From the NCBI RefSeq assembly GCF_002803515.1, contig NZ_PHQX01000001.1:3348001-3412000 (forward strand): DNA of 64,000 bases. The letters run 5' to 3'. This document shows, piece by piece, positions 1 through 64,000 of the stretch (position 1 is the first letter of the stretch; every line of letters begins with the position of its first letter). The stretch is from Stenotrophomonas lactitubi. Its GTDB lineage: Bacteria; Pseudomonadota; Gammaproteobacteria; Xanthomonadales; Xanthomonadaceae. The position numbers and the translations under genes are program-made. The notes beneath the pieces were generated by a model that worked only from the letters and a program-made list of their open reading frames with translations, searched no databases and was not told where the DNA came from.

Positions 1-21
1 CTGTCCACTTGGGGACCAACA

Positions 22-79
22 GTAGATCCACGCCATGCGTGGATGAAGCCAAGAGCATCCACGCATGGCGTGGAACTAC
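22..79. repeat. Inverted pair of GTAG-headed palindromes (SMAG/REP)
   Basis: Two copies of a 24-nt palindrome that starts GTAGATCCACGCC face each other at 22-45 (+) and 56-79 (-), separated by 10 nt. The copy at 56-79 has one stem mismatch next to its CTAC end. The GTAG head plus imperfect stem matches the SMAG repeats known from Stenotrophomonas maltophilia. The pair lies just past the stop codon of the SDR gene, a typical 3'-end location. Confidence 0.9.
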
Positions 80-105
80 GGCATGAACTCAAGCCTCGCG
101 TGCCT

Positions 106-879
106 CTACTTTGTGGTGTAACCACCATTGACCAGGATGGTCTGCCCGGTCATCCACCAGCCGTCGGTCACCAGGAAGCGGATCCACGGCACGATGTCGG
201 CGATGTCGGTCAGGCCGGTGCGGGTGAACGCCGACAGCGCCGCGGCGGTCTTGTGATACGCCTGCGCATCGGCACTCTCGGCCGGATAGAAGAACGGCGT
301 ATCCATCGGCCCGGGGCCGATCGCGGTCACCGAAATCCCACGCTCGCCAAATTCCTTCGATGCTGCGCGGGTGAAGTGTTCCACCGGCGCCTTGGTGCCG
401 GCATAGCTGGAGTAGAACGGAGTGAACGCGCCGAGCAGTGAAGTGACCAGCGTGCAGATGCGGCCACCGTCGTTGACATGGCGTCCGGCCTCCTTGAGAA
501 AGAAGAACGCCGTCTTCGCGTTGACCGCGCTCATCTGGTCGTACTCCGCTTCGCTGATCTCCAGCATCGGCTTCTTCAGCACTTTGCCGACGGTGTTGAT
601 GGCGATGTCAGGGCGACCGACGGCGGCAACCGCGTCGGCGAACAGCCGCTCCATTGCCGCGGCCGAGGTCAGATCGGCCTGCAACGCCACGGCCTTTGCA
701 CCGGCGGCCTGCACGGCTGCAACGGTCGCTTCGGCATCGGCCTGAGTGGCGGCGCTGTTGTAGTGGATGACGATGGCCTTGGCGCCCTGCTCGGCGAAGT
801 CGCGGGCGATCAGCCCGCCGAGGTTCTTGGCACCGCCGGCGATCAGCACGGTCTTGCCTTGGATACGGTGGTCGGTCAT
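106..879 (-). CDS. SDR family oxidoreductase
   Basis: A 257-residue classical short-chain dehydrogenase/reductase, probably a cytoplasmic NAD(P)(H)-dependent oxidoreductase; the substrate cannot be told. The N-terminal Rossmann motif GGAKNLG is at residues 15-21, the catalytic pair is Tyr159 and Lys163 in YAGTK, and the C-terminus has the usual GQTILVNGG segment. The open frame extends upstream, but the ATG at 879 places the cofactor motif at the normal distance from the N-terminus, and the upstream extension does not look like SDR sequence. The gene is divergent from a LysR regulator that starts at 996, so control by that regulator is likely by analogy with many LysR/SDR pairs (inference). 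Confidence 0.88.
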   Translation of the reverse strand: MTDHRIQGKTVLIAGGAKNLGGLIARDFAEQGAKAIVIHYNSAATQADAEATVAAVQAAGAKAVALQADLTSAAAMERLFADAVAAVGRPDIAINTVGKVLKKPMLEISEAEYDQMSAVNAKTAFFFLKEAGRHVNDGGRICTLVTSLLGAFTPFYSSYAGTKAPVEHFTRAASKEFGERGISVTAIGPGPMDTPFFYPAESADAQAYHKTAAALSAFTRTGLTDIADIVPWIRFLVTDGWWMTGQTILVNGGYTTK

Positions 880-995
880 GGCATCGGTCCCGGTAAGGGG
901 CTGCCGGACTGGCAACCCTGTGCTGACGACGATATCGTGCAGAAATCGCGGATAAAGCCCGCAACATTGACTTAACTTTCCAGAGTGGGCGAACA

Positions 996-1901
996 ATGGA
1001 CCGGATCGAGCGTTTCCGCATCTTTGCCCGGGTGGTGGAGTGCACCAGCTTCACCCGCGCCGCCGACCAGCTCGGCCTGCCCCGCTCCACCGTCTCGGCG
1101 GCCGTGGCGGAACTGGAGCAGCGTCTGGGCACACGCCTGCTGCAGCGCTCCACCCGCAGGGTTTCCACCACCCACGATGGCGACACCTTCTACGTGCGCT
1201 GCCTGCGCCTGATCGCCGAAATGGAAGATGCCGAGTCGCTGTTCCGCCAGGACGACGCACAGCCGAAGGGCCTGTTGAAGATCGATGTGCCCAGCCGGAT
1301 CGGTCGCCGCATCATCGCCCCGGCCCTGCCCGATTTCTTCGCACGGCATCCGCAGGTCGAGCTGGACCTGGGCATGACCGATCGCGCGGTGAATCTGATC
1401 GAGGACGGCTGCGATGCGGTGCTGAGGGTGGGCCAGCTGGGTGACTCCAGCCTGGTGGCCCGCACGCTGGGCCAGCTGGACTTCGTCAACGTTGCCGCGC
1501 CTGCGTACCTGCACGAGCACGGCGTACCGCAGCATCCTGCCGACCTGCAGCAGCACCGCGCGGTGAACTACGCGTCGCCGACCACAGCGCGGGTGGAGCC
1601 GTGGGAATGGCAGGACGGCGCGCAGCTGCGCACGCTGCCGATGACGGGCTGGGTGCGGGTGAACAACGCCGAGGCATCGATTGCCTGCTGCGTCGCAGGG
1701 CTGGGACTGCTGCAGATTCCACGCTACGACGTGCAGGCCGAACTGCACTCCGGTGTACTGGTGGAAGTGTTGCCGCAGCACGTCGCGCAGCCGCTGCCGG
1801 TGACCCTGTTGCTGCCGCATCGGCAGCATCGTGCGCAACGTGTGCAGGTGTTCCTGGATTGGCTGGAGCCCTTGTTGCGGGGCGGTTTGCACCTGCAGTA
1901 G
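996..1901 (+). CDS. LysR family transcriptional regulator
   Basis: 301 residues, the usual LysR length. The N-terminal winged helix-turn-helix covers about residues 1-60 (FTRAADQLGLPRSTVSAAV, then LEQRLGTRLLQRSTR). It is followed by a periplasmic-binding-protein-like effector domain with the CrgA/AaeR-type segment GLLKIDVPSRIGRRIIAPAL. The gene is divergent from the SDR gene with 116 bp between the two start codons, which should hold both promoters. The natural inference is that it controls itself and the SDR gene. The inducer is unknown. The stop codon is followed at once by a GTAG repeat cluster. Confidence 0.92.
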   Translation: MDRIERFRIFARVVECTSFTRAADQLGLPRSTVSAAVAELEQRLGTRLLQRSTRRVSTTHDGDTFYVRCLRLIAEMEDAESLFRQDDAQPKGLLKIDVPSRIGRRIIAPALPDFFARHPQVELDLGMTDRAVNLIEDGCDAVLRVGQLGDSSLVARTLGQLDFVNVAAPAYLHEHGVPQHPADLQQHRAVNYASPTTARVEPWEWQDGAQLRTLPMTGWVRVNNAEASIACCVAGLGLLQIPRYDVQAELHSGVLVEVLPQHVAQPLPVTLLLPHRQHRAQRVQVFLDWLEPLLRGGLHLQ

Positions 1902-2244
1902 ATCCACGCCATGCGTGGATGGGCGGGCCAGGACATCCGCAGCCACCCATGGGGTGGCTCTACTGGTAGATCCACGCCATGCGTGGATGCATGCATCCGT
2001 GCCAACCAAGGTTGGCACCTACCAGGGCAGCGGCCAGTTGCAGTAGATCCACGCCATGGGTGGATGCATGCATCCGCGCCAACCAAGGTTGGCACCTACC
2101 AGGGCAATGGCCAGCTGCAGTAGATCCACGCCATGCGTGGATGACGGAGCCCGGAAGCCCGCAGCCACCCATGGGGTGGCTCTACTGGTAGATCCACGCC
2201 ATGCGTGGATGCACGCATCCATGCCAACCAAGGTTGGCACCTAC
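1898..2244. repeat. Composite cluster of nine GTAG palindromes
   Basis: The whole 373-bp gap between the LysR gene and smeP is repeats. GTAGATCC-type units (+) lie at 1898-1921, 1966-1989, 2043-2066, 2120-2143 and 2188-2211. Reverse units of the GTAGAGCCACCCC type lie at 1941-1963 and 2163-2185. Reverse units of the GTAGGTGCCAACC type lie at 2000-2022, about 2078-2099 and 2222-2244. The order shows segmental duplication: a full block, a partial block, then a full block again. The cluster sits between the 3' ends of two convergent genes. Confidence 0.9.
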
Positions 2245-2274
2245 CAGGGGCGGCGGCCCGGGAAACCCGGGGCA

Positions 2275-5200
2275 TTACGCCCCGGATTCGTCCGGTTTGA
2301 CCCGGAACCACGCCGCATACAACGCCGGCAGGAACACCAGCGTCAGCACCGTGCCCACGATCAACCCACCCATGATCGAAATCGCCATCGAACCGTAGAA
2401 CGCACTGCGCGACAGCGGGATCATCGCCAGCACCGCCGCCAGCGCGGTCAGCACGATCGGGCGGAAACGCCGCACCGTCGCATCGATGATCGAATGCCAG
2501 CGGTCATGCCCGGCATCGATGTCCTGCTGGATCTGGTCGATCAGGATCACCGAGTTGCGCATGATCATGCCCGCCAGCGCGATGGTGCCCAGCAGTGCCA
2601 CGAAGCCGAACGGCGCGCGGAACAGCAGCAGGAACAGCGTCGCACCGATGATGCCCAGCGGCGCGGTCACCAGCACCATCGCCGCACGCGAGAAGCTGCG
2701 CAGCTGCAGCATCAGCAACGTGGCCACCACGATCAGGAACAGCGGCATGCCGGCCTTGATCGAGTTCTGGCCGCGAGCCGAATCCTCCACCGAGCCGCCG
2801 GTTTCCAGCAGGTAGCCGCTGGGCAACTCGGCACGGATGCCATCCAGCGTCGGCACGATCTGCTGCACCACGTCCAGCGGCTGCATGCCATCGCTGATGT
2901 CGGCACGCACGGTCACCGTCGGCAGGCGGTTGCGGTGCCAGATGATGCCGTCCTCGAACGCGTATTCCAGCCGCGCGACCTGCGACAGCGTCACCGCAGT
3001 GCCACTGCTGGTCGGAATCGCCAGGCTGCCAAGCAGATCCAGCTGCGCGCGCTCGTTGTCCGGGCCACGCAGCAGCATCTCGATCTGGCGGTTGCCTTCG
3101 CGATAGGTGCTCACGCTCATGCCCGACAACGAACTGCTGAGGAACTGGCTGACCTGGGCACTGCTGACACCCAGCGCGCGTGCGCGGTCCTGGTCGATCA
3201 CCAGCCGCACCACCTTGCTCGGCTCGCTCCAGTCCAGGTTCACGTTCATCACGTGCGGGTTCTCGCGCACCTTGGCCTCGACCTTGCGCGCAATCGCCTG
3301 TACCTGTGCGATGTGCTCGCCGGACACGCGCATCTGCACCGGATAGCCGACCGGCGGCCCATTCTCCAGGCGCGTCACGCGCATCTGCACATCCGGGAAC
3401 TGCTTTATCACTTCCTTCAGCATCCAGTCGCGGGTCGATTCGCGGGCCTTCGCGTCTTCGGTAAGCACCACGAACTGGGCGAAGTTGGTGGCCGGCAGCT
3501 GCTGGTCCAGCGGCAGGTAGAAGCGCGGCGAACCGGTACCGACGTAGGCCACGTAGTTGCTGATGCCTTCGCGGCCCTTCAACAGCTTCTCCAGCTTGTC
3601 TGCCTGTGCCTGGGTCGCGGCCAGCGACGCACCTTCGGCCAGCTCGATGTCCACCATCAGTTCCGGGCGAGTCGAATCGGGGAAGAACTGCTGCGGCACG
3701 AAACGGAACAGCATCAGCGAGCCGATGAACAGTGCGATGGTCGCACCGATCACCCACCAGCGATGGCGCAGGCAGGTATCCAGGAACGACCGGAAGCGGG
3801 TGTAGAACGGGCGCTGGTACGGATCATGATCGTGCGCATGCTCCTTCGGCGCGATCCAGCGCGCGAGCGACGGATGCCGGTCGGCCCACTGCAGGCGCTT
3901 GGCACGCCAGCGACCGGCCAGGCTGTCTGGCTTGGGCAGCTGCGGATTGAACAGGTCCGGCAGCATCTTGTCGCCCAGGTACGGAATGAACAGCACAGCG
4001 GCAATCCATGACACCACCAACGCGATGGTCACCACCTGGAACAGTGAGCGGGTGTATTCGCCGGTGCTCGATGCGGCAGTGGCGATGGGCAGGAAGCCGG
4101 CAGCAGTGATCAGGGTGCCGGTCAACATCGGGAAGGCGGTGGATTCCCAGGCGAAACTGGCCGCGCGCAGGCGGTCGTAGCCCTGCTCCATCTTGGTGGC
4201 CATCATCTCCACCGCGATGATCGCATCGTCCACCAGCAGGCCCAGTGCCAGCACCAGCGCACCCAGCGAAATCTTGTGCAGGCCGATGTCGAAGTAGTGC
4301 ATGACGAAGAAGGTCATCGCCAGCACCAGCGGAATGGTCACGCCCACCACCAGGCCGGTACGCAGGCCCAGCGAGAAGAAGCTGACCAGCAGCACGATCA
4401 CCACCGCTTCGGTGAGCACCTGCACGAACTCGCCCACCGACTCTTCCACCGCATGTGGCTGGTCGGACACCTTGCGCAGCTGCATGCCGGCCGGCAGGGT
4501 CTTCTGCAGGCGTTCGAACTCGGCATCCAGGGTGGCGCCGAGCTTGAGGATGTCACCGCCGTCCTTCATCGCCACCGCCAGGCCGATTGCATCCTGGCCC
4601 ATGAAGCGCATCTTCGGCGAAGAAGGGTCGGCAAAGCCGCGCTTGACCTCGGCGATGTCGCCCAGGTGCAGCGTGCGTTCGCCCGCCTGGATCGGGAATC
4701 TGCGGATGTCCTCGATCGAATCGAACTGACCGGTCACGCGCAGCTGCACGCGGTCGGTCGGGGTTTCAAAGAAGCTGGTGGCGCTGACCGCATTCTGGTC
4801 GGCCAACGCCTGCTGCACCTGCTGCAGCGATACGCCCAGCGTGGCCAGCTTGGTGTTGGACAGCTCGATCCACACCTTCTCGTCCTGCAGGCCGACCAGG
4901 TCGATCTTGCCGACGTCGGGCACGCGCTGCAGCTCCAGCTGGATGCGGTCGGCATAGTCGCGCATCACGGCGTAGTCGAAGCCTTCGCCGGTCAGCGCAT
5001 AGATGTTGCCGAACGTGTCGCCGAACTCATCGTTGTAGAAGGGCCCGACGATTTCCCTCGGCAGCGTCGCGCGGATATCGCCCACGCGCTTGCGCACCTG
5101 GTACCACAGGTCCGGGATCTGCTTGGAGCGCAGGCTGTCGCGCGCCATGAAGATCACCTGCGATTCGCCCGGCCGCGAGTACGAGCGGATGAACTCGTAC

Positions 5201-5436
5201 TCGCCGGTGTTCATCAGTGCTTTTTCGATCGGCTCGGTCACCTGCCGCGAGACCTGCTCGGCGGTGGCGCCCGGCCACATCGTGCGTACCACCATCGCCT
5301 TGAAGGTGAACGGCGGATCTTCGGACTGGCCCAGGTGCTTGTACGACCAGGCACCGATGACGGCGAACGCCAGCATCGCGAACAACACCAGCGCACGGTT
5401 GCCCAGCGCCCATTCGGAGAGATTGAAGCGGCGCAC
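2275..5436 (-). CDS. smeP: RND efflux permease SmeP
   Basis: A 1053-residue inner-membrane proton/drug antiporter of the RND superfamily, the usual length for the family. It starts with a transmembrane helix (residues about 13-30), followed by porter-domain segments, the central helix block (LTEAVVIVLLVSFFSLGLRTG and after), a second large periplasmic half and C-terminal helices. The start codon is GTG at 5436, three nt past the smeO stop, so translation is coupled to smeO. Together with smeO, the divergent TetR gene and the pcm-tolC pair, this reproduces the SmeOP-TolC locus of S. maltophilia. The known pump exports several antibiotics and detergents; the substrates here are inferred from that. 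Confidence 0.93.
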   Translation of the reverse strand: MRRFNLSEWALGNRALVLFAMLAFAVIGAWSYKHLGQSEDPPFTFKAMVVRTMWPGATAEQVSRQVTEPIEKALMNTGEYEFIRSYSRPGESQVIFMARDSLRSKQIPDLWYQVRKRVGDIRATLPREIVGPFYNDEFGDTFGNIYALTGEGFDYAVMRDYADRIQLELQRVPDVGKIDLVGLQDEKVWIELSNTKLATLGVSLQQVQQALADQNAVSATSFFETPTDRVQLRVTGQFDSIEDIRRFPIQAGERTLHLGDIAEVKRGFADPSSPKMRFMGQDAIGLAVAMKDGGDILKLGATLDAEFERLQKTLPAGMQLRKVSDQPHAVEESVGEFVQVLTEAVVIVLLVSFFSLGLRTGLVVGVTIPLVLAMTFFVMHYFDIGLHKISLGALVLALGLLVDDAIIAVEMMATKMEQGYDRLRAASFAWESTAFPMLTGTLITAAGFLPIATAASSTGEYTRSLFQVVTIALVVSWIAAVLFIPYLGDKMLPDLFNPQLPKPDSLAGRWRAKRLQWADRHPSLARWIAPKEHAHDHDPYQRPFYTRFRSFLDTCLRHRWWVIGATIALFIGSLMLFRFVPQQFFPDSTRPELMVDIELAEGASLAATQAQADKLEKLLKGREGISNYVAYVGTGSPRFYLPLDQQLPATNFAQFVVLTEDAKARESTRDWMLKEVIKQFPDVQMRVTRLENGPPVGYPVQMRVSGEHIAQVQAIARKVEAKVRENPHVMNVNLDWSEPSKVVRLVIDQDRARALGVSSAQVSQFLSSSLSGMSVSTYREGNRQIEMLLRGPDNERAQLDLLGSLAIPTSSGTAVTLSQVARLEYAFEDGIIWHRNRLPTVTVRADISDGMQPLDVVQQIVPTLDGIRAELPSGYLLETGGSVEDSARGQNSIKAGMPLFLIVVATLLMLQLRSFSRAAMVLVTAPLGIIGATLFLLLFRAPFGFVALLGTIALAGMIMRNSVILIDQIQQDIDAGHDRWHSIIDATVRRFRPIVLTALAAVLAMIPLSRSAFYGSMAISIMGGLIVGTVLTLVFLPALYAAWFRVKPDESGA

Positions 5437-5439
5437 GGG

Positions 5440-6576
5440 TCAGTGCCCCTTGCCTGCGGCCGGCGCCGGCGTGGCGGCCGACGGTGCCAGCACCGGGCGG
5501 TTCTGGCGATCGACCGGCGTCACCACCTGGCCTTCGCGCAGCAGATGGCCGCCGGCAGCGACCACCCAGTCCGCCGCGCCCACACCGGACACGACCGGCA
5601 CGGCCTGCGCGCCATAGGCACCGACCTGCACGGGAGTTGCCTTCAGCGCACCATTGGACGGATTGACCACCCACACGCTGGCCTTGCCATCACTGCCGCG
5701 CAGTACGGCCGCCAGCGGCAGCTGCAACGCACCGCTGCGCCCGGCGGTGGCGAACACCCGCGCACTCTGGCCCAGTTCCACTTCGCTCAGCGCTTCCGGC
5801 GCCAGGCTGACCCGGGTGGCATAGGTGCGGGCCTGTGCATCGGCGGCCGGTGCGATCTCGCGCAGGGTGCCCGGCAGCAGCTGGCCCGGGCGGTTCCACA
5901 GTTCCACCTGTACCGACTGGCCGACCTTGTAGTCGCGGATGTTGCTTTCCGGCAGCGCGATCAGCACCTCGCGGCCACCGTCGGCGGCCAGGGTGAACAC
6001 CGTCTGCCCAGCGCTCACGACCTGCCCGGCTTCGGCCTGGCGGCTGGCGATCACGCCATCGGCGGGCGCGCGCAGCTGCGCGTACTCGGCCTGGTTGCGG
6101 GCCACGGCAAGATTGGCCCGGGCGGCATTGGCCTGGCCTTGTGCGGCCTTGAACGCCGCCGTCTGCTGGTCCAGTGCCGAGCGGCTCACCAGCTGGTCTT
6201 CGGCCAGCTTGGCGTAGCGCTTCTGGTCATCACGGGCGCGTACCAGGTCTGCTTCCGCCGCCGCCAGCTGCGCCTGCGATGCCGCCGCCTGCGAGGCGTA
6301 GTCGGCCGCATCCAGTTCCGCCAGCAGCTGGCCCTTCTTCACCCGCTCGCCTGCGTCGACGTGACGCTTGACCAGATTGCCGCCAACCCGGAACGACAGT
6401 GGACTTTCCTGGCGGGCACGCACCTCGCCGGGGTAGGCGGCCGCGGCTTGCCCATCCTGCGTGGTGGGATGCACCACCAGCACCGGGATGGCCGCCACCG
6501 GCTCGGCAGCCTGCTTGCCGCACGCTGCCAACACCACGACCAGTACGCCTACGCCCAACCAACGCATGTTTTTCAT
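5440..6576 (-). CDS. smeO: RND periplasmic adaptor lipoprotein SmeO
   Basis: A 378-residue membrane fusion protein that links the inner-membrane permease SmeP to an outer-membrane channel. The ATG at 6576 gives a lipoprotein signal with a lipobox ending LAAC (Cys19). A barrel-sandwich/lipoyl region follows (FRVGGNLVKRHVDAGERVKKGQ), then a coiled-coil hairpin (about residues 90-155, rich in A, Q and E) and a beta-barrel region with the second lipoyl half (APADGVIASRQAEAGQVVSAGQ). The frame is open to 6624, but those extra residues precede the signal and are not needed. First gene of the smeOP operon, divergent from smeRo. Confidence 0.92.
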   Translation of the reverse strand: MKNMRWLGVGVLVVVLAACGKQAAEPVAAIPVLVVHPTTQDGQAAAAYPGEVRARQESPLSFRVGGNLVKRHVDAGERVKKGQLLAELDAADYASQAAASQAQLAAAEADLVRARDDQKRYAKLAEDQLVSRSALDQQTAAFKAAQGQANAARANLAVARNQAEYAQLRAPADGVIASRQAEAGQVVSAGQTVFTLAADGGREVLIALPESNIRDYKVGQSVQVELWNRPGQLLPGTLREIAPAADAQARTYATRVSLAPEALSEVELGQSARVFATAGRSGALQLPLAAVLRGSDGKASVWVVNPSNGALKATPVQVGAYGAQAVPVVSGVGAADWVVAAGGHLLREGQVVTPVDRQNRPVLAPSAATPAPAAGKGH

Positions 6577-6649
6577 GAGGTACAGGACCTGAAAAGAAAT
6601 CCGGGGGGAACGCGCCGGCAACATACTGTTGCAACGCGGACATTAGTGA

Positions 6650-6685
6650 ACCAGCCGGTATAGTATAAATATCGAACCGCTTGGT
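6650..6685. promoter_or_regulatory. Candidate SmeRo operator and divergent promoter
   Basis: The 123-bp gap between smeO and smeRo holds an imperfect dyad: ACCAGCCGGT at 6650-6659 and ACCGCTTGGT at 6676-6685, which pair at 8 of 10 positions. The AT-rich centre includes TATAGTATAAATAT, which offers -10-like hexamers. This is the most AT-rich point of the region. The placement fits a TetR-type self-repressor that also represses smeOP. The operator role is inferred. Confidence 0.5.
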
Positions 6686-6699
6686 CTAGTATTAGCGGG

Positions 6700-7380
6700 A
6701 TGAGTTCTCCCACTTCCCGAAAGCCGTCGGCCAAGCCCGCTGCCAAGGCTGCCGGTCCCGGGCGCCCCAAGGACCTGGGTAAGCGCGCGGCGATACTCGA
6801 GGCAGCCAAGACACTGTTCATCGAACAGGGCTACAGCGGCGTGAGCATGGACAGCATCGCGGCCCAGGCCGGCGTCTCGAAGCTGACCGTATACAGCCAT
6901 TTCGGCGACAAAGAGACCCTGTTCTCCGAAGCTGTGCAGTCCAAGTGCATCGAGATGCTGCCCGACGCGCTGTTCGTGGCCGACGTCGAAGGCCCCCTGC
7001 GCGACCAGTTGCTGGGCATCGGCATGGCGTTCTTCGAGATGATCACCTCCGACGCGGCCCTGTCGATCCAGCGGGTGATGATGGCCCCGGAGACCGACGA
7101 GCGCCTGCGCGAACTGTTCTGGCAGGCCGGCCCGCAACGCACCTGCGAGGCGCTGGCCGACTTCATGCGCTTGCGTGCCGAGCGCGGTGAACTGGACATC
7201 CCCGACTGCTACATCGCCGGCCAGCAGTTCCTGACCCTGGTGAAGGGCGAAGTGCACATGCATATGATGTGCGGCATGCCACTGTCACCCGTCGAGACCG
7301 ATGCTGCGCTCCACGTGGCCGCCAGCGTGGATTTCTTCCTGCGCGCCTACGCCCCGCGAGAGGCCGGAACCGCTGGATAA
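6700..7380 (+). CDS. smeRo: TetR family repressor SmeRo
   Basis: 226 residues. After a basic, alanine/proline-rich N-terminal tail of about 22 residues comes the TetR helix-turn-helix (KRAAILEAAKTLFIEQGYSG, then MDSIAAQAGVSKLTVYSHFGDKETLF). The C-terminal ligand and dimer domain is like the TetR_C/AefR group. The gene is divergent from smeO and precedes pcm-tolC in the same direction, the order reported for the smeRo-smeOP locus, where it acts as a repressor of the pump. Function by synteny and family. Confidence 0.9.
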   Translation: MSSPTSRKPSAKPAAKAAGPGRPKDLGKRAAILEAAKTLFIEQGYSGVSMDSIAAQAGVSKLTVYSHFGDKETLFSEAVQSKCIEMLPDALFVADVEGPLRDQLLGIGMAFFEMITSDAALSIQRVMMAPETDERLRELFWQAGPQRTCEALADFMRLRAERGELDIPDCYIAGQQFLTLVKGEVHMHMMCGMPLSPVETDAALHVAASVDFFLRAYAPREAGTAG

Positions 7381-7516
7381 CCAAAACTGAACGAACCGGA
7401 GGTCGCGATGACTTCCGGCACTGCGACCCCGGCCACCCCGCAGCTGATGCTCTGGGCGCGCCGCCGGCCTCCGGCACCGGTAAAATGGCCGGCCCACTGC
7501 GCTGGATTTGAACCTC

Positions 7517-8164
7517 ATGACGATTGATTACGCCCACGCCCGCGAACTGATGGTGGAACAGCAGATCCGTCCCTGGGACGTGCTGGACATCAAGGTGCTC
7601 GACGTCCTGGCCCGCCTGCCGCGCGAGGCCTTCGTCGCCGACGCGCACCGGGCGCTGGCCTATGCCGATGTCGAACTGCCGATCGGCAACGGCCAGAAGA
7701 TGATGAAGCCGGTCATCGAGGGCCGTACCCTGCAGGCACTGGATCTGCAGCCGGGTGACGAAGTGCTGGAAATCGGCACCGGCAGCGGTTTCCTGTCGGC
7801 CTGCATCGGCGCGCTGGCGCGCGACGTGCTGAGCCTGGAAATCGATCCGGAGCTGGCCGCGGCTGCGCGCGCCCGCCTGGATGCCACCGGCCTGGGCACC
7901 AACGTGCGCGTGGAAGTGGCCGATGGCCTGGTCTGGCAGACCGAACGCCGCTTCGACGTGATCTGTGTCACTGGCGCCGTTGACGTGGTGCCGTCACAGT
8001 TCGCTTCGTGGTTGCGTCCGGGTGGTCGTCTGTATGTCATCCAGGGCCGTTCGCCGGCCATGGAAGCGCTGTTGGTGAAGGCCGATGGCAGCACCGAGTC
8101 GCTGTTCGAGACCGATATCGATTACCTGCGTGGTGCCGCCCCGGCCCCCCAGTTCCACCTCTGA
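7517..8164 (+). CDS. pcm: Protein-L-isoaspartate O-methyltransferase
   Basis: 215 residues, the usual size for PCMT. It transfers a methyl group from SAM to L-isoaspartyl residues in damaged proteins, starting their repair. The SAM-binding motif I is VLEIGTGSGFLSA, with the post-I acidic LEID, and the C-terminal sheet has GGRLYVIQG. The ATG at 7517 is preferred over an in-frame TTG three codons earlier. A -10-like TAAAAT at 7481-7486 lies 30 nt upstream. The tolC start follows 16 nt after the stop, so the two are probably co-transcribed, as described for S. maltophilia. Confidence 0.92.
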   Translation: MTIDYAHARELMVEQQIRPWDVLDIKVLDVLARLPREAFVADAHRALAYADVELPIGNGQKMMKPVIEGRTLQALDLQPGDEVLEIGTGSGFLSACIGALARDVLSLEIDPELAAAARARLDATGLGTNVRVEVADGLVWQTERRFDVICVTGAVDVVPSQFASWLRPGGRLYVIQGRSPAMEALLVKADGSTESLFETDIDYLRGAAPAPQFHL

Positions 8165-8180
8165 GTCCAAGGAAGCCGCA

Positions 8181-9539
8181 ATGATCCGCCGATCCCTCGC
8201 TGTTGCGCTGGCCACTGCCCTGCTGCCGTTGTCCGCCCATGCCGCCGACCTGCTGCAGGTCTATGAAATGGCGCGCAATGGCGACCCGCAGCTGTCCGCC
8301 GCCGAATCCACCCGGCTGTACGACAAGGAAGGCGCCGTGCAGGCGCGCGCTGCCCTGCTGCCGCAGATCAATGGCCAGGCCACGCTGAACCGCACGCGTA
8401 GCGAGGCCAATGCCGATGCCAACTCCGGTTCGGTCACCAGCAAGCGCCGCAACTACACGGTCGATGGCACCCAGACGCTGTTCAACTGGACGCAGATCAA
8501 CAACCTGCGTTCGCAGCGCGAGCTGAGCAAGGCGGCTGATTTCACCCTCGACTCGGCCAACGACAACCTGATCGTGCGCACCTCGGCGGCCTACTTCAAC
8601 GTGCTGGTGGCGATCGAATCGCTGAACGCCGCACAGACCAACGAAGCGGCCGCGAAGAAGCAGTTCGACTTCGCCGACAAGCGCCTGGAAGTGGGCCTGG
8701 CGCCGATCACCGACGTGCACGAAGCACGCGCCCAGTACGACCAGGCGCGCGCCAACGCGATCGTTGCGCAGAACACCCTGGCCGACAACTACCAGGCCCT
8801 GACCGAACTGACCGGCCAGCCGGTGATGAACCTGAAGGGCCTGCCGGCCGATTTCCGTCCGGAAGTGCCGGCCAACCGCGGCAACCTGGACCAGCTGGTG
8901 CAGCAGGCGACCACGCAGAACCCGGCGCTGAAGGCGCAGGAACTGAAGGTCGGTGCCGCCGAAGCCGGCGTGCAGGCGGCCCGTGGCGGCCACTACCCGA
9001 CCCTGTCGCTGGGCGGCAGCTGGGGCAAGAGCGCGACCTGGGGCGACAGCGTCGGCGCCGGTTCGCTCTCACCCGATGCACGCACCAACAGCATCGGCCT
9101 GACCCTGAGCGTGCCGATCTTCTCTGGCGGCGCCACCCAGTCCGGCGTGCGCCAGGCCCTGGCCCAGCGTGATATCGCCCAGGATGGTTTCGAGCAGCAG
9201 AAGCGCGCGCTGGACCGCAACACGCGCAATGCCTACCAGACCCTGGTACAGGGCATCAGCGAAGTGGAAGCCCGCCGCCTGGCCGTGGTTTCCGCACAGA
9301 GCGCCTACGACGCTTCGCAGGTCGGCCTGGAAGTGGGTACCCGCACGGTGCTGGACGTGATCCAGAACCAGCGCATCCTGTTCTCCGCCCAGCTGGATTA
9401 CGCGCAGGCCCGCTACAACTTCCTGCAGAACCGCCTGCTGCTGAGCCAGGCCGTGGGTGGCCTGGATGTCGCCGAACTGCAGGACCTCAACCGCCTGCTG
9501 ACCCAGGACGCGGGCAACCCGTCCACGACCACGAACTGA
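8181..9539 (+). CDS. tolC: TolC outer membrane channel protein
   Basis: 452 residues. A 22-residue Sec signal peptide (MIRRSLAVALATALLPLSAHAA) is followed by two outer-membrane-efflux repeats of alternating helices and strands, as in TolC: GDPQLSAAES near the N-terminus of repeat 1, LDVIQNQRILFSAQ in repeat 2. The ATG at 8181 has a Shine-Dalgarno AAGGA and places the signal peptide correctly; the frame is open further upstream inside pcm. It should form the trimeric outer-membrane tunnel that works with SmeOP and possibly other pumps. A strong terminator follows. Confidence 0.95.
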   Translation: MIRRSLAVALATALLPLSAHAADLLQVYEMARNGDPQLSAAESTRLYDKEGAVQARAALLPQINGQATLNRTRSEANADANSGSVTSKRRNYTVDGTQTLFNWTQINNLRSQRELSKAADFTLDSANDNLIVRTSAAYFNVLVAIESLNAAQTNEAAAKKQFDFADKRLEVGLAPITDVHEARAQYDQARANAIVAQNTLADNYQALTELTGQPVMNLKGLPADFRPEVPANRGNLDQLVQQATTQNPALKAQELKVGAAEAGVQAARGGHYPTLSLGGSWGKSATWGDSVGAGSLSPDARTNSIGLTLSVPIFSGGATQSGVRQALAQRDIAQDGFEQQKRALDRNTRNAYQTLVQGISEVEARRLAVVSAQSAYDASQVGLEVGTRTVLDVIQNQRILFSAQLDYAQARYNFLQNRLLLSQAVGGLDVAELQDLNRLLTQDAGNPSTTTN

Positions 9540-9562
9540 GTCGGCGCCACCGGTCTGATCAG

Positions 9563-9590
9563 AAAGCCACCCGCGAGGGTGGCTTTTTTT
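9563..9590 (+). terminator. Rho-independent terminator after tolC
   Basis: A 10-bp stem (9563-9572 with 9577-9586), loop GCGA, then a run of T to 9590. It also begins with an A-run, so it can serve the convergent permease gene that ends at 9624. Confidence 0.93.
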
Positions 9591-9623
9591 ATTGATTGCA
9601 GATGGCCGGCGCCGCGCATGGTG

Positions 9624-10946
9624 CTAGCGCGAACGCGCCGGATGTCGACGTATCAGGGCGCCTGCCAGCACGACCGCCAGTACCACCAGCACCGGTACGA
9701 ACAAGCGGGACGTGACTGCCGGCAACAGGCATAGTGCGGTCGCTACAGGTGCGAGCAGCATCGGGATGAGCCGCCGTTCGCCAGCCGCCGCCCGCGCCTG
9801 CCATTGGCTGCGGGCAACGCCGAGGCATACGGCGGCCAGTACCAGCAGGCCCGCAGGCCCCGGCAGCTGTGGAAGCCAGCCCTCCGGCATCGACAGCGTC
9901 AACGTCGCCGCCAGCATGGTCAGCGCAATCGTCACCCGCAGATGCGCATCGGTGCCCGCATCGCCCGGCTCCGGCGGCCAGACCTCCACCCCCAAGCGCG
10001 CGGCCAACAGCAGCGATACCAACTGCAGGGCCGCCAGCCCCGCGCCGCCCGCCAACGGCAACAGTGGCAGCAACCATTGCAGCTGCGGCACACCCTGCAA
10101 TGCCACCGACAGCGGGCGCGTGCTGGCCAGCGCAGAAAATTCGACCAGGCCGGACTGCAGCGCCGCCAATACCATCAGCCACAGCATCGCCATCAGCACC
10201 GCTGCGCCGGCGGCTCTGGAAACCTGCGAACGAGGCTGCGGCACCCCGCCGGCAAACCCTGCCAGCAAGCCTGCACCGAGCAGCACACCGAGCAATGCCA
10301 CGCCAGCTGCAAGCACGCCGCCCAGCCCGAAGCGATAGGGCGCGGTAGCCGATGGCAGCCATGGAATCCAATTCGCATAGTGCACATGACGTGCTGCCAG
10401 CAACAACAGCAGCAGGCCAACGCCCAGCTTCACTGTCAGCAGTGCACTGGCCAACAGCAGCACGCGCGGCGTCCGCAGCACTGCAGTGGCGGCCCCCAGC
10501 AGCAACACCATGATCGAAGCCGCCAGCGGCAATGTCACCCATTGCGCGGGAGCCGCATCGATGACCTCAGCGGCTGCATACAGATGGCGCGCCATCGATT
10601 GCGCCAGGCCTGCGGTGGTCGCCGTCAGCTCCAGCAGCAGGGCAATCACCAGTACATCCGCGAACAGCTTGCCCCAGGCGGCACGCAGCAGAGCATGCAG
10701 ACCTGAAGGATTCGGTAGACGCCGCATCGCCATACGAAGGCAATACAGCATCGGCACCGCACCCAGCGCCGCCAGCAACAGACTGAGAACAATGGCGGGC
10801 CCCGCCTGCGCCGCCGTGTGCTGGCCGACCAGGGCGACAACGCTGCCCCCCAACAGCAGGGTCAGCGCCACCACCAGCAGATGGTCGGTGCCCAGCCCCC
10901 CGGTCTTCTCGCTGGGCTGCTGCGCGCTTCCGTTGTCGCCAATCAT
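9624..10946 (-). CDS. APC-type amino acid permease-like membrane protein
   Basis: 440 residues and extremely hydrophobic, with about 12 predicted membrane helices. The N-terminal region resembles the cationic-amino-acid branch of the APC superfamily (ALVGQHTAAQAGPAIVLSLLLAALG, compare the usual helix 1-2 pattern). The glycine-rich unwound segment of helix 1 is only partly conserved, so activity as an amino acid importer is uncertain. The start at 10946 has a GGAG Shine-Dalgarno sequence. It stands alone, convergent with tolC. Substrate unknown. Confidence 0.7.
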   Translation of the reverse strand: MIGDNGSAQQPSEKTGGLGTDHLLVVALTLLLGGSVVALVGQHTAAQAGPAIVLSLLLAALGAVPMLYCLRMAMRRLPNPSGLHALLRAAWGKLFADVLVIALLLELTATTAGLAQSMARHLYAAAEVIDAAPAQWVTLPLAASIMVLLLGAATAVLRTPRVLLLASALLTVKLGVGLLLLLLAARHVHYANWIPWLPSATAPYRFGLGGVLAAGVALLGVLLGAGLLAGFAGGVPQPRSQVSRAAGAAVLMAMLWLMVLAALQSGLVEFSALASTRPLSVALQGVPQLQWLLPLLPLAGGAGLAALQLVSLLLAARLGVEVWPPEPGDAGTDAHLRVTIALTMLAATLTLSMPEGWLPQLPGPAGLLVLAAVCLGVARSQWQARAAAGERRLIPMLLAPVATALCLLPAVTSRLFVPVLVVLAVVLAGALIRRHPARSR

Positions 10947-11099
10947 TCAAAGCTCCCTTGATGTCGCCCAAGCGTGGTCGACAACAGGCTGGCAGCCTGA
11001 CGCGGTAGGCGGAATCGGAATCGGCGCCGTAGCCACGATGATGTGACAGCCTGCACGCCGCGAGCGGTGGGAGCGGTCCGGCTACGACACTTTCAACGC

Positions 11100-11117
11100 C
11101 ATCAAGCAGGCTTGATG
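11100..11117. other. Perfect 8-bp inverted repeat
   Basis: CATCAAGC and GCTTGATG are separated by AG in the 236-bp gap between the permease start and the waaA stop. No T-run follows, so it is not a classical terminator. It could be a protein-binding dyad, but nothing else supports that. The rest of this gap shows no gene; a weak hairpin (11155-11184) overlaps the waaA stop codon. Confidence 0.4.
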
Positions 11118-11182
11118 CAGGCGATCACGACAGGGCCAAGGCCGGGTTGGCCTTGAGACCCCTGATGGCAACTGGCAGGGTC

Positions 11183-12481
11183 TCAGGCCAGCGGTGGCGG
11201 CAGGTGCGGAGCCACCAGCTGCAGGGTCCGCTGCAGCGCGCCGCGCCCATTGCTGACCAGTGTGCAACCGGCGCGGGCCATGTCCTCGCGCGCCTGCGCG
11301 TCGTCGAGCAGGTGCAGCAGCAGATCGCCCACCGCCTGCGCGTCCTCGCCGATCAGCAGTGCGCCGGCTTCACGCATGCGCCGCGAGATCTCGGCGAAGT
11401 TGTGCAGGTGCGGGCCGGTCACCGCTGCGGTGCCCATTGCCGCAGGCTCCAGCAGGTTGTGCCCACCGATGGCCTGCAGGCTGCCACCGACGAAGGCAAC
11501 CTGGGCGCAGCCGTAGAACGGCATCAGTTCACCCAGCGTGTCGATGACGAAGACATCGCTGCCGGCCCCTGGCCACTGCTGCGCGCGCCGCGTCGCCACG
11601 CTCCAGCCCTGCTCGCGGGCCAGCGCTTCCACCTTTGGGAAGCGCTCGGGATGCCGCGGCGCCCACAGCAGCAGCAGGTCCGGATGCTGCTGGCGCAGAC
11701 GGCGGTGCAGGTCGATCACCGCCTGCTCTTCGCCATCATGCGTGCTGGCCGCGATCCATACCGGGCGCGTGGCCGGTACATGGGCATGGAACTGTTCGAT
11801 GAAGGGCTGCACGTCCGGTGTGGCGATGTCGAACTTCAGGTTGCCCAGCGCCTGCACCTGTTCCGGCGCCGCGCCCAGCTGCACGAAGCGTGCGGCGTCA
11901 TCCTGCGATTGTGCGGCCACGCAGGTGACCGTGCGCAGCGCACGCCGGATCAGTGCTGCCAGCACCCGGTAGCCACGCAGCGATCGGGCCGACAGGCGTG
12001 CATTGAGGATGTAGACCGGAATGCGACGGTCGCGGCAGCCGAACAGCATGTTCGGCCACAGCTCGGTTTCCAGGATCAGCGCCAGGCTGGGCTGGAAGTG
12101 GCCGAGGAAGCGGTTGACGCTGCCCGGCACGTCGTACGGCAGGTACACATGGTCGAGCGCGTCGCCCCACAGCGCGCGCACCCGTTCCGAGCCGGTCGGG
12201 GTGATGGTGGTGATGACCCAGCGGATGTCCGGCCGCTGCTCGCGCAGTGCATTGACCAGCGGCGCAGCGGCGTTGACCTCGCCCACCGAGACCGCATGCA
12301 GCCAGACCCGTGGCTGGCCGCTCGGCTGCGGATAGGACGCATAGCGTTCATCCCAGCGCCGGAAGTATTCACGGACCCGGAAGCCGCGCCAGACCAGGTG
12401 GTACACGGTGATCGGCAGCAGGAGGTACAGCACGGCCGAGTACAGGCCACGCAGGATCCATTCGACAGGGTCTTTACGCAT
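11183..12481 (-). CDS. waaA: 3-deoxy-D-manno-octulosonic acid (Kdo) transferase
   Basis: 432 residues, the usual length for WaaA/KdtA. It transfers Kdo from CMP-Kdo onto the lipid A precursor at the cytoplasmic face of the inner membrane. It has an N-terminal membrane anchor (LYSAVLYLLLPITVYHLVW), the Glycos_transf_N segment with WLHAVSVGEVNAA and ETELWPN, and a GT-B C-terminal half (APRHPERFPKVEAL, then the GGSLQAIGGHNLLEP motif). The ATG at 12481 is the start next to the anchor; a long upstream extension in the same frame is not coding. It is divergent from the lpxL-type gene with a 60-bp gap, so the two lipid A steps are neighbours. Confidence 0.95.
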   Translation of the reverse strand: MRKDPVEWILRGLYSAVLYLLLPITVYHLVWRGFRVREYFRRWDERYASYPQPSGQPRVWLHAVSVGEVNAAAPLVNALREQRPDIRWVITTITPTGSERVRALWGDALDHVYLPYDVPGSVNRFLGHFQPSLALILETELWPNMLFGCRDRRIPVYILNARLSARSLRGYRVLAALIRRALRTVTCVAAQSQDDAARFVQLGAAPEQVQALGNLKFDIATPDVQPFIEQFHAHVPATRPVWIAASTHDGEEQAVIDLHRRLRQQHPDLLLLWAPRHPERFPKVEALAREQGWSVATRRAQQWPGAGSDVFVIDTLGELMPFYGCAQVAFVGGSLQAIGGHNLLEPAAMGTAAVTGPHLHNFAEISRRMREAGALLIGEDAQAVGDLLLHLLDDAQAREDMARAGCTLVSNGRGALQRTLQLVAPHLPPPLA

Positions 12482-12529
12482 GCGGCAAGGATACGGGAGC
12501 CCCCCGGGAAAGACACGCGGCCGGGTTGG

Positions 12530-12535
12530 TAGAAT
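12530..12535 (+). promoter_or_regulatory. -10-like hexamer 6 nt before the lpxL start
   Basis: TAGAAT is followed by ggcggc and then the ATG. No Shine-Dalgarno sequence is visible. Transcription would start at or next to the A of the ATG, giving a leaderless mRNA (inference). Confidence 0.45.
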
Positions 12536-12541
12536 GGCGGC

Positions 12542-13459
12542 ATGTCCGATGCCACCACCGCCGTCCGTCCGTCGCTGCGTGATCCACGCAACTGGCCGAT
12601 GTTTGCCGTCATGTTCACTGCCTTCGGGATCGCCCGGCTGCCGTGGATGCTGCAGCGCGCGCTCGGCCGCGGGGTCGGCTCGATCGCCTGGCGTCTGGCC
12701 GGCAGCCGCCGCCATGCCGCCGAGGTCAACCTCAAGCTGTGCTTCCCCGAGAAGGACGAGGCCTGGCGCAAGCGCCTGGTGCGCGACAGCTTCGATGCAC
12801 TGGGCGTGGGCATCTTCGAATGCGCGCGCTCCTGGTGGGGCAGCATCGACAGCATCCGCCCGCAGGTGCACATCGAAGGGCTGGAACACCTCAAGCAGAT
12901 GCAGGCCGAAGGTCGCGGCGTGCTGCTGGTCTCGGGCCACTTCATGACCCTGGAGATGTGCGGCCGCCTGCTGTGCGACCACGTCGACCTGTCCGGCATG
13001 TACCGCAAGCACAAGAACCCGGTGTACGAGTGGGCGGTGAAGTTCGGCCGCCTGCGCTATGCCAAGGCGATGTACGCCAACGAGGATATCCGCGCGACGG
13101 TGCGCCACCTGAAGAAGGGCGGCTTCCTCTGGTACGCGCCCGACCAGGACATGCGCGGCAAGGACACCGTGTTCGTGCCGTTCTTCGGCCACACCGCATC
13201 CACCATCACCGCGACCCACCAGCTGGCGCGGATGACCGGTTGCGCGGTCATCCCCTACTTCCATCGCCGCGAAGGCGGGAAGTACTTCCTGAAGATTGGT
13301 GCGCCGCTGGAGAATTTCCCCAGCGAAGATGTAGAAGCCGATACCGCGCGGGTGAACCAGGCCATCGAACAGATGGTGCGCGAGGCACCGGACCAGTACC
13401 TGTGGATCCACCGCCGCTTCAAGCGCCAGCCCGGTGGGCGGAGCGATTTCTACAAGTGA
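12542..13459 (+). CDS. lpxL: Lipid A biosynthesis lauroyl acyltransferase (LpxL/HtrB family)
   Basis: 305 residues, the family length. It adds a secondary acyl chain to Kdo2-lipid IVA at the inner membrane. The catalytic HX4E motif is His133 to Glu138 (GHFMTLE), followed by the substrate segment MYRKHKNPVYEW and the conserved YAPDQDMRGKDTVFVPFFG. An N-terminal hydrophobic anchor spans about residues 18-40. LpxL and LpxM paralogues cannot be separated from sequence alone, so the acyl-chain specificity is open. Divergent from waaA, the preceding step of the same pathway. Confidence 0.9.
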   Translation: MSDATTAVRPSLRDPRNWPMFAVMFTAFGIARLPWMLQRALGRGVGSIAWRLAGSRRHAAEVNLKLCFPEKDEAWRKRLVRDSFDALGVGIFECARSWWGSIDSIRPQVHIEGLEHLKQMQAEGRGVLLVSGHFMTLEMCGRLLCDHVDLSGMYRKHKNPVYEWAVKFGRLRYAKAMYANEDIRATVRHLKKGGFLWYAPDQDMRGKDTVFVPFFGHTASTITATHQLARMTGCAVIPYFHRREGGKYFLKIGAPLENFPSEDVEADTARVNQAIEQMVREAPDQYLWIHRRFKRQPGGRSDFYK

Positions 13460-13483
13460 TATGACGGGCGGTCGGAAACGCCC

Positions 13484-13541
13484 CATCCATGCATGACGTG
13501 GATCTACTGCTTCCCAGGTAGATCCACGCCATGCGTGGATG
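13484..13541. repeat. Inverted pair of GTAG palindromes at the RAYT 3' side
   Basis: A reverse copy at 13484-13507 (somewhat degenerate) and a forward copy at 13518-13541 of the GTAGATCC type. Together with the reverse copy at 14114-14137 they bracket the RAYT gene, as expected for a REP-RAYT unit. Confidence 0.88.
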
Positions 13542-13563
13542 CTCTCCGTTCCGATGCCGGAAT

Positions 13564-14013
13564 CTACAACGGCCAACGACACCAGGCGTGGGGGTATTCC
13601 CCCAACTCGCCGGCCAGTCCGGCCCGCACCGGATTGGCCAGGATGTACATCGCCTTTTCATGAAGGGATTCATCGGTGCGTACCGCATGGTCGTGGTAGC
13701 CGTGCTGCCACAGCGGCCCTTTCTGTCCCAGTTGCCGGTTCAGCAGCCGACTGCTGCGTGATTTGAGCACGGCCATACACTGGGCCAGCGTTCCCTTCTG
13801 CAGTTCCATCAACCAATGCAGGTGGTCGGGCATCACCACCCAGGCGAGGCTGTGGCTGAAGGCATTGCGTTCGATGAAGCGCAGGGTATCGACCAGGACC
13901 GCCACGTTGGCGGCATCGGCGAACAAGGGGGCACGGCCGTGGGTCGCCGTGGTCAGGGAATAGATGTTGCCTGTGCGGGAGTAGCGACCGTAACGGAGTC
14001 TGGGGCTGGCCAT
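13564..14013 (-). CDS. REP-associated tyrosine transposase (RAYT)
   Basis: 149 residues of the Y1/IS200-like transposase family. The HUH metal-binding motif is DHLHW (His64, His66) and the presumed catalytic tyrosine is Tyr123 in MYILANPVRAGL. RAYTs are single-stranded DNA endonucleases that recognise REP palindromes with a GTAG-like head and are thought to spread them. GTAG palindromes of one subfamily lie on both sides and a tandem array lies just upstream, which supports this gene as the cognate enzyme. The start at 14013 is chosen because the family's N-terminus (RYGRYSRTGNIYSLTT) begins there; the frame is open to 14097. Confidence 0.92.
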   Translation of the reverse strand: MASPRLRYGRYSRTGNIYSLTTATHGRAPLFADAANVAVLVDTLRFIERNAFSHSLAWVVMPDHLHWLMELQKGTLAQCMAVLKSRSSRLLNRQLGQKGPLWQHGYHDHAVRTDESLHEKAMYILANPVRAGLAGELGEYPHAWCRWPL

Positions 14014-14113
14014 GGGCACAGACTGCGGGTTGCGCGACCCTGCGTGCATTGGCGGACCACCTCGCGGCAGGTCGGGAAAAGCCGCGACGACGGCCAATGT
14101 TCATGGGAAAGCC

Positions 14114-14383
14114 CATCCACGCATGGCGTGGATCTACTGATCAGACACGACCAATGTCCCCGCGTAATCCGGTAGATCCACGCCATGCGTGGATACGACC
14201 ACCCACCCCGAGTAATCCGGTAAATCCACGCCATGCGTGGATACGCCCCCCTCCCCGCGCACTCCGGTAGATCCACGCCATGCGTGGATACGCCCCCCGT
14301 CCCGCGCACCCCGGTAGATCCACGCCATGCGTGGATACGCCCCCGCCCCGCGCACTCCGGTAGATCCACGCCATGCGTGGATG
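14114..14383. repeat. Tandem array of GTAG palindromes upstream of the RAYT gene
   Basis: One reverse unit at 14114-14137, then five head-to-tail forward units starting at 14172, 14221, 14268, 14314 and 14360. The period is 46-49 bp. The second unit has GTAA instead of GTAG. The spacers are themselves similar (C-rich, ending in ccgg), so the repeated unit is palindrome plus spacer. This fills the 376-bp gap between the RAYT start and the end of the O-antigen ligase gene. Confidence 0.92.
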
Positions 14384-14389
14384 CGGAGA

Positions 14390-15721
14390 TTACGCGGCGC
14401 GCGGCAGATCGTCCGGTTCGCGCGCCAGCAACGTGCCGACGAACAGCGCGGCCAGCAGCACGGTCAGGCCGCCCCAGAACGCGGAATAGAACGCCAGGTG
14501 GGTATTGAGCGGGAACACGGTAACCGCCAATGCCAGCATCGCCGGCCGTGCACGCTCGCGCGCCGCTGCCGGGGCGAAGCGCCATGCCCGCCATGCCTGC
14601 GCCACCGCTGCCAGCCACAGCAACAGACCCAGCACACCGGTTTCGGCAAGGATTTCCAGCACGATCTGGTGGGCGTGCAGCGCCGGCATCGTGCCCCACA
14701 CCGCCGGCCCTTCATCGGCAACGCAATGGGGATAGGCATCGCGGAAGCCACGTGCACCGACACCATTGATCGGATGCGCTTCGATCATGCAGGCCGCCGC
14801 GCTCCAGATGCGGGTACGACCGGACAGTGCCTGTTCGACCCCGTCCTCGCCACCGCCCCAGGCCATTGCCGTGCGCGCCACACGCTCCCGCAGCTGCGGC
14901 ACGCTGGCAGTCAGTGCGCCCGCCGAGAGAACACCCACCAGCGCCAGCAGGCCCAACCGCTTCCACCCCAGTTGGCGCACGCCGCTGTAGACAACCACCA
15001 GGCCGAAGGTGATCCATGAGGCACGGGAGCCGGCCAGCAACAGCACCACGCCCACCGCAGCAGCAGCCAGCAACCAGCCCGCATTGCCGAAACGGCGCGC
15101 CACCGGCAACAACAGGAACGGCGAAAGGCTGGCCAGCACCTGGCCGAATTTCAGGTTGCACGGCCCAAGCGCCCCGCTGAGACGATCAGCCAGCGCGGCT
15201 TCATCGGCCGGGCACAACGCGTGGCCGCTGATGGCCAGCTTGAGCTGCTGCAGCGACCAGAACCAGGGGCTGGTGCCTGCCAGTGCCTGCACCAGCGCAT
15301 CGAGCGTCCACAGCCCGGTGATCACCGCCAGTCCGCCCAGGGTCAAGCGCCGCCGCTGCGGGGTGGCCACGGCGATCGCCACCAGCCACATGAAAGGCAG
15401 ATAGCGCAGCCCGGCCGCCGCCTTGGTCCACGACGCCGACGGGTCCACGGCATCGAACGCAGAGAACGCCTGTGGCAACCAGTAGCCAAGGAAAAGAATC
15501 GATGTCAGCGCCCACGCTGCCGGGCTCAGCAGATGCGGTCGATGCTGCACCCGGCGGATGACCATGCGTGCCGCGGCGTACAACGCTCCCAGGCCCAGCA
15601 CCGTTTCGGCAATGCCTGGCAGCGGCCACAACGCGACGTAGGCCAGCACCCACCAGGGTGCCCAGCGGCCAGCGCGCTCGTCGCGCAGGGGCGGCGCGGC
15701 GTCAGCCAGCGAGGTCGGCAT
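14390..15721 (-). CDS. O-antigen ligase/polymerase-like membrane protein (Wzy_C/WaaL family)
   Basis: 443 residues with about 10-12 membrane helices and one large periplasmic loop, the architecture of O-antigen ligases and polymerases. The loop holds the typical SGRTRIWSAA and HPINGVGARGFRDAYP segments, and HAHQIVLEILAETGVLGLLLW follows. It would join or polymerise sugar chains on the periplasmic side. The ATG at 15721 overlaps the upstream glycosyltransferase gene by 20 bp, implying co-translation; an upstream in-frame extension inside that gene is not credible. waaL is likely given the neighbouring waaA and lpxL genes, but ligase and polymerase cannot be distinguished by eye. Confidence 0.82.
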   Translation of the reverse strand: MPTSLADAAPPLRDERAGRWAPWWVLAYVALWPLPGIAETVLGLGALYAAARMVIRRVQHRPHLLSPAAWALTSILFLGYWLPQAFSAFDAVDPSASWTKAAAGLRYLPFMWLVAIAVATPQRRRLTLGGLAVITGLWTLDALVQALAGTSPWFWSLQQLKLAISGHALCPADEAALADRLSGALGPCNLKFGQVLASLSPFLLLPVARRFGNAGWLLAAAAVGVVLLLAGSRASWITFGLVVVYSGVRQLGWKRLGLLALVGVLSAGALTASVPQLRERVARTAMAWGGGEDGVEQALSGRTRIWSAAACMIEAHPINGVGARGFRDAYPHCVADEGPAVWGTMPALHAHQIVLEILAETGVLGLLLWLAAVAQAWRAWRFAPAAARERARPAMLALAVTVFPLNTHLAFYSAFWGGLTVLLAALFVGTLLAREPDDLPRAA

Positions 15722-16817
15722 AAAGGCGGAGGGTATCGCGCTGCATGGCCTGCAGGGTAAACGGGATACGGCCCGGCAGCGATGGCGGCTGTGCCAGCAG
15801 GGCCAGCGCACGTTCACCCAGCAGCTGCGCATTGCCCAGCGGCACGGCACCACTGGGCTGCAGCTGCTGCAGCAGTTCGCCGACGCCGCCGTGGTTCCAG
15901 CCCAGCACCGGCCTGCCGACCGACAACGCTTCGACCACAGTGCGACCGAAGGCCTCCGGCTTGTCCGACAGCTGCAGTACCAGATCGCTGGCCGCGTACG
16001 CCTGGGCGATGCGCGCAGTCGGCGTGCTGATGTGCACGGCCCCGGTCACGCCAAGCATATCTGCCTGCCTGCGCAGCTCTGCCACATAGGCTTCGCGGCC
16101 AGGCTCGTCGGTGCCCAGCATCCACAGCTGCGCCGGCACGCCCGCTGCACGGACATCGGCCAGCAACTGCAGCGCGTGGGCGTGGCCTTTCAGCCGGGTG
16201 CCGCGACCGGGCAGCAGCAACAGCGGTCCATCGACCTGGGCCAGCCAGGGATAGTCCGCCGCCAGCGCCAGCCGAGGCCGTCGATCGGCGCGGGCCACAC
16301 GCGGGAACTGGCTGACATCCACCCCACGCGGGATCACCTGCAGCCTGTCGCGGGCCACCGTGGGGTAATGCGTGTGCACGTAGTCGCGCACGCTGTTGGA
16401 TACACAGATCACGCGTTCGCCGCTGGTCATCACCGCGCTGTAGCGGCCGGGCGAATTCAGCCCATGCACGGTAGTGACCCAATGCGGGCGCTGCGCCGGC
16501 TGCATCGCACGGATCGCATACAGCCCCAGCCACGCCGGCAGGCGCGAACGGGCGTGGACAATGTCGGCGCCCACTTCGGTGAACAGGCGGCGCAGGGTCG
16601 GCAGATGGCGCAGCGTCAGCAGCGACTTGCGGCCGATATCCAGGGTCAGGTGCTCGGCACCGCTGTCGAGCAGCGGCTGCACCAGGCGACCACCAGCCGA
16701 CACCACCAGCGCGCGATGGCCGGCAGCGACCAGGGCCGCGGCGATTTCAAGGGTCGAGCGCTCGACGCCGCCGGAGTGCAGCGCCGGCAGCAACTGCACC
16801 ACGGTCAATCGGCGCAT
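15702..16817 (-). CDS. Glycosyltransferase family 4 protein
   Basis: 371 residues of GT-B fold. The N-terminal half opens with VVQLLPALHSGGVERSTLEI, the glycine loop of GT4 enzymes, and contains ADIVHARSRLPAW and TTVHGL. The C-terminal half has LLPGRGTRLKGH and the nucleotide-sugar motif DKPEAFGRTVVEALSVGRPVLG (an EX7E pattern). It probably adds a sugar to LPS core or another glycan in the cytoplasm. Donor and acceptor are unknown. It overlaps the downstream ligase-like gene, and the zinc-protein gene lies 15 bp upstream on the same strand. Confidence 0.9.
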   Translation of the reverse strand: MRRLTVVQLLPALHSGGVERSTLEIAAALVAAGHRALVVSAGGRLVQPLLDSGAEHLTLDIGRKSLLTLRHLPTLRRLFTEVGADIVHARSRLPAWLGLYAIRAMQPAQRPHWVTTVHGLNSPGRYSAVMTSGERVICVSNSVRDYVHTHYPTVARDRLQVIPRGVDVSQFPRVARADRRPRLALAADYPWLAQVDGPLLLLPGRGTRLKGHAHALQLLADVRAAGVPAQLWMLGTDEPGREAYVAELRRQADMLGVTGAVHISTPTARIAQAYAASDLVLQLSDKPEAFGRTVVEALSVGRPVLGWNHGGVGELLQQLQPSGAVPLGNAQLLGERALALLAQPPSLPGRIPFTLQAMQRDTLRLYADLAG

Positions 16818-16832
16818 CGAGGGGGCGGCCGC

Positions 16833-17030
16833 TTAGTCGGCCAGCACGAACACGGCACCGCAGTAAGCACACTGCGCTTGCCCGTTGGGTTCGTCTTCGA
16901 TCGGCAGGTACACCCGCGGATGCGAGTTCCACAGCGCCATTTCCGGAGTCGGGCAGCTCAGCGGCAGATCGCTGCGGTGCACGGTGTAGCGCTTTTCGGC
17001 GTTGGCGGGCGCGGTGGCGGTATGGCTCAT
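16833..17030 (-). CDS. Small zinc-finger (CHCC-type) protein
   Basis: 65 residues. The pattern LPLSCP, then HPRVYLPI, then CAYCG fits the zf-CHCC domain found in small bacterial proteins and in mitochondrial complex I subunit NDUFS6. It likely binds one zinc ion; the function is not established. The start at 17030 is the ATG that begins MSHTATAP. The gene is 15 bp upstream of the glycosyltransferase gene. A TAGAAT hexamer about 41 nt upstream of the start could be its -10. Confidence 0.82.
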   Translation of the reverse strand: MSHTATAPANAEKRYTVHRSDLPLSCPTPEMALWNSHPRVYLPIEDEPNGQAQCAYCGAVFVLAD

Positions 17031-17467
17031 GGCGGATGTCGATGAACGGATTGCGAGGCCTGCGATTCTAGCATCTGGGCCCGACAAACACCGTGCGCTG
17101 CGTGGCCGCTGCGCGCGTTGGCCTGCTTCAGGTCAACGCCCTGGCCCCGCCATGCAACCGCCCTGCCCGCTCCCCGGCGGCGGCGCCGAGCCACGGCGAC
17201 AGAAAATCCCCATGCGCACCAGGCAGTTCCGTGCAGAACCAGTCTTCGTTCGAATTTCCCGCATTTGGATCGAACTAAATGGCACTTGTCAGGGCGCCGC
17301 CGGCTGTTGCAGCATCGGGTCCGATCCATTCCTGACCCGATCGCATGGCCCGCCCCCCACCGGACCTGCATCGCCTCCCGACTGCCCAGTGGCGGGCGGG
17401 GCGATGCTGTCCGTGGTGTTCGCCGATGCGGGTTCTGCCTGCCGCCTGCCTTACCGGGAGACCCTGC
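17031..17467. other. 437-bp intergenic region upstream of the GH92 gene
   Basis: No credible gene. Two dyads are visible: GTTCGA (17248-17253) facing TCGAAC (17270-17275), and an 8-bp pair at 17314-17321 and 17334-17341 (ATCGGGTC/GACCCGAT). Either could be an operator or leader hairpin for the divergent genes. Neither is recognised as a known site. Confidence 0.4.
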
Positions 17468-20400
17468 ATGACCCTGTCCGATCCACGCCGCGCCCTGCTT
17501 CCGCTCGCCCTGGCCCTAGCCTGTGCGACCACTGCGACACCGGTGCTGGCGCAAGGGCTGCAGACCTCCTTCGAGCCGGGCGAGCCGGCACCGGCCAGAT
17601 CCGCTGGCGCGCTGTCCGTTGAAGTCGGCAGCGGCCCCGGCGCGCCGTACGCGGCCAAGCGCAACGTCGGCTACAGCGGCCTGCATGCGTTGCACTACAG
17701 CGCCAATGGCGGCCAGGCGCGCCGCGAACTGTTCAAGACCGATCTGCCCATCGACACCGACACCACGCTGTCCTGGCTGGTACTGCCGGAGATCGTCGGC
17801 AAGGACACCGTGGCCTCCACCTATGTCTCGCTGGACCTGCTGCTGGACGATGGCAGCCGCGTATCCGCCAGCGGCGCGCGCGACCAGCACGGCGTGGCGC
17901 TGGGCGCACAGGCGCAGGGCGACTCGAAGACGCTGTATCCGCAGCAGTGGGCGCGCAAGGCGGTACGCCTGGGCGATGTGCCCGCGTTGAAGGGCCGCCG
18001 CGTGATCGGCATCGAGCTCGAGGTGGCCAGCGCCGATGGCGCCCCCGTGTCGGGCTGGATCGACGACGTGCGCCTGGACGTGCAGACACGGCAGGCACCG
18101 CAGCGTGTTTCCGACTGGGTACTGACCACGCGCGGCACCCAGGCCAACGGCACCTTCTCGCGCGGCAACAACTTCCCGGCCACCGCTGTACCGCACGGCT
18201 TCAACTTCTGGACGCCGGTGACCGATGCCGGCGCACTGAACTGGCTGTACCGCTGGAACGAGCAGAACGATGCGAAGAACCGGCCGCAGCTGCAGGCGCT
18301 CGCCCTGAGCCACCAGCCCAGCCCGTGGATGGGCGACCGCCAGACCTTCCAGGTGATGCCCTCCGCCACGCGCGGTGTGCCTGAAGCTGATCGCAGCAAG
18401 CGTGCACTGCCCTTCGACCGCGCACAGGAAAGCGCGCGCCCGTATCGCTACGACGTGCGCTTCGACAACGGCATCGCCGCATCCATCGCCCCCACCGACC
18501 ATGCCGCGCTGTTCCGCTTCGATTTCCCCGCAGGCGGCGACGCCAACCTGCTGTTCGACAACGTCGATGCACGCGGTGGGCTGACCCTTGATGCCGCTAC
18601 GCAGACGTTGTCCGGCTACACCGATACCCGCAGCGGCTTGTCCAACGGCGCCACCCGCATGTATGTGGTGGCCAGCTTCGACAAACCGTGGCGCAGCAGC
18701 GGCCAGATCGACACCGGCCGCCCGACCGGCTACATCAAGTTCGACGCAGGCAGCGAGCGCCGGGTGACGATGCGCATCGCCACCTCGTTGATCTCCGTCG
18801 AGCAGGCGCGCCACAACCTGGCGCTGGAAATCGCCGCAGCCGATACGCTGGAAAGTGTGGCCGGGCGTGCACAGGATGCGTGGGATGCGCGCTTGGCCCG
18901 CTTCGATATCGGCAACGCCAGCGACGACCAGAAGACCACGCTGTACTCCAGCCTGTACCGGCTGTACCTGTATCCCAATTCCGGCCACGAGAATGCGGGC
19001 ACCGCCGCCGCTCCCGAATGGCGCTATGCCAGCCAAGCCAGCGCCGCCGATGACAACACCGATGGCAGCGCAACGCGCAGCTTCGCACCGGTGCGCGACG
19101 GCAAGGTCTTCGTCAACAACGGCTTCTGGGACACATTCCGCACCACCTGGCCGGCGTATGCGCTGTTCACCCCGGAAGATGCCGGGCAGCTGGTACAGGG
19201 TTTCATCGAGCAGTACCGCGCCGGTGGCTGGATCGCGCGCTGGTCCTCGCCCGGCTACGCGGACCTGATGGTCGGCACCAGCTCGGATGTGGCCTTCGCC
19301 GATGCGTGGCTGAAGGGCATCGGTGGCTTCGATCCCGAAGAGGCCTACGCCGCAGCACTGAAGAACGCCACCGTGGTGCCGCCGGACCGCCATGTCGGCC
19401 GCAAGGGCATGGAGCGCTCAACGTTCCGCGGCTACGCCAGCGCCGACGTGCACGAGGGCATGTCGTGGACGATGGAAGGGGCGCTCAATGATTTCGGCAT
19501 CGCCAACATGGCCGAGGCGCTGGCCACGCGCGCGACGACATCGTCCGCGCGCGAACGCTACGCCACCGAAGCCGACTACTTCCGCTACCGCGCCGCCAGC
19601 TACGCGACGATGTTCGATCCGGCCGCCGGCTTCTTCCAGGGCCGCAAGCCCGATGGCAGCTGGCGCCTGCAGGCCAAGGATTACGACCCGCGCGTGTGGG
19701 GCCACGACTACACCGAATCCAATGGCTGGACGTTCGCCTTCACCGCCGCGCACGATGGCGAAGGCCTGGCCGCGCTGTACGGTGGCCGCGACAAGCTGGC
19801 CGCCAAGCTCGACACCTTCTTCGCCACGCCGGAAACCGCCGACGCCGCGTTCGCCGGCTCCTACGGCGGCACCATCCACGAGATGACCGAAGCGCGCGAT
19901 GTGCGCATGGGCATGTACGCGCACAGCAACCAGCCGGCACACCACATCCCGTGGATGTACCTGTATGCCGGACAGCCGTGGAAGACCCAGCAGCATGTGC
20001 GCGAGATCCTGTCGCGGCTGTACGTCGGCAGCGAGATCGGCCAGGGCTATCCGGGCGACGAGGACAACGGCGAGACCTCAGCGTGGTACGTGCTGGCCTC
20101 GCTGGGCCTGTATCCGCTGCGCATGGGTGCGCCGGAGTACGCGATTGGTTCGCCGGCGTTCCAGCATGCGCGCGTCGAGCTGCAGGGCGGCGCGGTATTG
20201 ACCGTCAATGCAGCGCAGAATTCGCGTGAGAACGTGTACGTGCAGTCGCTGAAGATCAACGGCAAGCCGTGGACGAAGACCTGGGTGCCGCACGAGGTGA
20301 TCGCCAAGGGCGCGACCCTGGACTTCGTGATGGGCCCGCAGCCGTCGCGCTGGGGCAGCGGCGTGGATGATGTGCCGCGCTCGCTGACCGCGCGTGGCCA

Positions 20401-20812
20401 GCGACCGCAGCTGCTGCACGACCTTCTGGGCAGCGGCGCGCAGGCAACGCTGGCCGACGGCCGTGCTCTGCCCGCGCTGGTGGACGACGATGCCACGACG
20501 GCAGTGCCGCTGGGTGGTGGCGCGACCATCGCGCTGAGCCACGTGGGCGATGGCGTACCGACGATGTACACGCTGACCAGCGGTGATGGCGCTATCCGCG
20601 GCGGCGAGTGGACGCTGGAAGCACGTGCCGGCAACGGGCGCTGGGTAACGCTGGACCAGCGCCGCGGAGAAGAGTTCACCTCGGCCCGGCAGACCCGCCC
20701 GTTCCGTATCGCTTCGCCCTCACACTACGCCGAGTACCGTCTGCGCCTGGCTGCGCCGGGGCGCCTGCAGCTGGCCGAGATCGAACTGTTGGCGCCCTCC
20801 CCCCTACAATGA
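17468..20812 (+). CDS. Secreted GH92 family alpha-mannosidase
   Basis: 1114 residues. A Sec signal peptide (about residues 1-29, ending PVLAQ) is followed by an N-terminal beta region, the GH92 N-domain and the (alpha/alpha)6 catalytic domain. Family hallmarks are visible: WDTFRTTWPAYALFTPE, then HEMTEARDVRMGMYAHSNQPAHHIPWMYLY, then GYPGDEDNGETSAWYVLASLGLYPL with the acidic catalytic region. A C-terminal beta-rich segment of about 200 residues follows. GH92 enzymes are calcium-dependent exo-alpha-mannosidases that trim mannans or N-glycans. The ATG at 17468 has a GGAG upstream. Its last codon overlaps a start of the next gene (ATGA). Confidence 0.92.
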   Translation: MTLSDPRRALLPLALALACATTATPVLAQGLQTSFEPGEPAPARSAGALSVEVGSGPGAPYAAKRNVGYSGLHALHYSANGGQARRELFKTDLPIDTDTTLSWLVLPEIVGKDTVASTYVSLDLLLDDGSRVSASGARDQHGVALGAQAQGDSKTLYPQQWARKAVRLGDVPALKGRRVIGIELEVASADGAPVSGWIDDVRLDVQTRQAPQRVSDWVLTTRGTQANGTFSRGNNFPATAVPHGFNFWTPVTDAGALNWLYRWNEQNDAKNRPQLQALALSHQPSPWMGDRQTFQVMPSATRGVPEADRSKRALPFDRAQESARPYRYDVRFDNGIAASIAPTDHAALFRFDFPAGGDANLLFDNVDARGGLTLDAATQTLSGYTDTRSGLSNGATRMYVVASFDKPWRSSGQIDTGRPTGYIKFDAGSERRVTMRIATSLISVEQARHNLALEIAAADTLESVAGRAQDAWDARLARFDIGNASDDQKTTLYSSLYRLYLYPNSGHENAGTAAAPEWRYASQASAADDNTDGSATRSFAPVRDGKVFVNNGFWDTFRTTWPAYALFTPEDAGQLVQGFIEQYRAGGWIARWSSPGYADLMVGTSSDVAFADAWLKGIGGFDPEEAYAAALKNATVVPPDRHVGRKGMERSTFRGYASADVHEGMSWTMEGALNDFGIANMAEALATRATTSSARERYATEADYFRYRAASYATMFDPAAGFFQGRKPDGSWRLQAKDYDPRVWGHDYTESNGWTFAFTAAHDGEGLAALYGGRDKLAAKLDTFFATPETADAAFAGSYGGTIHEMTEARDVRMGMYAHSNQPAHHIPWMYLYAGQPWKTQQHVREILSRLYVGSEIGQGYPGDEDNGETSAWYVLASLGLYPLRMGAPEYAIGSPAFQHARVELQGGAVLTVNAAQNSRENVYVQSLKINGKPWTKTWVPHEVIAKGATLDFVMGPQPSRWGSGVDDVPRSLTARGQRPQLLHDLLGSGAQATLADGRALPALVDDDATTAVPLGGGATIALSHVGDGVPTMYTLTSGDGAIRGGEWTLEARAGNGRWVTLDQRRGEEFTSARQTRPFRIASPSHYAEYRLRLAAPGRLQLAEIELLAPSPLQ
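20805..20810 (+). promoter_or_regulatory. -10-like hexamer 7 nt before the alternative BSP start
   Basis: TACAAT lies at the very end of the GH92 gene, 7 nt before the ATG at 20818. It may give a leaderless transcript of the peptidase gene alone (inference). Confidence 0.35.
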
Positions 20813-21564
20813 CGTCCATGCGCCTACGTTTCCTCCCCCTCGCTCTTGCCGCCCTTGTATTTCCAAGTCTCAGCCAAGCACAGCCGCAGACCCAGGCCTT
20901 CGATGGCCAGGTCAGCCGTGACGGGGTAACGCTGTACTACCAGGACGCCACCGGTGCGCTGGCCGCGCCGGTGCGCAAGCGCATCATCGATACGTTCTAC
21001 TTCGCCTACCTGCGCGAGCGTGCGGACTTCCGCCCGGCCGCGCCGAACGAAGTGCGCATCGTGATCGATCCGGCGTACAACGGCGTCGCCTTCGTCGGCG
21101 ACAAGGACAAGGCCAGCACCATCACCATCAATCCGGGCTGGCTGGCCCAGCACCCGGATGACATCGATCTGGTGACCCACGAAGCAATGCACATCGTGCA
21201 GGGCTACCCCAGCTACGGCGACAAGCGCGTGCCGGGCTGGCTGGTGGAGGGCATCGCCGACTACGCACGCGATCGCTACGGCATGAACAACGCCGCTGCG
21301 GGCTGGGCGTTGCCGGACAAGCTGAGCCAGGGCCAGACGGTGGAAAGTGGCTATCGGGTGACCGGTGCTTTCCTGAAGTGGGCCGAAGCGGCGCACCCGG
21401 GACTGGTGCTGGCACTGGACAAGGATCTGCGCGACGGGCGCTATGCACCCGCGCTGTGGCAGAAGCACACCGGCAAGACCCTGCCGGCGCTGTGGACGGA
21501 GTACGCCAAGCCGCGCTCCCCGGCCCCTGCGCCGCCGCCCGCACGACGCGCGAAGCGGCGGTAA
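20809..21564 (+). CDS. Secreted basic secretory protein (BSP) family metallopeptidase
   Basis: 251 residues from the ATGA start that overlaps the GH92 stop; 248 if the ATG at 20818 is used. Signal peptide to about residue 24 (PSLSQAQ). The zinc-binding HEAMH motif is at residues 124-128 and is followed by QGYPSYGDKRVPGWLVEGIADYARDRYG, the strongly conserved BSP core. The C-terminus is proline and arginine rich. BSP proteins are putative zinc peptidases; plant members are defence-related. Coupling to a mannosidase suggests joint breakdown of glycoproteins outside the cell (inference). Confidence 0.88.
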   Translation: MTSMRLRFLPLALAALVFPSLSQAQPQTQAFDGQVSRDGVTLYYQDATGALAAPVRKRIIDTFYFAYLRERADFRPAAPNEVRIVIDPAYNGVAFVGDKDKASTITINPGWLAQHPDDIDLVTHEAMHIVQGYPSYGDKRVPGWLVEGIADYARDRYGMNNAAAGWALPDKLSQGQTVESGYRVTGAFLKWAEAAHPGLVLALDKDLRDGRYAPALWQKHTGKTLPALWTEYAKPRSPAPAPPPARRAKRR

Positions 21565-21573
21565 GTTCAACGT

Positions 21574-21594
21574 TGCCGGGGCGATGCCCCGGCA
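21574..21594 (+). terminator. Hairpin after the BSP gene
   Basis: A 9-bp GC-rich stem (21574-21582 with 21586-21594) with a 3-nt loop, 9 nt past the stop codon. There is no T-run, so termination by it alone is uncertain. Confidence 0.45.
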
Positions 21595-21811
21595 GCCTTC
21601 AACGCGATTGCACGAAACCGGCGTACAGCGCGAACAACTGCTGGAAATACCGCTTGCTCACTCGACTGCGCATGACACTGCTCCGCCCATGGAAAGTTGG
21701 TCGGGCCCAGGGTGGGAAGGCCGGTCCGGTCCCTTCCCACGGCCAGGCCGCGTGGGCGTATTGGGCCGCAGCGAGGTTGCAGGGCGATTACCGGGCGGCT
21801 GCAGTTCTCCG

Positions 21812-21885
21812 GTAGCGCCGGGCCACGCCCGGCGGAATGCGAGAAGCGCCGCGCTGCGCGCTCGCCGGGCATGGCCCGGCGCTAC
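21812..21885. repeat. Inverted pair of GTAGCGCCGGGCC-type palindromes
   Basis: A forward unit at 21812-21834 and a reverse unit at 21863-21885, a GC-rich subfamily of the GTAG repeats, between convergent genes. The rest of the 399-bp gap (21595-21811) shows no gene. Confidence 0.88.
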
Positions 21886-21912
21886 CCGATCCGGTTTCCG
21901 CGTTGCGGAAAC

Positions 21913-21940
21913 AGAAACGCGCCCCGAAGGGCGCGTTTCT
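21913..21940 (-). terminator. Terminator after maeB
   Basis: A perfect 12-bp stem (21913-21924 with 21929-21940). Read on the minus strand the loop is TTCG, the very stable tetraloop, and the stem ends in TTTCT followed by GTTTCC. It lies 23 bp past the maeB stop and can work in both directions. Confidence 0.85.
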
Positions 21941-21963
21941 GCAGATCGCAGCGGAACGAAGGC

Positions 21964-24255
21964 TTACGCCTTCTTTTCCGCTTCGATCTGCTTGCGGATC
22001 TGCGCATCGACGGCGGCAATCGCGGTCATGTTCAGGATCCGGCGCGAGGTAGCACTGGTGGTCAGGATGTGCACCGGCTTGTTGACGCCCATCAGGATCG
22101 GGCCGATCGCCACGCCATCGGTGAACACGCGCACCAGGTTGTAGGCGATGTTGGCTGCTTCCAGGTTCGGCAGCACGAACAGGTTGGCACGGCCCTGCAG
22201 GGTCGAGCCCGGCAGCAGCTTCTGGCGCAGGGCTTCATCCCATGCGGTGTCGCCCTGCATTTCGCCGTCCACGTTCAGACGCGGGTTGCGCTTGAGCAGC
22301 AGCTCGCGCACCTGGCGCATCTTCAGCGCATCCTTCGAATCGTGGCTGCCGAAGTTGGAGTGCGACAGCAGTGCCACCTTCGGCTCGACGCCGAACAGCT
22401 TCATGCGGTACGCCGCCTGCAGGGTCGCTTCGCACAGCTGCTCTGCGGTCGGGTCTTCCTGCACGTGGGTGTCGACGAAGAAGAACACACCCTGCTGGTT
22501 GATCACGCCGGTCATCGCCGAGGTCGAGGTGACCTTCGATTCCAGCGGCAGCACGCTGCGCACGTAACCCAGCTTCTTGTGGAAGCGGCCGACAATGCCG
22601 GTCAGCATCGCATCGGCTTCGCCACGGGCCACCATCACGGCGGCGATCAGGGTCGGGCGCGAACGCATCAGGTTCTTGGCGGCGGCCACGGTGACGCCAC
22701 GACGGCCGGTCAGGCCGTGGTAGTACTGCCAGTATTCGTTGAAGCGCGGGTCGTCATTGATGTTGGTGACTTCAATGTTCTCGCCGATCTTCAGGCGCAG
22801 GCCGAGGCGTTCGATGCGTGATTCGATCACTTCCGGGCGGCCGATCAGGATCGGATGTGCCAGGCCGTCGTCGACCACGTTCTGCACCGCCTGCAGCACC
22901 ACTTCCTCTTCGCCTTCGGCATACACCACGCGCTGCTTGTCGCTGCGCGCGCGGTCGTAGACCGGCTTCATCATCAGGCTGGTGCGGTAGACGAACTGCG
23001 ACAGCTTCTGCCGGTAGGCTTCCATGTCGGCGATCGGACGTGCCGCCACGCCCGAATCCATCGCGGCCTGGGCCACGGCAGCCGACAGCTCCACCAGCAG
23101 GCGACGGTCGAACGGACGCGGAATCAGGTACTCACGACCGAAGCTCGGGGTTTCACCGCCATAGGCCGAGCCCATGTCGGTGGCGGCACGGCGGGCCAGC
23201 GCGGCGATCGCGCGCACGCAGGCGATCTTCATTTCCTCGTTGATCGCGGTCGCGCCGACGTCCAGCGCACCGCGGAACAGGTACGGGAAGCACAGCACGT
23301 TGTTGACCTGGTTCGGGTAGTCCGAACGGCCGGTGCCGATGATCGCGTCCGGACGCGCAGCGCGCACCAGTTCCGGCATGATTTCCGGGGTCGGGTTGGC
23401 CAGGGCGAAGATCACCGGATCCGGCGCCATCGTCTTGACCATCTCGGCGGTCAGGATGCCCGGTGCCGACAGGCCCAGGAAAATGTCCGCGCCGTCGACG
23501 ATCTCGGCCAGGGTGCGCTTGTCGGTATCGCGCGCATAGCGCTGCTTTTCCGGGTCGAGGTCGGTACGGCCGGTGTGGATCACACCCTCGCGGTCGAAGG
23601 CCAGGATGTTCTCCGGCTTCAGGCCCAGCTGCACCAGCATGTTCACGCAGGAAATGCCGGCCGCGCCCATGCCCGTGGTCGCCAGCTTCACTTCTTCGAT
23701 CTTCTTGCCGGTGATCGCCATGGCGTTCAGCACCGCGGCACCGACGATGATCGCCGTGCCGTGCTGGTCGTCATGGAACACCGGGATCTTCATGCGCTCG
23801 CGCAGCTTGCGCTCGACGATGAAGCACTCCGGTGCCTTGATGTCTTCCAGGTTGATGCCGCCGAAGGTCGGCTCCAGCGAGGCGATGATGTCGACCAGCT
23901 TGTCCGGGTCGTTCTCGTCCACTTCGATGTCGAACACATCGATGCCGGCGAACTTCTGGAACAGCACGCCCTTGCCTTCCATCACCGGCTTGCCAGCCAG
24001 CGCGCCGATGTTGCCCAGGCCCAGCACCGCGGTGCCGTTGGAGATCACCGCCACCAGGTTGCCGCGGGCAGTCAGCTCGCTGGCCTGCTGCGGATCGGCC
24101 TTGATCGCTTCACAGGCGTACGCCACGCCCGGCGAATACGCCAGCGACAGGTCGCGCTGGGTCAGCATGGGCTTGGTAGCGGAAACCTTGATCTTGCCGG
24201 GCGGAGACATCCGGTGGTAATCGAGGGCGGCCTGTTTGAAATCTTCGTTGGACAT
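21964..24255 (-). CDS. maeB: NADP-dependent malic enzyme
   Basis: 763 residues, the long MaeB type. It converts malate to pyruvate and CO2 with reduction of NADP. The N-terminal malic domain carries [15 protein letters not shown], the catalytic region [16 protein letters not shown] and the [10 protein letters not shown] motif. A Rossmann domain follows ([13 protein letters not shown]). From about residue 430 a phosphotransacetylase-like domain is present ([21 protein letters not shown] onward), which in MaeB is regulatory and not catalytic. A TATGAT hexamer about 41 nt upstream of the start is a plausible -10. Next to dctA, consistent with dicarboxylate use. Confidence 0.96.
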
Positions 24256-24432
24256 CGATGTGGGTTACATGAATGGGCAGAAGGGACAGGGGATCATACC
24301 CCCGTTGGAGCGGTCGGACCTGTCGCTATGCTGTCGCAGTGATGCTGCGACCGCACAATTCCATGGCGTATGCGACGTTATCAGAGCACAGCTTCGGCGC
24401 TGGCGATGACAGCCGTGGGACGCCTTGAAACG

Positions 24433-24469
24433 CTGCGGGGCCGTGCCACTGTCGTGACCGGCCCCGCAG
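24433..24469 (-). terminator. Hairpin after dctA
   Basis: An 11-bp GC-rich stem (24433-24443 with 24459-24469) with a 15-nt loop, 16 bp past the dctA stop on the minus strand. The T-run after it is weak. Confidence 0.5.
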
Positions 24470-24484
24470 TACCACACACCCGGA

Positions 24485-25840
24485 TCAGCCCTTGGCGGGC
24501 AGCGCCTCGGCCATCGCCAGCGGCACGGCATCGACCGGCGGCGGCAGTTCGCTTTCGCGACCATCCAGCGCCAGCTTCAGGCGGTCGCGGTCCAGCGCAC
24601 CTTCCCAGCGCGAGACCACCACCGTGGCCACCGCGTTGCCGATGAAATTGGTCAGCGAACGGCATTCGCTCATGAAGCGATCCACGCCCAGGATCAGCGC
24701 CATGCCGGCCACCGGCACTTCCGGCACCACCGCCAGGGTGGCGGCCAGGGTGATGAAGCCGGCACCGGTGACGCCGGCCGCGCCCTTGGAGCTGAGCATC
24801 GCCACCAGCAGCAGCGCGATCTGGTGGCCCAGGGTCAGTTCGGTGTTGGTGGCCTGGGCGATGAACAGCGCGGCCAGGGTCATGTAGATGTTGGTGCCGT
24901 CCAGGTTGAACGAGTAGCCGGTGGGAACCACCAGGCCGACCACCGACTTGCTGCAGCCGGCACGTTCCATCTTCTCCATCAGCGACGGCAGCGCCGACTC
25001 CGACGACGAGGTGCCCAGCACCAGCAGCAGCTCGGCCTTCAGGTATCGGGCCAGCTTGAACACCGAGAAGCCGCACAGGCGGCAGACCACGCCCAGGATC
25101 ACCGCCACGAACAGGAAGGCGGTGAGGTAGAACGAGCCGACCAGCCAGGCCAGGTTGACCAGCGAGCCGACGCCGTACTTGCCGATGGTGAAGGCGATGG
25201 CACCGAATGCACCGATCGGCGCGGCCTTCATCAGGATGTGCACCAGCTTGAACACCGGGGCGACCAGCGCTTCCAGGAAGTTCTGGATCGGCTTGCCCTT
25301 CTCGCCCACCGAGGCCAGCGCGATGCCGAACAGCACCGCCACGAACAGCACCTGCAGGATGTTGCCGTCAACGAAGGCACTGAGCAGCGTCTTCGGAATG
25401 ATGTCCATCAGGAAGCCGACCAGGGTCAGGTCGTGCGACTTCTCGACGTAGCTGTGTACCGCAGTCTGGTCCAGCTCGGCCGGGTTGATGTTCATGCCGG
25501 CGCCGGGCTGCACCACGTGCGCCACGATCATGCCGACGATCAGCGCCAGCGTGGAGAAGAACAGGAAGTACGCCATCGCCTTGGCGAACACCCGGCCCAC
25601 CGTGCGCAGATGGGTCATGCCGGCAATGCCGGTGACGATGGTCAGGAAGATCACCGGCGCGATGATCATCTTCACCAGGTTGATGAAGGCATCGCCGAGC
25701 GGCTTCATCTTCTCGCCGATCAGCGGCTCGTAGTGGCCGAGGACAGCGCCCAGGACGATCGCCACGATCACCTGGAAGTACAGCTGGCGGTAGAGCGGCA
25801 ACGGCTTGCTGGGCACCGGCGCAGCGGTCGGGATGTGCAT
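24485..25840 (-). CDS. dctA: C4-dicarboxylate transporter DctA
   Basis: 451 residues of the DAACS (glutamate/aspartate symporter) family. It takes up succinate, fumarate and malate with protons or sodium at the inner membrane. It shows the family hallmarks: the serine-rich re-entrant segment [17 protein letters not shown], the helix-7 signature [16 protein letters not shown] and the second re-entrant segment near [14 protein letters not shown]. The start at 25840 precedes [24 protein letters not shown], the normal DctA N-terminus; the frame is open further upstream. Divergent from an outer-membrane porin and sensor kinase, which suggests one substrate circuit. Confidence 0.95.
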
Positions 25841-26169
25841 GGCGGACTCCGGAAGGGGCGTTTTCAGGCACGTACGGCCCCGGAAATGCACGGGAACCGT
25901 TACCGTGGAAACTGATCGCATGCCCCTCGATTGCAGGCACAGGGGTGCGACCAATGGACGCCTTTGTACGCGCCACGCACCGCCACGCAGATAACCTATT
26001 GGTACTAGCCCCCCGGTTCAGGTGGCTGCGCTGCCTACACTGGCGCCGCACCGCTGATCGCGGGGATGCCGGTGGCCCGACCTGAACGGCCGGGCGCGTC
26101 ATTGCGAAAGTTCCGGCCATTGCGGCCGTTGTTGTCCTGTCCACACGCATCTGAGAGAGCCGCACCATC
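25841..26169. promoter_or_regulatory. Divergent control region of dctA and the porin gene
   Basis: 329 bp without a gene, which must hold both promoters. A TACACT hexamer near 26034 could be a -10 for the porin. No GG-N10-GC sigma-54 site was found by eye, in line with a LuxR-type rather than an NtrC-type regulator nearby. Confidence 0.4.
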
Positions 26170-27339
26170 ATGCGCCCGATTCCCACCTTGCTCGCCCTTT
26201 CCCTGGCGGCGCTTCCCGCCTTCGCTTCGGCTGCCGATTTCGACAACTGGCCGACCAAGTACACCTTCGGCGACGGCACCGAACTGGCCGCCACCGCCAA
26301 CATCGCCTACGACTACAACGACTTCTCGTCCGCCAGCGGCATCGAGGATGACGACGCGGTGCGCCGCAAGGAATTCGGCGCGACCCTGAAAAAGAAGGGC
26401 GTGTACGACGCGATGGTCTACTACGACTTCCAGGCCGACACCTGGCTGGACGTGTTCGTGCGCTTCGAGAGCAAGGCGTTCTTCGGCCGCGATGTCGGCC
26501 GCTTCCGCTTCGGCTACATGAAGACCCCGGTCGGCCTGGATGCGAACACCTCCTCGCGCGCCGGCAGCTTCCTGGAAACCGCGCTGCCCGTGCAGGCGTT
26601 CTACGCAGGCCGTCGCACCGGCGTGGAATGGGTGCTGGAGCGTCCGCAGTACCTGCTGCAGGCCGGCGCCTATGGCGGCAAGGACCTGCAGGGCGACAAC
26701 CCCGGCACCACCCAGGCGGTGCGTGCGGTGTGGACGCCGGTAAAGGCACCGGGCGATGTGATCCACCTGGGCCTGGCCTATTCGCAGGAAAACCCGCGCG
26801 GTTACCACGATGGCCGCGACGTGCATCATGAAGCCAGCGCGCGCCTGCGCGCCCGCCCGGAAGCCGGGCTGACCGACATCCGCCTCGTCGATTCGGGCGC
26901 GCTGGTCACCGCCGACCAGATCCGCCGCACCGGCCTGGAAGGTATCTGGATCCGCGGTCCGTTCTCGCTGCAGGCCGAAGCGCTGCAGGCGACGGTCACC
27001 CGCAATGATGGCAAGCCCGACTACACCGGCCACGGCCAGTACGCGATGGCCAGCTGGGTGCTGACCGGCGAATCGCGCCCGTACAACGCCGGCGCCGTTG
27101 CCAACATCAAGCCGGCGCACGACTACGGCGCGGTGGAACTGGTGGCCCGCTACAGCCGCCTGGACCTGGACGACGGCAGCATCCTCGGCGGCCGCCAGCA
27201 CGACCTGACCCTGGGCGCGAACTGGTACCTGACCAGCCACTTCAAGTTCCAGGCCAACTACGTGAAGGTCGATGCCAGCCGTCGCGGTGTGCACAGCACC
27301 CCGGAGATCTTCGAACTTCGCGCGCAGATGCACTTCTGA
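26170..27339 (+). CDS. OprP/OprO-like outer membrane porin
   Basis: 389 residues. A signal peptide (MRPIPTLLALSLAALPAFASAA) is followed by alternating beta strands ending in the C-terminal Phe of outer-membrane barrels (ELRAQMHF). Family signs are the strand FRFGYMKTPVGLDANTSSRAGSFLE, the loop region, and the C-terminal GANWYLTSHFKFQANYVKVDA. OprP and OprO are phosphate or polyphosphate channels in Pseudomonas, but many Xanthomonadaceae members sit in organic-acid loci. Here the position next to dctA suggests dicarboxylate passage (inference). The hybrid kinase gene follows 68 bp downstream. Confidence 0.85.
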   Translation: MRPIPTLLALSLAALPAFASAADFDNWPTKYTFGDGTELAATANIAYDYNDFSSASGIEDDDAVRRKEFGATLKKKGVYDAMVYYDFQADTWLDVFVRFESKAFFGRDVGRFRFGYMKTPVGLDANTSSRAGSFLETALPVQAFYAGRRTGVEWVLERPQYLLQAGAYGGKDLQGDNPGTTQAVRAVWTPVKAPGDVIHLGLAYSQENPRGYHDGRDVHHEASARLRARPEAGLTDIRLVDSGALVTADQIRRTGLEGIWIRGPFSLQAEALQATVTRNDGKPDYTGHGQYAMASWVLTGESRPYNAGAVANIKPAHDYGAVELVARYSRLDLDDGSILGGRQHDLTLGANWYLTSHFKFQANYVKVDASRRGVHSTPEIFELRAQMHF

Positions 27340-27395
27340 TCCCTTCCACGTGTCAGATCCCGGCGGGCGTGTACACCCCGCCCGCCGGCCCTGCG

Positions 27396-27401
27396 TAGAC
27401 T
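27396..27401 (+). promoter_or_regulatory. -10-like hexamer 6 nt before the hybrid kinase start
   Basis: TAGACT, then gccgcc, then ATG. No Shine-Dalgarno sequence. A candidate leaderless start, so the kinase may be transcribed separately from the porin. Confidence 0.4.
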
Positions 27402-27407
27402 GCCGCC

Positions 27408-30059
27408 ATGTATTGGCTCAGCCGCCACCGCCTGCAGTTGCTGACCGTTCTGGTGATGGTGGCCGGCACCGTGCTGTGCGCGGTCGCCGCCGGCCACTAC
27501 GCCTGGCGTCGCGCCCTGGGCACGGAAAGCGCACAGGTGCAGCGCCAGCTGCAGCTGTATGGCCAGGGGCTGCAACAGCGCATCGACCGGTTCGGCACCC
27601 TGCCGCAGGTGATGGCGCTGGATCCGGACCTGCAGCACGCACTGCGGGTACCGCCCTCGCCCGCCGAGCGGCAACGCCTGAACCTGAAACTGCAGCGCGC
27701 CAACCAGGTTACCCGCACCTCGACGCTGACCCTGGTCGGCCGCGATGGCGTGGCCGTGGCTGCCAGCAACTGGGACCAGCCGACCAGCAACGTCGGCGAG
27801 GATTACAGCTACCGCCCCTACTACCAGCAAGCACTGGCTCATGGCCGTGGTCGTTTCTACGGCATCGGCATGACCACCGGCGTGCCCGGCTATTTCATGT
27901 CCGAAGCCATCCTGGATGCCGACAGCCAGCGCATCGGCGTGATCGTGATCAAGATCGAGCTGTCCGCGCTGGAACAGGAATGGTTGAACAGCCCGGACGT
28001 GGTGCTGACCAGCGACAACCACGACGTGGTGTTCCTGGCCAACCGCGATGCCTGGCGCTACCGCCTGCTGCGCCCGCTCGGCGCGGAGGAACGCAACGAG
28101 ATGCGTGCGGCGCGGCAGTATGCCGATCGCTCGCTGCAACCGCTGCGCGTACGCACCGAAGATGTGCTGGCCGATGGCGGCCGCATGGTCCGCCTGCTCG
28201 ACCCACCACTACCGCAGGCAATGCTGTGGCAGACCCTGGCGCTGCCCGACGAGGACTGGAGCCTGCATCTGCTGCATGACGCGGGCGCGGCCACCAGCGC
28301 TGGCCGCGGCGCGGCCGTGGCCGGCGCCGCCGCATGGCTGGCGCTGGGATTCCTGGTGTTGTTCGTGCAGCAACGGCGTCGCCTGTCCAAGCATCGCCAG
28401 CGCAGCCGGCGCGAACTGGAAACTCTGCTCAAGCAGCACGCGCAGGAGCTGCGCACCGCCCAGGACGGCCTGCTGGAAGCCGCCACCGACGCCGACGTCG
28501 GCTTGAGCCGCAGCCTCGAACATCTGCCACAGGGCGTGGTGGTGATCGACAAGGAGCAGCGTCTGGTGGCGTGGAATTCTCGCTATCTGGAGCTGTTCCG
28601 TTTCCCGGCGGGGCTGGTGCGGGTGGGCCGCCCGATCGAAGAACTGTTCCGTTTCAATGCACGTCGTGGCCTGTTGGGCCCCGGTCCGATCGACGAGGCC
28701 ATCGAACGGCGCCTGACCCACCTGCGCAGCGGTCGCCCGCATATGCGCGAGAGCGAGAAGGACGACGGCACGGTGCTGGAGATCCGCGGCAACCCGCTGC
28801 CCGATGGTGGGTTCGTCACCAGCTATGCCGACATCACCAGCTACAAGAACGCCGCACGCGAACTGCGCTCGCTGGCCGATGCGCTGGAACACCGCGTGGC
28901 CGAACGCACCCAGGATCTGGACGAAGCACGCCGCGAAGCCGAACAGGCCAACCGCTACAAGACCCGCTTCGTGGCCTCGGCGGTGCACGACCTGCTGCAG
29001 CCGCTGAATGCCGCGCGCATGTTCGTGTCGGTGCTGCGCGGAAAGCTGAGTGACCCCGCGCAGCAGCAGACCAGTGACCATATCGACGCCGCACTGGCAG
29101 CGCAGGATGCGATCCTCAACAGTCTGCTGGATATCTCGCGGCTGGAATCGGGATCGTTGCAGGTCCGCGTGCGCGCTTTTGCGCTTTCGCCTTTACTGGA
29201 AACCCTGGCGCGCGAGTTTGGCATCGCCGCACAGAGCCGTGGCCTGCAGCTTGACTGGGTTGACACTCACGCGGTTGTGGTCAGCGACGAAGCGCTGCTG
29301 CGGCGCATCCTGCAGAACTTCCTGTCCAATGCGCTGCGCTACACGCCACGTGGACGCGTGCTGATCGGCTGCCGACGCGCAGGTGACCAGTTGCGCATCG
29401 AGGTGCATGACCAGGGCCCGGGCATTCCGGAAAGCCTGCAGGGCGAGATCTTCGAGGAATTCCGCCGCTTGAATGATGGCGTGGAGCAGGAACGTGGCGC
29501 CGGCCTGGGCCTGGCCATCGTCGAGCGTATCGGCCGCCTGCTCGGCCACCGCATCAGCCTGCGTTCCACGCTGGGCAAGGGCAGCGTATTCGCCGTCAGC
29601 GTGGCACTCGGACGCGCCGACGAGGTGATTGCACCGCCGGCGGCGCCGGTCATCGCGACCGAGCCGTCTGATGACAGCCCACTGCGCCAATGTCGGGTAT
29701 GGAGCATCGATGATGACCCGCATGTCTGTGCGGCGACCCGTGCCCTGCTGGAACGCTGGGGCTGCAATGTGGAACTTGCCGACGGCCCGCAGGGCGCGGT
29801 GGAAATCGCCAGCGCGTTGAACGTGCCGCAGCTGTTGCTGCTGGACGTGCGCATGGGGCAGTGGCACGGACCAGACCTGTATGAAGCGCTGTGCACGCTG
29901 TGGCAGGCGCGGCCGCCAGTGATCCTGGTGACTGCCGAGCGCGATGATGCGCTGAAGGCGCATGCTGCCGAGAACGGTTGGGGCTTCCTGCTCAAGCCGG
30001 TGCGGCCACCGGCGCTGCGTGCATTGATGACGCAGTTGCTGTTGCGGCATCGCGGGTAA
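27408..30059 (+). CDS. Hybrid sensor histidine kinase with a DctB-like sensor
   Basis: 883 residues. A membrane helix (about 10-30) is followed by a periplasmic double-PDC (dCache) sensor to about residue 300. That sensor carries AASNWDQPTSNVGEDYSYRPYYQQAL and GIGMTTGVPGYFMSEAI, the pattern of the C4-dicarboxylate sensor DctB. Next come a second helix (about 305-325), a coiled coil, a PAS-type domain (about 365-480), and a kinase core with the phosphorylated His527 in VHDLLQPLN (NahK/ErcS type) and ATPase motifs DQGPGIPE and GAGLGLAIVERI. A C-terminal receiver has its acceptor at Asp813. Its output partner is probably the LuxR-type regulator at 30974-31630. Confidence 0.9.
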   Translation: MYWLSRHRLQLLTVLVMVAGTVLCAVAAGHYAWRRALGTESAQVQRQLQLYGQGLQQRIDRFGTLPQVMALDPDLQHALRVPPSPAERQRLNLKLQRANQVTRTSTLTLVGRDGVAVAASNWDQPTSNVGEDYSYRPYYQQALAHGRGRFYGIGMTTGVPGYFMSEAILDADSQRIGVIVIKIELSALEQEWLNSPDVVLTSDNHDVVFLANRDAWRYRLLRPLGAEERNEMRAARQYADRSLQPLRVRTEDVLADGGRMVRLLDPPLPQAMLWQTLALPDEDWSLHLLHDAGAATSAGRGAAVAGAAAWLALGFLVLFVQQRRRLSKHRQRSRRELETLLKQHAQELRTAQDGLLEAATDADVGLSRSLEHLPQGVVVIDKEQRLVAWNSRYLELFRFPAGLVRVGRPIEELFRFNARRGLLGPGPIDEAIERRLTHLRSGRPHMRESEKDDGTVLEIRGNPLPDGGFVTSYADITSYKNAARELRSLADALEHRVAERTQDLDEARREAEQANRYKTRFVASAVHDLLQPLNAARMFVSVLRGKLSDPAQQQTSDHIDAALAAQDAILNSLLDISRLESGSLQVRVRAFALSPLLETLAREFGIAAQSRGLQLDWVDTHAVVVSDEALLRRILQNFLSNALRYTPRGRVLIGCRRAGDQLRIEVHDQGPGIPESLQGEIFEEFRRLNDGVEQERGAGLGLAIVERIGRLLGHRISLRSTLGKGSVFAVSVALGRADEVIAPPAAPVIATEPSDDSPLRQCRVWSIDDDPHVCAATRALLERWGCNVELADGPQGAVEIASALNVPQLLLLDVRMGQWHGPDLYEALCTLWQARPPVILVTAERDDALKAHAAENGWGFLLKPVRPPALRALMTQLLLRHRG

Positions 30060-30245
30060 AGCTGTCGCACAACGCGCGGACCATCGGCCGCTCTTTGAGA
30101 GAAGGCTGAAAAGCGACCCACCCATGGATAGAGGATGGGCATAGTCTGAACAGCAGACGAGCAATTGCCCTACTTACCACCGTTGCTGAAGATCAGAAAA
30201 TTGCATGACCGGGCCAATCGGCCAGCCAGACCAGAGGCATTGATC

Positions 30246-30914
30246 GTGCCCGTTTCTCCCGTACCTCCTGCATTTACAAGATATTTCAGCCCGATCGTGG
30301 CGACGCTCCTCGGCCTTTGCTGCAGCGGATGCATCGATGGCAAATCACCGAAAGCAGACGGGAATCAACAGGGAACTACAGAAGAAGGCAGCATCGGCCA
30401 GCGTCATCCAGACACGCCCGACTCAGCCAACCCGCGTGGCCGCACATTGTCGAATCAGGGCATTTCGGCGTCGAGCGGGAATCGTACGGAACGCACATCC
30501 GAGTACCTTCAGGTCGAGTCTGGATTCATGGCAAACAGGGGCATCTCAAGCCAGACGGCTGAAGACCTTCTGCGGTCGAGTCGTAGTACCCATGATGCAA
30601 TCGACCGCATGACCATCGACGCAGCATCCAGCCCTGATGCGCAGGACCTGGCCAGGCACTATCGATCGTCTCTCATCCGCGCAATGGATCAGAACACCGT
30701 TCTTGAGCGCCTTGCGTGCGGCCTGAGCATATGCATTGGCATCGCTCGAGCCCGAAGCAACGCCGATCACGAGGCATGGGTCCAGAGGCTGGCGTCAGAC
30801 CAATCGTCTCCCACATACAGCTACGCGGAAGTAGCTGAGAGTATCGGTGCGGGATACGAAAACAGATTCATTTTCTCTATCGATCCGGAACTGAACTCGA
30901 TCAGCGGACACTGA
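30246..30914 (+). CDS. Hypothetical lipoprotein, low GC
   Basis: About 222 residues from a GTG start at 30246; the frame is open back to a TTG at 30165 and no in-frame ATG exists near the N-terminus. A hydrophobic segment leads to a lipobox-like LCCSGC, so a lipoprotein is likely. The rest is polar, Ser/Thr/Asn rich, with a helical part (EDLLRSSRSTHDAIDRM, then LARHYRSSLIRAMDQNTV). No family is recognised. Base composition is clearly lower in GC than the neighbours and the codon use includes AGA, TCA and ATA, so recent acquisition is likely. It lies between a sensor kinase and its presumed regulator. Confidence 0.6.
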   Translation: MPVSPVPPAFTRYFSPIVATLLGLCCSGCIDGKSPKADGNQQGTTEEGSIGQRHPDTPDSANPRGRTLSNQGISASSGNRTERTSEYLQVESGFMANRGISSQTAEDLLRSSRSTHDAIDRMTIDAASSPDAQDLARHYRSSLIRAMDQNTVLERLACGLSICIGIARARSNADHEAWVQRLASDQSSPTYSYAEVAESIGAGYENRFIFSIDPELNSISGH

Positions 30915-30973
30915 TCGAGGAAGCGGAACAGAATCAACACCGACTCAGTACTTGATTCGATGTCCTGCCGCGA

Positions 30974-31630
30974 TCAGCCATCCAACCCGGCGCGCGCGTC
31001 GCCTTCCGGCTCCAATGCCTTTACCAGCACCGCCGCCTGGGTGCGGCTGTGGCATTCGAGCTTCTTCAGGATCGCGGTCACGTGCACCTTCACCGTGTTC
31101 TCGGCCAACCCCAGCTCATAGGCAATCTGCTTGTTGAGCAGCCCGTCGGCCAGGCACAGCAGCACCCGGAACTGCTGCGGCGTGAGCTGCGCCAAACGGC
31201 TGGCCAGCAGCGCGTCGGCCTCGGAACGCTCGGCGGCCATCGCCGGGAACCACAGGCCACCATCGAGTACCGCCTGCACCGCCTCGCCGATGGTTTCGGC
31301 CGGGGCCGACTTCGGGATGAATCCGGCGGCGCCGAACTGCTGGGCGCGACGGATCACCCGCGGATGATCGTTGGAGGACAGGATCACCACCGGAATGTCC
31401 GGGTGCGAACCGCGCACGTGCAGCAGCGCGGAGAACCCATGCGCGCCCGGCATGGTCAGGTCCAGCAGTACCAGATCCACATCGGGCTGTGCATCCAGCG
31501 CCGCAGCCAATGCTTCGGCGCTGGCGACCTCGCGCACCTGCGCCAGCGGCAGGCTCTGCCGCAATGACTGCACCACCGCCGAACGCAGCAGCGGATGGTC
31601 ATCGGCGATCAGGATGGTGTATTCGCTCAT
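30974..31630 (-). CDS. LuxR/NarL family response regulator
   Basis: 218 residues. The receiver domain (about 1-120) has the acidic pair Asp10-Asp11, the phospho-acceptor Asp57 in LVLLDLTMPG and Lys in FIPKSAPAE. The C-terminal LuxR helix-turn-helix is LTPQQFRVLLCLADGLLNKQIAYELGLAENTVKVHVTAILKKL. It is the likely target of the hybrid kinase encoded 0.9 kb away, with the dctA-porin region as a candidate regulon (inference). The start at 31630 follows the normal receiver N-terminus (MSEYTILIADDH). Its start lies inside the 3' end of an upstream low-GC gene. Confidence 0.9.
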   Translation of the reverse strand: MSEYTILIADDHPLLRSAVVQSLRQSLPLAQVREVASAEALAAALDAQPDVDLVLLDLTMPGAHGFSALLHVRGSHPDIPVVILSSNDHPRVIRRAQQFGAAGFIPKSAPAETIGEAVQAVLDGGLWFPAMAAERSEADALLASRLAQLTPQQFRVLLCLADGLLNKQIAYELGLAENTVKVHVTAILKKLECHSRTQAAVLVKALEPEGDARAGLDG

Positions 31631-32273
31631 GGGGCAAGTTTGGCACGTCACCAAAGGGAATACCTTCTTCAGTTGCATCGCCGGCCAGTCGATGGCCCGG
31701 GGAGGGCTGCCGCGACCGCAGTGCAGACTCTCTGTAATTCAGAAAATGCGGCGCCAACCAGATCGTCAGATACACGACACCAAAGAGCAGGATTGTTCCA
31801 ACCTTGCCATACGTACTGCGCATCACTTCGTACAGATCCTCACGCAGGGTTGAAGGAACGCTGCCAATGCGCTGAAGATCCAACAATCGCTGCGCCGACC
31901 GTACGTCAATCCGCATCCGAGGGTAGTCACCTCTCTCCAGAACGTCTTTTCGATGTACCACAGCCGATCCTCGCTGGACCTCGGAGTACTTCAGGTCCGC
32001 AGCCCTGCACGCAAATTCCACGAGCGCGGCATTTCGTGGAGCCAGGCATTCATCGATCAGGTCCAGCAACTCCGCATATTGAATCGCGTCATAGTCTTGG
32101 CCAGCCGCTTTGGCTCGATAGTCACTTCGCTCCAATTGATACGAACTCAGATGATTGATCAGCAGAACGTACAAGCCGACCAGAATCACAGAGGAACCAA
32201 TAATCAGGAGTACTCGCCTCACCGCTGTTGTACGGGCCCAGTGCATGCTGCGCATGACACCTGAGCCAATCAT
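31599..32273 (-). CDS. Hypothetical two-helix membrane protein, low GC
   Basis: 224 residues from the ATG at 32273 (a TTG start at 32309 is possible). Membrane helices lie near the N-terminus (VLLIIGSSVILVGLYVLLI) and near residue 170-185 (VGTILLFGVVYLTIWLAP), with a soluble, probably periplasmic, part between. No family is recognised. The body has lower GC than the surrounding genes, but the last 35-40 residues, which follow NYRESALR, are encoded by host-like high-GC DNA that overlaps the start of the response regulator gene by 32 bp. The tail therefore looks like read-through into resident sequence after an insertion. Confidence 0.6.
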   Translation of the reverse strand: MIGSGVMRSMHWARTTAVRRVLLIIGSSVILVGLYVLLINHLSSYQLERSDYRAKAAGQDYDAIQYAELLDLIDECLAPRNAALVEFACRAADLKYSEVQRGSAVVHRKDVLERGDYPRMRIDVRSAQRLLDLQRIGSVPSTLREDLYEVMRSTYGKVGTILLFGVVYLTIWLAPHFLNYRESALRSRQPSPGHRLAGDATEEGIPFGDVPNLPHERIHHPDRR

Positions 32274-32363
32274 TTCAACGTCTTCGAAGTTGTCCTTCAG
32301 CCTTCCCAATGGTCATTCCTCGCACGACAGGAAACATGATATCGGCGGGAATGGCACCTGGGT

Positions 32364-33419
32364 TTAGCGCCCCGCCGGCTCCACGCTGCTGCGCCAGGCA
32401 TCCAGGAACTGGCGGCGCTTGAGCACATCCAGGTAGACCAGCAGGCCGGGGCCGAGCTGGATCGGGCGGCGGCTGCGCCCGGGCGCATCGTCGCCGCGCG
32501 CATCGCCGCGCACGATCGGCATCAGCCGGGCCTGGCGCGCGAGCACCTGCTGGCCGCGTGGCGACAGCAGGTAGTCGAGAAAGCGTCGCGCTTCCTGCGG
32601 GTGCGCTCCAGTGCGCGGAATCACCGCGGTGCGCAGTACCACCAGCGTGTAGTCCTCCGGCTCGACGATGGCCAGCGGTGCGCCCGCGTCGATACGCGCC
32701 TGCGCATACGAGCCCAGCACGTTGTAGACCAGCGACAACTGACCGCTGGCCACCTGGTCCAGCAGCACGCCGGTGCGCTCCTCGCGTACCACCGCGTTGT
32801 CCCCCAGCGCACCGAGCAGGGCGCCGGCGATGCTGCCGCGCTGGGCATCCTGGGTCGCCAGCAGGTAACCCACGCTGCTGCGTTCGATATCGTAGGTACC
32901 GACCTTGCCGCGCAACGGCGCCCCTTCCGCACGCAGCAGGTCCAGCAGTTGTCGACGCGTGTGCGGCACTTTCGCGGCCGGCAGCCTGCGCGTGTTGTAG
33001 ACCATCACCACCGGCTCGTAACTGATGCCGAACGCCTCGCCACGCCACTGCGCCCACGCAGGCAGCGCCTGGGTCTGCACCGAGCGGTGCGGCAACGCAT
33101 GACCGTCGTTGACCAGCTTGGTCTGCAGGTCCATGCCGCTGGAGATCAGCAGATCCGGCGACGCAGGTCCGGTGCGGTCATGCAGGTAACGCGCGTACAG
33201 ATCCTGGGTGATGATGTCTTCGTACACCACCTCGCTGCCCGGATGCAGCCGCTGGTAGTCGGCAATGACCTCGGCGAAAACCTCGATATCGGTGGTGCCG
33301 TGGATGCGCAGCTGTGCAGTCGCGGTGCCCTGTGCGGGAAAGCGGCGTACATCGCCGGGCGCAGCGAGGGCCGGCACGGCCAGCAGCAGGGCAACAGTGG
33401 CGGCAAACAGGCGGATCAT
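32364..33419 (-). CDS. Periplasmic substrate-binding protein of ABC (Fe3+/organic-anion) type
   Basis: 351 residues. A signal peptide (MIRLFAATVALLLAVPALAAP) is followed by a two-lobe binding fold of the AfuA/SBP_bac class: LRIHGTTDIEVFAEVIADYQ, then DLLISSGMDLQTKLVNDG, then VMVYNTRRLPAAKVP, with LVVLRTAVIPRTGAHPQEARRFLDYLLS near the C-terminus. No permease or ATPase gene is near. It follows the TctE-like kinase gene with an ATGA overlap, so it is made with the kinase. A role as a ligand-presenting partner for the sensor is more likely than transport (inference). Confidence 0.85.
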   Translation of the reverse strand: MIRLFAATVALLLAVPALAAPGDVRRFPAQGTATAQLRIHGTTDIEVFAEVIADYQRLHPGSEVVYEDIITQDLYARYLHDRTGPASPDLLISSGMDLQTKLVNDGHALPHRSVQTQALPAWAQWRGEAFGISYEPVVMVYNTRRLPAAKVPHTRRQLLDLLRAEGAPLRGKVGTYDIERSSVGYLLATQDAQRGSIAGALLGALGDNAVVREERTGVLLDQVASGQLSLVYNVLGSYAQARIDAGAPLAIVEPEDYTLVVLRTAVIPRTGAHPQEARRFLDYLLSPRGQQVLARQARLMPIVRGDARGDDAPGRSRRPIQLGPGLLVYLDVLKRRQFLDAWRSSVEPAGR

Positions 33420-34807
33420 GTGCTGCTCCGGGGCAGGCGGATGGTGGCGACCAGGCCGCCCTGCGGTCGATTGCTGAGATCGATCTGGCCACCGTGGCTG
33501 TCGACCACCCGCTTGACGATGGCCAGGCCGAGGCCGGCACCGCCGGAGGGCGCGCCCTCGCCCCGTGCGAAACGCTCGAACACGCGTTCGGCATCCGCAG
33601 CGGCGATGCCCGTACCGTGGTCGGCGATGGTCAGCACGGCCTGCGCGCCCTCAGCGGTCAGCGCGATCTGCAACGGACCATCGCCGCCGTACTTCAGCGC
33701 GTTGTCGACCAGATTCTTGATGGCCTCGCGCAGCAGCAACGCGTCACCGTGCACCTGCACCGGCTCGGCCGTCATCGCCAGCTGCACGCGCGGGGCGGGC
33801 CCGGCCTGCGGCAGTGCTTCGTGCAGCGCCTGGTGCACGGTCTCGGCCAGGTCCACGGTGGCGAAGCGCTGCAGATGTGATCGATGGATCACGCTGGCAT
33901 CGCTGAGCAGCTGGTTGAGCAGGCGGCTCATGTGGGTGGCGTTGCGCTCGATCGCCAGCAGGCTGCGCCGCATGTCCTGCGGGTCGTCGTCATCCAGCGC
34001 CAGCTGCGCCTGCGCGCGCAGCGCTGCCAACGGCGTGCGCATCTGGTGCGCGGCCTCGGCCATGAACGCACGCAGGGTTTCATTGCTGCTGGACAGGCGC
34101 TCCATGAAGCGGTTCAGCGCTGCCACCATCTGGTCCATCTCGCGTGGCACGCGCGCGTCCAGCGGTTTCAGGTCGGACGGCTCGCGGCGTGACAGTTCGC
34201 GCTCGACCCGGACCAGTGGCCGGAACGCGCGGTGCACGCCGAAGGCCACCAGTGCCAGCAACAACCCCGACAACACGCCGATCGCCAGCAGCGCACGGTT
34301 GACCAGTTCCTGCGCCACCGCTTCGCGCGCACGCCGGGTCTGCCCCACCTGCACCTGCACCTCGCCCTGCGCGGAGGCAGCGGCAAAGCTGCGCCCGACC
34401 ACGACGAAACGCACGGTCTCGCCGCTGTAGGGCGCATCGAACAACTGCGGTTGCGTGCCCGGCCGACGCGGCGACGCGGGAAGATCGCCGTAACCGGTGA
34501 TCAGGTTGCCACGGCTGTCGGTGACCCGGTAGAACACGCGGTCTTCCGGCGCCATCGCCAGCAGGTCCAGCGCCGCATACGGAAGGTCCACCTGCCACTG
34601 GCCGTCCACCAATGCCACCGAATCGGCGATCGACAGGGCCGAGGACACCAGCAGATGGTCGTAGGAGCGGTTGGCCGCGCGTTGGCCGTAGTCGCGCGCA
34701 GCGAACAGCAGCGCTACCGCGAACACCGCCAGCAATGCGCCCAGGTACAGCAGCAGGGTGCGCCGCAGCGACCCAGGGGCGGCGCTTGCGCTGCGCGCGT
34801 CAGCCAT
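33416..34807 (-). CDS. tctE: Sensor histidine kinase TctE-like
   Basis: 463 residues from the ATG at 34807, which overlaps the tctD stop by 8 bp. A membrane helix (about 17-38), a TctE-type N-terminal periplasmic domain (RVFYRVTDSRGNLITGYGDLP), a second helix (about 173-192), HAMP, and a kinase core with phospho-His254 in EAAHQMRTPLAALRAQ. ATPase boxes are NLVDNALKYG, IADHGTGI and GAGLGLAIVKRVV. TctE with TctD senses tricarboxylates in other proteobacteria, and the divergent CitMHS and porin genes fit citrate as the signal (inference). Confidence 0.88.
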   Translation of the reverse strand: MADARSASAAPGSLRRTLLLYLGALLAVFAVALLFAARDYGQRAANRSYDHLLVSSALSIADSVALVDGQWQVDLPYAALDLLAMAPEDRVFYRVTDSRGNLITGYGDLPASPRRPGTQPQLFDAPYSGETVRFVVVGRSFAAASAQGEVQVQVGQTRRAREAVAQELVNRALLAIGVLSGLLLALVAFGVHRAFRPLVRVERELSRREPSDLKPLDARVPREMDQMVAALNRFMERLSSSNETLRAFMAEAAHQMRTPLAALRAQAQLALDDDDPQDMRRSLLAIERNATHMSRLLNQLLSDASVIHRSHLQRFATVDLAETVHQALHEALPQAGPAPRVQLAMTAEPVQVHGDALLLREAIKNLVDNALKYGGDGPLQIALTAEGAQAVLTIADHGTGIAAADAERVFERFARGEGAPSGGAGLGLAIVKRVVDSHGGQIDLSNRPQGGLVATIRLPRSST

Positions 34808-35489
34808 CGGTGTCGGTGCTGTCATCGCTGGCTTCCAGCAGGTAGCCGACACCGCGCACCGTGGTGATCCGCAGCGGCGCGCTTGCCAGCTTCCTGCGCA
34901 GGCGACCGATATACAGCTCGATGGCGTTCGGCCCCGCTTCGTCATCGAAGCCGAACAGGCCATTGCCGATCTCATCCTTGCCCACGACCTGGCCCATGCG
35001 CCCGACCAGGATCTCCAAGAGGCGATATTCGCGGTTGGGCAGCTCGATCGGCTCGCCATCCAGGGTCACCCGGTGCGCAGCGTTGTCGAACTGGAAGCCG
35101 CCAATCTGCACCACTTCGCTGGCCTGTCCGCGCGCACGTCGCAGCAGCACACGGCAGCGCGCTTCGAATTCACGGAAGTCGAAAGGTTTGCCCAGGTAGT
35201 CGTCAGCGCCGACATCGAGTGCCTGCACGCGATCTTCGATGCCATCGCGTGCGGTCAGCATCAGCACCGGCGTGCTGTCGCCGCGCTCACGCATGCCGGC
35301 CAGCACCCGCAGCCCATCCAGCTTGGGCAGGCCGATGTCCAGCACCACCAGATCGAAACTCTGGTAACGCAGCACGCTGGCGGCGGCCAGGCCGTCGGCC
35401 TGCCAGTCCACCGCGTGACCACTGCGGCGCATGCGACGGATGATCGCATCGGCCAGGTCCGGGTTGTCTTCGACCAGCAGCAGGCGCAT
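34800..35489 (-). CDS. tctD: OmpR-family response regulator TctD-like
   Basis: 229 residues. A receiver with Asp51 as acceptor (LVVLDIGLPKLDG) and the conserved Lys of GKPFDFREFEAR, and a C-terminal winged helix (LPNREYRLLEILVGRMGQVV, then NAIELYIGRLRRKL and ITTVRGVGYLLE). First gene of a tctD-tctE-SBP operon whose genes all overlap. It is divergent from the porin/CitMHS operon, which is the expected target. Confidence 0.92.
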   Translation of the reverse strand: MRLLLVEDNPDLADAIIRRMRRSGHAVDWQADGLAAASVLRYQSFDLVVLDIGLPKLDGLRVLAGMRERGDSTPVLMLTARDGIEDRVQALDVGADDYLGKPFDFREFEARCRVLLRRARGQASEVVQIGGFQFDNAAHRVTLDGEPIELPNREYRLLEILVGRMGQVVGKDEIGNGLFGFDDEAGPNAIELYIGRLRRKLASAPLRITTVRGVGYLLEASDDSTDTDG

Positions 35490-35541
35490 GGGCGGGGGCG
35501 TGAGGGGGGAAACGAATGCTACCGCATGGCGCCGCTGCGCT

Positions 35542-35644
35542 CGCCGGGCATGGCCCGGCGCTACCTATGCTGACAGGTTCCGCCGGGCGTGGCTCGGCGC
35601 CACCGGGTGCATCGTCGCGGGGTAGCGCCGGGCCATGCCCGACG
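35542..35644. repeat. Three GTAG palindromes in the tctD-porin divergent region
   Basis: A reverse unit at 35542-35564, a degenerate unit at about 35582-35603 and a forward unit at 35622-35644 of the GTAGCGCCGGGCC subfamily. They lie between divergent genes, hence upstream of both promoters or within them, which is unusual for this class of repeat. Confidence 0.85.
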
Positions 35645-35768
35645 GTCTTTTACGCTGCACCGCACAAACCGCTGACAGGACGATGACAGCTTGCGCGACA
35701 CAGACTGCGGCCGCGCACCGTCCGGTGCCCACGATTGCCGCGCGCCTGGCGTGCACCTGGGAGGGTTT

Positions 35769-36941
35769 GTGGAATTGAGTATTGCCTGGCGGCGTCCTGC
35801 CGCCATGATGGCCCTGGCTGCGCTGGCCGCGCCGGCCTTCGCAGAGGGCGAGCGTCCGGTGACCGCCACGGTCGGCGGCCGCCTGCACCTGGACTTCGCC
35901 ACCTTCGACAACGACAACCGGGGTACGCCGAACAAGGACGACACCGAGATCCGCCGTGCCTGGGTTGACGTTTCCGGCAAGTTCTTCGTGGTCGACTACA
36001 AGCTGGAAGCCGATTTCTCCGGCGACCGCGTCGAGGCCAAAGACGTCTACCTGAGCCGCAGCTTCGGCGATGCCGGCCGGCTCACCGTGGGCCAGTTCAA
36101 GCAGTATTTCTCGCTGGATGACCGCACCGGTTCCAACTACGGCAGCTTCCTGGAGCGCGGCAACGCCGGCACCACGCTGGCGCCGCTGTACCGGCTGGGC
36201 GCGTCCTGGCAGGCCAATCCGGGCGATTTCACCTGGGCAGCCAGCGTGTACAGCCTGGAAAGCATCGATGCCTGGCAGGTCAAGGGCCGCGCCGCCGGCG
36301 GCCGCGTCACCTGGGCACCGGCCCCCAGCGACGGCAACGTGCTGCACCTGGGCCTGTCGCTGGCCCGCGAGGCCTACGACAACCCGGGTGGCAACGGCAC
36401 GCCGGGCCTGAAGATCCGCCCGCGTCCGGCCGGCCATCTGTCCGACGAGAGCCGCCTGACCCTGGTGGACTTCTCCGCCGGCCGCGATACCGACGTCAAC
36501 AAGTGGTCGCTGGAATACGCGCAGGTGCGCGGCCCGCTGTCATGGCAGGGCGAGTTCAGCGGCGCCACCTTCGATGATGGTGCCCAGCGCGCTGATGTGA
36601 TGGCCGCCTACGGCATGCTCAGCTGGTTCGTCACCGGTGAGAGCCGCGCCTACGACCGCAAGACCGGCCGCTTCGCCCGGGTCAAGAACATCCGTCACAA
36701 GGCCGGTGCCTTCGAAGTGGCCCTGCGCTACGACCAGATGTGGGGCGCACAGCACCTCGATGGCCAACCCGACCTGCGCCGTGGCAGCACCGAAGGCTGG
36801 ACGCTGGGCGGCAACTGGTACCTGCGCGACAACCTGCGCTTCATGCTCAACGTGATCGAAAGCCGCAACCGTGATCGCCTGGCCGGCACCACGGTGGACC
36901 GCACGCGCGCGGTCACCGGGCGCCTGCAGTTCGACTTCTAA
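35769..36941 (+). CDS. OprO/OprP-like outer membrane porin of the citrate locus
   Basis: 390 residues from the GTG at 35769, chosen because GGGAGG lies a few nt upstream and a signal peptide follows directly (WRRPAAMMALAALAAPAFAEG). The mature part is a beta barrel ending in Phe (TGRLQFDF), with the family strand VGQFKQYFSLDDRTGSNYGSFLERG and the C-terminal GGNWYLRDNLRFMLNVIE. It is a paralogue of the porin at 26170-27339; both families of strands align. First gene of a probable operon with CitMHS, an SDR and perhaps the TonB receptor. Confidence 0.85.
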   Translation: MELSIAWRRPAAMMALAALAAPAFAEGERPVTATVGGRLHLDFATFDNDNRGTPNKDDTEIRRAWVDVSGKFFVVDYKLEADFSGDRVEAKDVYLSRSFGDAGRLTVGQFKQYFSLDDRTGSNYGSFLERGNAGTTLAPLYRLGASWQANPGDFTWAASVYSLESIDAWQVKGRAAGGRVTWAPAPSDGNVLHLGLSLAREAYDNPGGNGTPGLKIRPRPAGHLSDESRLTLVDFSAGRDTDVNKWSLEYAQVRGPLSWQGEFSGATFDDGAQRADVMAAYGMLSWFVTGESRAYDRKTGRFARVKNIRHKAGAFEVALRYDQMWGAQHLDGQPDLRRGSTEGWTLGGNWYLRDNLRFMLNVIESRNRDRLAGTTVDRTRAVTGRLQFDF

Positions 36942-37016
36942 ACGCGTTTTCCCCGGGCGCGCACGCTCCCGGGCCCCTTCCACGTCCCACGTCCTGTTTC
37001 CTCTAGGAGTCCGCAG

Positions 37017-38348
37017 ATGATGCTGAGCATCCTCGGCTTTGGCATGGTCATTACGTTCATGTACTTGATCATGAGCAAACGACTGTCGCCACTCGTTGCC
37101 CTGATCACCATTCCCATCGTCTTCGCCCTGATCGGTGGCTTCGCTGCCGGCATCGACGAAATGATGCTGGAAGGCATCAAGAAGATCGCGCCGACCGGCG
37201 TGATGCTGATGTTCGCCATCCTCTACTTTGGCGTGATGATCGATGCGGGCCTGTTCGATCCGCTGGTGCGGATCATCCTGCGTTTCGTCAAGGGCGACCC
37301 GATGAAGATCGTGCTTGGCACCGCCGTGCTGGCGATGCTGATCTCGCTCGACGGCGATGGTTCGACCACCTACATGATCACCGTCTCGGCGATGCTGCCG
37401 CTGTACCAGCGGTTGGGCATGAACGCGCTGAACATGACCTGCGTGACCATCCTCGCCGGTGGTGTGATGAACCTGACGCCGTGGGGCGGCCCGACCGCGC
37501 GTGCGGCCACCGCACTGCACGTGGACCCGGCCGATGTGTTCGTGCCGCTGATTCCGTCGATGGTGATCGCCTGCGCCGGCGTGCTGCTGCTGGCCTGGTA
37601 CCTGGGCCTGAAGGAGCGCCGTCGCCTTGGCGTGGTGACCCTGCCCAAGGGTGGCAGCTGGATGGACAACAGCGTGTCCGACGACGGCAATACGCTGCCG
37701 ACCGTGGAAGATGCCGAAGACACCAAGCGCCCCAGGCTGCTGTGGGTGAACCTGGCGCTGACCGTGGCCCTGATGAGCGCACTCATCATCGGTGTGCTGC
37801 CGATGCCGGTGCTGTTCATGATCGGCTTCGCCATCGCGCTGGTGATCAACTACCCGAACCTGGCCGAGCAGCGCCGCCGCGTGGTCAGCCATGCCGGCAG
37901 CGTGCTGTCGGTGGTGGCGCTGATCTTCGCCGCGGGCATCTTCACCGGCATCCTCAACAACACCGGCATGGTCGAGGCGATGTCGCACAGCTTCCTGGCG
38001 ATCATCCCCGACAGCTGGGGTCCGTACCTGGCGGTGATCACCGCTGTAGCGTCGATGCCGTTCACCTTCTTCATGTCCAACGACGCGTTCTACTTCGGCG
38101 TGCTGCCGATCCTGTCCGAAGCGGCCGGCAACTACGGCATCACGCCGGTGGAAATGGCCCGCGCCTCGCTGGCCGGGCAGCCGGTGCACCTGCTCAGCCC
38201 GCTGGTGCCCTCCACCTACCTGCTGGTGGGACTGGCCAAGGTCGAATTCGCCGACCACCAGAAGTTCACCCTGAAGTGGGCGATCGCCATTTCGTTGTTG
38301 CTGATGGTCGGCGGCCTGTTGTTCGGTCTCTATCCCTTCACGGCCTGA
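37017..38348 (+). CDS. CitMHS family citrate transporter
   Basis: 443 residues with about 12 membrane helices. CitMHS proteins import citrate as a metal complex (Mg2+ or Ca2+) with protons. Family segments visible are MLMFAILYFGVMIDAGLFDPLVRIIL, DGDGSTTYMITVSAMLPLYQRLGMN, and FFMSNDAFYFGVLPILSEAAGNYGI. A hydrophilic loop of about 40 residues (KERRRLGVVTLPKGGSW and after) is central. TAGGAG lies about 8 nt upstream of the first of two adjacent ATG codons. The SDR gene follows 25 bp downstream. Confidence 0.93.
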   Translation: MMLSILGFGMVITFMYLIMSKRLSPLVALITIPIVFALIGGFAAGIDEMMLEGIKKIAPTGVMLMFAILYFGVMIDAGLFDPLVRIILRFVKGDPMKIVLGTAVLAMLISLDGDGSTTYMITVSAMLPLYQRLGMNALNMTCVTILAGGVMNLTPWGGPTARAATALHVDPADVFVPLIPSMVIACAGVLLLAWYLGLKERRRLGVVTLPKGGSWMDNSVSDDGNTLPTVEDAEDTKRPRLLWVNLALTVALMSALIIGVLPMPVLFMIGFAIALVINYPNLAEQRRRVVSHAGSVLSVVALIFAAGIFTGILNNTGMVEAMSHSFLAIIPDSWGPYLAVITAVASMPFTFFMSNDAFYFGVLPILSEAAGNYGITPVEMARASLAGQPVHLLSPLVPSTYLLVGLAKVEFADHQKFTLKWAIAISLLLMVGGLLFGLYPFTA

Positions 38349-38373
38349 TTCCCTTACCAAGGAGCGTTCTGCA

Positions 38374-39114
38374 ATGACTCTTCGCATCGCCTACGTCACC
38401 AGCGGGATGGGCAGTGTCGGCACTGCCATCTGCCAGAGCCTGGCCCGTTCCGGCCATACCGTGGTCGCCGGCTGCGCACCCAACTCGCCGCGCAAGGCCA
38501 ACTGGCTGCGCGAGCAGCGCGAACAGGGCTTTGATTTCATCGCCTCCGAAGGCAACGCGACCGATTGGGCGTCGACCACGGCGGCCTTCGCCAAGGTGCG
38601 TGCCGAAGTCGGCGAGGTGGACGTGCTGGTCAACAACTCCGGCGGCAGCCGCGACCTGCTGTTCCGGCAGATGACGGTGGAGGACTGGAATGCGGTGATC
38701 GCCTCCAACCTCAACTCGCTGTTCAACCTGACCAAGCAGGTGGTCGATGGCATGGCCACGCGTGGCTGGGGCCGCATCATCAACATCGGTTCGGTCAGCG
38801 CCCACAAGGGCCAGATCGGCCAGGTGAACTACGCCACGGCAAAAGCCGCGATGCACGGTTTCAGCCGTGCGCTGGCCGCTGAAGTCGCCTCGCGCGGGGT
38901 CACCGTCAACACACTGTCGCCGGGCTACATCGCCAGCCAGGCGATCAGCAGCTTCCCGCCGGACGTGCTGGATCGACTGGCCGCGTCGGTGCCGGTACGA
39001 CGCCTGGGTCGCCCGGAAGAAGTGGCCGGCCTGTGTGCCTGGCTGGCCTCGGATGAGGCCTCCTACGTGACGGGTGCGGACTATCCGGTCAACGGTGGCC
39101 TGTACATGGGCTAG
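38374..39114 (+). CDS. SDR family acetoacetyl-CoA reductase-like protein
   Basis: 246 residues, close to PhbB/FabG. The nucleotide loop is TSGMGSVGTAIC (residues 9-20), followed by NNSGG at 87-91 and the catalytic residues Tyr153 and Lys157 (YATAK), with Ser near 140-142. The C-terminus has the usual YVTGADYPVNGGLYMG. An NADPH-dependent reduction of a beta-keto thioester is the family role, but its place in a citrate operon is unexplained. AAGGAG precedes the start. Confidence 0.87.
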   Translation: MTLRIAYVTSGMGSVGTAICQSLARSGHTVVAGCAPNSPRKANWLREQREQGFDFIASEGNATDWASTTAAFAKVRAEVGEVDVLVNNSGGSRDLLFRQMTVEDWNAVIASNLNSLFNLTKQVVDGMATRGWGRIINIGSVSAHKGQIGQVNYATAKAAMHGFSRALAAEVASRGVTVNTLSPGYIASQAISSFPPDVLDRLAASVPVRRLGRPEEVAGLCAWLASDEASYVTGADYPVNGGLYMG

Positions 39115-39118
39115 CGCT

Positions 39119-39178
39119 TTCCCACGCAGGGCGTGGGTCTACTCCCCTCCCCCGGTAGGTTCACGCCCTGCGCGGCTT
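39119..39178. repeat. Inverted GTAG palindrome pair after the SDR gene
   Basis: A reverse unit at 39119-39142 (GTAGACCCACGCC type) and a degenerate forward unit at about 39155-39178. The pair separates the porin-CitMHS-SDR genes from the TonB receptor gene and may mark the end of the first transcript. Confidence 0.82.
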
Positions 39179-39277
39179 CCCCCACGGCGCCATTCGTTGG
39201 TTTTTCGTAAACAAGGTTTCATGTTCCGTTCGCATAGTGGCCATGCACCGCGCCCCCCGGGCCGGTGACCACCCCCC

Positions 39278-41581
39278 ATGCAATGGACCATCATGCAGAC
39301 CCGATACCTGACGATCGCTGTGGCGATCGCGCTTTCCGCAGCCAGCGCCCACGCCGCTGAAGCCACCGACGCCACCGCCGATACCGCGCTGAGCGCGCAG
39401 ACGCTGGATACCGTCTCGGTCATCGGCCAGGGCGAGACCCGCCAGGTGCAGCGCATCACCACCGTCGACAAGCAGGTGTTGCCGCCGGGTACCAGCGGCC
39501 AGAAGATCCTCGACCGCCTGCCCGGCGTGTCGGTGCAGTCCAACGATGCATTCGGTGCGAATGAAGAATCGCAGACCATCAGCCTGCGCGGCTTCGACAA
39601 GAGCCGCCTGGGCTACACGCTGGACGGCATTCCGCTGGGTGACAACAGCTACGGCAACTACAACGGCCTGAGCATCGCCCGTGCACTGATCGCCGAAAAC
39701 CTGGCCGGCGCCGAGCTGTCGCAGGGCATCGGTTCGCTGGGCGTGGCCTCGACCAGCAACCTGGGCGGCACCATCCAGTACTTCTCGATGGATCCGTCCA
39801 CCGAGTTCGGCGGCCGCGCCAGCATCACCGCGGGTGATGACAACCAGCGCCGCGGCTACCTGCGCGTGGACACCGGCGACATCAACGGTTTCTCGGCCTA
39901 TGTCTCCGGCGTGCACCAGGACCAGGACATGTGGGCCGCGCCGTACCAGAACCAGACCACCCGCCAGTTCAACGCCAAGGCGGTGTGGAACGTGGGCGAC
40001 AACCGCTTCGGTGCCTTCGTGGCCACCTCGCGCGCCAGCCAGGCCAACTATGCCTATCTGTCCAAGGACATGCTGGCGCGCGGCCTGGGTTATGACTGGA
40101 ACATCTATGCACCGGACTGGGATCGCGCCGTCGCGGCTGCGTACTGCGCACCGGGCACCTACAACAAGTCGCGCTGCGCGTTCAGCGGCGGCGTCAACAG
40201 CATCGACGATGCGTACTACCAGAGCCGTGCGCTGCGCGACGACAACCTGTACTCGATCGACGCCGACATCCGCCTGGGTGAGCAGGGCCGCCTGAAGCTG
40301 CTGGGCTACCACCATGAGAACCGTGGCCAGGGCCACTGGTGGGCACCGGGCCAGCCGTCCTACCCGGGCACCGACAAGATGCTGCCGATCTCGATCCGCA
40401 GCACCAACTACACCATCAACCGCGACGGCGTGACCGCCGCGCTGTCGTGGGCGGTGGGCATCCATGAGCTGGAAGCCGGTGTGTGGTACGAACAGAACGA
40501 CCATAACGTCTCGCGCAATTTCTACTACATCAGCGGCCCGTTCCTGGACGACCTGTACCTGCAGAACCCGGACCGCCGCCTGTTCAACCAGGACTTCGAC
40601 ATCCGCACCCGCCAGTTCTACGTGCAGGACCGGATGCGCTTCCTCGACCAGCGCCTGACCGTGGACGTGGGCATCAAGAGCCCCAACACGCGCATGACCG
40701 CCAAGGCCCAGCCGGGCGTGGAAACCAGCATCGCCTCGGGCACGCTGACCGCGAAGGAATCGGTGCTGCCGCAGCTGGGCGTGGGCTTCAAGCTCAACGC
40801 CAACAATGAAGTGTTCGCCTCGTATGCGGAGAACATCGCTGCCTTCGTCGGCGGTGGCAGCGGTGGCCCGCTGCAGGTGTCGCCGGAATCGTTCGCGGCC
40901 AGCGCTGGCCTGGAGCCGGAGAAGTCCAAGAGCCTGGAGGCGGGCTTCCGTACCTTCGGCGAGAAATACCAGGCCTCGATCGCGGCCTACAACGTGAAGT
41001 TCGACAACCGCCTGCTGTCGCTGAACCCGTGCTCGAGCATCGAAGTCGGCACACGTCCGGAGTGCGTGACGCGCTTCATCAACGTCGGTTCGGTGAAGAG
41101 CCACGGTGCCGAGCTGACCTTCATCCTCAAGCCGGTCGATGGCCTGCAGTGGTACAACGCGCTGTCCTGGAACAAGACCACCTACGAGGATGACTACACC
41201 TCGGGCGGTGCGATCGTACCGGTGGCCGGCAAGATCACCGTGGATACGCCGCAGCGCATGGCCTCCAGTGAGATCAGCTGGAACCGCGATGGCTTCTTCG
41301 CCAGCCTGCGTGCCAAGTACACCGGCAAGCGCTACTACACCTACACCAACGACCAGTCGGTGCCGGGCGTGACCACCTTCGATGCGGGTGCCGGTTACGA
41401 CTTCGGCCCGGGCATGGGCCTGCGCAACGTGCGGGTGTCGTTGAACGCGACCAACCTGACCAACAAGCGCTATGCGGGCCAGCTGAGTTCGTTCGCACCG
41501 ACCGATCCGAAGGGCACGCGGTATGCGATCCATGCGAGTGCACCGCGGCAGGTGTTCATGACGGTGGCGGCGGAGTTCTAA
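39278..41581 (+). CDS. TonB-dependent outer membrane receptor
   Basis: 767 residues (762 if the ATG at 39293 is used, which begins the signal peptide MQTRYLTIAVAIALSAASAHA). A plug domain (LDTVSVIGQGETRQVQRIT, KILDRLPGVSVQ, SLRGFDKSRLGYTLDGIPLG) is followed by a 22-strand barrel ending in Phe. It should import a ligand at the outer membrane with energy from TonB. No FecI/FecR pair is present. Location beside CitMHS and TctDE suggests citrate or metal-citrate as ligand (inference). Confidence 0.92.
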   Translation: MQWTIMQTRYLTIAVAIALSAASAHAAEATDATADTALSAQTLDTVSVIGQGETRQVQRITTVDKQVLPPGTSGQKILDRLPGVSVQSNDAFGANEESQTISLRGFDKSRLGYTLDGIPLGDNSYGNYNGLSIARALIAENLAGAELSQGIGSLGVASTSNLGGTIQYFSMDPSTEFGGRASITAGDDNQRRGYLRVDTGDINGFSAYVSGVHQDQDMWAAPYQNQTTRQFNAKAVWNVGDNRFGAFVATSRASQANYAYLSKDMLARGLGYDWNIYAPDWDRAVAAAYCAPGTYNKSRCAFSGGVNSIDDAYYQSRALRDDNLYSIDADIRLGEQGRLKLLGYHHENRGQGHWWAPGQPSYPGTDKMLPISIRSTNYTINRDGVTAALSWAVGIHELEAGVWYEQNDHNVSRNFYYISGPFLDDLYLQNPDRRLFNQDFDIRTRQFYVQDRMRFLDQRLTVDVGIKSPNTRMTAKAQPGVETSIASGTLTAKESVLPQLGVGFKLNANNEVFASYAENIAAFVGGGSGGPLQVSPESFAASAGLEPEKSKSLEAGFRTFGEKYQASIAAYNVKFDNRLLSLNPCSSIEVGTRPECVTRFINVGSVKSHGAELTFILKPVDGLQWYNALSWNKTTYEDDYTSGGAIVPVAGKITVDTPQRMASSEISWNRDGFFASLRAKYTGKRYYTYTNDQSVPGVTTFDAGAGYDFGPGMGLRNVRVSLNATNLTNKRYAGQLSSFAPTDPKGTRYAIHASAPRQVFMTVAAEF

Positions 41582-41625
41582 GTCAAAAGCGGGCGCTGCG
41601 GCGCGTTGATTGTTCCTGCATGGCA

Positions 41626-41725
41626 CGGGTAGGCAGGCCCATGCAGGACACGCCGTAAACCCATCCATGGGGGCTCGATGGCGCCATCCATGGCGCCAAC
41701 GGTCCTGCATGGGCCTGCCTACCCG
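41626..41725 (+). repeat. Long foldback element 1, sense to the TonB receptor gene
   Basis: Perfect 24-bp arms (41626-41649 and 41702-41725) enclose a 52-nt loop. The loop carries its own hairpin, TGGCGCCAT/ATGGCGCCA around CC. The element begins 44 nt after the TonB receptor stop codon. Its loop is homologous to those of the elements at 41873-41978 (opposite strand) and 47350-47453, while the arms are different. Confidence 0.9.
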
Positions 41726-41773
41726 CGCTGGACAGTTCCCCGCGCCGGCGCGGAGGCAATGGAAAGCAAGAGC

Positions 41774-41812
41774 AAAAGCAAAGAGCCGGGCAGTGCCCGG
41801 CTCTTTGCTTTT
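41774..41812. terminator. Strong bidirectional terminator
   Basis: Perfect 19-bp arms (41774-41792 and 41794-41812) built on GAGCCGGGCA, with A-rich left and T-rich right ends, so that it can stop transcription from both convergent sides. It lies midway between foldback elements 1 and 2. Confidence 0.92.
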
Positions 41813-41872
41813 CAAGCTTTTCTAACGCAATCCCTCTGGTGGACCTGCTACCGCGCCCGCAGGAACCTGTCT

Positions 41873-41978
41873 GGAGGAGGCGGGGCACCCTGGTCAGGAC
41901 CGTTGGCGCCATGGATGGCGCCATCGAGCACCATGGAGGGGCTTTTGCGTGTCCTGACCAGGGTGCCCCGCCTCCTCC
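41873..41978 (-). repeat. Long foldback element 2, sense to the DUF1704 gene
   Basis: Perfect 28-bp arms (41873-41900 and 41951-41978) around a 50-nt loop; short flanking segments (CCTGTCT and AGACAGG) could extend the stem. The first 29 nt of the loop are identical to the reverse complement of the loop of element 1, so it is the same element in the opposite orientation. It lies 42 nt past the stop of the DUF1704 gene. Confidence 0.9.
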
Positions 41979-42020
41979 CAGCCGATAGCAGACAGGCGCA
42001 GGAGGATCCGCCAACGCATT

Positions 42021-43274
42021 TCATTCCGGCGCCAGCTGGTCCATCCGGATGCGGTTGGCGAACAGCGAGAACGCCAGCATGCCGGCCAGGCCATTCGCCC
42101 GGCTCATCCAATGCGGCAGCCAACGCGGTGGCTTCAGCACGCCCGATTCGAACAGCGGCGCGAACGCGATCGCATCGGTCAGGCTCATCTTGCCGGCAAA
42201 CAACCAACGGCAGACCTGCAGGCGATCCTCGGCCAGCATGTGGCGGAAGAAGGTATGCACCGACACCAGCCCGCGCAGGTACACCGTGTCCTTGGTGAAG
42301 GCCAGGCCACCACTCGGCGGCACACCGCGGAATACCCGCTGCGCCGAGGCGAAGCTCTCTTCCGGGTTCTGTCCGGCATCGCAGAAGTAGCGGAATACCT
42401 CGATGAAGTCCGCACCCTCGCGCGCCATCGCAATCGCCTCGGTACGCAAGCTGATGCGCTTCAGTCGCTCGATGTCGATGCTGCCGGTGATCTGTTCGGC
42501 GAATGTCGCCAATCCTTCCTGGGTAGCCGTCACCCGTGGCGAGGACAGCGCCAAGCTTGGCAGCACCGGCTGCGCGCGACCGTTCAACGCTGTCAGCGAA
42601 TGTACCAGCGCTTCATGGTGGAACAACTGCGCGCGGTCGTAGGCGCTGAAACGCGCGCTGGTGCGCAGACGGATGCGGGTCGGTCCGGCCGCCGCCTTGG
42701 AGACCAGATCCGGATCCAGCTGCACCTGGATGATGCGTGATTCAAAGAACGCATCGAGGTCATTCTGCAGCTGCAGCTGCAACGCGATCGCCGAAACCGG
42801 CACCTGCTCTTCCGGCGCCAGCAGTTCGTGATCCAGTTCGGCAGCAATCTGGATGAAGTGGCGCGCTGCATCGCGCGTGCTCGGTCCGTTGCCGGGCAAC
42901 GGTTGCTCGGGTGACCCGAACAACTGCACCGAACAGGCATCCACGGCCGCGGTACCGAGGCCTTCCAGCAGCTGTGCAGCCAGATCCCAGCTCTGCGCGG
43001 ACTGCCGCACGTAATGGCCCAGCGGATGGCTTTCATCACACTCGGCAGCAAGCGCCGCCAGCGCGCGACGCTCGTCGCTGAAATCGAGCTTCGGGTAGTC
43101 GACCACCGGCAGCGTCGGCTGGCCGCGGGCCACGCTGTCCAGGAAGGGTGCCTGCAGGGTTGCCGGCCAGCTGGTCAGGCCCAGCAGGCGGATGCCTCCT
43201 ACGGCCTCGACCAGGCGCGCATCGAGCGCTGCATGGTGGGCCACGTCACGGTCAAGCGTCGCGGTCGGTTCCAT
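42021..43274 (-). CDS. DUF1704 family putative metallopeptidase (QEGLA motif)
   Basis: 417 residues. The motif HHEALVH contains HExxxH (His220, Glu221, His225), and QEGLA is at 252-256; together they define the family, often labelled 'flavohemoglobin expression-modulating QEGLA motif protein'. Eukaryotic relatives of the same family (MATCAP) are zinc carboxypeptidases that remove the C-terminal tyrosine of tubulin, so peptidase activity is a fair expectation, though the bacterial substrate is unknown. The start at 43274 is next to a TATAGT hexamer and gives the full family N-terminus; the open frame runs further upstream through a repeat. Confidence 0.85.
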   Translation of the reverse strand: MEPTATLDRDVAHHAALDARLVEAVGGIRLLGLTSWPATLQAPFLDSVARGQPTLPVVDYPKLDFSDERRALAALAAECDESHPLGHYVRQSAQSWDLAAQLLEGLGTAAVDACSVQLFGSPEQPLPGNGPSTRDAARHFIQIAAELDHELLAPEEQVPVSAIALQLQLQNDLDAFFESRIIQVQLDPDLVSKAAAGPTRIRLRTSARFSAYDRAQLFHHEALVHSLTALNGRAQPVLPSLALSSPRVTATQEGLATFAEQITGSIDIERLKRISLRTEAIAMAREGADFIEVFRYFCDAGQNPEESFASAQRVFRGVPPSGGLAFTKDTVYLRGLVSVHTFFRHMLAEDRLQVCRWLFAGKMSLTDAIAFAPLFESGVLKPPRWLPHWMSRANGLAGMLAFSLFANRIRMDQLAPE

Positions 43275-43280
43275 GGGCGG

Positions 43281-43286
43281 ACTATA
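43281..43286 (-). promoter_or_regulatory. -10-like hexamer 6 nt before the DUF1704 start
   Basis: On the minus strand TATAGT, then ccgccc, then ATG. No Shine-Dalgarno sequence. Candidate leaderless mRNA. Confidence 0.45.
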
Positions 43287-43305
43287 ACGCCCTGCCCTTG
43301 CTTTG

Positions 43306-43381
43306 GTAGGTGCCAACCTTGGTTGGCAGCCGCCGACGGCGGGCTTCGGACGCGTTCGTGCCAACCGAGGTTGGCACCTAC
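43306..43381. repeat. Inverted pair of GTAGGTGCCAACC-type palindromes
   Basis: A forward unit at 43306-43328 and a reverse unit at 43359-43381, between the DUF1704 start and the rsgA stop. Confidence 0.88.
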
Positions 43382-43459
43382 CAGAAGCAGGCAGCAGCGG
43401 GATCATTGCCGGGGGCAGAGCCCATTGCGGCGCAATGGGATCCGATCCCGCGATCCGGG

Positions 43460-44560
43460 TCAGCGCCTGCGCGGCTTGCCCGCGGGGCGGAACTGCTGGC
43501 CCTTGCCCTTCCTGCCGCCACGCTCCTGCGCGGTCTCAGCCTGGCGCACGGCCAGCTTTGCTGCAGCCGCTGCCACTTCTTCCTTCAACTTGAAGTAGTT
43601 CTGCAGCCGGCTCTCTTCAATCTCGCCAGCATCGATCGCCGCACGCACAGCACAGCCGGGTTCCTGCTGATGCATGCAGTCGTTGAAGCGGCACTGCGCG
43701 GCCAGCGCTTCGATATCGGCGAAACCACCTTCGGCCAGCGTTTCTTCGCCGGTCGGCTTCAGTTCGCGCATGCCGGGAGTGTCGATGAGGCACGCGCCCA
43801 TTGGCAGCGGCATCAGGGCGCGGTGGGTGGTGGTATGGCGGCCGCGCGAATCGTTGGCGCGCACCGTGTTGGTCTTCATCCGCTGCTCGCCCAGCAGCGT
43901 GTTGGTCAGCGTCGACTTGCCCGCACCGGAAGACCCCACCAGCACCACCGTGTGGCCGGGGCCCAGCCACGGCTCCAGCACTGCAACACTGTCCGCATCC
44001 AGGCCGTTGATCGCGTGCAGCGCAATGCCCTGCAGCTCCAGTTCTTCCAGCACCGCCAGCGCGTCATCGCTGTACTCGGTCTGGTCGGCCTTGGTCAGCA
44101 CCACCACCGGTTCGGCACCGCCACCGCCCACCAGCAGCAGGTAGCGTTCAATACGGCGCGGATTGAAGTCCGCATCCAGCCCACAGACGATGAAGACGGT
44201 ATCGATGTTGGCCGCGATCACCTGCTGGTGGTAATGCTCACCGGCGGCGCCTCGCTTGATCGCGGTACGTCGCGGCAACAGGGCGACGATGCGGATGCCG
44301 TCCAGCAGCACCCAGTCGCCAACCGCCGGCCGTTCGTGGCTGGGGAAGCGTGGGCGCTGCCACTCCGGCAAGGATTCGGCCTTGATCGACGCGTCCGGGC
44401 CATCGGCCACCACATAGTGGGTGCGGTGCTGTTCGATCACCCGCGCCGGTCGGGCCTGCGGGTGTGCGGCCATCGCGGCCTGCCAGTCGGCATGCTCCGG
44501 CGGGCCCGGCCAGGGCCAGCCAATGGTCTGCAGGGCGGTGAAATCGGGGGTCTGGGTCAT
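43460..44560 (-). CDS. rsgA: Ribosome small-subunit-dependent GTPase A
   Basis: 366 residues. A circularly permuted GTPase that helps the final maturation of the 30S subunit. An OB-fold N-terminal region is followed by the G4 motif TKAD (156-159), G1 GSSGAGKS (209-216) and G3 DTPG (260-263), the permuted order typical of RsgA. A C-terminal zinc region follows with CRFNDCMHQQEPGCAV. The tail is basic and glycine rich. The start at 44560 is preceded by TAGAAT 7 nt away, a possible leaderless start. Divergent from the aminotransferase gene. Confidence 0.93.
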   Translation of the reverse strand: MTQTPDFTALQTIGWPWPGPPEHADWQAAMAAHPQARPARVIEQHRTHYVVADGPDASIKAESLPEWQRPRFPSHERPAVGDWVLLDGIRIVALLPRRTAIKRGAAGEHYHQQVIAANIDTVFIVCGLDADFNPRRIERYLLLVGGGGAEPVVVLTKADQTEYSDDALAVLEELELQGIALHAINGLDADSVAVLEPWLGPGHTVVLVGSSGAGKSTLTNTLLGEQRMKTNTVRANDSRGRHTTTHRALMPLPMGACLIDTPGMRELKPTGEETLAEGGFADIEALAAQCRFNDCMHQQEPGCAVRAAIDAGEIEESRLQNYFKLKEEVAAAAAKLAVRQAETAQERGGRKGKGQQFRPAGKPRRR

Positions 44561-44567
44561 CGCCGCC

Positions 44568-44573
44568 ATTCTA
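44568..44573 (-). promoter_or_regulatory. -10-like hexamer 7 nt before the rsgA start
   Basis: On the minus strand the arrangement is ggTAGAATggcggcg then ATG, nearly identical to that in front of lpxL. No Shine-Dalgarno sequence is present. Confidence 0.45.
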
Positions 44574-44681
44574 CCTGTGCGATGCCGCCCAGCCCAATGT
44601 TGGCGGGCCCTGCAGCCCTTGCCATGCGCTGCAGCAATTCCGCTACCATGGAACCCCCATGCCTTCTGCGGCCCACCGCCC

Positions 44682-45956
44682 ATGTCCACTCCCTCGCCCA
44701 AACCCCTGGTCATCCGCGAGCGCCTTTCCGAAGTGCGCTACGAAATCCGCGGAGAACTGGCGCGGCGAGCCCGGGAGCTGGAGGCGCAGGGCCACAAGCT
44801 GATCAAGCTCAACATCGGCAATCCCGGCGCTTTCGGCTTCCGTGCACCGGAACACCTGCAGCGCGCGATCGCCGATGACATGGGCCGCACCGATCCCTAC
44901 ACCCATCAGCAGGGCCTGCCGGTCGCCCGCGAAGCCATCGCCGCCGCCTACGCCCGCCGTGGCGCACCGGATGCCCACCCGGACCGCGTGTTCGTCGGCA
45001 ACGGCGTCAGCGAGCTGATCGACCTGTCGCTGCGTGCGCTGCTCAACCCGGGCGACGAAGTGCTGGTGCCCTCGCCGGACTACCCGCTGTGGTCGGCCTC
45101 GACCATCCTCAATGATGGCCGCCCGGTGTACTACCGCTGCGCCGCCGAGAATGGCTTCCAGCCGGACCCGAGCGAGATCGAGACGCTGGTGTCCTCGCGC
45201 ACCCGCGCCATCGTGCTGATCAATCCGAACAACCCCAGCGGCGCCAGCTACCCGCGCGAGCTGCTGGAGCGCGTGGTCGAGATCGCGCGCCGGCACAACC
45301 TGCTGCTGCTGGTGGATGAGATCTACGACCAGATCCTGTACGACGACGCGGTGTTCCAGCCGGTCGCACCGCTGGCCGGTGACCATCCCTGCCTGACCTT
45401 CAGCGGCCTGAGCAAGGTGCACCGTGCCTGCGGCTGGCGCGTGGGCTGGGCCCACCTCAGCGGCGACGACGCGCGCCTGGGCGACTTCCGCGCCGCGCTG
45501 GACCTGCTGGGCGCACTGCGCCTGTGCGCCAACGTGCCGGGCCAGTACGCCATCGACGCGGCAGTGAATGGGCCGGACACCATTTCCGAGCTGTGCGCAC
45601 CGGGCGGCCGTCTGTATGAAACCCGGCGTGCAGTGATCGAAGCCTGCGAGGCCAGCGAGCATCTGTCGCTGGTCGCGCCCGCCGGAGCGCTGTACGCGTT
45701 CCCGGCCGTGGTCGGTGCCGCCGCCAAGGGCTTCGACGACCACAATTTCGCGCTGGACCTGATGAACAACGATGGCGTGCTGGTGGTGCCGGGCTCGAGC
45801 TTCAACGTGCCTTACCGCCACCACTTCCGCGTGACCCTGCTGCCGGAGGCGTCGGTGATGCGCGACGTGTTCGCCCGTATCGACCGCGCCCTCGCCCGCC
45901 GTGCCGAAGACGCCACCAAGGTGGTGCCGCTGAAGCCCCGCCGGTCGGTGGCTTGA
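44682..45956 (+). CDS. Class I/II pyridoxal-phosphate aminotransferase (AlaA-like)
   Basis: 424 residues. It resembles the alanine aminotransferases AlaA/YfbQ, which move an amino group between glutamate and pyruvate. Features are an N-terminal IRGELARRARELEAQGHKLIKLNIGNPG, the NPNNPSG motif, DEIYDQILYD, and the PLP lysine Lys245 in SGLSKVHRACGWRVGW. The start at 44682 gives the family N-terminus; no good Shine-Dalgarno sequence is seen. The GDSL hydrolase gene begins 3 nt after its stop, so they form an operon. Confidence 0.9.
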   Translation: MSTPSPKPLVIRERLSEVRYEIRGELARRARELEAQGHKLIKLNIGNPGAFGFRAPEHLQRAIADDMGRTDPYTHQQGLPVAREAIAAAYARRGAPDAHPDRVFVGNGVSELIDLSLRALLNPGDEVLVPSPDYPLWSASTILNDGRPVYYRCAAENGFQPDPSEIETLVSSRTRAIVLINPNNPSGASYPRELLERVVEIARRHNLLLLVDEIYDQILYDDAVFQPVAPLAGDHPCLTFSGLSKVHRACGWRVGWAHLSGDDARLGDFRAALDLLGALRLCANVPGQYAIDAAVNGPDTISELCAPGGRLYETRRAVIEACEASEHLSLVAPAGALYAFPAVVGAAAKGFDDHNFALDLMNNDGVLVVPGSSFNVPYRHHFRVTLLPEASVMRDVFARIDRALARRAEDATKVVPLKPRRSVA

Positions 45957-45959
45957 GCG

Positions 45960-46577
45960 ATGGGCTTGTCGTATCTGGCCCTGGGCGATTCCTACACCAT
46001 CGGTGAAGCGGTCGCGGTCGAAGGCCGCTGGCCGCATCAGCTCGCCGCCGCCCTGCGTGCGCAGGGCATTGATCTGACCGACCCGCAGACGATCGCCACC
46101 ACGGGTTGGACTACCGACGAGCTCGACGCCGGCATCGACGAAGTGGCGCCGCAAGGCCCGTTCGACTTCGTCAGCCTGTTGATCGGCGTCAACAACCAGT
46201 ACCGCGGGCGCCCGCTGGGCGAGTACCAGGTGCAGTTCCAAGCCCTGCTGCAACGCGCGATCGGCTTTGCCGGTGGCCGCGCGGACCACGTGCTGGTGCT
46301 GTCCTTCCCGGACTGGGGCACCACGCCGTACGGTGCAGGCAGCGGTCGCGACCTGGCCCGCGTCGAACTGGAGACCGACGAGTTCAATGCTGCCGCCGAG
46401 GTGATCAGCACCCAGCAGGGCGTTGCCTTCGTCGACATCACCGATATCAGCCGCGACAACGGCGCTGACCCGGCGATGATCGCCGAGGATGGCCTGCACC
46501 CGTCCGCACGGATGTATGCGCTGTGGAGCGCGCGTGCGCTGCCGGTGGCCACGCACCTGCTGGGCAGAACGGACTGA
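45960..46577 (+). CDS. SGNH/GDSL hydrolase
   Basis: 205 residues. Block I is LALGDSYTIG with the nucleophile Ser11, block III is LIGVNNQY and block V is DGLHPSARMY with the Asp/His pair. No signal peptide is evident, so it is probably cytoplasmic. An esterase or lipase-type activity is expected; the substrate is unknown. It is coupled with the aminotransferase upstream and the methyltransferase downstream. Confidence 0.88.
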   Translation: MGLSYLALGDSYTIGEAVAVEGRWPHQLAAALRAQGIDLTDPQTIATTGWTTDELDAGIDEVAPQGPFDFVSLLIGVNNQYRGRPLGEYQVQFQALLQRAIGFAGGRADHVLVLSFPDWGTTPYGAGSGRDLARVELETDEFNAAAEVISTQQGVAFVDITDISRDNGADPAMIAEDGLHPSARMYALWSARALPVATHLLGRTD

Positions 46578-46581
46578 CACG

Positions 46582-47313
46582 ATGGACGGCACGCCACGGA
46601 ACGGCACGCCCCTGCCCTGTTCGCCGCTTGATGCCGGGCAGGCGCGGCTGATCGCCGAGTCCTTCAGGCCGATGCAGGCCTGGGGCAGCCGCCGCGATTA
46701 CTACTACACCCGCGGCAAGCTGGGCAGCGACCCGCTGTATGACGGCGTACTGCAGCACCTGCCGGACGACGGCCAGCCGGTGCTCGACCTGGGCTGTGGG
46801 CTGGGCCTGTTCGCGCACGTACTGCGCCAGCGTGGCCGCCAGCAGGTCTACCTCGGGATTGACGTGGACAGCGACAAGATCGCGCGTGCGCAGCGCGCCG
46901 GCACCGGCCTGGCCGATGCACGTTTCGACTGCCTGGATGTGCAGGCACCCTTGCCGGCGCATGCAGGGCATGTGTTGCTGCTGGATGTGCTGCAGTACCT
47001 GGACGAAATGCCGCAACTGGAACTGCTGCGCGCGGTGAGCGCGCGGGTCGCGCCCGGTGGCCGCCTGCTGCTGCGTACGCCGCTGGCGACCGGCGACCGC
47101 CGCGACCGCACCACGCGGGTGGCTGATCGGCTGGCGTGGCTGGTCGGCTGGATGGGCACGCGACCGCGTCACTACCCGGATCCGCAGCGGCTGCAGGCCA
47201 CGCTGGCCGAGGCGGGGCTGCAGGTGGGCGAACTGCGGCCGTTGCACGGGCGAACGCCGTTCAACAGCTGGCTGTTGGTGGCTGAGCGCGCGGGAGCTGC
47301 GGCCAACGGCTGA
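46582..47313 (+). CDS. Class I SAM-dependent methyltransferase
   Basis: 243 residues. The SAM-binding motif VLDLGCGLGLFAH is at about 67-79, with the acidic post-I GIDVDSDKI, the motif FDCLDVQAPLP and a later LLLDVLQYLD. The N-terminus has YYYTRGKLGSDPLYDGV. Substrate unknown. It starts 4 nt after the GDSL hydrolase stop, so the three genes from the aminotransferase on form one unit. A foldback element lies 36 nt past the stop. Confidence 0.87.
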   Translation: MDGTPRNGTPLPCSPLDAGQARLIAESFRPMQAWGSRRDYYYTRGKLGSDPLYDGVLQHLPDDGQPVLDLGCGLGLFAHVLRQRGRQQVYLGIDVDSDKIARAQRAGTGLADARFDCLDVQAPLPAHAGHVLLLDVLQYLDEMPQLELLRAVSARVAPGGRLLLRTPLATGDRRDRTTRVADRLAWLVGWMGTRPRHYPDPQRLQATLAEAGLQVGELRPLHGRTPFNSWLLVAERAGAAANG

Positions 47314-47349
47314 GCCCCTCGTGGTGGGCGGCCAGAGTGATCGTGAGAT

Positions 47350-47453
47350 GGCCGGGTGGGTGGACTGCACAGGGGGCGCTGCAAGTACGTCCATGTAAGC
47401 TCGGTCGCCGCATCCATGCGGCTCACGCCCCTGTGCAGCCCACCCACCCGGCC
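47350..47453 (+). repeat. Long foldback element 3, sense to the methyltransferase gene
   Basis: Arms of 26 bp (47350-47375 and 47428-47453) pair with a single mismatch (A at 47364), which becomes a U-G wobble in the minus-strand RNA. The 52-nt loop aligns without gaps to the loop of element 1, sharing tccatg, gctcg, catccatg and the final acg. The arms are unrelated to those of elements 1 and 2 except for a short CAGG near the loop. Confidence 0.88.
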
Positions 47454-47545
47454 ACGGACGGTTTACGGGTGCGTCCACCACGGAAGACAAGGGAGAAAAG
47501 CGAAGAGCAAACGCGGGTCGCTTCGCTCTTGCCGCGCTGCGCGCT

Positions 47546-47568
47546 CGCCGGGCGTGGCCCGGCGCTAC
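47546..47568 (-). repeat. Single GTAGCGCCGGGCC-type palindrome
   Basis: A reverse unit next to the stop codon of the polysaccharide deacetylase gene, at the convergent end with the methyltransferase gene. Confidence 0.85.
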
Positions 47569-47578
47569 CGCAAACGTG

Positions 47579-48358
47579 TCAGCCGGCCGGCAGTTCGGCC
47601 TTCAGGCCGCGCTCGTCCAGCGCCTGCAGCACGCGTTCGATGATGGCCAGGTTGTGGCCGTGGGCGGCACCTTCATGCAACAGCACGATCGCGCCCGGGC
47701 GCAGGTCGGGCAGCAGACGCGCCAGCACGCCGTCCGGTGTGCAGCCGACGCCGTCGTAGCCGCGGGCGCTCCAGCCCACGCGCACCAGGCCCAGCTTGCG
47801 CAGTACCGGTGCCACGAACGGGTTGGTCATGCCCACCACCGAGCGGTACCAGCGTACCGGTCGCCCGCTGACCGCCTGCAGCGCCTGCTGGCAACCCTCG
47901 ATCTCCGCCGCCATCGTGCCCGGACCCAGCCGCCAGAAGCGCGCCTGCGGGTGGCTGTGGCTGTGGTTGCCGAGGTCGTGTCCGCGACGCAGGATCTCCT
48001 CCACCAGGGCCGGATGCGCCAATGCGCGCTCGCCGACCAGGAAGAAGGTCGCACGTGCCTGGTGCCGGTCCAGCAGATCCAGCACCGCTGGGGTCTGCTC
48101 ACTGGGGCCGTCGTCGATGGTCAGCCACACGCAGTTGCCGGCATCGGGCAACCGGCTCAGCACCGGCGCGTAGAAGCGGCTGTTGGGCAGGAACACCGGC
48201 ACCATGAACAACGCGTGGCTTGCCACCATCAGCGCAAGGCCCCAGTGCCAGCCGGCCAACACCCAGGTCAGGATCACAGCCAGCTGCGACAGCACCAGCC
48301 AGGGTACCCAGCGCCATGGCCGGGTCGGGATGCGATGCAATGTTCCTGCGCTGGTCAT
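47579..48358 (-). CDS. Polysaccharide deacetylase family membrane protein
   Basis: 259 residues. Two N-terminal membrane helices (about 20-55) are followed by a NodB-type domain: motif 1 TIDDGP with the catalytic/metal Asp82-Asp83 and motif 2 HSHSH with the metal ligands His132 and His136. Motif 3 is RWYRSVVG in place of the usual RxPxG and motif 5 is VLLHEG. It should remove acetyl groups from a glycan on the periplasmic side; the glycan is unknown. The ATG at 48358 is used; an in-frame ATG at 48373 is possible. Confidence 0.85.
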   Translation of the reverse strand: MTSAGTLHRIPTRPWRWVPWLVLSQLAVILTWVLAGWHWGLALMVASHALFMVPVFLPNSRFYAPVLSRLPDAGNCVWLTIDDGPSEQTPAVLDLLDRHQARATFFLVGERALAHPALVEEILRRGHDLGNHSHSHPQARFWRLGPGTMAAEIEGCQQALQAVSGRPVRWYRSVVGMTNPFVAPVLRKLGLVRVGWSARGYDGVGCTPDGVLARLLPDLRPGAIVLLHEGAAHGHNLAIIERVLQALDERGLKAELPAG

Positions 48359-48409
48359 TCCCCATGATGCCATGGGGGGTAGAATTGATGATTCGAATTT
48401 TTCGGACCC

Positions 48410-49345
48410 ATGACTGCCATGTCCCTCGATCCCGCCCTGCGTTCGCGCATCGAAACCATCCTCAACGACGACCGCGTCGTGCTGTTCATGAAGGGCCAGC
48501 CTTCGATGCCGCAGTGCGGTTTCTCGGCCAAGGCCGTGGGTGCCCTGCAGGACCTGGGCGTGGAGTTCGCCCACGTCAACGTGCTGGCCGACGCGGAGAT
48601 CCGCGAAGGCATCAAGGCCTATGGCGACTGGCCGACCATCCCGCAGCTGTACATCGACGGCGAACTGGTCGGCGGCAGCGACATCGTGCTGCAGATGGCC
48701 GCCAGCGGTGAGCTGAGCAGCGTGCTGGGCCTGGCCGCACCGGACCGCACCCCGCCGCGCATCACCGTCACCCCGGCCGCAGTGGAAATGCTGAAGGGCG
48801 CGCTGGCCGATTCGCCGGGTGCGTCGCTGCAGCTGGGCATCGATGCCCGCTTCCAGCCGAATTTCCAGCTGGCTCCGTACGACGAAGGCGCGATCGCCGC
48901 CGAGTCCAACGGCCTGCGCGTGCAGTTCGACCTGGCCAGCGCCCGTCGCGCCGACGGCATCACCATCGACTGGGTCGACGACATCCGTGGCAAGGGCCTG
49001 GCGATCGACAACCCGAACGCGCCCAAGCCGGTGCAGGAAATCAGCGTGCGCGATGCCGACGACCTGGTGCGTGCCGGCAACGTGATGCTGGTGGACGTGC
49101 GCCCGGCCGAAGAACGTGCCATCGCCGCAGTCGGCGTGCCGTTCAAGAGCTTCGATGGCAACGGCCGCGCCGAGCTGGAAGCCCTGCCGAAGGACACCGC
49201 CCTGGCCTTCCTGTGCCACCACGGTGGCCGCAGCGCACAGGCAGCGGAGCAGTTCCGTACGCTGGGCTTCAGCAAGGTGTTCAACGTCACCGGCGGCATC
49301 GATGCCTGGTCGGACGAAGTGGACAACGGCGTGCCGAAGTACTGA
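48410..49345 (+). CDS. Monothiol glutaredoxin - HesB-like - rhodanese fusion
   Basis: 311 residues (308 from the ATG at 48419). Residues 1-105 are a Grx4-type monothiol glutaredoxin with the active site CGFS (Cys36) and the glutathione-binding WPTIPQLYIDGELVGGSD. Residues about 118-208 resemble an A-type (HesB/IscA) Fe-S carrier, ending NPNAPKP, but have lost all cysteines. Residues about 212-311 are a rhodanese domain with active Cys269 in CHHGGRS. Iron-sulfur cluster handling or persulfide chemistry is likely. A TAGAAT -10-like hexamer lies 24 nt upstream, and a strong terminator follows. Confidence 0.9.
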   Translation: MTAMSLDPALRSRIETILNDDRVVLFMKGQPSMPQCGFSAKAVGALQDLGVEFAHVNVLADAEIREGIKAYGDWPTIPQLYIDGELVGGSDIVLQMAASGELSSVLGLAAPDRTPPRITVTPAAVEMLKGALADSPGASLQLGIDARFQPNFQLAPYDEGAIAAESNGLRVQFDLASARRADGITIDWVDDIRGKGLAIDNPNAPKPVQEISVRDADDLVRAGNVMLVDVRPAEERAIAAVGVPFKSFDGNGRAELEALPKDTALAFLCHHGGRSAQAAEQFRTLGFSKVFNVTGGIDAWSDEVDNGVPKY

Positions 49346-49367
49346 TCGGCTGCAGTTGATACACAGG

Positions 49368-49395
49368 AAAAACGCCGGCGAAAGCCGGCGTTTTT
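49368..49395 (+). terminator. Rho-independent terminator after the glutaredoxin fusion gene
   Basis: Perfect 12-bp arms (49368-49379 with 49384-49395), GAAA tetraloop, A-run before and T-run after. It can also serve the convergent DUF924 gene. Confidence 0.95.
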
Positions 49396-49401
49396 TGTTT
49401 C

Positions 49402-49941
49402 CTACCCGGCAAACCCGCCTTCGGCCAGGTAGTCCAGTTCTTCCGGCGACGGCATGCGGCCGAGCACCGCATTGCGATGCGGGAACCGGCCGAAGCGGCG
49501 GATGATGTCGCGGTGCAGTTCGGCGTATTGCAGGTATTCCTTGTCGCCCAGCACGTCGAACATCGCCACCGAGCGGTCCTGATCCAGCGGATCTTCGGAG
49601 TGCTCGAACGGCAGATAGATGAAGGCGCGCAGCTTGGGAACCAGCTGCAGGTCCAGCCCCTCTTCGATCGCGCGCATGGCGTAGTGCCGTGCCAGGCCAT
49701 CGGTCGCATAGGAATGGGCCGTGCCGCGGAAGCAGTTGCGCGGGAACTGGTCCAGCAGCAGCATCAGCGCCAGCGCACCCTCGGCGCTGCCCAGCCAGTG
49801 CTCGCGCGCGCGCGATGCGGCGGCATGGTGTTCGTCCGCGAACAGCGTACGGAACCGTGCGTCGAACGCATCATCGCGGGCGAACCACTTTTCAGGGCCC
49901 GCGTCTTTCCAGAATTCCACCACTTGCGCGGCAACGTCCAT
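49402..49941 (-). CDS. DUF924 family protein
   Basis: 179 residues, all helical, with the family segments VVEFWKDAGPEKWFARDDAFD, LALMLLLDQFPRNCFRGTAHSYATD, FIYLPFEHSEDPLDQDRSV and RFPHRNAVLGR. The fold is TPR-like; the function is unknown. The ATG at 49941 is used; a GTG one codon earlier is possible. AMP nucleosidase lies just upstream on the same strand. Confidence 0.9.
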   Translation of the reverse strand: MDVAAQVVEFWKDAGPEKWFARDDAFDARFRTLFADEHHAAASRAREHWLGSAEGALALMLLLDQFPRNCFRGTAHSYATDGLARHYAMRAIEEGLDLQLVPKLRAFIYLPFEHSEDPLDQDRSVAMFDVLGDKEYLQYAELHRDIIRRFGRFPHRNAVLGRMPSPEELDYLAEGGFAG

Positions 49942-49983
49942 CACCTACTCCCAGGGCCGGCGCACCGCGCCAGGCCATCATCA

Positions 49984-50760
49984 TCATTCGTCGAAGCGCA
50001 GATGGCGGACCGACTTGCCGTTGCGCCGGATAAGCTTAAGCGCCTCGATGCCGATCTGGATATGGTTTTCCACGAACTGCGAGCTGACCTTGGCGTCGGA
50101 AGCCTCGGTTTTCACCCCGTCCGGGATCATCGGCTGGTCTGAAACCAGCAGCAGGGCGCCACTGGGAATGTGGTTGGCGAAGCCGGCGGCGAAGATCGTC
50201 GCGGTTTCCATGTCGATGGCCATGCAGCGCATCGCCCGCAACCGCTCCTTGAAGGCCTCGTCGTGCTCCCAGACCCGGCGGTTGGTGGTGTAGACGGTGC
50301 CGGTCCAGTAATCGTGGCCAAGGTCGCGGATCATGGTGGAGACCGCACGCTGCAGGGCAAAGGCGGGCAAGGCCGGCACTTCCGGCGGCAAGTAATCGCC
50401 CGAGGTGCCTTCGCCGCGGATGGCCGCGATCGGCAGCACCAGGTCGCCCAACTCGTTCTTGCGCTTCAGCCCCCCGCACTTGCCCAGGAACAGCACGGCC
50501 TTGGGCATCACCGCCGACAGCAGATCCATGATGATCGCGGCATTGGGGCTGCCCATGCCGAAGTTGATCATGGTGATGCCGTCGATGGTGGCACTGGCCA
50601 TGGGCCGGTCCAGGCCGATCACCGGCGCACCGGTCAGCGCGGAGAACGTATGCAGGTAGCCCCCGAAGTTGGTCAGCAGGATGTGCTGGCCGAACTGGTC
50701 CAGGGGCACGCCGGTATAGCGCGGCAGCCAGTTGTCGACGATGTCCTGCTTGCTCTTCAT
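49984..50760 (-). CDS. amn: AMP nucleosidase, short form
   Basis: 258 residues. It would hydrolyse AMP to adenine and ribose 5-phosphate. It corresponds to the C-terminal nucleoside phosphorylase-like domain of E. coli Amn (about 480 residues): TNFGGYLHTFSALTGAPV, MINFGMGSPNAAIIMDLL, LGKCGGLKRKNELGDLVLP and the ribose-binding AIDMETATIFAAGFAN with the following LLVSDQP. The N-terminal regulatory domain is absent, as in other Xanthomonadaceae. The ATG at 50760 is clear; long upstream reading in the frame is not coding. Confidence 0.9.
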   Translation of the reverse strand: MKSKQDIVDNWLPRYTGVPLDQFGQHILLTNFGGYLHTFSALTGAPVIGLDRPMASATIDGITMINFGMGSPNAAIIMDLLSAVMPKAVLFLGKCGGLKRKNELGDLVLPIAAIRGEGTSGDYLPPEVPALPAFALQRAVSTMIRDLGHDYWTGTVYTTNRRVWEHDEAFKERLRAMRCMAIDMETATIFAAGFANHIPSGALLLVSDQPMIPDGVKTEASDAKVSSQFVENHIQIGIEALKLIRRNGKSVRHLRFDE

Positions 50761-50913
50761 GGGCGGTCCGGTGCGGCGTGGGGAGCACCATTTTCCGGGA
50801 GGCGGACGTTGCCGTCGAGATGGCAGATGACGCCCCGTGAAAAAGGACACTTGGCAAGCAGGCCGGTCCCCGGCTAGCGTCGGTGGGTTGAACACGCTGC
50901 CAAGGGGATCTGC

Positions 50914-52323
50914 ATGACATCGACGTTGTTGCGCGCCGGGTTGGGTCTGGCGCTGGTATCGCTGAGCACGGCGCCGGCCGTGGGCGCTTCGCGCTTCGTA
51001 GCCGATCCCTACCCGAGCACCTACCAGGCGCATCCCGATGGGCCGTTGCTGATCCAGAACGCCACCGTGCTGACCGGCACCGGCCAGCGCCTGGACAACG
51101 CCGATGTGTTGCTGCGCGATGGTCGCATCGTCGCCGTCGGCGATGCGCTGCAGGTCGACGCCAGCGTCACCCGCATCAACGCCGACGGCAAATGGGTGAC
51201 CCCGGGCCTGATCGACGTGCATTCGCACCTGGGCGTCTATCCCAGCCCCGGCGTAAGCGCGCACAGCGACGGCAACGAGATGACCGCGCCGGTCACCGCC
51301 AATGTCTGGGCCGAGCATTCGGTATGGCCGCAGGACCCCGGTTTCCAGGCCGCACTGGCCGGCGGGGTGACCAGCATGCAGGTGCTGCCCGGCTCGGCCA
51401 ACCTCGTTGGTGGCCGCGGCGTGACGTTGAAGAACGTGCCTGCCACCACCTACCAGGCGATGAAGTTCCCCGGTGCGCCGTGGGGCCTGAAAATGGCCTG
51501 CGGCGAGAACCCCAAGCGCGTCTACGGTGGCGGCAAGGGCGTGGCGCCTGCCACCCGGATGGGCAACGTGGCCGGTTACCGCGCAGCCTTCATCGACGCG
51601 GCCGACTACATCGCCAAGAGCACGCCGAAGCCGGCCAAGCGAAAGGGCTGGTTCGGCAGCGACAAGGGCGACAGCGCCGGTGACGCCGGCGGCAAGCGCG
51701 ACCTCAAGCTGGACACCCTTGCAGGCGCGATCCAGGGCGATATCCGCGTGCACATCCACTGCTACCGCGCCGATGAAATGGCCACCATGCTCGACCTGTC
51801 CAAGGAATTCGGCTTCAAGGTGGCCGCCTTCCACCACGGCGTGGAGGCCTACAAACTGGCCGACCGGTTGGCTGCCGAAGGCGTGTGCGGCGCACTGTGG
51901 GCCGACTGGTGGGGCTTCAAGATGGAAGCCTTCGATGGCATCGCCGAGAACATCGCGCTGGTCGACCGGCCGAAGAACAGCTGCGCCATCGTCCACTCCG
52001 ACTCGCCCGAAGGCATCCAGCGCCTGAACCAGGAAGCGGCCAAGGTGATGGCCGCCGCGCGCCGCGCGCACATGCCGGAGATCGCGCCGGAACGGGCCAT
52101 CACCTGGATGACCGCCAACGCCGCCAAGGCGCTGGGCATCGAAGCGCAGACCGGCACACTGGAGGCCGGAAAGATGGCCGACGTGGTGATCTGGAACGGC
52201 AACCCCTTCAGTTCGTATGCACTGGCCGAACAGGTGTTCGTCGATGGCCGCCGTGTTTACGACCGCAGCACGCCACCGGCGACGCCGCGGTCGGATTTCC
52301 AACTTGGGCAGGAGCTGCGCTGA
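50914..52323 (+). CDS. Secreted amidohydrolase family protein, catalytic member
   Basis: 469 residues. A signal peptide (about 1-25) is followed by an imidazolonepropionase/dihydroorotase-type amidohydrolase. The metal ligands are intact: HSH in GLIDVHSHLG, then HIHCY, then FHHGVEAY and VHSDSPEG. The C-terminal composite sheet has GTLEAGKMADVVIWNGNPF. A lysine-rich insert (about 235-265) is unusual. Peptidase-like or cyclic-amide hydrolysis in the periplasm is likely. Good Shine-Dalgarno sequence (AAGGGG). The stop overlaps the start of the second amidohydrolase gene by one base. Confidence 0.88.
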   Translation: MTSTLLRAGLGLALVSLSTAPAVGASRFVADPYPSTYQAHPDGPLLIQNATVLTGTGQRLDNADVLLRDGRIVAVGDALQVDASVTRINADGKWVTPGLIDVHSHLGVYPSPGVSAHSDGNEMTAPVTANVWAEHSVWPQDPGFQAALAGGVTSMQVLPGSANLVGGRGVTLKNVPATTYQAMKFPGAPWGLKMACGENPKRVYGGGKGVAPATRMGNVAGYRAAFIDAADYIAKSTPKPAKRKGWFGSDKGDSAGDAGGKRDLKLDTLAGAIQGDIRVHIHCYRADEMATMLDLSKEFGFKVAAFHHGVEAYKLADRLAAEGVCGALWADWWGFKMEAFDGIAENIALVDRPKNSCAIVHSDSPEGIQRLNQEAAKVMAAARRAHMPEIAPERAITWMTANAAKALGIEAQTGTLEAGKMADVVIWNGNPFSSYALAEQVFVDGRRVYDRSTPPATPRSDFQLGQELR

Positions 52324-53591
52324 TGGGCATGTTCAAGACAATGGCGAAGTCTGCCGCAACGCTCGGCGCTGCCGTAATGGCGCTGGCCTGCATCGCGCCG
52401 CCTGCACAGGCGCAGGATCTGCTGGTGCGCGGTGCAACGGTCGCTACCGCCAGCGCACGCGGCAACGTGGAAGACGCCGACGTGCTGGTGCAGGGCGGCA
52501 TCATCCGCGCGGTGGGTCGCGGCCTGTCCGCACCGGCCGGCGTGCCGGTGGTCGAGGCCAAGGGCCGCACGCTGACCCCTGCCCTGTTCGGTGGCATCAC
52601 CGAGATCGGCATCGAGGAAGTGTCCGGCGAATCGAGCACGGTCGACAGCGCGCTGAAGATCGGTGAGCAGCCGCTGCGTCCGGAATTCGACGTGACCCTG
52701 GCCTACAACCCTGCGTCGGTGCTGATTCCGGTAGCACGCCTGGATGGCATCGGCTTCACGGCGCTGGGCGCGGCCACCGGCGGTGGCTTCGTTGCAGGCC
52801 AGGGTGGCGTGGTGCGCTTCGATGGCAGTGCCGACCCGATCGGCCCGCGCGCCCTGTTCCTGCGCCTGGGTGCTGCGGCGTCTGAACTGACCGGGCAATC
52901 GCGCGCGGCGCAGTGGATGCTGCTACAGCAGATGGTCGATGAAGCACGTGGCCAGGTCGCCGCCGACTCGCCGCATGCGCTGCTGACGCCAGCCGGTCGC
53001 CGCACGCTGGCCCGCTACCTGTCCGGCCAGGGCCGCATCGTGGTGGAGGTGGACCGCGCGGCCGACATCCGCCAGCTGCTGCGCTGGGCAGCCCGCGAAA
53101 AAGTGAAGATCGCCATCGCCGGCGGTGCCGAGGCCTGGCAGCTGGCACCGGAACTGGCAGCGGCCAAGGTGCCGGTGTTCGTCGACGCGCTGGGCAACCT
53201 GCCGGCCACCTTCGACCAGATCGGCGCCACCCTGGAAAACGCCGCGCGGTTGCAGCGCGCCGGCGTGCCGGTTGCCTTTGCCCAGCGCGACGATGCCTCG
53301 CACAATGCGCGAAAGATGCGCCAGCTTGCGGGCAACGCGGTGGCCAATGGCCTGCCTTGGGCCGACGGCCTGGCCGGGCTGACCCGGGTACCGGCCGAGG
53401 TGCTGGGCGTGGCCGACCAGATCGGCAGCATCGAGCCGGGCAAGCGTGCCGACCTGGTGCTGTGGGAGGGTGATCCGCTGGATGTGGCGCACTATGCCGA
53501 ACAGGTCTGGCTGGGCGGCCGTGCGATGCCGATGCGCTCGCGCCAGACCGAACTGCGCGACCGCTACCTGCAGCGCAACGCGCAGCCCTGA
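52323..53591 (+). CDS. Secreted amidohydrolase-like protein lacking metal ligands
   Basis: 422 residues with a signal peptide to about residue 31 (CIAPPAQAQ). The overall fold is amidohydrolase: GATVATASARGNVEDADVLVQGGIIRAVGRGL at the start and GSIEPGKRADLVLWEGDPLDV at the end. The metal-binding HxH is replaced by TPALFGGITEIG, the later His sites by IVVEVDRA and IAIAGGAEAW, and the SD site by AQRDDASHN. It is therefore probably inactive and may pair with the upstream catalytic member, to which it is translationally coupled (TGATG). Confidence 0.87.
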   Translation: MGMFKTMAKSAATLGAAVMALACIAPPAQAQDLLVRGATVATASARGNVEDADVLVQGGIIRAVGRGLSAPAGVPVVEAKGRTLTPALFGGITEIGIEEVSGESSTVDSALKIGEQPLRPEFDVTLAYNPASVLIPVARLDGIGFTALGAATGGGFVAGQGGVVRFDGSADPIGPRALFLRLGAAASELTGQSRAAQWMLLQQMVDEARGQVAADSPHALLTPAGRRTLARYLSGQGRIVVEVDRAADIRQLLRWAAREKVKIAIAGGAEAWQLAPELAAAKVPVFVDALGNLPATFDQIGATLENAARLQRAGVPVAFAQRDDASHNARKMRQLAGNAVANGLPWADGLAGLTRVPAEVLGVADQIGSIEPGKRADLVLWEGDPLDVAHYAEQVWLGGRAMPMRSRQTELRDRYLQRNAQP

Positions 53592-53610
53592 TCGTTACAA
53601 GGAGCCACCG

Positions 53611-54243
53611 ATGCCCACCCTGCGCTGGTATTTCGACTTCGTCTCGCCCTATTCCTACCTGCACTGGCAGAAGGTGAAGCGGCTGCCGCAGTTCGAGCAC
53701 ATCCAACCGGTACCGATCGCCTTCGGTGCGGTCCTGCACCATCTGGGCAACCTCGGCCCGGCGGAGATCCCGGCCAAGCGCCGTTTCATGTACCGCCAGC
53801 TGCTGTGGACCGCGCAGGCAGAGGGCACCCCTCTGCGCTTCCCGCCCGGGCATCCGTTCAACCCGCTGGCGGCCCTGCGCCTGTGCCTGGCCGCGGGCGC
53901 CAGCACCGAGGCGGTGGATGTGCTGTTCGACTGGATCTGGCGCGACGGCCACGCGGCCGACAGCGCCCCGGCCCTGCGCGAACCCGCCACCCGGCTGGGT
54001 ATCAGCGATGTGGAGGCGGCCATTGGCGAGCCGGCAATCAAGGAACAGCTGCGACGCAACACCGACGCGGCAATCGAGGCCGGCGTATTCGGCGTGCCGA
54101 CCCTGGCCATCGGCGGCGAACTGTTCTGGGGCAACGATAGCCACCCGCTGATGGCGGCGGTGCTGGACGACCCGGGCCTGCTGGATCGGCCGGACTGGCA
54201 GCAGGCGGTGGCCCTGCCGATGGCAGTGCAGCGCAGTCGCTGA
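53611..54243 (+). CDS. 2-hydroxychromene-2-carboxylate isomerase / DsbA-like (kappa GST) protein
   Basis: 210 residues. A thioredoxin-fold protein with a helical insertion. The N-terminal YFDFVSPYSYLHW carries Ser12 where HCCA isomerases and kappa-class GSTs have their active serine. The cis-proline region is GVFGVPTLAIGGELFWGND. Glutathione-dependent isomerase or transferase activity is expected; the substrate is unknown. AAGGAG lies 7 nt upstream. It follows the amidohydrolase pair by 19 bp and may be co-transcribed. Confidence 0.88.
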   Translation: MPTLRWYFDFVSPYSYLHWQKVKRLPQFEHIQPVPIAFGAVLHHLGNLGPAEIPAKRRFMYRQLLWTAQAEGTPLRFPPGHPFNPLAALRLCLAAGASTEAVDVLFDWIWRDGHAADSAPALREPATRLGISDVEAAIGEPAIKEQLRRNTDAAIEAGVFGVPTLAIGGELFWGNDSHPLMAAVLDDPGLLDRPDWQQAVALPMAVQRSR

Positions 54244-54338
54244 ACAGGCAGTGGCGCATTTCCCTCGCGCGCCCGATCCGGTTTTGAGATAGTTTTCACA
54301 TTTCCGAACCTACAACCGCCCTGGAGGGGGAGCCGCGG

Positions 54339-55280
54339 ATGCGCATCGGAATCGTCGTCGACTCGGCCTGCGACCTGCCGCAGGACTTCATTGCCGAGCA
54401 CAACATCGTGCTGTTGCCGATCACCGTGCGGATCGGCGAAGCCGTGCTCGCCGACCACCGCGACGAGCAGGCAACGCTGAGCTTCCTGCACGCGCACGTA
54501 GCCGAACACGGCGCCGAAGCGGAGACCATCCCCTTCAGCGTCAACCAGATCCGCGACCTGTTCCTGCAGCGGCTGGTGATCGACTACGACCACGTGTTCT
54601 GCATGACCATCACCAAGACCCGCAGCCCGATCCACGACAACGCGCTGCAGGCCAGCTTCGCCATCCTCAACGACTACAAGCCGGTGCGGCAGGCGGCAGG
54701 CTACAACTCGCCGTTCGCGCTGCGCGTGCTGGACACCCAGAACCTGTTCGCGGCACAGGCAGTGACGGCGGTGGAAGCGGTGCGCCTGCGTGCCAGCGAC
54801 GCCAGCGTTCAGCAGATCCGCGAGCGCCTGGAAGAACTGGCCGGCAACGTGCACGGCTACATGGTCACCCGCGACCTGTACTACATGCGTGCCCGCGCCC
54901 GGCACAAGGGCGACCGCAGCGTCGGCCTGCTCAGCGCGGCGCTGGGCAGTGCGCTGGACATCAAGCCGGTGCTGCATGGCTATCGCGGCGAGACCGGGCC
55001 GGTGGCGAAGATCAAGGGTTTCGACAATGCCGTGCTGAAGCTGTTCGGCGTGGTCGGCCAGCGCGTACGCGCCGGACTGATGACGCCCACCGTGTGCGTC
55101 AGCTACGGCGGCGAACTGGACGAACTGCGCGCCCTGCCCGGCTACGCGCAGATGAAGGAGGTCTGCGCCGGCCATGGCGTGACCGTGTACGAATCGGTGA
55201 TGAGCCTGACCGGCATGGTCAACGTCGGCAAGGGCGCGGTCACCGTGGGCTTCGCCGATGGGCCGCATCGGTTTGAATGA
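54339..55280 (+). CDS. DegV family fatty-acid-binding protein
   Basis: 313 residues. DegV/FakB proteins bind a fatty acid and, in Gram-positive bacteria, present it to FakA kinase. The N-terminus IVVDSACDLPQDFI carries the conserved acid-binding Ser, with SVNQIRDLFLQRL and MTITKTRSPIHDNAL following, and the C-terminal VAKIKGFDNAVLKLFGVVG. GGAGGGGGAG precedes the start. No FakA gene is in the window, so the pathway role here is open. Confidence 0.9.
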   Translation: MRIGIVVDSACDLPQDFIAEHNIVLLPITVRIGEAVLADHRDEQATLSFLHAHVAEHGAEAETIPFSVNQIRDLFLQRLVIDYDHVFCMTITKTRSPIHDNALQASFAILNDYKPVRQAAGYNSPFALRVLDTQNLFAAQAVTAVEAVRLRASDASVQQIRERLEELAGNVHGYMVTRDLYYMRARARHKGDRSVGLLSAALGSALDIKPVLHGYRGETGPVAKIKGFDNAVLKLFGVVGQRVRAGLMTPTVCVSYGGELDELRALPGYAQMKEVCAGHGVTVYESVMSLTGMVNVGKGAVTVGFADGPHRFE

Positions 55281-55358
55281 AGGCCAACCACGCATTGGAA
55301 TCTGCACATCGATTCCACCGCGCTTATGCCAGCCTAGCTGCACCTCAAGGAGATCAAC

Positions 55359-55697
55359 ATGCCTGCGCAGTACCACATCAGCCTGCCCGAACCGTCCAAG
55401 GCCCGCGGCAACGACCCGGACCTGTCTTTCCATTCGCAGGGCGCGGCCGGCTTCGCCGAAGAACTGCAGAACGCGCTGCGCAATGGCAGCCTGTTCGAGC
55501 GCTGGCGCGACAAGCAGCCGGACCCGGATGCGGTGGAACCGCAGTGGGGCGTGACCGATCCGGAGGCCACCGTGACCGGTGAGCAGAAGGATCTGCGCAT
55601 CAACCTGGTGGCCACCACCCGCATCGACAGTGACGTGTTCAAGCAGCGCCTGCGCCTGCTGGCCGGGCACCACTGGGAACTGCGCGACGTGCGTTGA
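55359..55697 (+). CDS. Conserved hypothetical protein (112 aa)
   Basis: 112 residues, soluble and acidic, no signal peptide or membrane helix. The N-terminal HISLPEPSKARGNDPDLSFHSQGA and the C-terminal DLRINLVATTRIDSDVFKQRLRLLAGHHWELRDV suggest a small alpha/beta protein. No known domain is recognised. AAGGAGA 5-6 nt before the ATG makes translation likely. Confidence 0.75.
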   Translation: MPAQYHISLPEPSKARGNDPDLSFHSQGAAGFAEELQNALRNGSLFERWRDKQPDPDAVEPQWGVTDPEATVTGEQKDLRINLVATTRIDSDVFKQRLRLLAGHHWELRDVR

Positions 55698-55711
55698 GGT
55701 GCCCGGCTTTG

Positions 55712-55870
55712 GTAGGTGCCAACCTTGGTTGGCGCTTTCCAAAAGGCTGCCAACCAAGGTTGGCAACTACCGGCTCACCGGGCATGGCCCGGCGCTACCT
55801 GCCCGGCTTTGGTAGGTGCCAACCTTGGTTGGCGCTTTCCAAAAAGATGCCAACCAAGGTTGGCATCTAC
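55712..55870. repeat. Duplicated block of GTAG palindromes
   Basis: Forward GTAGGTGCCAACC units at 55712-55733 and 55812-55833, reverse units at 55748-55770 and 55848-55870, and a reverse GTAGCGCCGGGCC-type unit at 55776-55798. The 70-75 bp from 55701 recur almost unchanged from 55801, a 100-bp period. Confidence 0.9.
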
Positions 55871-55951
55871 CGACTCCTCGTTGCCGGCACTACCGAGCAC
55901 CAGGATCTGCTGCTATCGTGCCGCCGCCAACGGTGACTGCAGGGATTGCAC

Positions 55952-56350
55952 ATGGACCCCAAGCTCAAAGCCCTCATCGAGCAGACCAACCTGTCGGACC
56001 TGCTGCCGTCGGCGCCCAAGGAAATGGACCTGCAGCAACCGGTGGCGCCGCCGGAACCCGCAAAGCCGCAGCCCGCCCGTTCCACCAACGATGCACTGCA
56101 GGTGCATTTCGGTGGTACCGACATGGTCGGCAAGCTCGCCAACGCGCCCACCAGTGGACGGATAAAGACCTTCGCAATGATCCTGCTGGGCGGACCGACC
56201 ATCGTGCTCGGCCTGCTTCTGCTGGGCATGGTCTGGACCGAGCCTGGCAAGTCGGTGTTCGCACTGGTCTACGGCACGGTCATCGCAGCGGTGTTGATCG
56301 GCATCTGGCCTTATCTGCTGTTCCGCAAGCGCGAGAAACCGTCGGACTGA
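55952..56350 (+). CDS. Hypothetical two-helix membrane protein
   Basis: 132 residues. A soluble N-terminal part with a proline-rich segment (VAPPEPAKPQPARS) is followed by two membrane helices (about residues 72-92 and 97-117) and a basic tail (FRKREKPSD). No family is recognised. The ATG at 55952 is preferred over a TTG two codons before it. Confidence 0.7.
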   Translation: MDPKLKALIEQTNLSDLLPSAPKEMDLQQPVAPPEPAKPQPARSTNDALQVHFGGTDMVGKLANAPTSGRIKTFAMILLGGPTIVLGLLLLGMVWTEPGKSVFALVYGTVIAAVLIGIWPYLLFRKREKPSD

Positions 56351-56368
56351 CGCGGACTGACGAACAGA

Positions 56369-56433
56369 GTAGTGCCGGCCGCTGGCCGGCAATCCATGCA
56401 TCCTGCAGCTGCCGGCCAGCGGCCGGCACTCCC
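56369..56433. repeat. Facing GTAGTGCCGGCC-type palindromes
   Basis: A forward unit (56369-56391) and a reverse unit (about 56410-56433, with a degenerate head). Their bodies (56371-56391 and 56410-56430) are perfect 21-bp inverted repeats, so one long hairpin can form between two convergent genes. Confidence 0.88.
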
Positions 56434-56444
56434 CGTCCTGCGCC

Positions 56445-57854
56445 CTACCAACCGCCGCCCAGCGCGCGATACAGCTCCACGCGCGCAATCGCGGCTGTGG
56501 CCTGGCTGTTGGCCAGCGCGGCCTGGTTGTCCAGCGCGATGCGTTGCGTGTTCAATACATCCAGCATGTCGACCACGCCGGCCTGGTACTGCCGACGCGC
56601 AGCGCCCAGCGCCGTCTCGCTCTCATCCACCGCCACATGCAGCTGCGCGGTGCGTTGCTGTTCGGTGGCATAGCCGTCGATGGCGTCGTCCACTTCATGC
56701 CAGGCCTGCAGCACGGTACGGCGGAACTGCAGCGCCGACTGTTGCTGCTGCAGCCTGCTCAGCGCCAGGTTGGCCTTCAGGCGTCCGCCCTGGAAGATCG
56801 GCAGGCTGATCGACGGCCCGACGCTGAAGCGATGCGCGTTCCAACCATCCAGGTCATCCAGCTGCCTGGCCTGGAAGCCGGCATCGCCATTCAAGGTGAT
56901 GCGCGGCAGGAAGCTGGCCTTGGCCACGCCGATACCCGCCGTGGCTGCATGCAGTGCGGCCTCGGCACGGCGGACATCGGGGCGACGCTCGGCCAGCTCA
57001 CTGGGCATGCCCACGGACACGGTCGGCAGCGCTGGCCAGTCGCGGCGCGCGTTCTGCAACTGCGCGTCCAACGTCTGCGGTGGCTGCGCCAGCAGGAACG
57101 CCAGCGCATTGCGCAGTTGTGATTCTCGATGCCGCAACGGCGCGATGCGCGCCTGCAACGATGCCACCTGCGCCGCCGCACTGGAGACCTGCAACGTGCT
57201 GGCCACGCCCTGGCGTTGGCGCGCTTCGGTCAACCGCTTGATGTCGTGGGCGATGCTGAGATTGTCCTCGGTGATGGCCAGCAGCTGGCGTGTTGCGCGC
57301 AACTGCAGGTAATCGCGCGCGGTTTCCGCCAGCAGCGCGATACGCACCGCGTGCGCATCTTCCTCGGCCATCTGCACGCGTGCGTCGGCCGCTTCCACCT
57401 GACGGCGTACGCGGCCCCACAGATCCAGTTCCCAGCTCATGCCGATGCCGGCCTGGAACAACCCATAGTCATCACGACCACCATTGCCGGACGGATCGTT
57501 CAGGCCTACCTCGCTGTTGCGCGCACGCACGCCGCTGGCGGTGGCGCTGGCGCTGGGCAGGCGGTCGGCAGCGGTGACGCCACGCGCGGCGCGGCTCTGC
57601 TGCACGCGGTTGGCGGCCAGCTGCAGGTCGAGATTGGCCTGCAACACCCGCGTCGCCAACTGGCCCAGCAGCGGGTCGTCGAAACCGGACCACCAGCGGG
57701 CGTCGTCATCCAGCGCAGCTGACGCCACTGCTTCGCCCTGCCACCGCGTGGGCAGTTCGGCCTGCGGGCGCACGAAGTCCGGGCCCAGCGTGCAGGCGGT
57801 CAGCGCCGTGCACACCGCCGCTGCAGCCAGTACGCGTGGAAATACGCGGTTCAT
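56445..57854 (-). CDS. NodT-family efflux outer membrane lipoprotein
   Basis: 469 residues. The signal has a lipobox LTAC, so it is a lipoprotein of the OprM/NodT type. Two outer-membrane-efflux repeats follow (DLQLAANRVQQSRAARGVTAAD and GRLKANLALSRLQQQQSALQFRRTVLQAWHEVDDAI). It supplies the outer-membrane tunnel for the MFS pump encoded with it. ATGA overlap with the adaptor gene. Last gene of the operon in transcription order. Confidence 0.92.
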   Translation of the reverse strand: MNRVFPRVLAAAAVCTALTACTLGPDFVRPQAELPTRWQGEAVASAALDDDARWWSGFDDPLLGQLATRVLQANLDLQLAANRVQQSRAARGVTAADRLPSASATASGVRARNSEVGLNDPSGNGGRDDYGLFQAGIGMSWELDLWGRVRRQVEAADARVQMAEEDAHAVRIALLAETARDYLQLRATRQLLAITEDNLSIAHDIKRLTEARQRQGVASTLQVSSAAAQVASLQARIAPLRHRESQLRNALAFLLAQPPQTLDAQLQNARRDWPALPTVSVGMPSELAERRPDVRRAEAALHAATAGIGVAKASFLPRITLNGDAGFQARQLDDLDGWNAHRFSVGPSISLPIFQGGRLKANLALSRLQQQQSALQFRRTVLQAWHEVDDAIDGYATEQQRTAQLHVAVDESETALGAARRQYQAGVVDMLDVLNTQRIALDNQAALANSQATAAIARVELYRALGGGW

Positions 57855-58933
57855 GCGCCCTCCCCGCCCTTGCGGCGCTGCTCGCGCTGCGCGCTCTGTA
57901 CCCGCTGCGAACTCTGCAGATCCACGCTGGCTTCCACCGACATGCCGGCACGCAGTTGGCCCAGCAATGCCTGCTCCGGCTCCAGCACGATCTTCACCGG
58001 AATGCGCTGCACTACCTTGGTGAAGTTGCCGGTGGCGTTCTCCGGTGCAATCGCGGCGAACGTCACGCCGGTGGCTGGTGCGATGCTGTCGATATGGCCA
58101 CGCAGCGGCGTGCCGGGGAACACGTCCACCGTCAGCTCAACCTGCTGCCCCGGCTGCATGCGGGTCATCTGCGTTTCCTGGAAGTTGGCGACCACGAAGG
58201 CGCGCTGCAGCGGCACCACTGCGGCCACCGGCGTGCCCGGGGTCAGGTAGGCACCGACGCGCACTGCGCGGCGCCCGACCATGCCGTCGATCGGTGCGCG
58301 CAGCTCGGTGTGCGACAGATCCAGTTCGGCGCGTGCCTGTGCGGCTTCGGCACGCTGCACCGCTGCCTGCGCGGCCTGCACACCGGCAGTGAGGATGTCG
58401 GTGCGCTGGCGTGCGGTCGACAATGCGGCCTGCCCCTGTTGCAGATGCGCACTGGCCACAGCCTGCTTCGACTGCGCCTGCTGTGCGTTCTGCACGGTAC
58501 CGGCGCCGTCGCGCGCCAGCTCGCGGTAACGCTGCTGGTCGGCGCTGGCCAGGGTCAGCTCGGAGCGGCTGACATCCACACTCGCCCTGGCCTGTTCGAT
58601 CAGCGAGCCCTGCTGTGCCAGCGCCGCCTGTGCGTTGGCCAGCTGCGCACGCGCATTGGCCAGGTCGGCGCGGGCGGCCAGCAACGCGACCTGGTAGTCA
58701 CGGTCATCGATGCGGGCCAGCACGTCACCGGCTTTCACCGCTTGGTTGTCCTGCACGTCCACCGCGCTGACGAAGCCGGCGATCTTCGGTGCGACCACTG
58801 TGTAATCGGCGACCACATAGGCGTTGTTGGTGGTCTGGTGGCGGCCATCGCGCAGCAGCAGCCATGCGGCGCCGGCCAGCACCAGCACGCCCAAGCCAAG
58901 GCCGGCGTTGAGATACGTTCGATTGATTGTCAT
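57851..58933 (-). CDS. HlyD/EmrA-family membrane fusion protein
   Basis: 360 residues. A single N-terminal membrane anchor (GLGLGVLVLAGAAWLLL), then the lipoyl half AYVVADYTVVAPKIAGFVSAVDVQDNQAVKAGDVL, a long coiled coil (about 90-200, rich in A and Q) and the second half LRAPIDGMVGRRAVRVGAYLTPGTPVAAVVPL. Links the MFS permease to the outer-membrane protein. Starts 21 nt after the permease stop. Confidence 0.92.
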   Translation of the reverse strand: MTINRTYLNAGLGLGVLVLAGAAWLLLRDGRHQTTNNAYVVADYTVVAPKIAGFVSAVDVQDNQAVKAGDVLARIDDRDYQVALLAARADLANARAQLANAQAALAQQGSLIEQARASVDVSRSELTLASADQQRYRELARDGAGTVQNAQQAQSKQAVASAHLQQGQAALSTARQRTDILTAGVQAAQAAVQRAEAAQARAELDLSHTELRAPIDGMVGRRAVRVGAYLTPGTPVAAVVPLQRAFVVANFQETQMTRMQPGQQVELTVDVFPGTPLRGHIDSIAPATGVTFAAIAPENATGNFTKVVQRIPVKIVLEPEQALLGQLRAGMSVEASVDLQSSQRVQSAQREQRRKGGEGA

Positions 58934-58954
58934 GAGGGGTTCCTGCGAAGGGAA

Positions 58955-60511
58955 TCAGGCCACGGCACGTGGCGGATGGATGCGGGTGGGCATCCAGGCA
59001 ATGAGGGGAATGAAGGCCAGCGCGACCAACGCGACCAGCAGGTACAGATCGGCCGAGGTCAATGCCTGCACCTGTGCATGCAGGCGTGCGCCCAGTTGCG
59101 GCCCCTCGGCCAGCAACGGCTGTTCGCCAAGGCGGTCGACCAGCACGGTGGAATGGAAATGTCGGCGTCCCTGCGCGACCGCTTCAAGCACGCCGCTGGC
59201 CAGTACTGCGGCAAAACCCTTCACCGTGTTGAACCACGCCGAGGCGAAGGGGCCGTCCTGTGGCGCAAGGCCACCGGTGGCCAGCATCAGCAGCGGCAGT
59301 ACCGCCATCGGCTGGGCAAACACCTGCAGCAACTGCACCCACAGGAAGTTGTCGCGGATCCAGCTCACGTCCAGATGTGCGCCCAACCAGCAGGCCAGTG
59401 CCAGCAGCGCCAGGCCGGTGGCCTGCACCCAACGGCAATCGACCGCGCGGATATTCAGCAATGCGGCTACCAACGGCAGCGCGATTGCCTGCGGAACCGC
59501 CACCCACAGCAGCATCGGCGCGGTCTGTTGCGGCCGATAGCCCTGCACGCTGGCGAGGAAGCCGGAGGGAATGGAGATCACCGCCAGCAGCACGAACAGC
59601 ACGCCACCGAGAGTGATCAGCGAATAGCTGAGGTTGCGGTTGGCCAGCAGCTGCAGCTTGAAGAACGGCAACGGATGGAACCACTCGTTGACCATGAAAA
59701 GCACCAGCAGACCCGCACCGCCACCCAGCATCAGGGTAATCAACGACGAGTCGAACCAGTTCAAGCGCGGGCCCTGCACCAGGCCCAGTACCAGCAGCAC
59801 CAGCGCCGGCAGGCCGAGCATCAGGCCGACGCCGTCGAACTGTGCGAAGCGCTCCAGCCGCAGGGGATCCTGTGGCAGCCCCCAGCCGACCATCGCCATC
59901 GCTGCCAGGCAGTACGGCACGATCTGCCAGAACGCCCAGTGCCAGCCCACCTGCTCCACCCAGAACGCGGCCAGCGGGGTGCCCATGCTCGGCCCGAAGG
60001 TGGCAGTCAGTGCGTAGGCGGCCAGGCCGTACAGCTTGATGCCCGGCGGCAGGAAGCGCAGCGCCACGCTCATCAACAGCGGCGGCAACGCGCCACCGCA
60101 CAGGCCCTGCAACGCGCGCAGCACCAGGAAGGTCTGCAGGTTGGGTGCCAGCGGGCACAGCACGCCCAGCACCATGAACCCGCCGATCATCGCCAACGCG
60201 AAGCGGCGCAGCGAGAAGGTGGCCGCGCACCACGGTGCGAATGCCATCGCGCTGACCGACATCGCGCTGTACAGCGCCACGATCCAGCTGCCGTCATCGA
60301 CGCTGAAACCCATCGCCCCGCGGATGTCGGCCAGTGCGACCTTGGTGACGTTCTCGTTGAAGCCCGACACCAGCACCGCCAGCAGCACACCGCACAGCCC
60401 TACCAGGATGCGCCGGTCGAGCCCGGGTGCGGCGACGGGCCGGGGCGCTGCCGACGCCGGCAGCACGGCGGCGGGCGTGCTCACTGCCGGCCGCCGATCC
60501 GTGCAGTGCAC
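58955..60511 (-). CDS. MFS drug efflux permease of the DHA2 (EmrB) type
   Basis: 518 residues from a GTG at 60511; a GTG at 60484 is an alternative. About 14 membrane helices; motif A is weak, and the helix-4/5 region has LRALQGLCGGALPPLLMSVA and the antiporter-like FGPSMGTPLAAFWVEQVGWHWAFWQIVPYC. A C-terminal periplasmic helix pair with RRHFHSTVLVDRL is typical of EmrB relatives. Export of hydrophobic compounds through the adaptor and outer-membrane genes downstream is expected. The gene order (permease, adaptor, channel) differs from S. maltophilia emrRCAB, so no emr symbol is given. Confidence 0.9.
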   Translation of the reverse strand: MHCTDRRPAVSTPAAVLPASAAPRPVAAPGLDRRILVGLCGVLLAVLVSGFNENVTKVALADIRGAMGFSVDDGSWIVALYSAMSVSAMAFAPWCAATFSLRRFALAMIGGFMVLGVLCPLAPNLQTFLVLRALQGLCGGALPPLLMSVALRFLPPGIKLYGLAAYALTATFGPSMGTPLAAFWVEQVGWHWAFWQIVPYCLAAMAMVGWGLPQDPLRLERFAQFDGVGLMLGLPALVLLVLGLVQGPRLNWFDSSLITLMLGGGAGLLVLFMVNEWFHPLPFFKLQLLANRNLSYSLITLGGVLFVLLAVISIPSGFLASVQGYRPQQTAPMLLWVAVPQAIALPLVAALLNIRAVDCRWVQATGLALLALACWLGAHLDVSWIRDNFLWVQLLQVFAQPMAVLPLLMLATGGLAPQDGPFASAWFNTVKGFAAVLASGVLEAVAQGRRHFHSTVLVDRLGEQPLLAEGPQLGARLHAQVQALTSADLYLLVALVALAFIPLIAWMPTRIHPPRAVA

Positions 60512-60605
60512 GGCATATGTGGAGTCATTGGATTGCGCTCAGTGAAACTATCGGGAGCGCAGTCTAGAAAGGCCGTTGCCTGCGAAAAATGGCGTGTCCG
60601 GCATC

Positions 60606-60632
60606 GCAGGCGTGCGTCCGGCGCACGCCTGC
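60606..60632 (-). terminator. Hairpin after the LysR gene
   Basis: 11-bp arms (60606-60616 with 60622-60632), 5-nt loop, 7 bp past the LysR stop. On the minus strand a TTTTT follows only about 17 nt later. It may separate the regulator transcript from the efflux operon. Confidence 0.6.
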
Positions 60633-60638
60633 AGGCGA

Positions 60639-61556
60639 TCAGTGGCGGGCCGCCTCGACCGAATCGCACATCACCTTGATCGCCCGCCGCAGCCACTGGT
60701 GCGCCGGGTCGTTGTCCATGCGCGGGTGCCAGGCCTGCACCAGTGCCACGGTGCGTACCGGCACCGGCAGCGGGAACATGCGCAGCGGCAGGCCCATGTG
60801 GGTGATGCGGTCGAGCATCACGCTCGGCATCTGCGGCAGGACCAGGTCTGAATCAGCAGCAGCGAAGATCGCACCGTGGAAGGTGGGGATGACCACCGCC
60901 ACCCGCCGCTGCAGGCCCAGCACGGCCAGTTCCTCGTCGATCGGGCCGTGCGCCAGCCCGCGCCGGGACACGGCGATATGGTCGCAGGCCGCGAAGCGCT
61001 CGGCACTGATGTCGCCGTCGAACAGCGGATGATCCTCGCGTGCAGCGCCCAGCAGCGAGGTGGTGAACAGGTGCTGCACCTTGGTTTCCGGGCTGTGCTT
61101 GCCCGCCGTACTGATGTACAGGTCGATCCGCCCCTGCACCATCGCATCGTCATCGGTATCGCCTTCGGGCACGAAGCGCAGCATGCAACGCGGTGCCTGC
61201 TGGCGGAACACCTCACGCAGGCGGCCGCCATAGCTGCCGATGAACACATCATTGGCGCGCACGCTGAACGTGCGTTCCAAGGTGGCCATGTCGACCTCGC
61301 GGCCGGCATTGAACACGCGGTGTGCCTGCTCGATCACATCGCGCACCTGCTCACGCAGTTCCAGCGCGCGGGGTGTGGGGGCAAGGCCACGGCCGGCGCG
61401 CACCAGCACCGGATCACCCAGCGCCACGCGCACCCGGCCGAGGGTACGGCTCATCGCCGGCGCACTGAGATTCATCCGCCGCGCGGCGGCGGCCACGCTG
61501 CATTCGTCGATCAGCACATCCAGTGCGAGCAACAGGTTCAGGTCCGGCAGGGGCAT
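60639..61556 (-). CDS. LysR family transcriptional regulator
   Basis: 305 residues. N-terminal helix-turn-helix (LNLLLALDVLIDECSVAAAARRMNLSAPAMSRTLGRVRVALGD) of the NahR/NodD-like branch, then an effector domain. It lies upstream of the MFS efflux operon on the same strand, with a 127-bp gap containing a hairpin, and is divergent from the universal stress protein gene. Control of the efflux operon is a reasonable inference. The start at 61556 is the normal N-terminus; the frame is open far upstream but that part is antisense to the stress-protein gene. Confidence 0.9.
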   Translation of the reverse strand: MPLPDLNLLLALDVLIDECSVAAAARRMNLSAPAMSRTLGRVRVALGDPVLVRAGRGLAPTPRALELREQVRDVIEQAHRVFNAGREVDMATLERTFSVRANDVFIGSYGGRLREVFRQQAPRCMLRFVPEGDTDDDAMVQGRIDLYISTAGKHSPETKVQHLFTTSLLGAAREDHPLFDGDISAERFAACDHIAVSRRGLAHGPIDEELAVLGLQRRVAVVIPTFHGAIFAAADSDLVLPQMPSVMLDRITHMGLPLRMFPLPVPVRTVALVQAWHPRMDNDPAHQWLRRAIKVMCDSVEAARH

Positions 61557-61697
61557 GGCAGTCTCCCGTAAATGCGATGACTCTACTGCAATCCAAACCA
61601 ACCAGAGTTGCGTCCTGCGCACGCATTGACTGCGGCGCACGGCATGGGTGCGCGCGACGACATGCGCGACCATCACCGCCCTGCAAAGGAGCTTTTC

Positions 61698-62138
61698 ATG
61701 TTCAACACCCTGCTGGTCGCACTTGATGGCGGCCCCCAGCACGACCGCGTGCTGGACCTGGCCGCCGCCATGGCCGGCCCTCGCAGCCGCCTGCACCTGC
61801 TGTGCGTTCTCGATCCCGAATTCGCGCTGGCAGCGGATGCCACTGATGCCGACCGCCGCGAATATCCCGCCGCCGCCCGGCAGCAGGCACATGCCGAAGC
61901 CGTGCTGGCCGACGCCCTGGCCGAGCTGCGCGAGCGCGGCGTGGACGCCATCGCACAACTACCGTCCGGCGACCCGGGCGAAGTGATCAGCGCGCAGGCG
62001 CGCCGCCTGCAGTGCGACCTGATCGTCATCGGCCACCGCCATCTGTCACGCCTGCAGCATCTATTCGAACCCTCGGTCGGGCAATGGACCATCGACCATG
62101 CGCCATGCCCGGTGCTGGTGGAAACCCGCGATCCGTAG
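61698..62138 (+). CDS. Universal stress protein UspA family
   Basis: 146 residues with one Usp domain: N-terminal NTLLVALDGGPQHDRVLDLA and C-terminal LIVIGHRHLSRLQHLFEPSVGQWTIDHAPCPVLVE. The usual ATP-binding G-2X-G-9X-G(S/T) pattern is altered (GHRHLSR, then SVGQW), so ATP binding is doubtful. AAAGGAG lies 7 nt upstream of the ATG. The hypothetical gene starts 11 nt after its stop. Confidence 0.88.
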   Translation: MFNTLLVALDGGPQHDRVLDLAAAMAGPRSRLHLLCVLDPEFALAADATDADRREYPAAARQQAHAEAVLADALAELRERGVDAIAQLPSGDPGEVISAQARRLQCDLIVIGHRHLSRLQHLFEPSVGQWTIDHAPCPVLVETRDP

Positions 62139-62149
62139 GTACTCCCGGC

Positions 62150-62620
62150 ATGGCCTCACGTTCCCCTGTATTTCCCACCCGCGTGAGTTATCGCGCCTTC
62201 GGCCGTCAGTTCAGTCGCGGCGAACAGGTCCTGCTGGCTGCACTGCGGCAACTGGGCGACCCTGCGCAGCAGGCCGAGGGCCTGCGGCAACTGGCCGCCC
62301 TGGGCCTGGATGCCGAAGGTTGCGACGCCTTCCGTGAACTGCTGCCATTGCTGGCCACGCCGCATGCACCGATCGAACTGCTGCCGGCCGGGTCGCCCTT
62401 CATTTCCGCCAGCGAACTGGACCTGCTGGTCTGTCTGCTGCGCATTGCGCAATGGCGGCACGCACGCCCACGCGAGGACGATGTGCTGGCGCCGCTGCGT
62501 CGCCAACTGGCATGTTGTGCGGCGGCGGTGCACGCCACGCCGTTGATATTGCGGCAACGGTCGCTGTCACCCGTGGGCCTGCGCCTGCTGGATCCGGCCG
62601 GGTGGCTGCGCCAACGCTGA
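62150..62620 (+). CDS. Hypothetical protein (156 aa)
   Basis: 156 residues, rich in Leu, Ala and Arg and predicted mainly helical (EQVLLAALRQLGDPAQQAEGLRQLAALGLDAEGCDAF). No domain recognised. Two adjacent Cys occur in LACCAAAV. It is probably co-transcribed with the stress-protein gene. The ATG at 62150 is used because it follows the upstream stop closely. Confidence 0.65.
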   Translation: MASRSPVFPTRVSYRAFGRQFSRGEQVLLAALRQLGDPAQQAEGLRQLAALGLDAEGCDAFRELLPLLATPHAPIELLPAGSPFISASELDLLVCLLRIAQWRHARPREDDVLAPLRRQLACCAAAVHATPLILRQRSLSPVGLRLLDPAGWLRQR

Positions 62621-62661
62621 TCGGCCGCGCACCTTCCTGCCGCGGCGGTAGTCCAGGCGTG

Positions 62662-64000
62662 CTAACAGTCCAGCGTGTCGTGCGCGCCCCCGTGGTCGTC
62701 CAGCACGTGCGCGTGCAGGATCACCCGGTTACGGCCTGCACGCTTGGCCGCGTACAGGCCCGCATCGGCATCGGCCAGCAGCTGTTCGGCGCTGGCCAGC
62801 GCCGGCGGATGCAGGTAGCCCACACCCACGCTGATGCTGACCGGGCCTTCCGGCAGCGGCAATGCTTCCACCGCCTCGCGCAGGCGCTCGGCCAGTGCCA
62901 GCACACCCGACAGCGGGCTGCCGGGCACGATCACCGCGAACTCCTCACCGCCATAGCGCGCCACGCTGTCGGCCGCGCGCCCGGCGGTGGCCTGCAGCAC
63001 CGCAGCCACCGCCTGCAGGCAGCGGTCGCCGGCGGGATGACCGTGCTGGTCGTTGAATGCCTTGAAATGGTCGATATCCACCAGCAGCAACGCCATTTCG
63101 CTGCCGCTGCGGCGCGCACGGTTCCATTCGGCCAGCAGCAGCGTATCGAACTGACGGCGATTGGCGACGCCGGTCAGGCCATCCTGCCGCGCCAGCTGAT
63201 CAAGACCCGCCTGCCGTTCCAGCAGGTCGATCTGCAGCAGGGTGCTGCGCAGGCCGAAGCCCAGTGTCGCCACCACGAAGCCAGTCACGGCCAAAGGCCG
63301 CGCGTGATCCACCACCAGAGTGCCGACCACCAGCAGCAGCAAGGGCAGGATGATCGGCCCACCCGCCTGCACCAATCGCAGCAGGCGGGGATGCAGCACG
63401 AAGCCCGGCGCAGGTGCCTGACGCAGCGCCAGTACCGCCAACAGCAGGAACGGCAGGTCGATCAACAGATCGTTGTAGGCGCCGAACGACTGTTCGGAGG
63501 TGTAGTGATTGATGTAGAACGCCAGCAGCAGATATGACAATGCGTACAGCGCCAGCGCGCGGTAGAAGCTGCGCCGTTCAGGCGCGTCGCCGGCGACCCA
63601 GCGCACCACCGCGAAGCCGGCGATGCACAGGTTCTGGATGTCGAACATGCGCTGCATGTGGGCCATCGCCTGGTCATCGATGTCGATGCGGTCGGCGAAG
63701 GACTGGGTATGCACGAAGAACAGCACGCCCAGCAGCGCGGCCATCACGCCGTCGATCAGGCTGATCATCCGGCGTTCGCGACGGGCGCGGGCCAGGATGA
63801 ACACCAGCGGCACGCCGTACAGCACATACAACAGCAGGCTGGCGCGCGGGGTGATGTCGGACCGTCCGGCCCCCAGTGCGTCGGCCATGTTGAAGGCCAT
63901 GCCACCGGCCCAGAGCAGCAGCGCGATTGCAGTGGCCCGCCAGCCCAGTGCAGCGCGGTCGCGCTGGCCACGCCACAGGCAGGCCGCGGCGGCCAGCAGA
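62662..64000 (-). CDS. GGDEF diguanylate cyclase with membrane sensor, 5' end outside the window
   Basis: At least 412 residues from an internal ATG at 63900, but the frame stays open to the window edge and the residues before that ATG (LLAAAACLWRGQR, then ALLLWAGG) look like further membrane helices. The true start is therefore beyond 64000. A multi-helix membrane domain is followed by a GGDEF domain with the active motif RYGGEEF and DIDHFKAFNDQHGHPAGD. It should make cyclic di-GMP from GTP. The I-site is not clear. Convergent with the hypothetical gene. Confidence 0.9.
   Translation of the reverse strand, partial: LLAAAACLWRGQRDRAALGWRATAIALLLWAGGMAFNMADALGAGRSDITPRASLLLYVLYGVPLVFILARARRERRMISLIDGVMAALLGVLFFVHTQSFADRIDIDDQAMAHMQRMFDIQNLCIAGFAVVRWVAGDAPERRSFYRALALYALSYLLLAFYINHYTSEQSFGAYNDLLIDLPFLLLAVLALRQAPAPGFVLHPRLLRLVQAGGPIILPLLLLVVGTLVVDHARPLAVTGFVVATLGFGLRSTLLQIDLLERQAGLDQLARQDGLTGVANRRQFDTLLLAEWNRARRSGSEMALLLVDIDHFKAFNDQHGHPAGDRCLQAVAAVLQATAGRAADSVARYGGEEFAVIVPGSPLSGVLALAERLREAVEALPLPEGPVSISVGVGYLHPPALASAEQLLADADAGLYAAKRAGRNRVILHAHVLDDHGGAHDTLDC

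Follow-up and report, generated by a model that had tools for sequence, protein, structure and literature searches.

Long foldback elements of Stenotrophomonas lactitubi form a high-copy repeat family with a candidate two-site CsrA/RsmA module at the tip

Introduction

Three long foldbacks in the genome of Stenotrophomonas lactitubi share a loop, while their arms pair almost perfectly and differ from one another almost completely. They were noticed in a 64,000 nt stretch of the chromosome (the window), behind the stop codons of a TonB receptor gene, a DUF1704 gene and a methyltransferase gene. A preliminary description made from the sequence proposed either an RNA element of mRNA 3' ends, such as a terminator, or a mobile hairpin. 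Which of these are they, on which strand do they act, and does the family stand alone?

Two lines of earlier work bear on the question. According to a passage in PMC4005645, the high-affinity Csr/Rsm site consists of a hexaloop, ANGGAX, that sits immediately on a stem with a closing C-G pair, the bases N and X being looped out. An entry in PMC2864571 lists the TwoAYGGAY motif for human gut, gamma-Proteobacteria and Clostridiales and marks it as probably RNA and not cis-regulatory, and a statement in PMC4333381 predicts that TwoAYGGAY binds CsrA, so that the CsrA-binding idea for this motif is already in print.

Results

Three foldbacks in convergent gaps

The three foldbacks lie where they had been placed in the window, with outer arms of 24, 28 and 27 bp. 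They start 44 nt behind the stop codon of the TonB receptor gene, 42 nt behind that of the DUF1704 gene (MATCAP, PF08014 in present Pfam) and 35 nt behind that of the methyltransferase gene; the preliminary values thus hold for the first two elements, and for the third, 26 bp and 36 nt had been given. The arm of element 3 contains a single A.C mismatch, which is a G.U pair on the minus strand. All three elements are situated in convergent gaps. Their parts are listed below with the strand that bears the ANGGAX loops and, in brackets, the basis of each assignment.

41626..41649, minus strand: element 1 outer arm, 24 bp, pairs with 41702-41725 (sequence)
41663..41668, minus strand: element 1 hairpin A hexaloop, ATGGAT on the minus strand, C-G closing (sequence and aligned copies)
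41686..41691, minus strand: element 1 hairpin B hexaloop, ATGGAT on the minus strand (aligned copies; the RF01731 alignment covers the element on the minus strand)
41702..41725, minus strand: element 1 second outer arm (sequence)
41730..41739, plus strand: tail GGACAGTTCC adjoining element 1, common to most copies in the genome (copy alignment)
41780..41812, no strand assigned: classical stem and T-run terminator between elements 1 and 2 (by eye; also in relatives' sequences)
41873..41900, plus strand: element 2 outer arm, 28 bp, perfect (sequence)
41911..41916, plus strand: element 2 hairpin B hexaloop, ATGGAT on the plus strand (sequence)
41933..41938, plus strand: element 2 hairpin A loop, ATGGAG on the plus strand (sequence)
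41951..41978, plus strand: element 2 second outer arm (sequence)
47349..47375, minus strand: element 3 outer arm, 27 bp, one A.C mismatch (sequence)
47389..47394, minus strand: element 3 hairpin A hexaloop, ATGGAC on the minus strand (sequence and aligned copies)
47412..47417, minus strand: element 3 hairpin B hexaloop, ATGGAT on the minus strand (sequence and aligned copies)
47428..47454, minus strand: element 3 second outer arm (sequence)

An intrinsic terminator combines a G+C-rich stem with a T run behind it. On inspection, none of the three stems in the window is directly followed by a T run, and a terminator of the classical kind lies apart from them at 41780-41812, which makes the proposed role as terminator unlikely.

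A repeat family with conserved pairing

Searching the genome with the pattern of the shared loop gave 51 matches versus 0 for a reversed control, and a wider loop pattern gave 152 versus 0; among the 100 matches listed for the wider pattern, at least one (C1:1908583) is probably fortuitous. From 46 of the 51 first-pattern matches a covariance model (R1) was derived, on the strand read in the preliminary description, and it yielded at least 150 matches in the same genome, each with an E-value of at most 1.6e-15. The copy number is about 150 or more, and the three foldbacks belong to a real repeat family whose loop occurs far beyond the three sites first seen. A strict loop pattern had no exact match in viral contigs. 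Since the first pattern contains TCCATG, the searches lean to that loop type, while for partner copies and class matches no pattern match was demanded.

As modelled from 46 gap-free copies, an element consists of a 25-bp outer arm, a bulged A, two C-G pairs, hairpin A (3 bp), a linker and hairpin B (5 bp as modelled), the tip of the long near-perfect stem being a three-way junction with two hexaloops. In these aligned copies pairing was kept in 97.1% of the cells. Changes on both sides of a pair were found in 400 pair cells, compared to a mean of 134 in shuffles, and one-sided changes in 0 cells across all 35 pairs. Pairing is therefore conserved while the arms diverge, as the preliminary description had anticipated, and arm sequence varies between subfamilies as well as at orthologous sites.

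An origin of the arms by copying from elsewhere was considered for an element with 49-bp perfect arms (L215, 5085-5230) and rejected, as a 30-nt piece of this arm, with up to 3 mismatches allowed, was found genome-wide only in its own two arms. At the same locus a 38-nt overlap between another element and the called 3' end of a gene may be a clue to the source of arms.

The hexaloops match the Csr/Rsm site

The loops were tallied at fixed positions in 195 distinct elements with a 52-nt loop, other loop lengths being left out (11 of the 47 distinct elements of the class set). Both hairpins together fit C-A-N-G-G-A-X-G in 387 of 390 cases, which is the Csr/Rsm site as far as the sequence goes. 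Hairpin A agreed in 193 of 195 elements (79/79 in the own genome, 21/21 in the genus, 58/59 in other genera of the bacterial family, 35/36 in the class) and hairpin B in 194 (79/79, 21/21, 59/59 and 35/36, respectively). Taken over the sets together, each of the four bases occurs at N and at X, whereas the A, the GGA and the closing C-G are nearly invariant. Although the seeds favour one loop type, this variation is seen in copies that were free of the seed requirement.

Predicted folds agree only in part. Of 80 elements folded with RNAfold, 1 showed both hexaloops exactly in the proposed form, 2 showed B alone, 10 showed A alone and 67 showed neither, partly because the A and U across the loop are drawn as paired; the mean probability of the GGA being unpaired was 0.91 in hairpin B and 0.74 in hairpin A. 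By comparative evidence, the tip is a candidate two-site CsrA/RsmA module.

Within the bacterial family, wobble pairs favour the opposite strand

Among the 45 mismatched cells of the 46-copy alignment, 34 were A.C on the strand read in the preliminary description, which corresponds to G.U on the opposite strand, and none was G.T. A wider scan admitted only long inverted repeats with a 44-60 nt loop; for the bacterial family, 45 of the 250 inverted repeats in the wobble and loop tallies were not classed as elements. On the ANGGAX strand G.U outnumbered A.C by 42:1 in the own genome, 12:3 in the genus and 64:1 in other genera of the bacterial family, or by 35:1, 10:3 and 50:1 when distinct events were counted. 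The class-wide set gave 15:12, where the construction of R1 on the other strand may favour pairs that are good there and so weaken the G.U excess. The wobble asymmetry is a property of the copies of this bacterial family only. The loop consensus and, within the bacterial family, the wobbles thus point away from the strand initially taken as the functional one.

In tandem gaps the G.U excess was alike whether the ANGGAX strand was sense (29:0) or antisense (25:1) to both neighbours. As the excess is the same for either gene direction, selection on ordinary mRNAs does not explain it.

Gene context and close pairs

Contexts were assigned for 177 elements with a gene model that was seeded with Pfam-supported genes and re-trained per G+C bin for the class set. 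When pair members were counted singly, and with gene calls that are rough for the class set, 74 elements were found in convergent and 15 in divergent gaps, 41 in tandem gaps with the ANGGAX strand sense and 45 with it antisense; 2 contexts were incomplete. This is in line with the proposed location at the 3' ends of genes. The sense orientation described for the three window elements is correct but trivial, because in a convergent gap either orientation is sense to one gene, and it does not hold as a rule: in addition to the 41 versus 45, the 51 copies of the own genome divide 9 versus 12 in tandem gaps. Neither could a fixed distance from the stop codon be upheld, as in the 35 of 51 copies with an upstream gene facing them the distance to the fixed arm start ranged from 41 to 147 nt.

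In the own genome, 64 of 91 scanned elements formed 32 close pairs, all 32 tail to tail and 147-269 nt apart. Two overlapping pairs of loci cause a few elements to be counted twice in the own-genome context and pair counts (91 elements, 87 distinct), and about 30 close pairs are left once the overlapping loci are removed. At the bacterial-family loci L108-L187 pair geometry was mixed, with 8 of 14 pairs tail to tail. In own-genome flanks (e.g. L002, L012, L024 and L031), runs of AGCAAC/AGCAAA were seen between stop codon and element, often together with a GCCGGGCTGCGCCCGGC-like palindrome.

Distribution among relatives

R1 matches were detected in 45 of 149 genomes of the bacterial family (16 of 46 genera) and in 49 of 281 genomes of the class (43 of 217 genera), the own genome included in both; owing to strict filters, these counts are lower bounds. 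The spread is patchy, as illustrated by G029, a genome of the same genus without an R1 match. The gap around elements 1 and 2 was inspected at 10 of the 30 genus loci (own included), where element 1 occurs with three arm types; L091 lacks element 1 and L092 part of element 2. Element 3 is present only in the own genome and L095, and absent from the other 28 of the 30 genus loci.

Several neighbouring features were observed at these loci. In L095, the ortholog of window positions 47314-47578, a REP-like insert of about 90 nt lies in the hairpin-B loop of the element 3 ortholog. In most relatives without element 3 (L079-L107), the methyltransferase gene ends in a TAG with which a REP-like palindrome (TAGCGCCGGGCCATGCCCGGCG or a variant of it) begins, and the stop looks as though it had come from a repeat with a GTAG tag. 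Loci of related genera (L166-L168, L173, L119, L127, L177, L185-L187 and L252-L259) carry other hairpins with CATGGATG or further GGA motifs, some of them without long arms. Close to an element in L178, a glycine riboswitch was recognised at 1589-1687 (RF00504, 62.6 bits).

CsrA is encoded in 149 of 149 genomes of the bacterial family and in 249 of 281 of the class. Among class genomes with elements it is present in 48 of 49, versus the 249 of 281 overall (P=0.013, kinship ignored), and the remaining one, G425, is a 270-contig draft. This co-occurrence lends weak support to a CsrA reading.

Relation to known elements

According to the preliminary description, no family of this form had been described. 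This has to be qualified, since Rfam TwoAYGGAY (RF01731) is a clear relative. On its minus strand element 1 has the architecture of this motif, two AYGGAY-loop hairpins inside an outer stem, with CAUGGAUG-type loops on the same strand, and it aligns with RF01731 over the full length (36.7 bits, E 2.9e-4 in a 501-base search). The gathering score is 43 bits, and scanning the window at this level gave no match. L155 passes the threshold with 46.0 bits, the only one among 40 other loci scanned; it is the same place as an over-threshold RF01731 match in G065, and R1 matches the opposite strand there. RF01731 exceeds the cut-off in 4 of 99 genomes of the bacterial family and not in the own genome. 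Three of these four (G090, G102 and G105) are not R1-positive, and the loci inspected carry other dual-hairpin forms. The elements differ from TwoAYGGAY in that their loops are ANGGAX and not only AYGGAY, the second loop base not being limited to Y across copies, and further in very high copy number, tail-to-tail pairs and arm turnover. The available passages of the TwoAYGGAY literature do not mention high copy number, pairing, arm turnover or class-wide spread. A literature search for gccatccatggc gave no match, and loop fragments matched only unrelated subjects.

With REP/BIME/REPIN elements and the SMAG repeats of Stenotrophomonas, as far as their accessible descriptions go, the elements share high copy number, intergenic location, a palindromic form and inverted doublets. 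The elements differ from them in having a constant tip and variable arms. No GTAG or CGTC tag was found at the ends of 51 aligned copies, and the earlier statement that they are not GTAG/SMAG palindromes is borne out.

The sponge RNAs CsrB and RsmZ likewise have GGA hairpins that present the Csr/Rsm site, although there many sites are joined in one RNA gene, whereas the elements have two sites per unit over about 150 places, and sponge action by them is a proposal. A passage of PMC7694677 introduces RsmU of Xanthomonas as an RsmA-binding 3'-UTR RNA. Rfam matches to Ysr224, C4, naRNA4 and microRNAs were below their gathering scores, several of them on either strand, and were taken as chance matches of long hairpins.

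Discussion

The structure and its covariation, the loop consensus, the copy number, the pairing and the distribution of the elements emerge from sequence comparison. They suggest, with a probability that we put at roughly 0.55, that the elements are a high-copy, TwoAYGGAY-like CsrA-binding RNA. The transcript of the strand opposite to that of the preliminary description would fold into a long rod with a three-way junction at its tip, which would carry two C-ANGGAX-G hexaloops, separated by 23 nt in the usual arrangement. A single CsrA/RsmA dimer could hold both. Many such modules, if transcribed and bound, might together titrate RsmA as a distributed sponge, or tie particular transcripts to RsmA. 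With a tail-to-tail pair, whichever way the gap is transcribed, the RNA would include one module in binding orientation.

The missing orientation bias relative to genes (41 versus 45) speaks against an RNA reading. In addition, the terminator between elements 1 and 2 implies that normally ended mRNAs of both genes would carry the other strand. Together with a wobble excess that is blind to gene direction, these points are counter to a simple mRNA-borne site; they would suit an element with a transcript of its own as well as one that moves as single-stranded DNA, two possibilities that are compatible. The nearly even wobble ratio of the class-wide set, the few RNAfold structures with both hexaloops open, the patchy spread and the lean of the searches to one loop type also weigh against the RNA reading.

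Less probable to us, yet a serious rival, is a REP-like hairpin mobilised by a host or trans-acting enzyme as single-stranded DNA of the ANGGAX strand, with the loops as recognition signal and CsrA uninvolved. High copy number, patchy spread, an element 3 confined to 2 of 30 genus loci (own included), the consistently tail-to-tail close pairs of the own genome and the absence of orientation bias all speak for it. In DNA hairpins, too, G.T is tolerated better than any other mismatch, so under mobility the wobble bias, blind to gene direction as it is, would reflect movement. Against it stands the agreement of the loops with an established RNA-binding consensus, which extends even to the two free positions, and neither a target duplication nor a boundary of insertion was found. 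Transposases of the RAYT type (PF01797) were considered as the mover and discarded, as they do not track the elements: PF01797 had 5 matches in the own genome, one weak match in the element-rich G046 and none among the matches listed for the likewise element-rich G106, and it also matched element-free genomes such as G006.

An orientation-independent hairpin that protects or ends mRNAs, with a tip that has no protein partner, would suit the excess of convergent gaps, the frequent vicinity of stop codons and a stem that can form on both strands, yet it leaves the strict loop consensus and the wobble bias within the bacterial family unexplained. The stems also lack a T tract, a separate terminator stands at 41780-41812, and we regard this reading as quite unlikely.

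A bolder version of the CsrA-binding reading, which we regard as speculative and even somewhat less probable than the mobile hairpin, is that of a distributed and mobile CsrA/RsmA sponge: about 150 two-site modules would have spread as tail-to-tail dimers and would jointly do the work of CsrB/RsmZ, their arms being continually re-made as near-perfect palindromes and only the protein-binding tip being conserved.

So far, TwoAYGGAY has been linked to CsrA by prediction, on the strength of motif matches. In the present elements, exactly those loop positions that the protein requires are retained across many gamma-proteobacterial families, and the two free ones are left to vary. Near-perfect and yet unrelated arms also provide a natural system for how long palindromes stay perfect. 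Should RsmA bind to these tips, the free pool of this global regulator would depend on how many copies of a repeat are present, a number that differs widely between close relatives.
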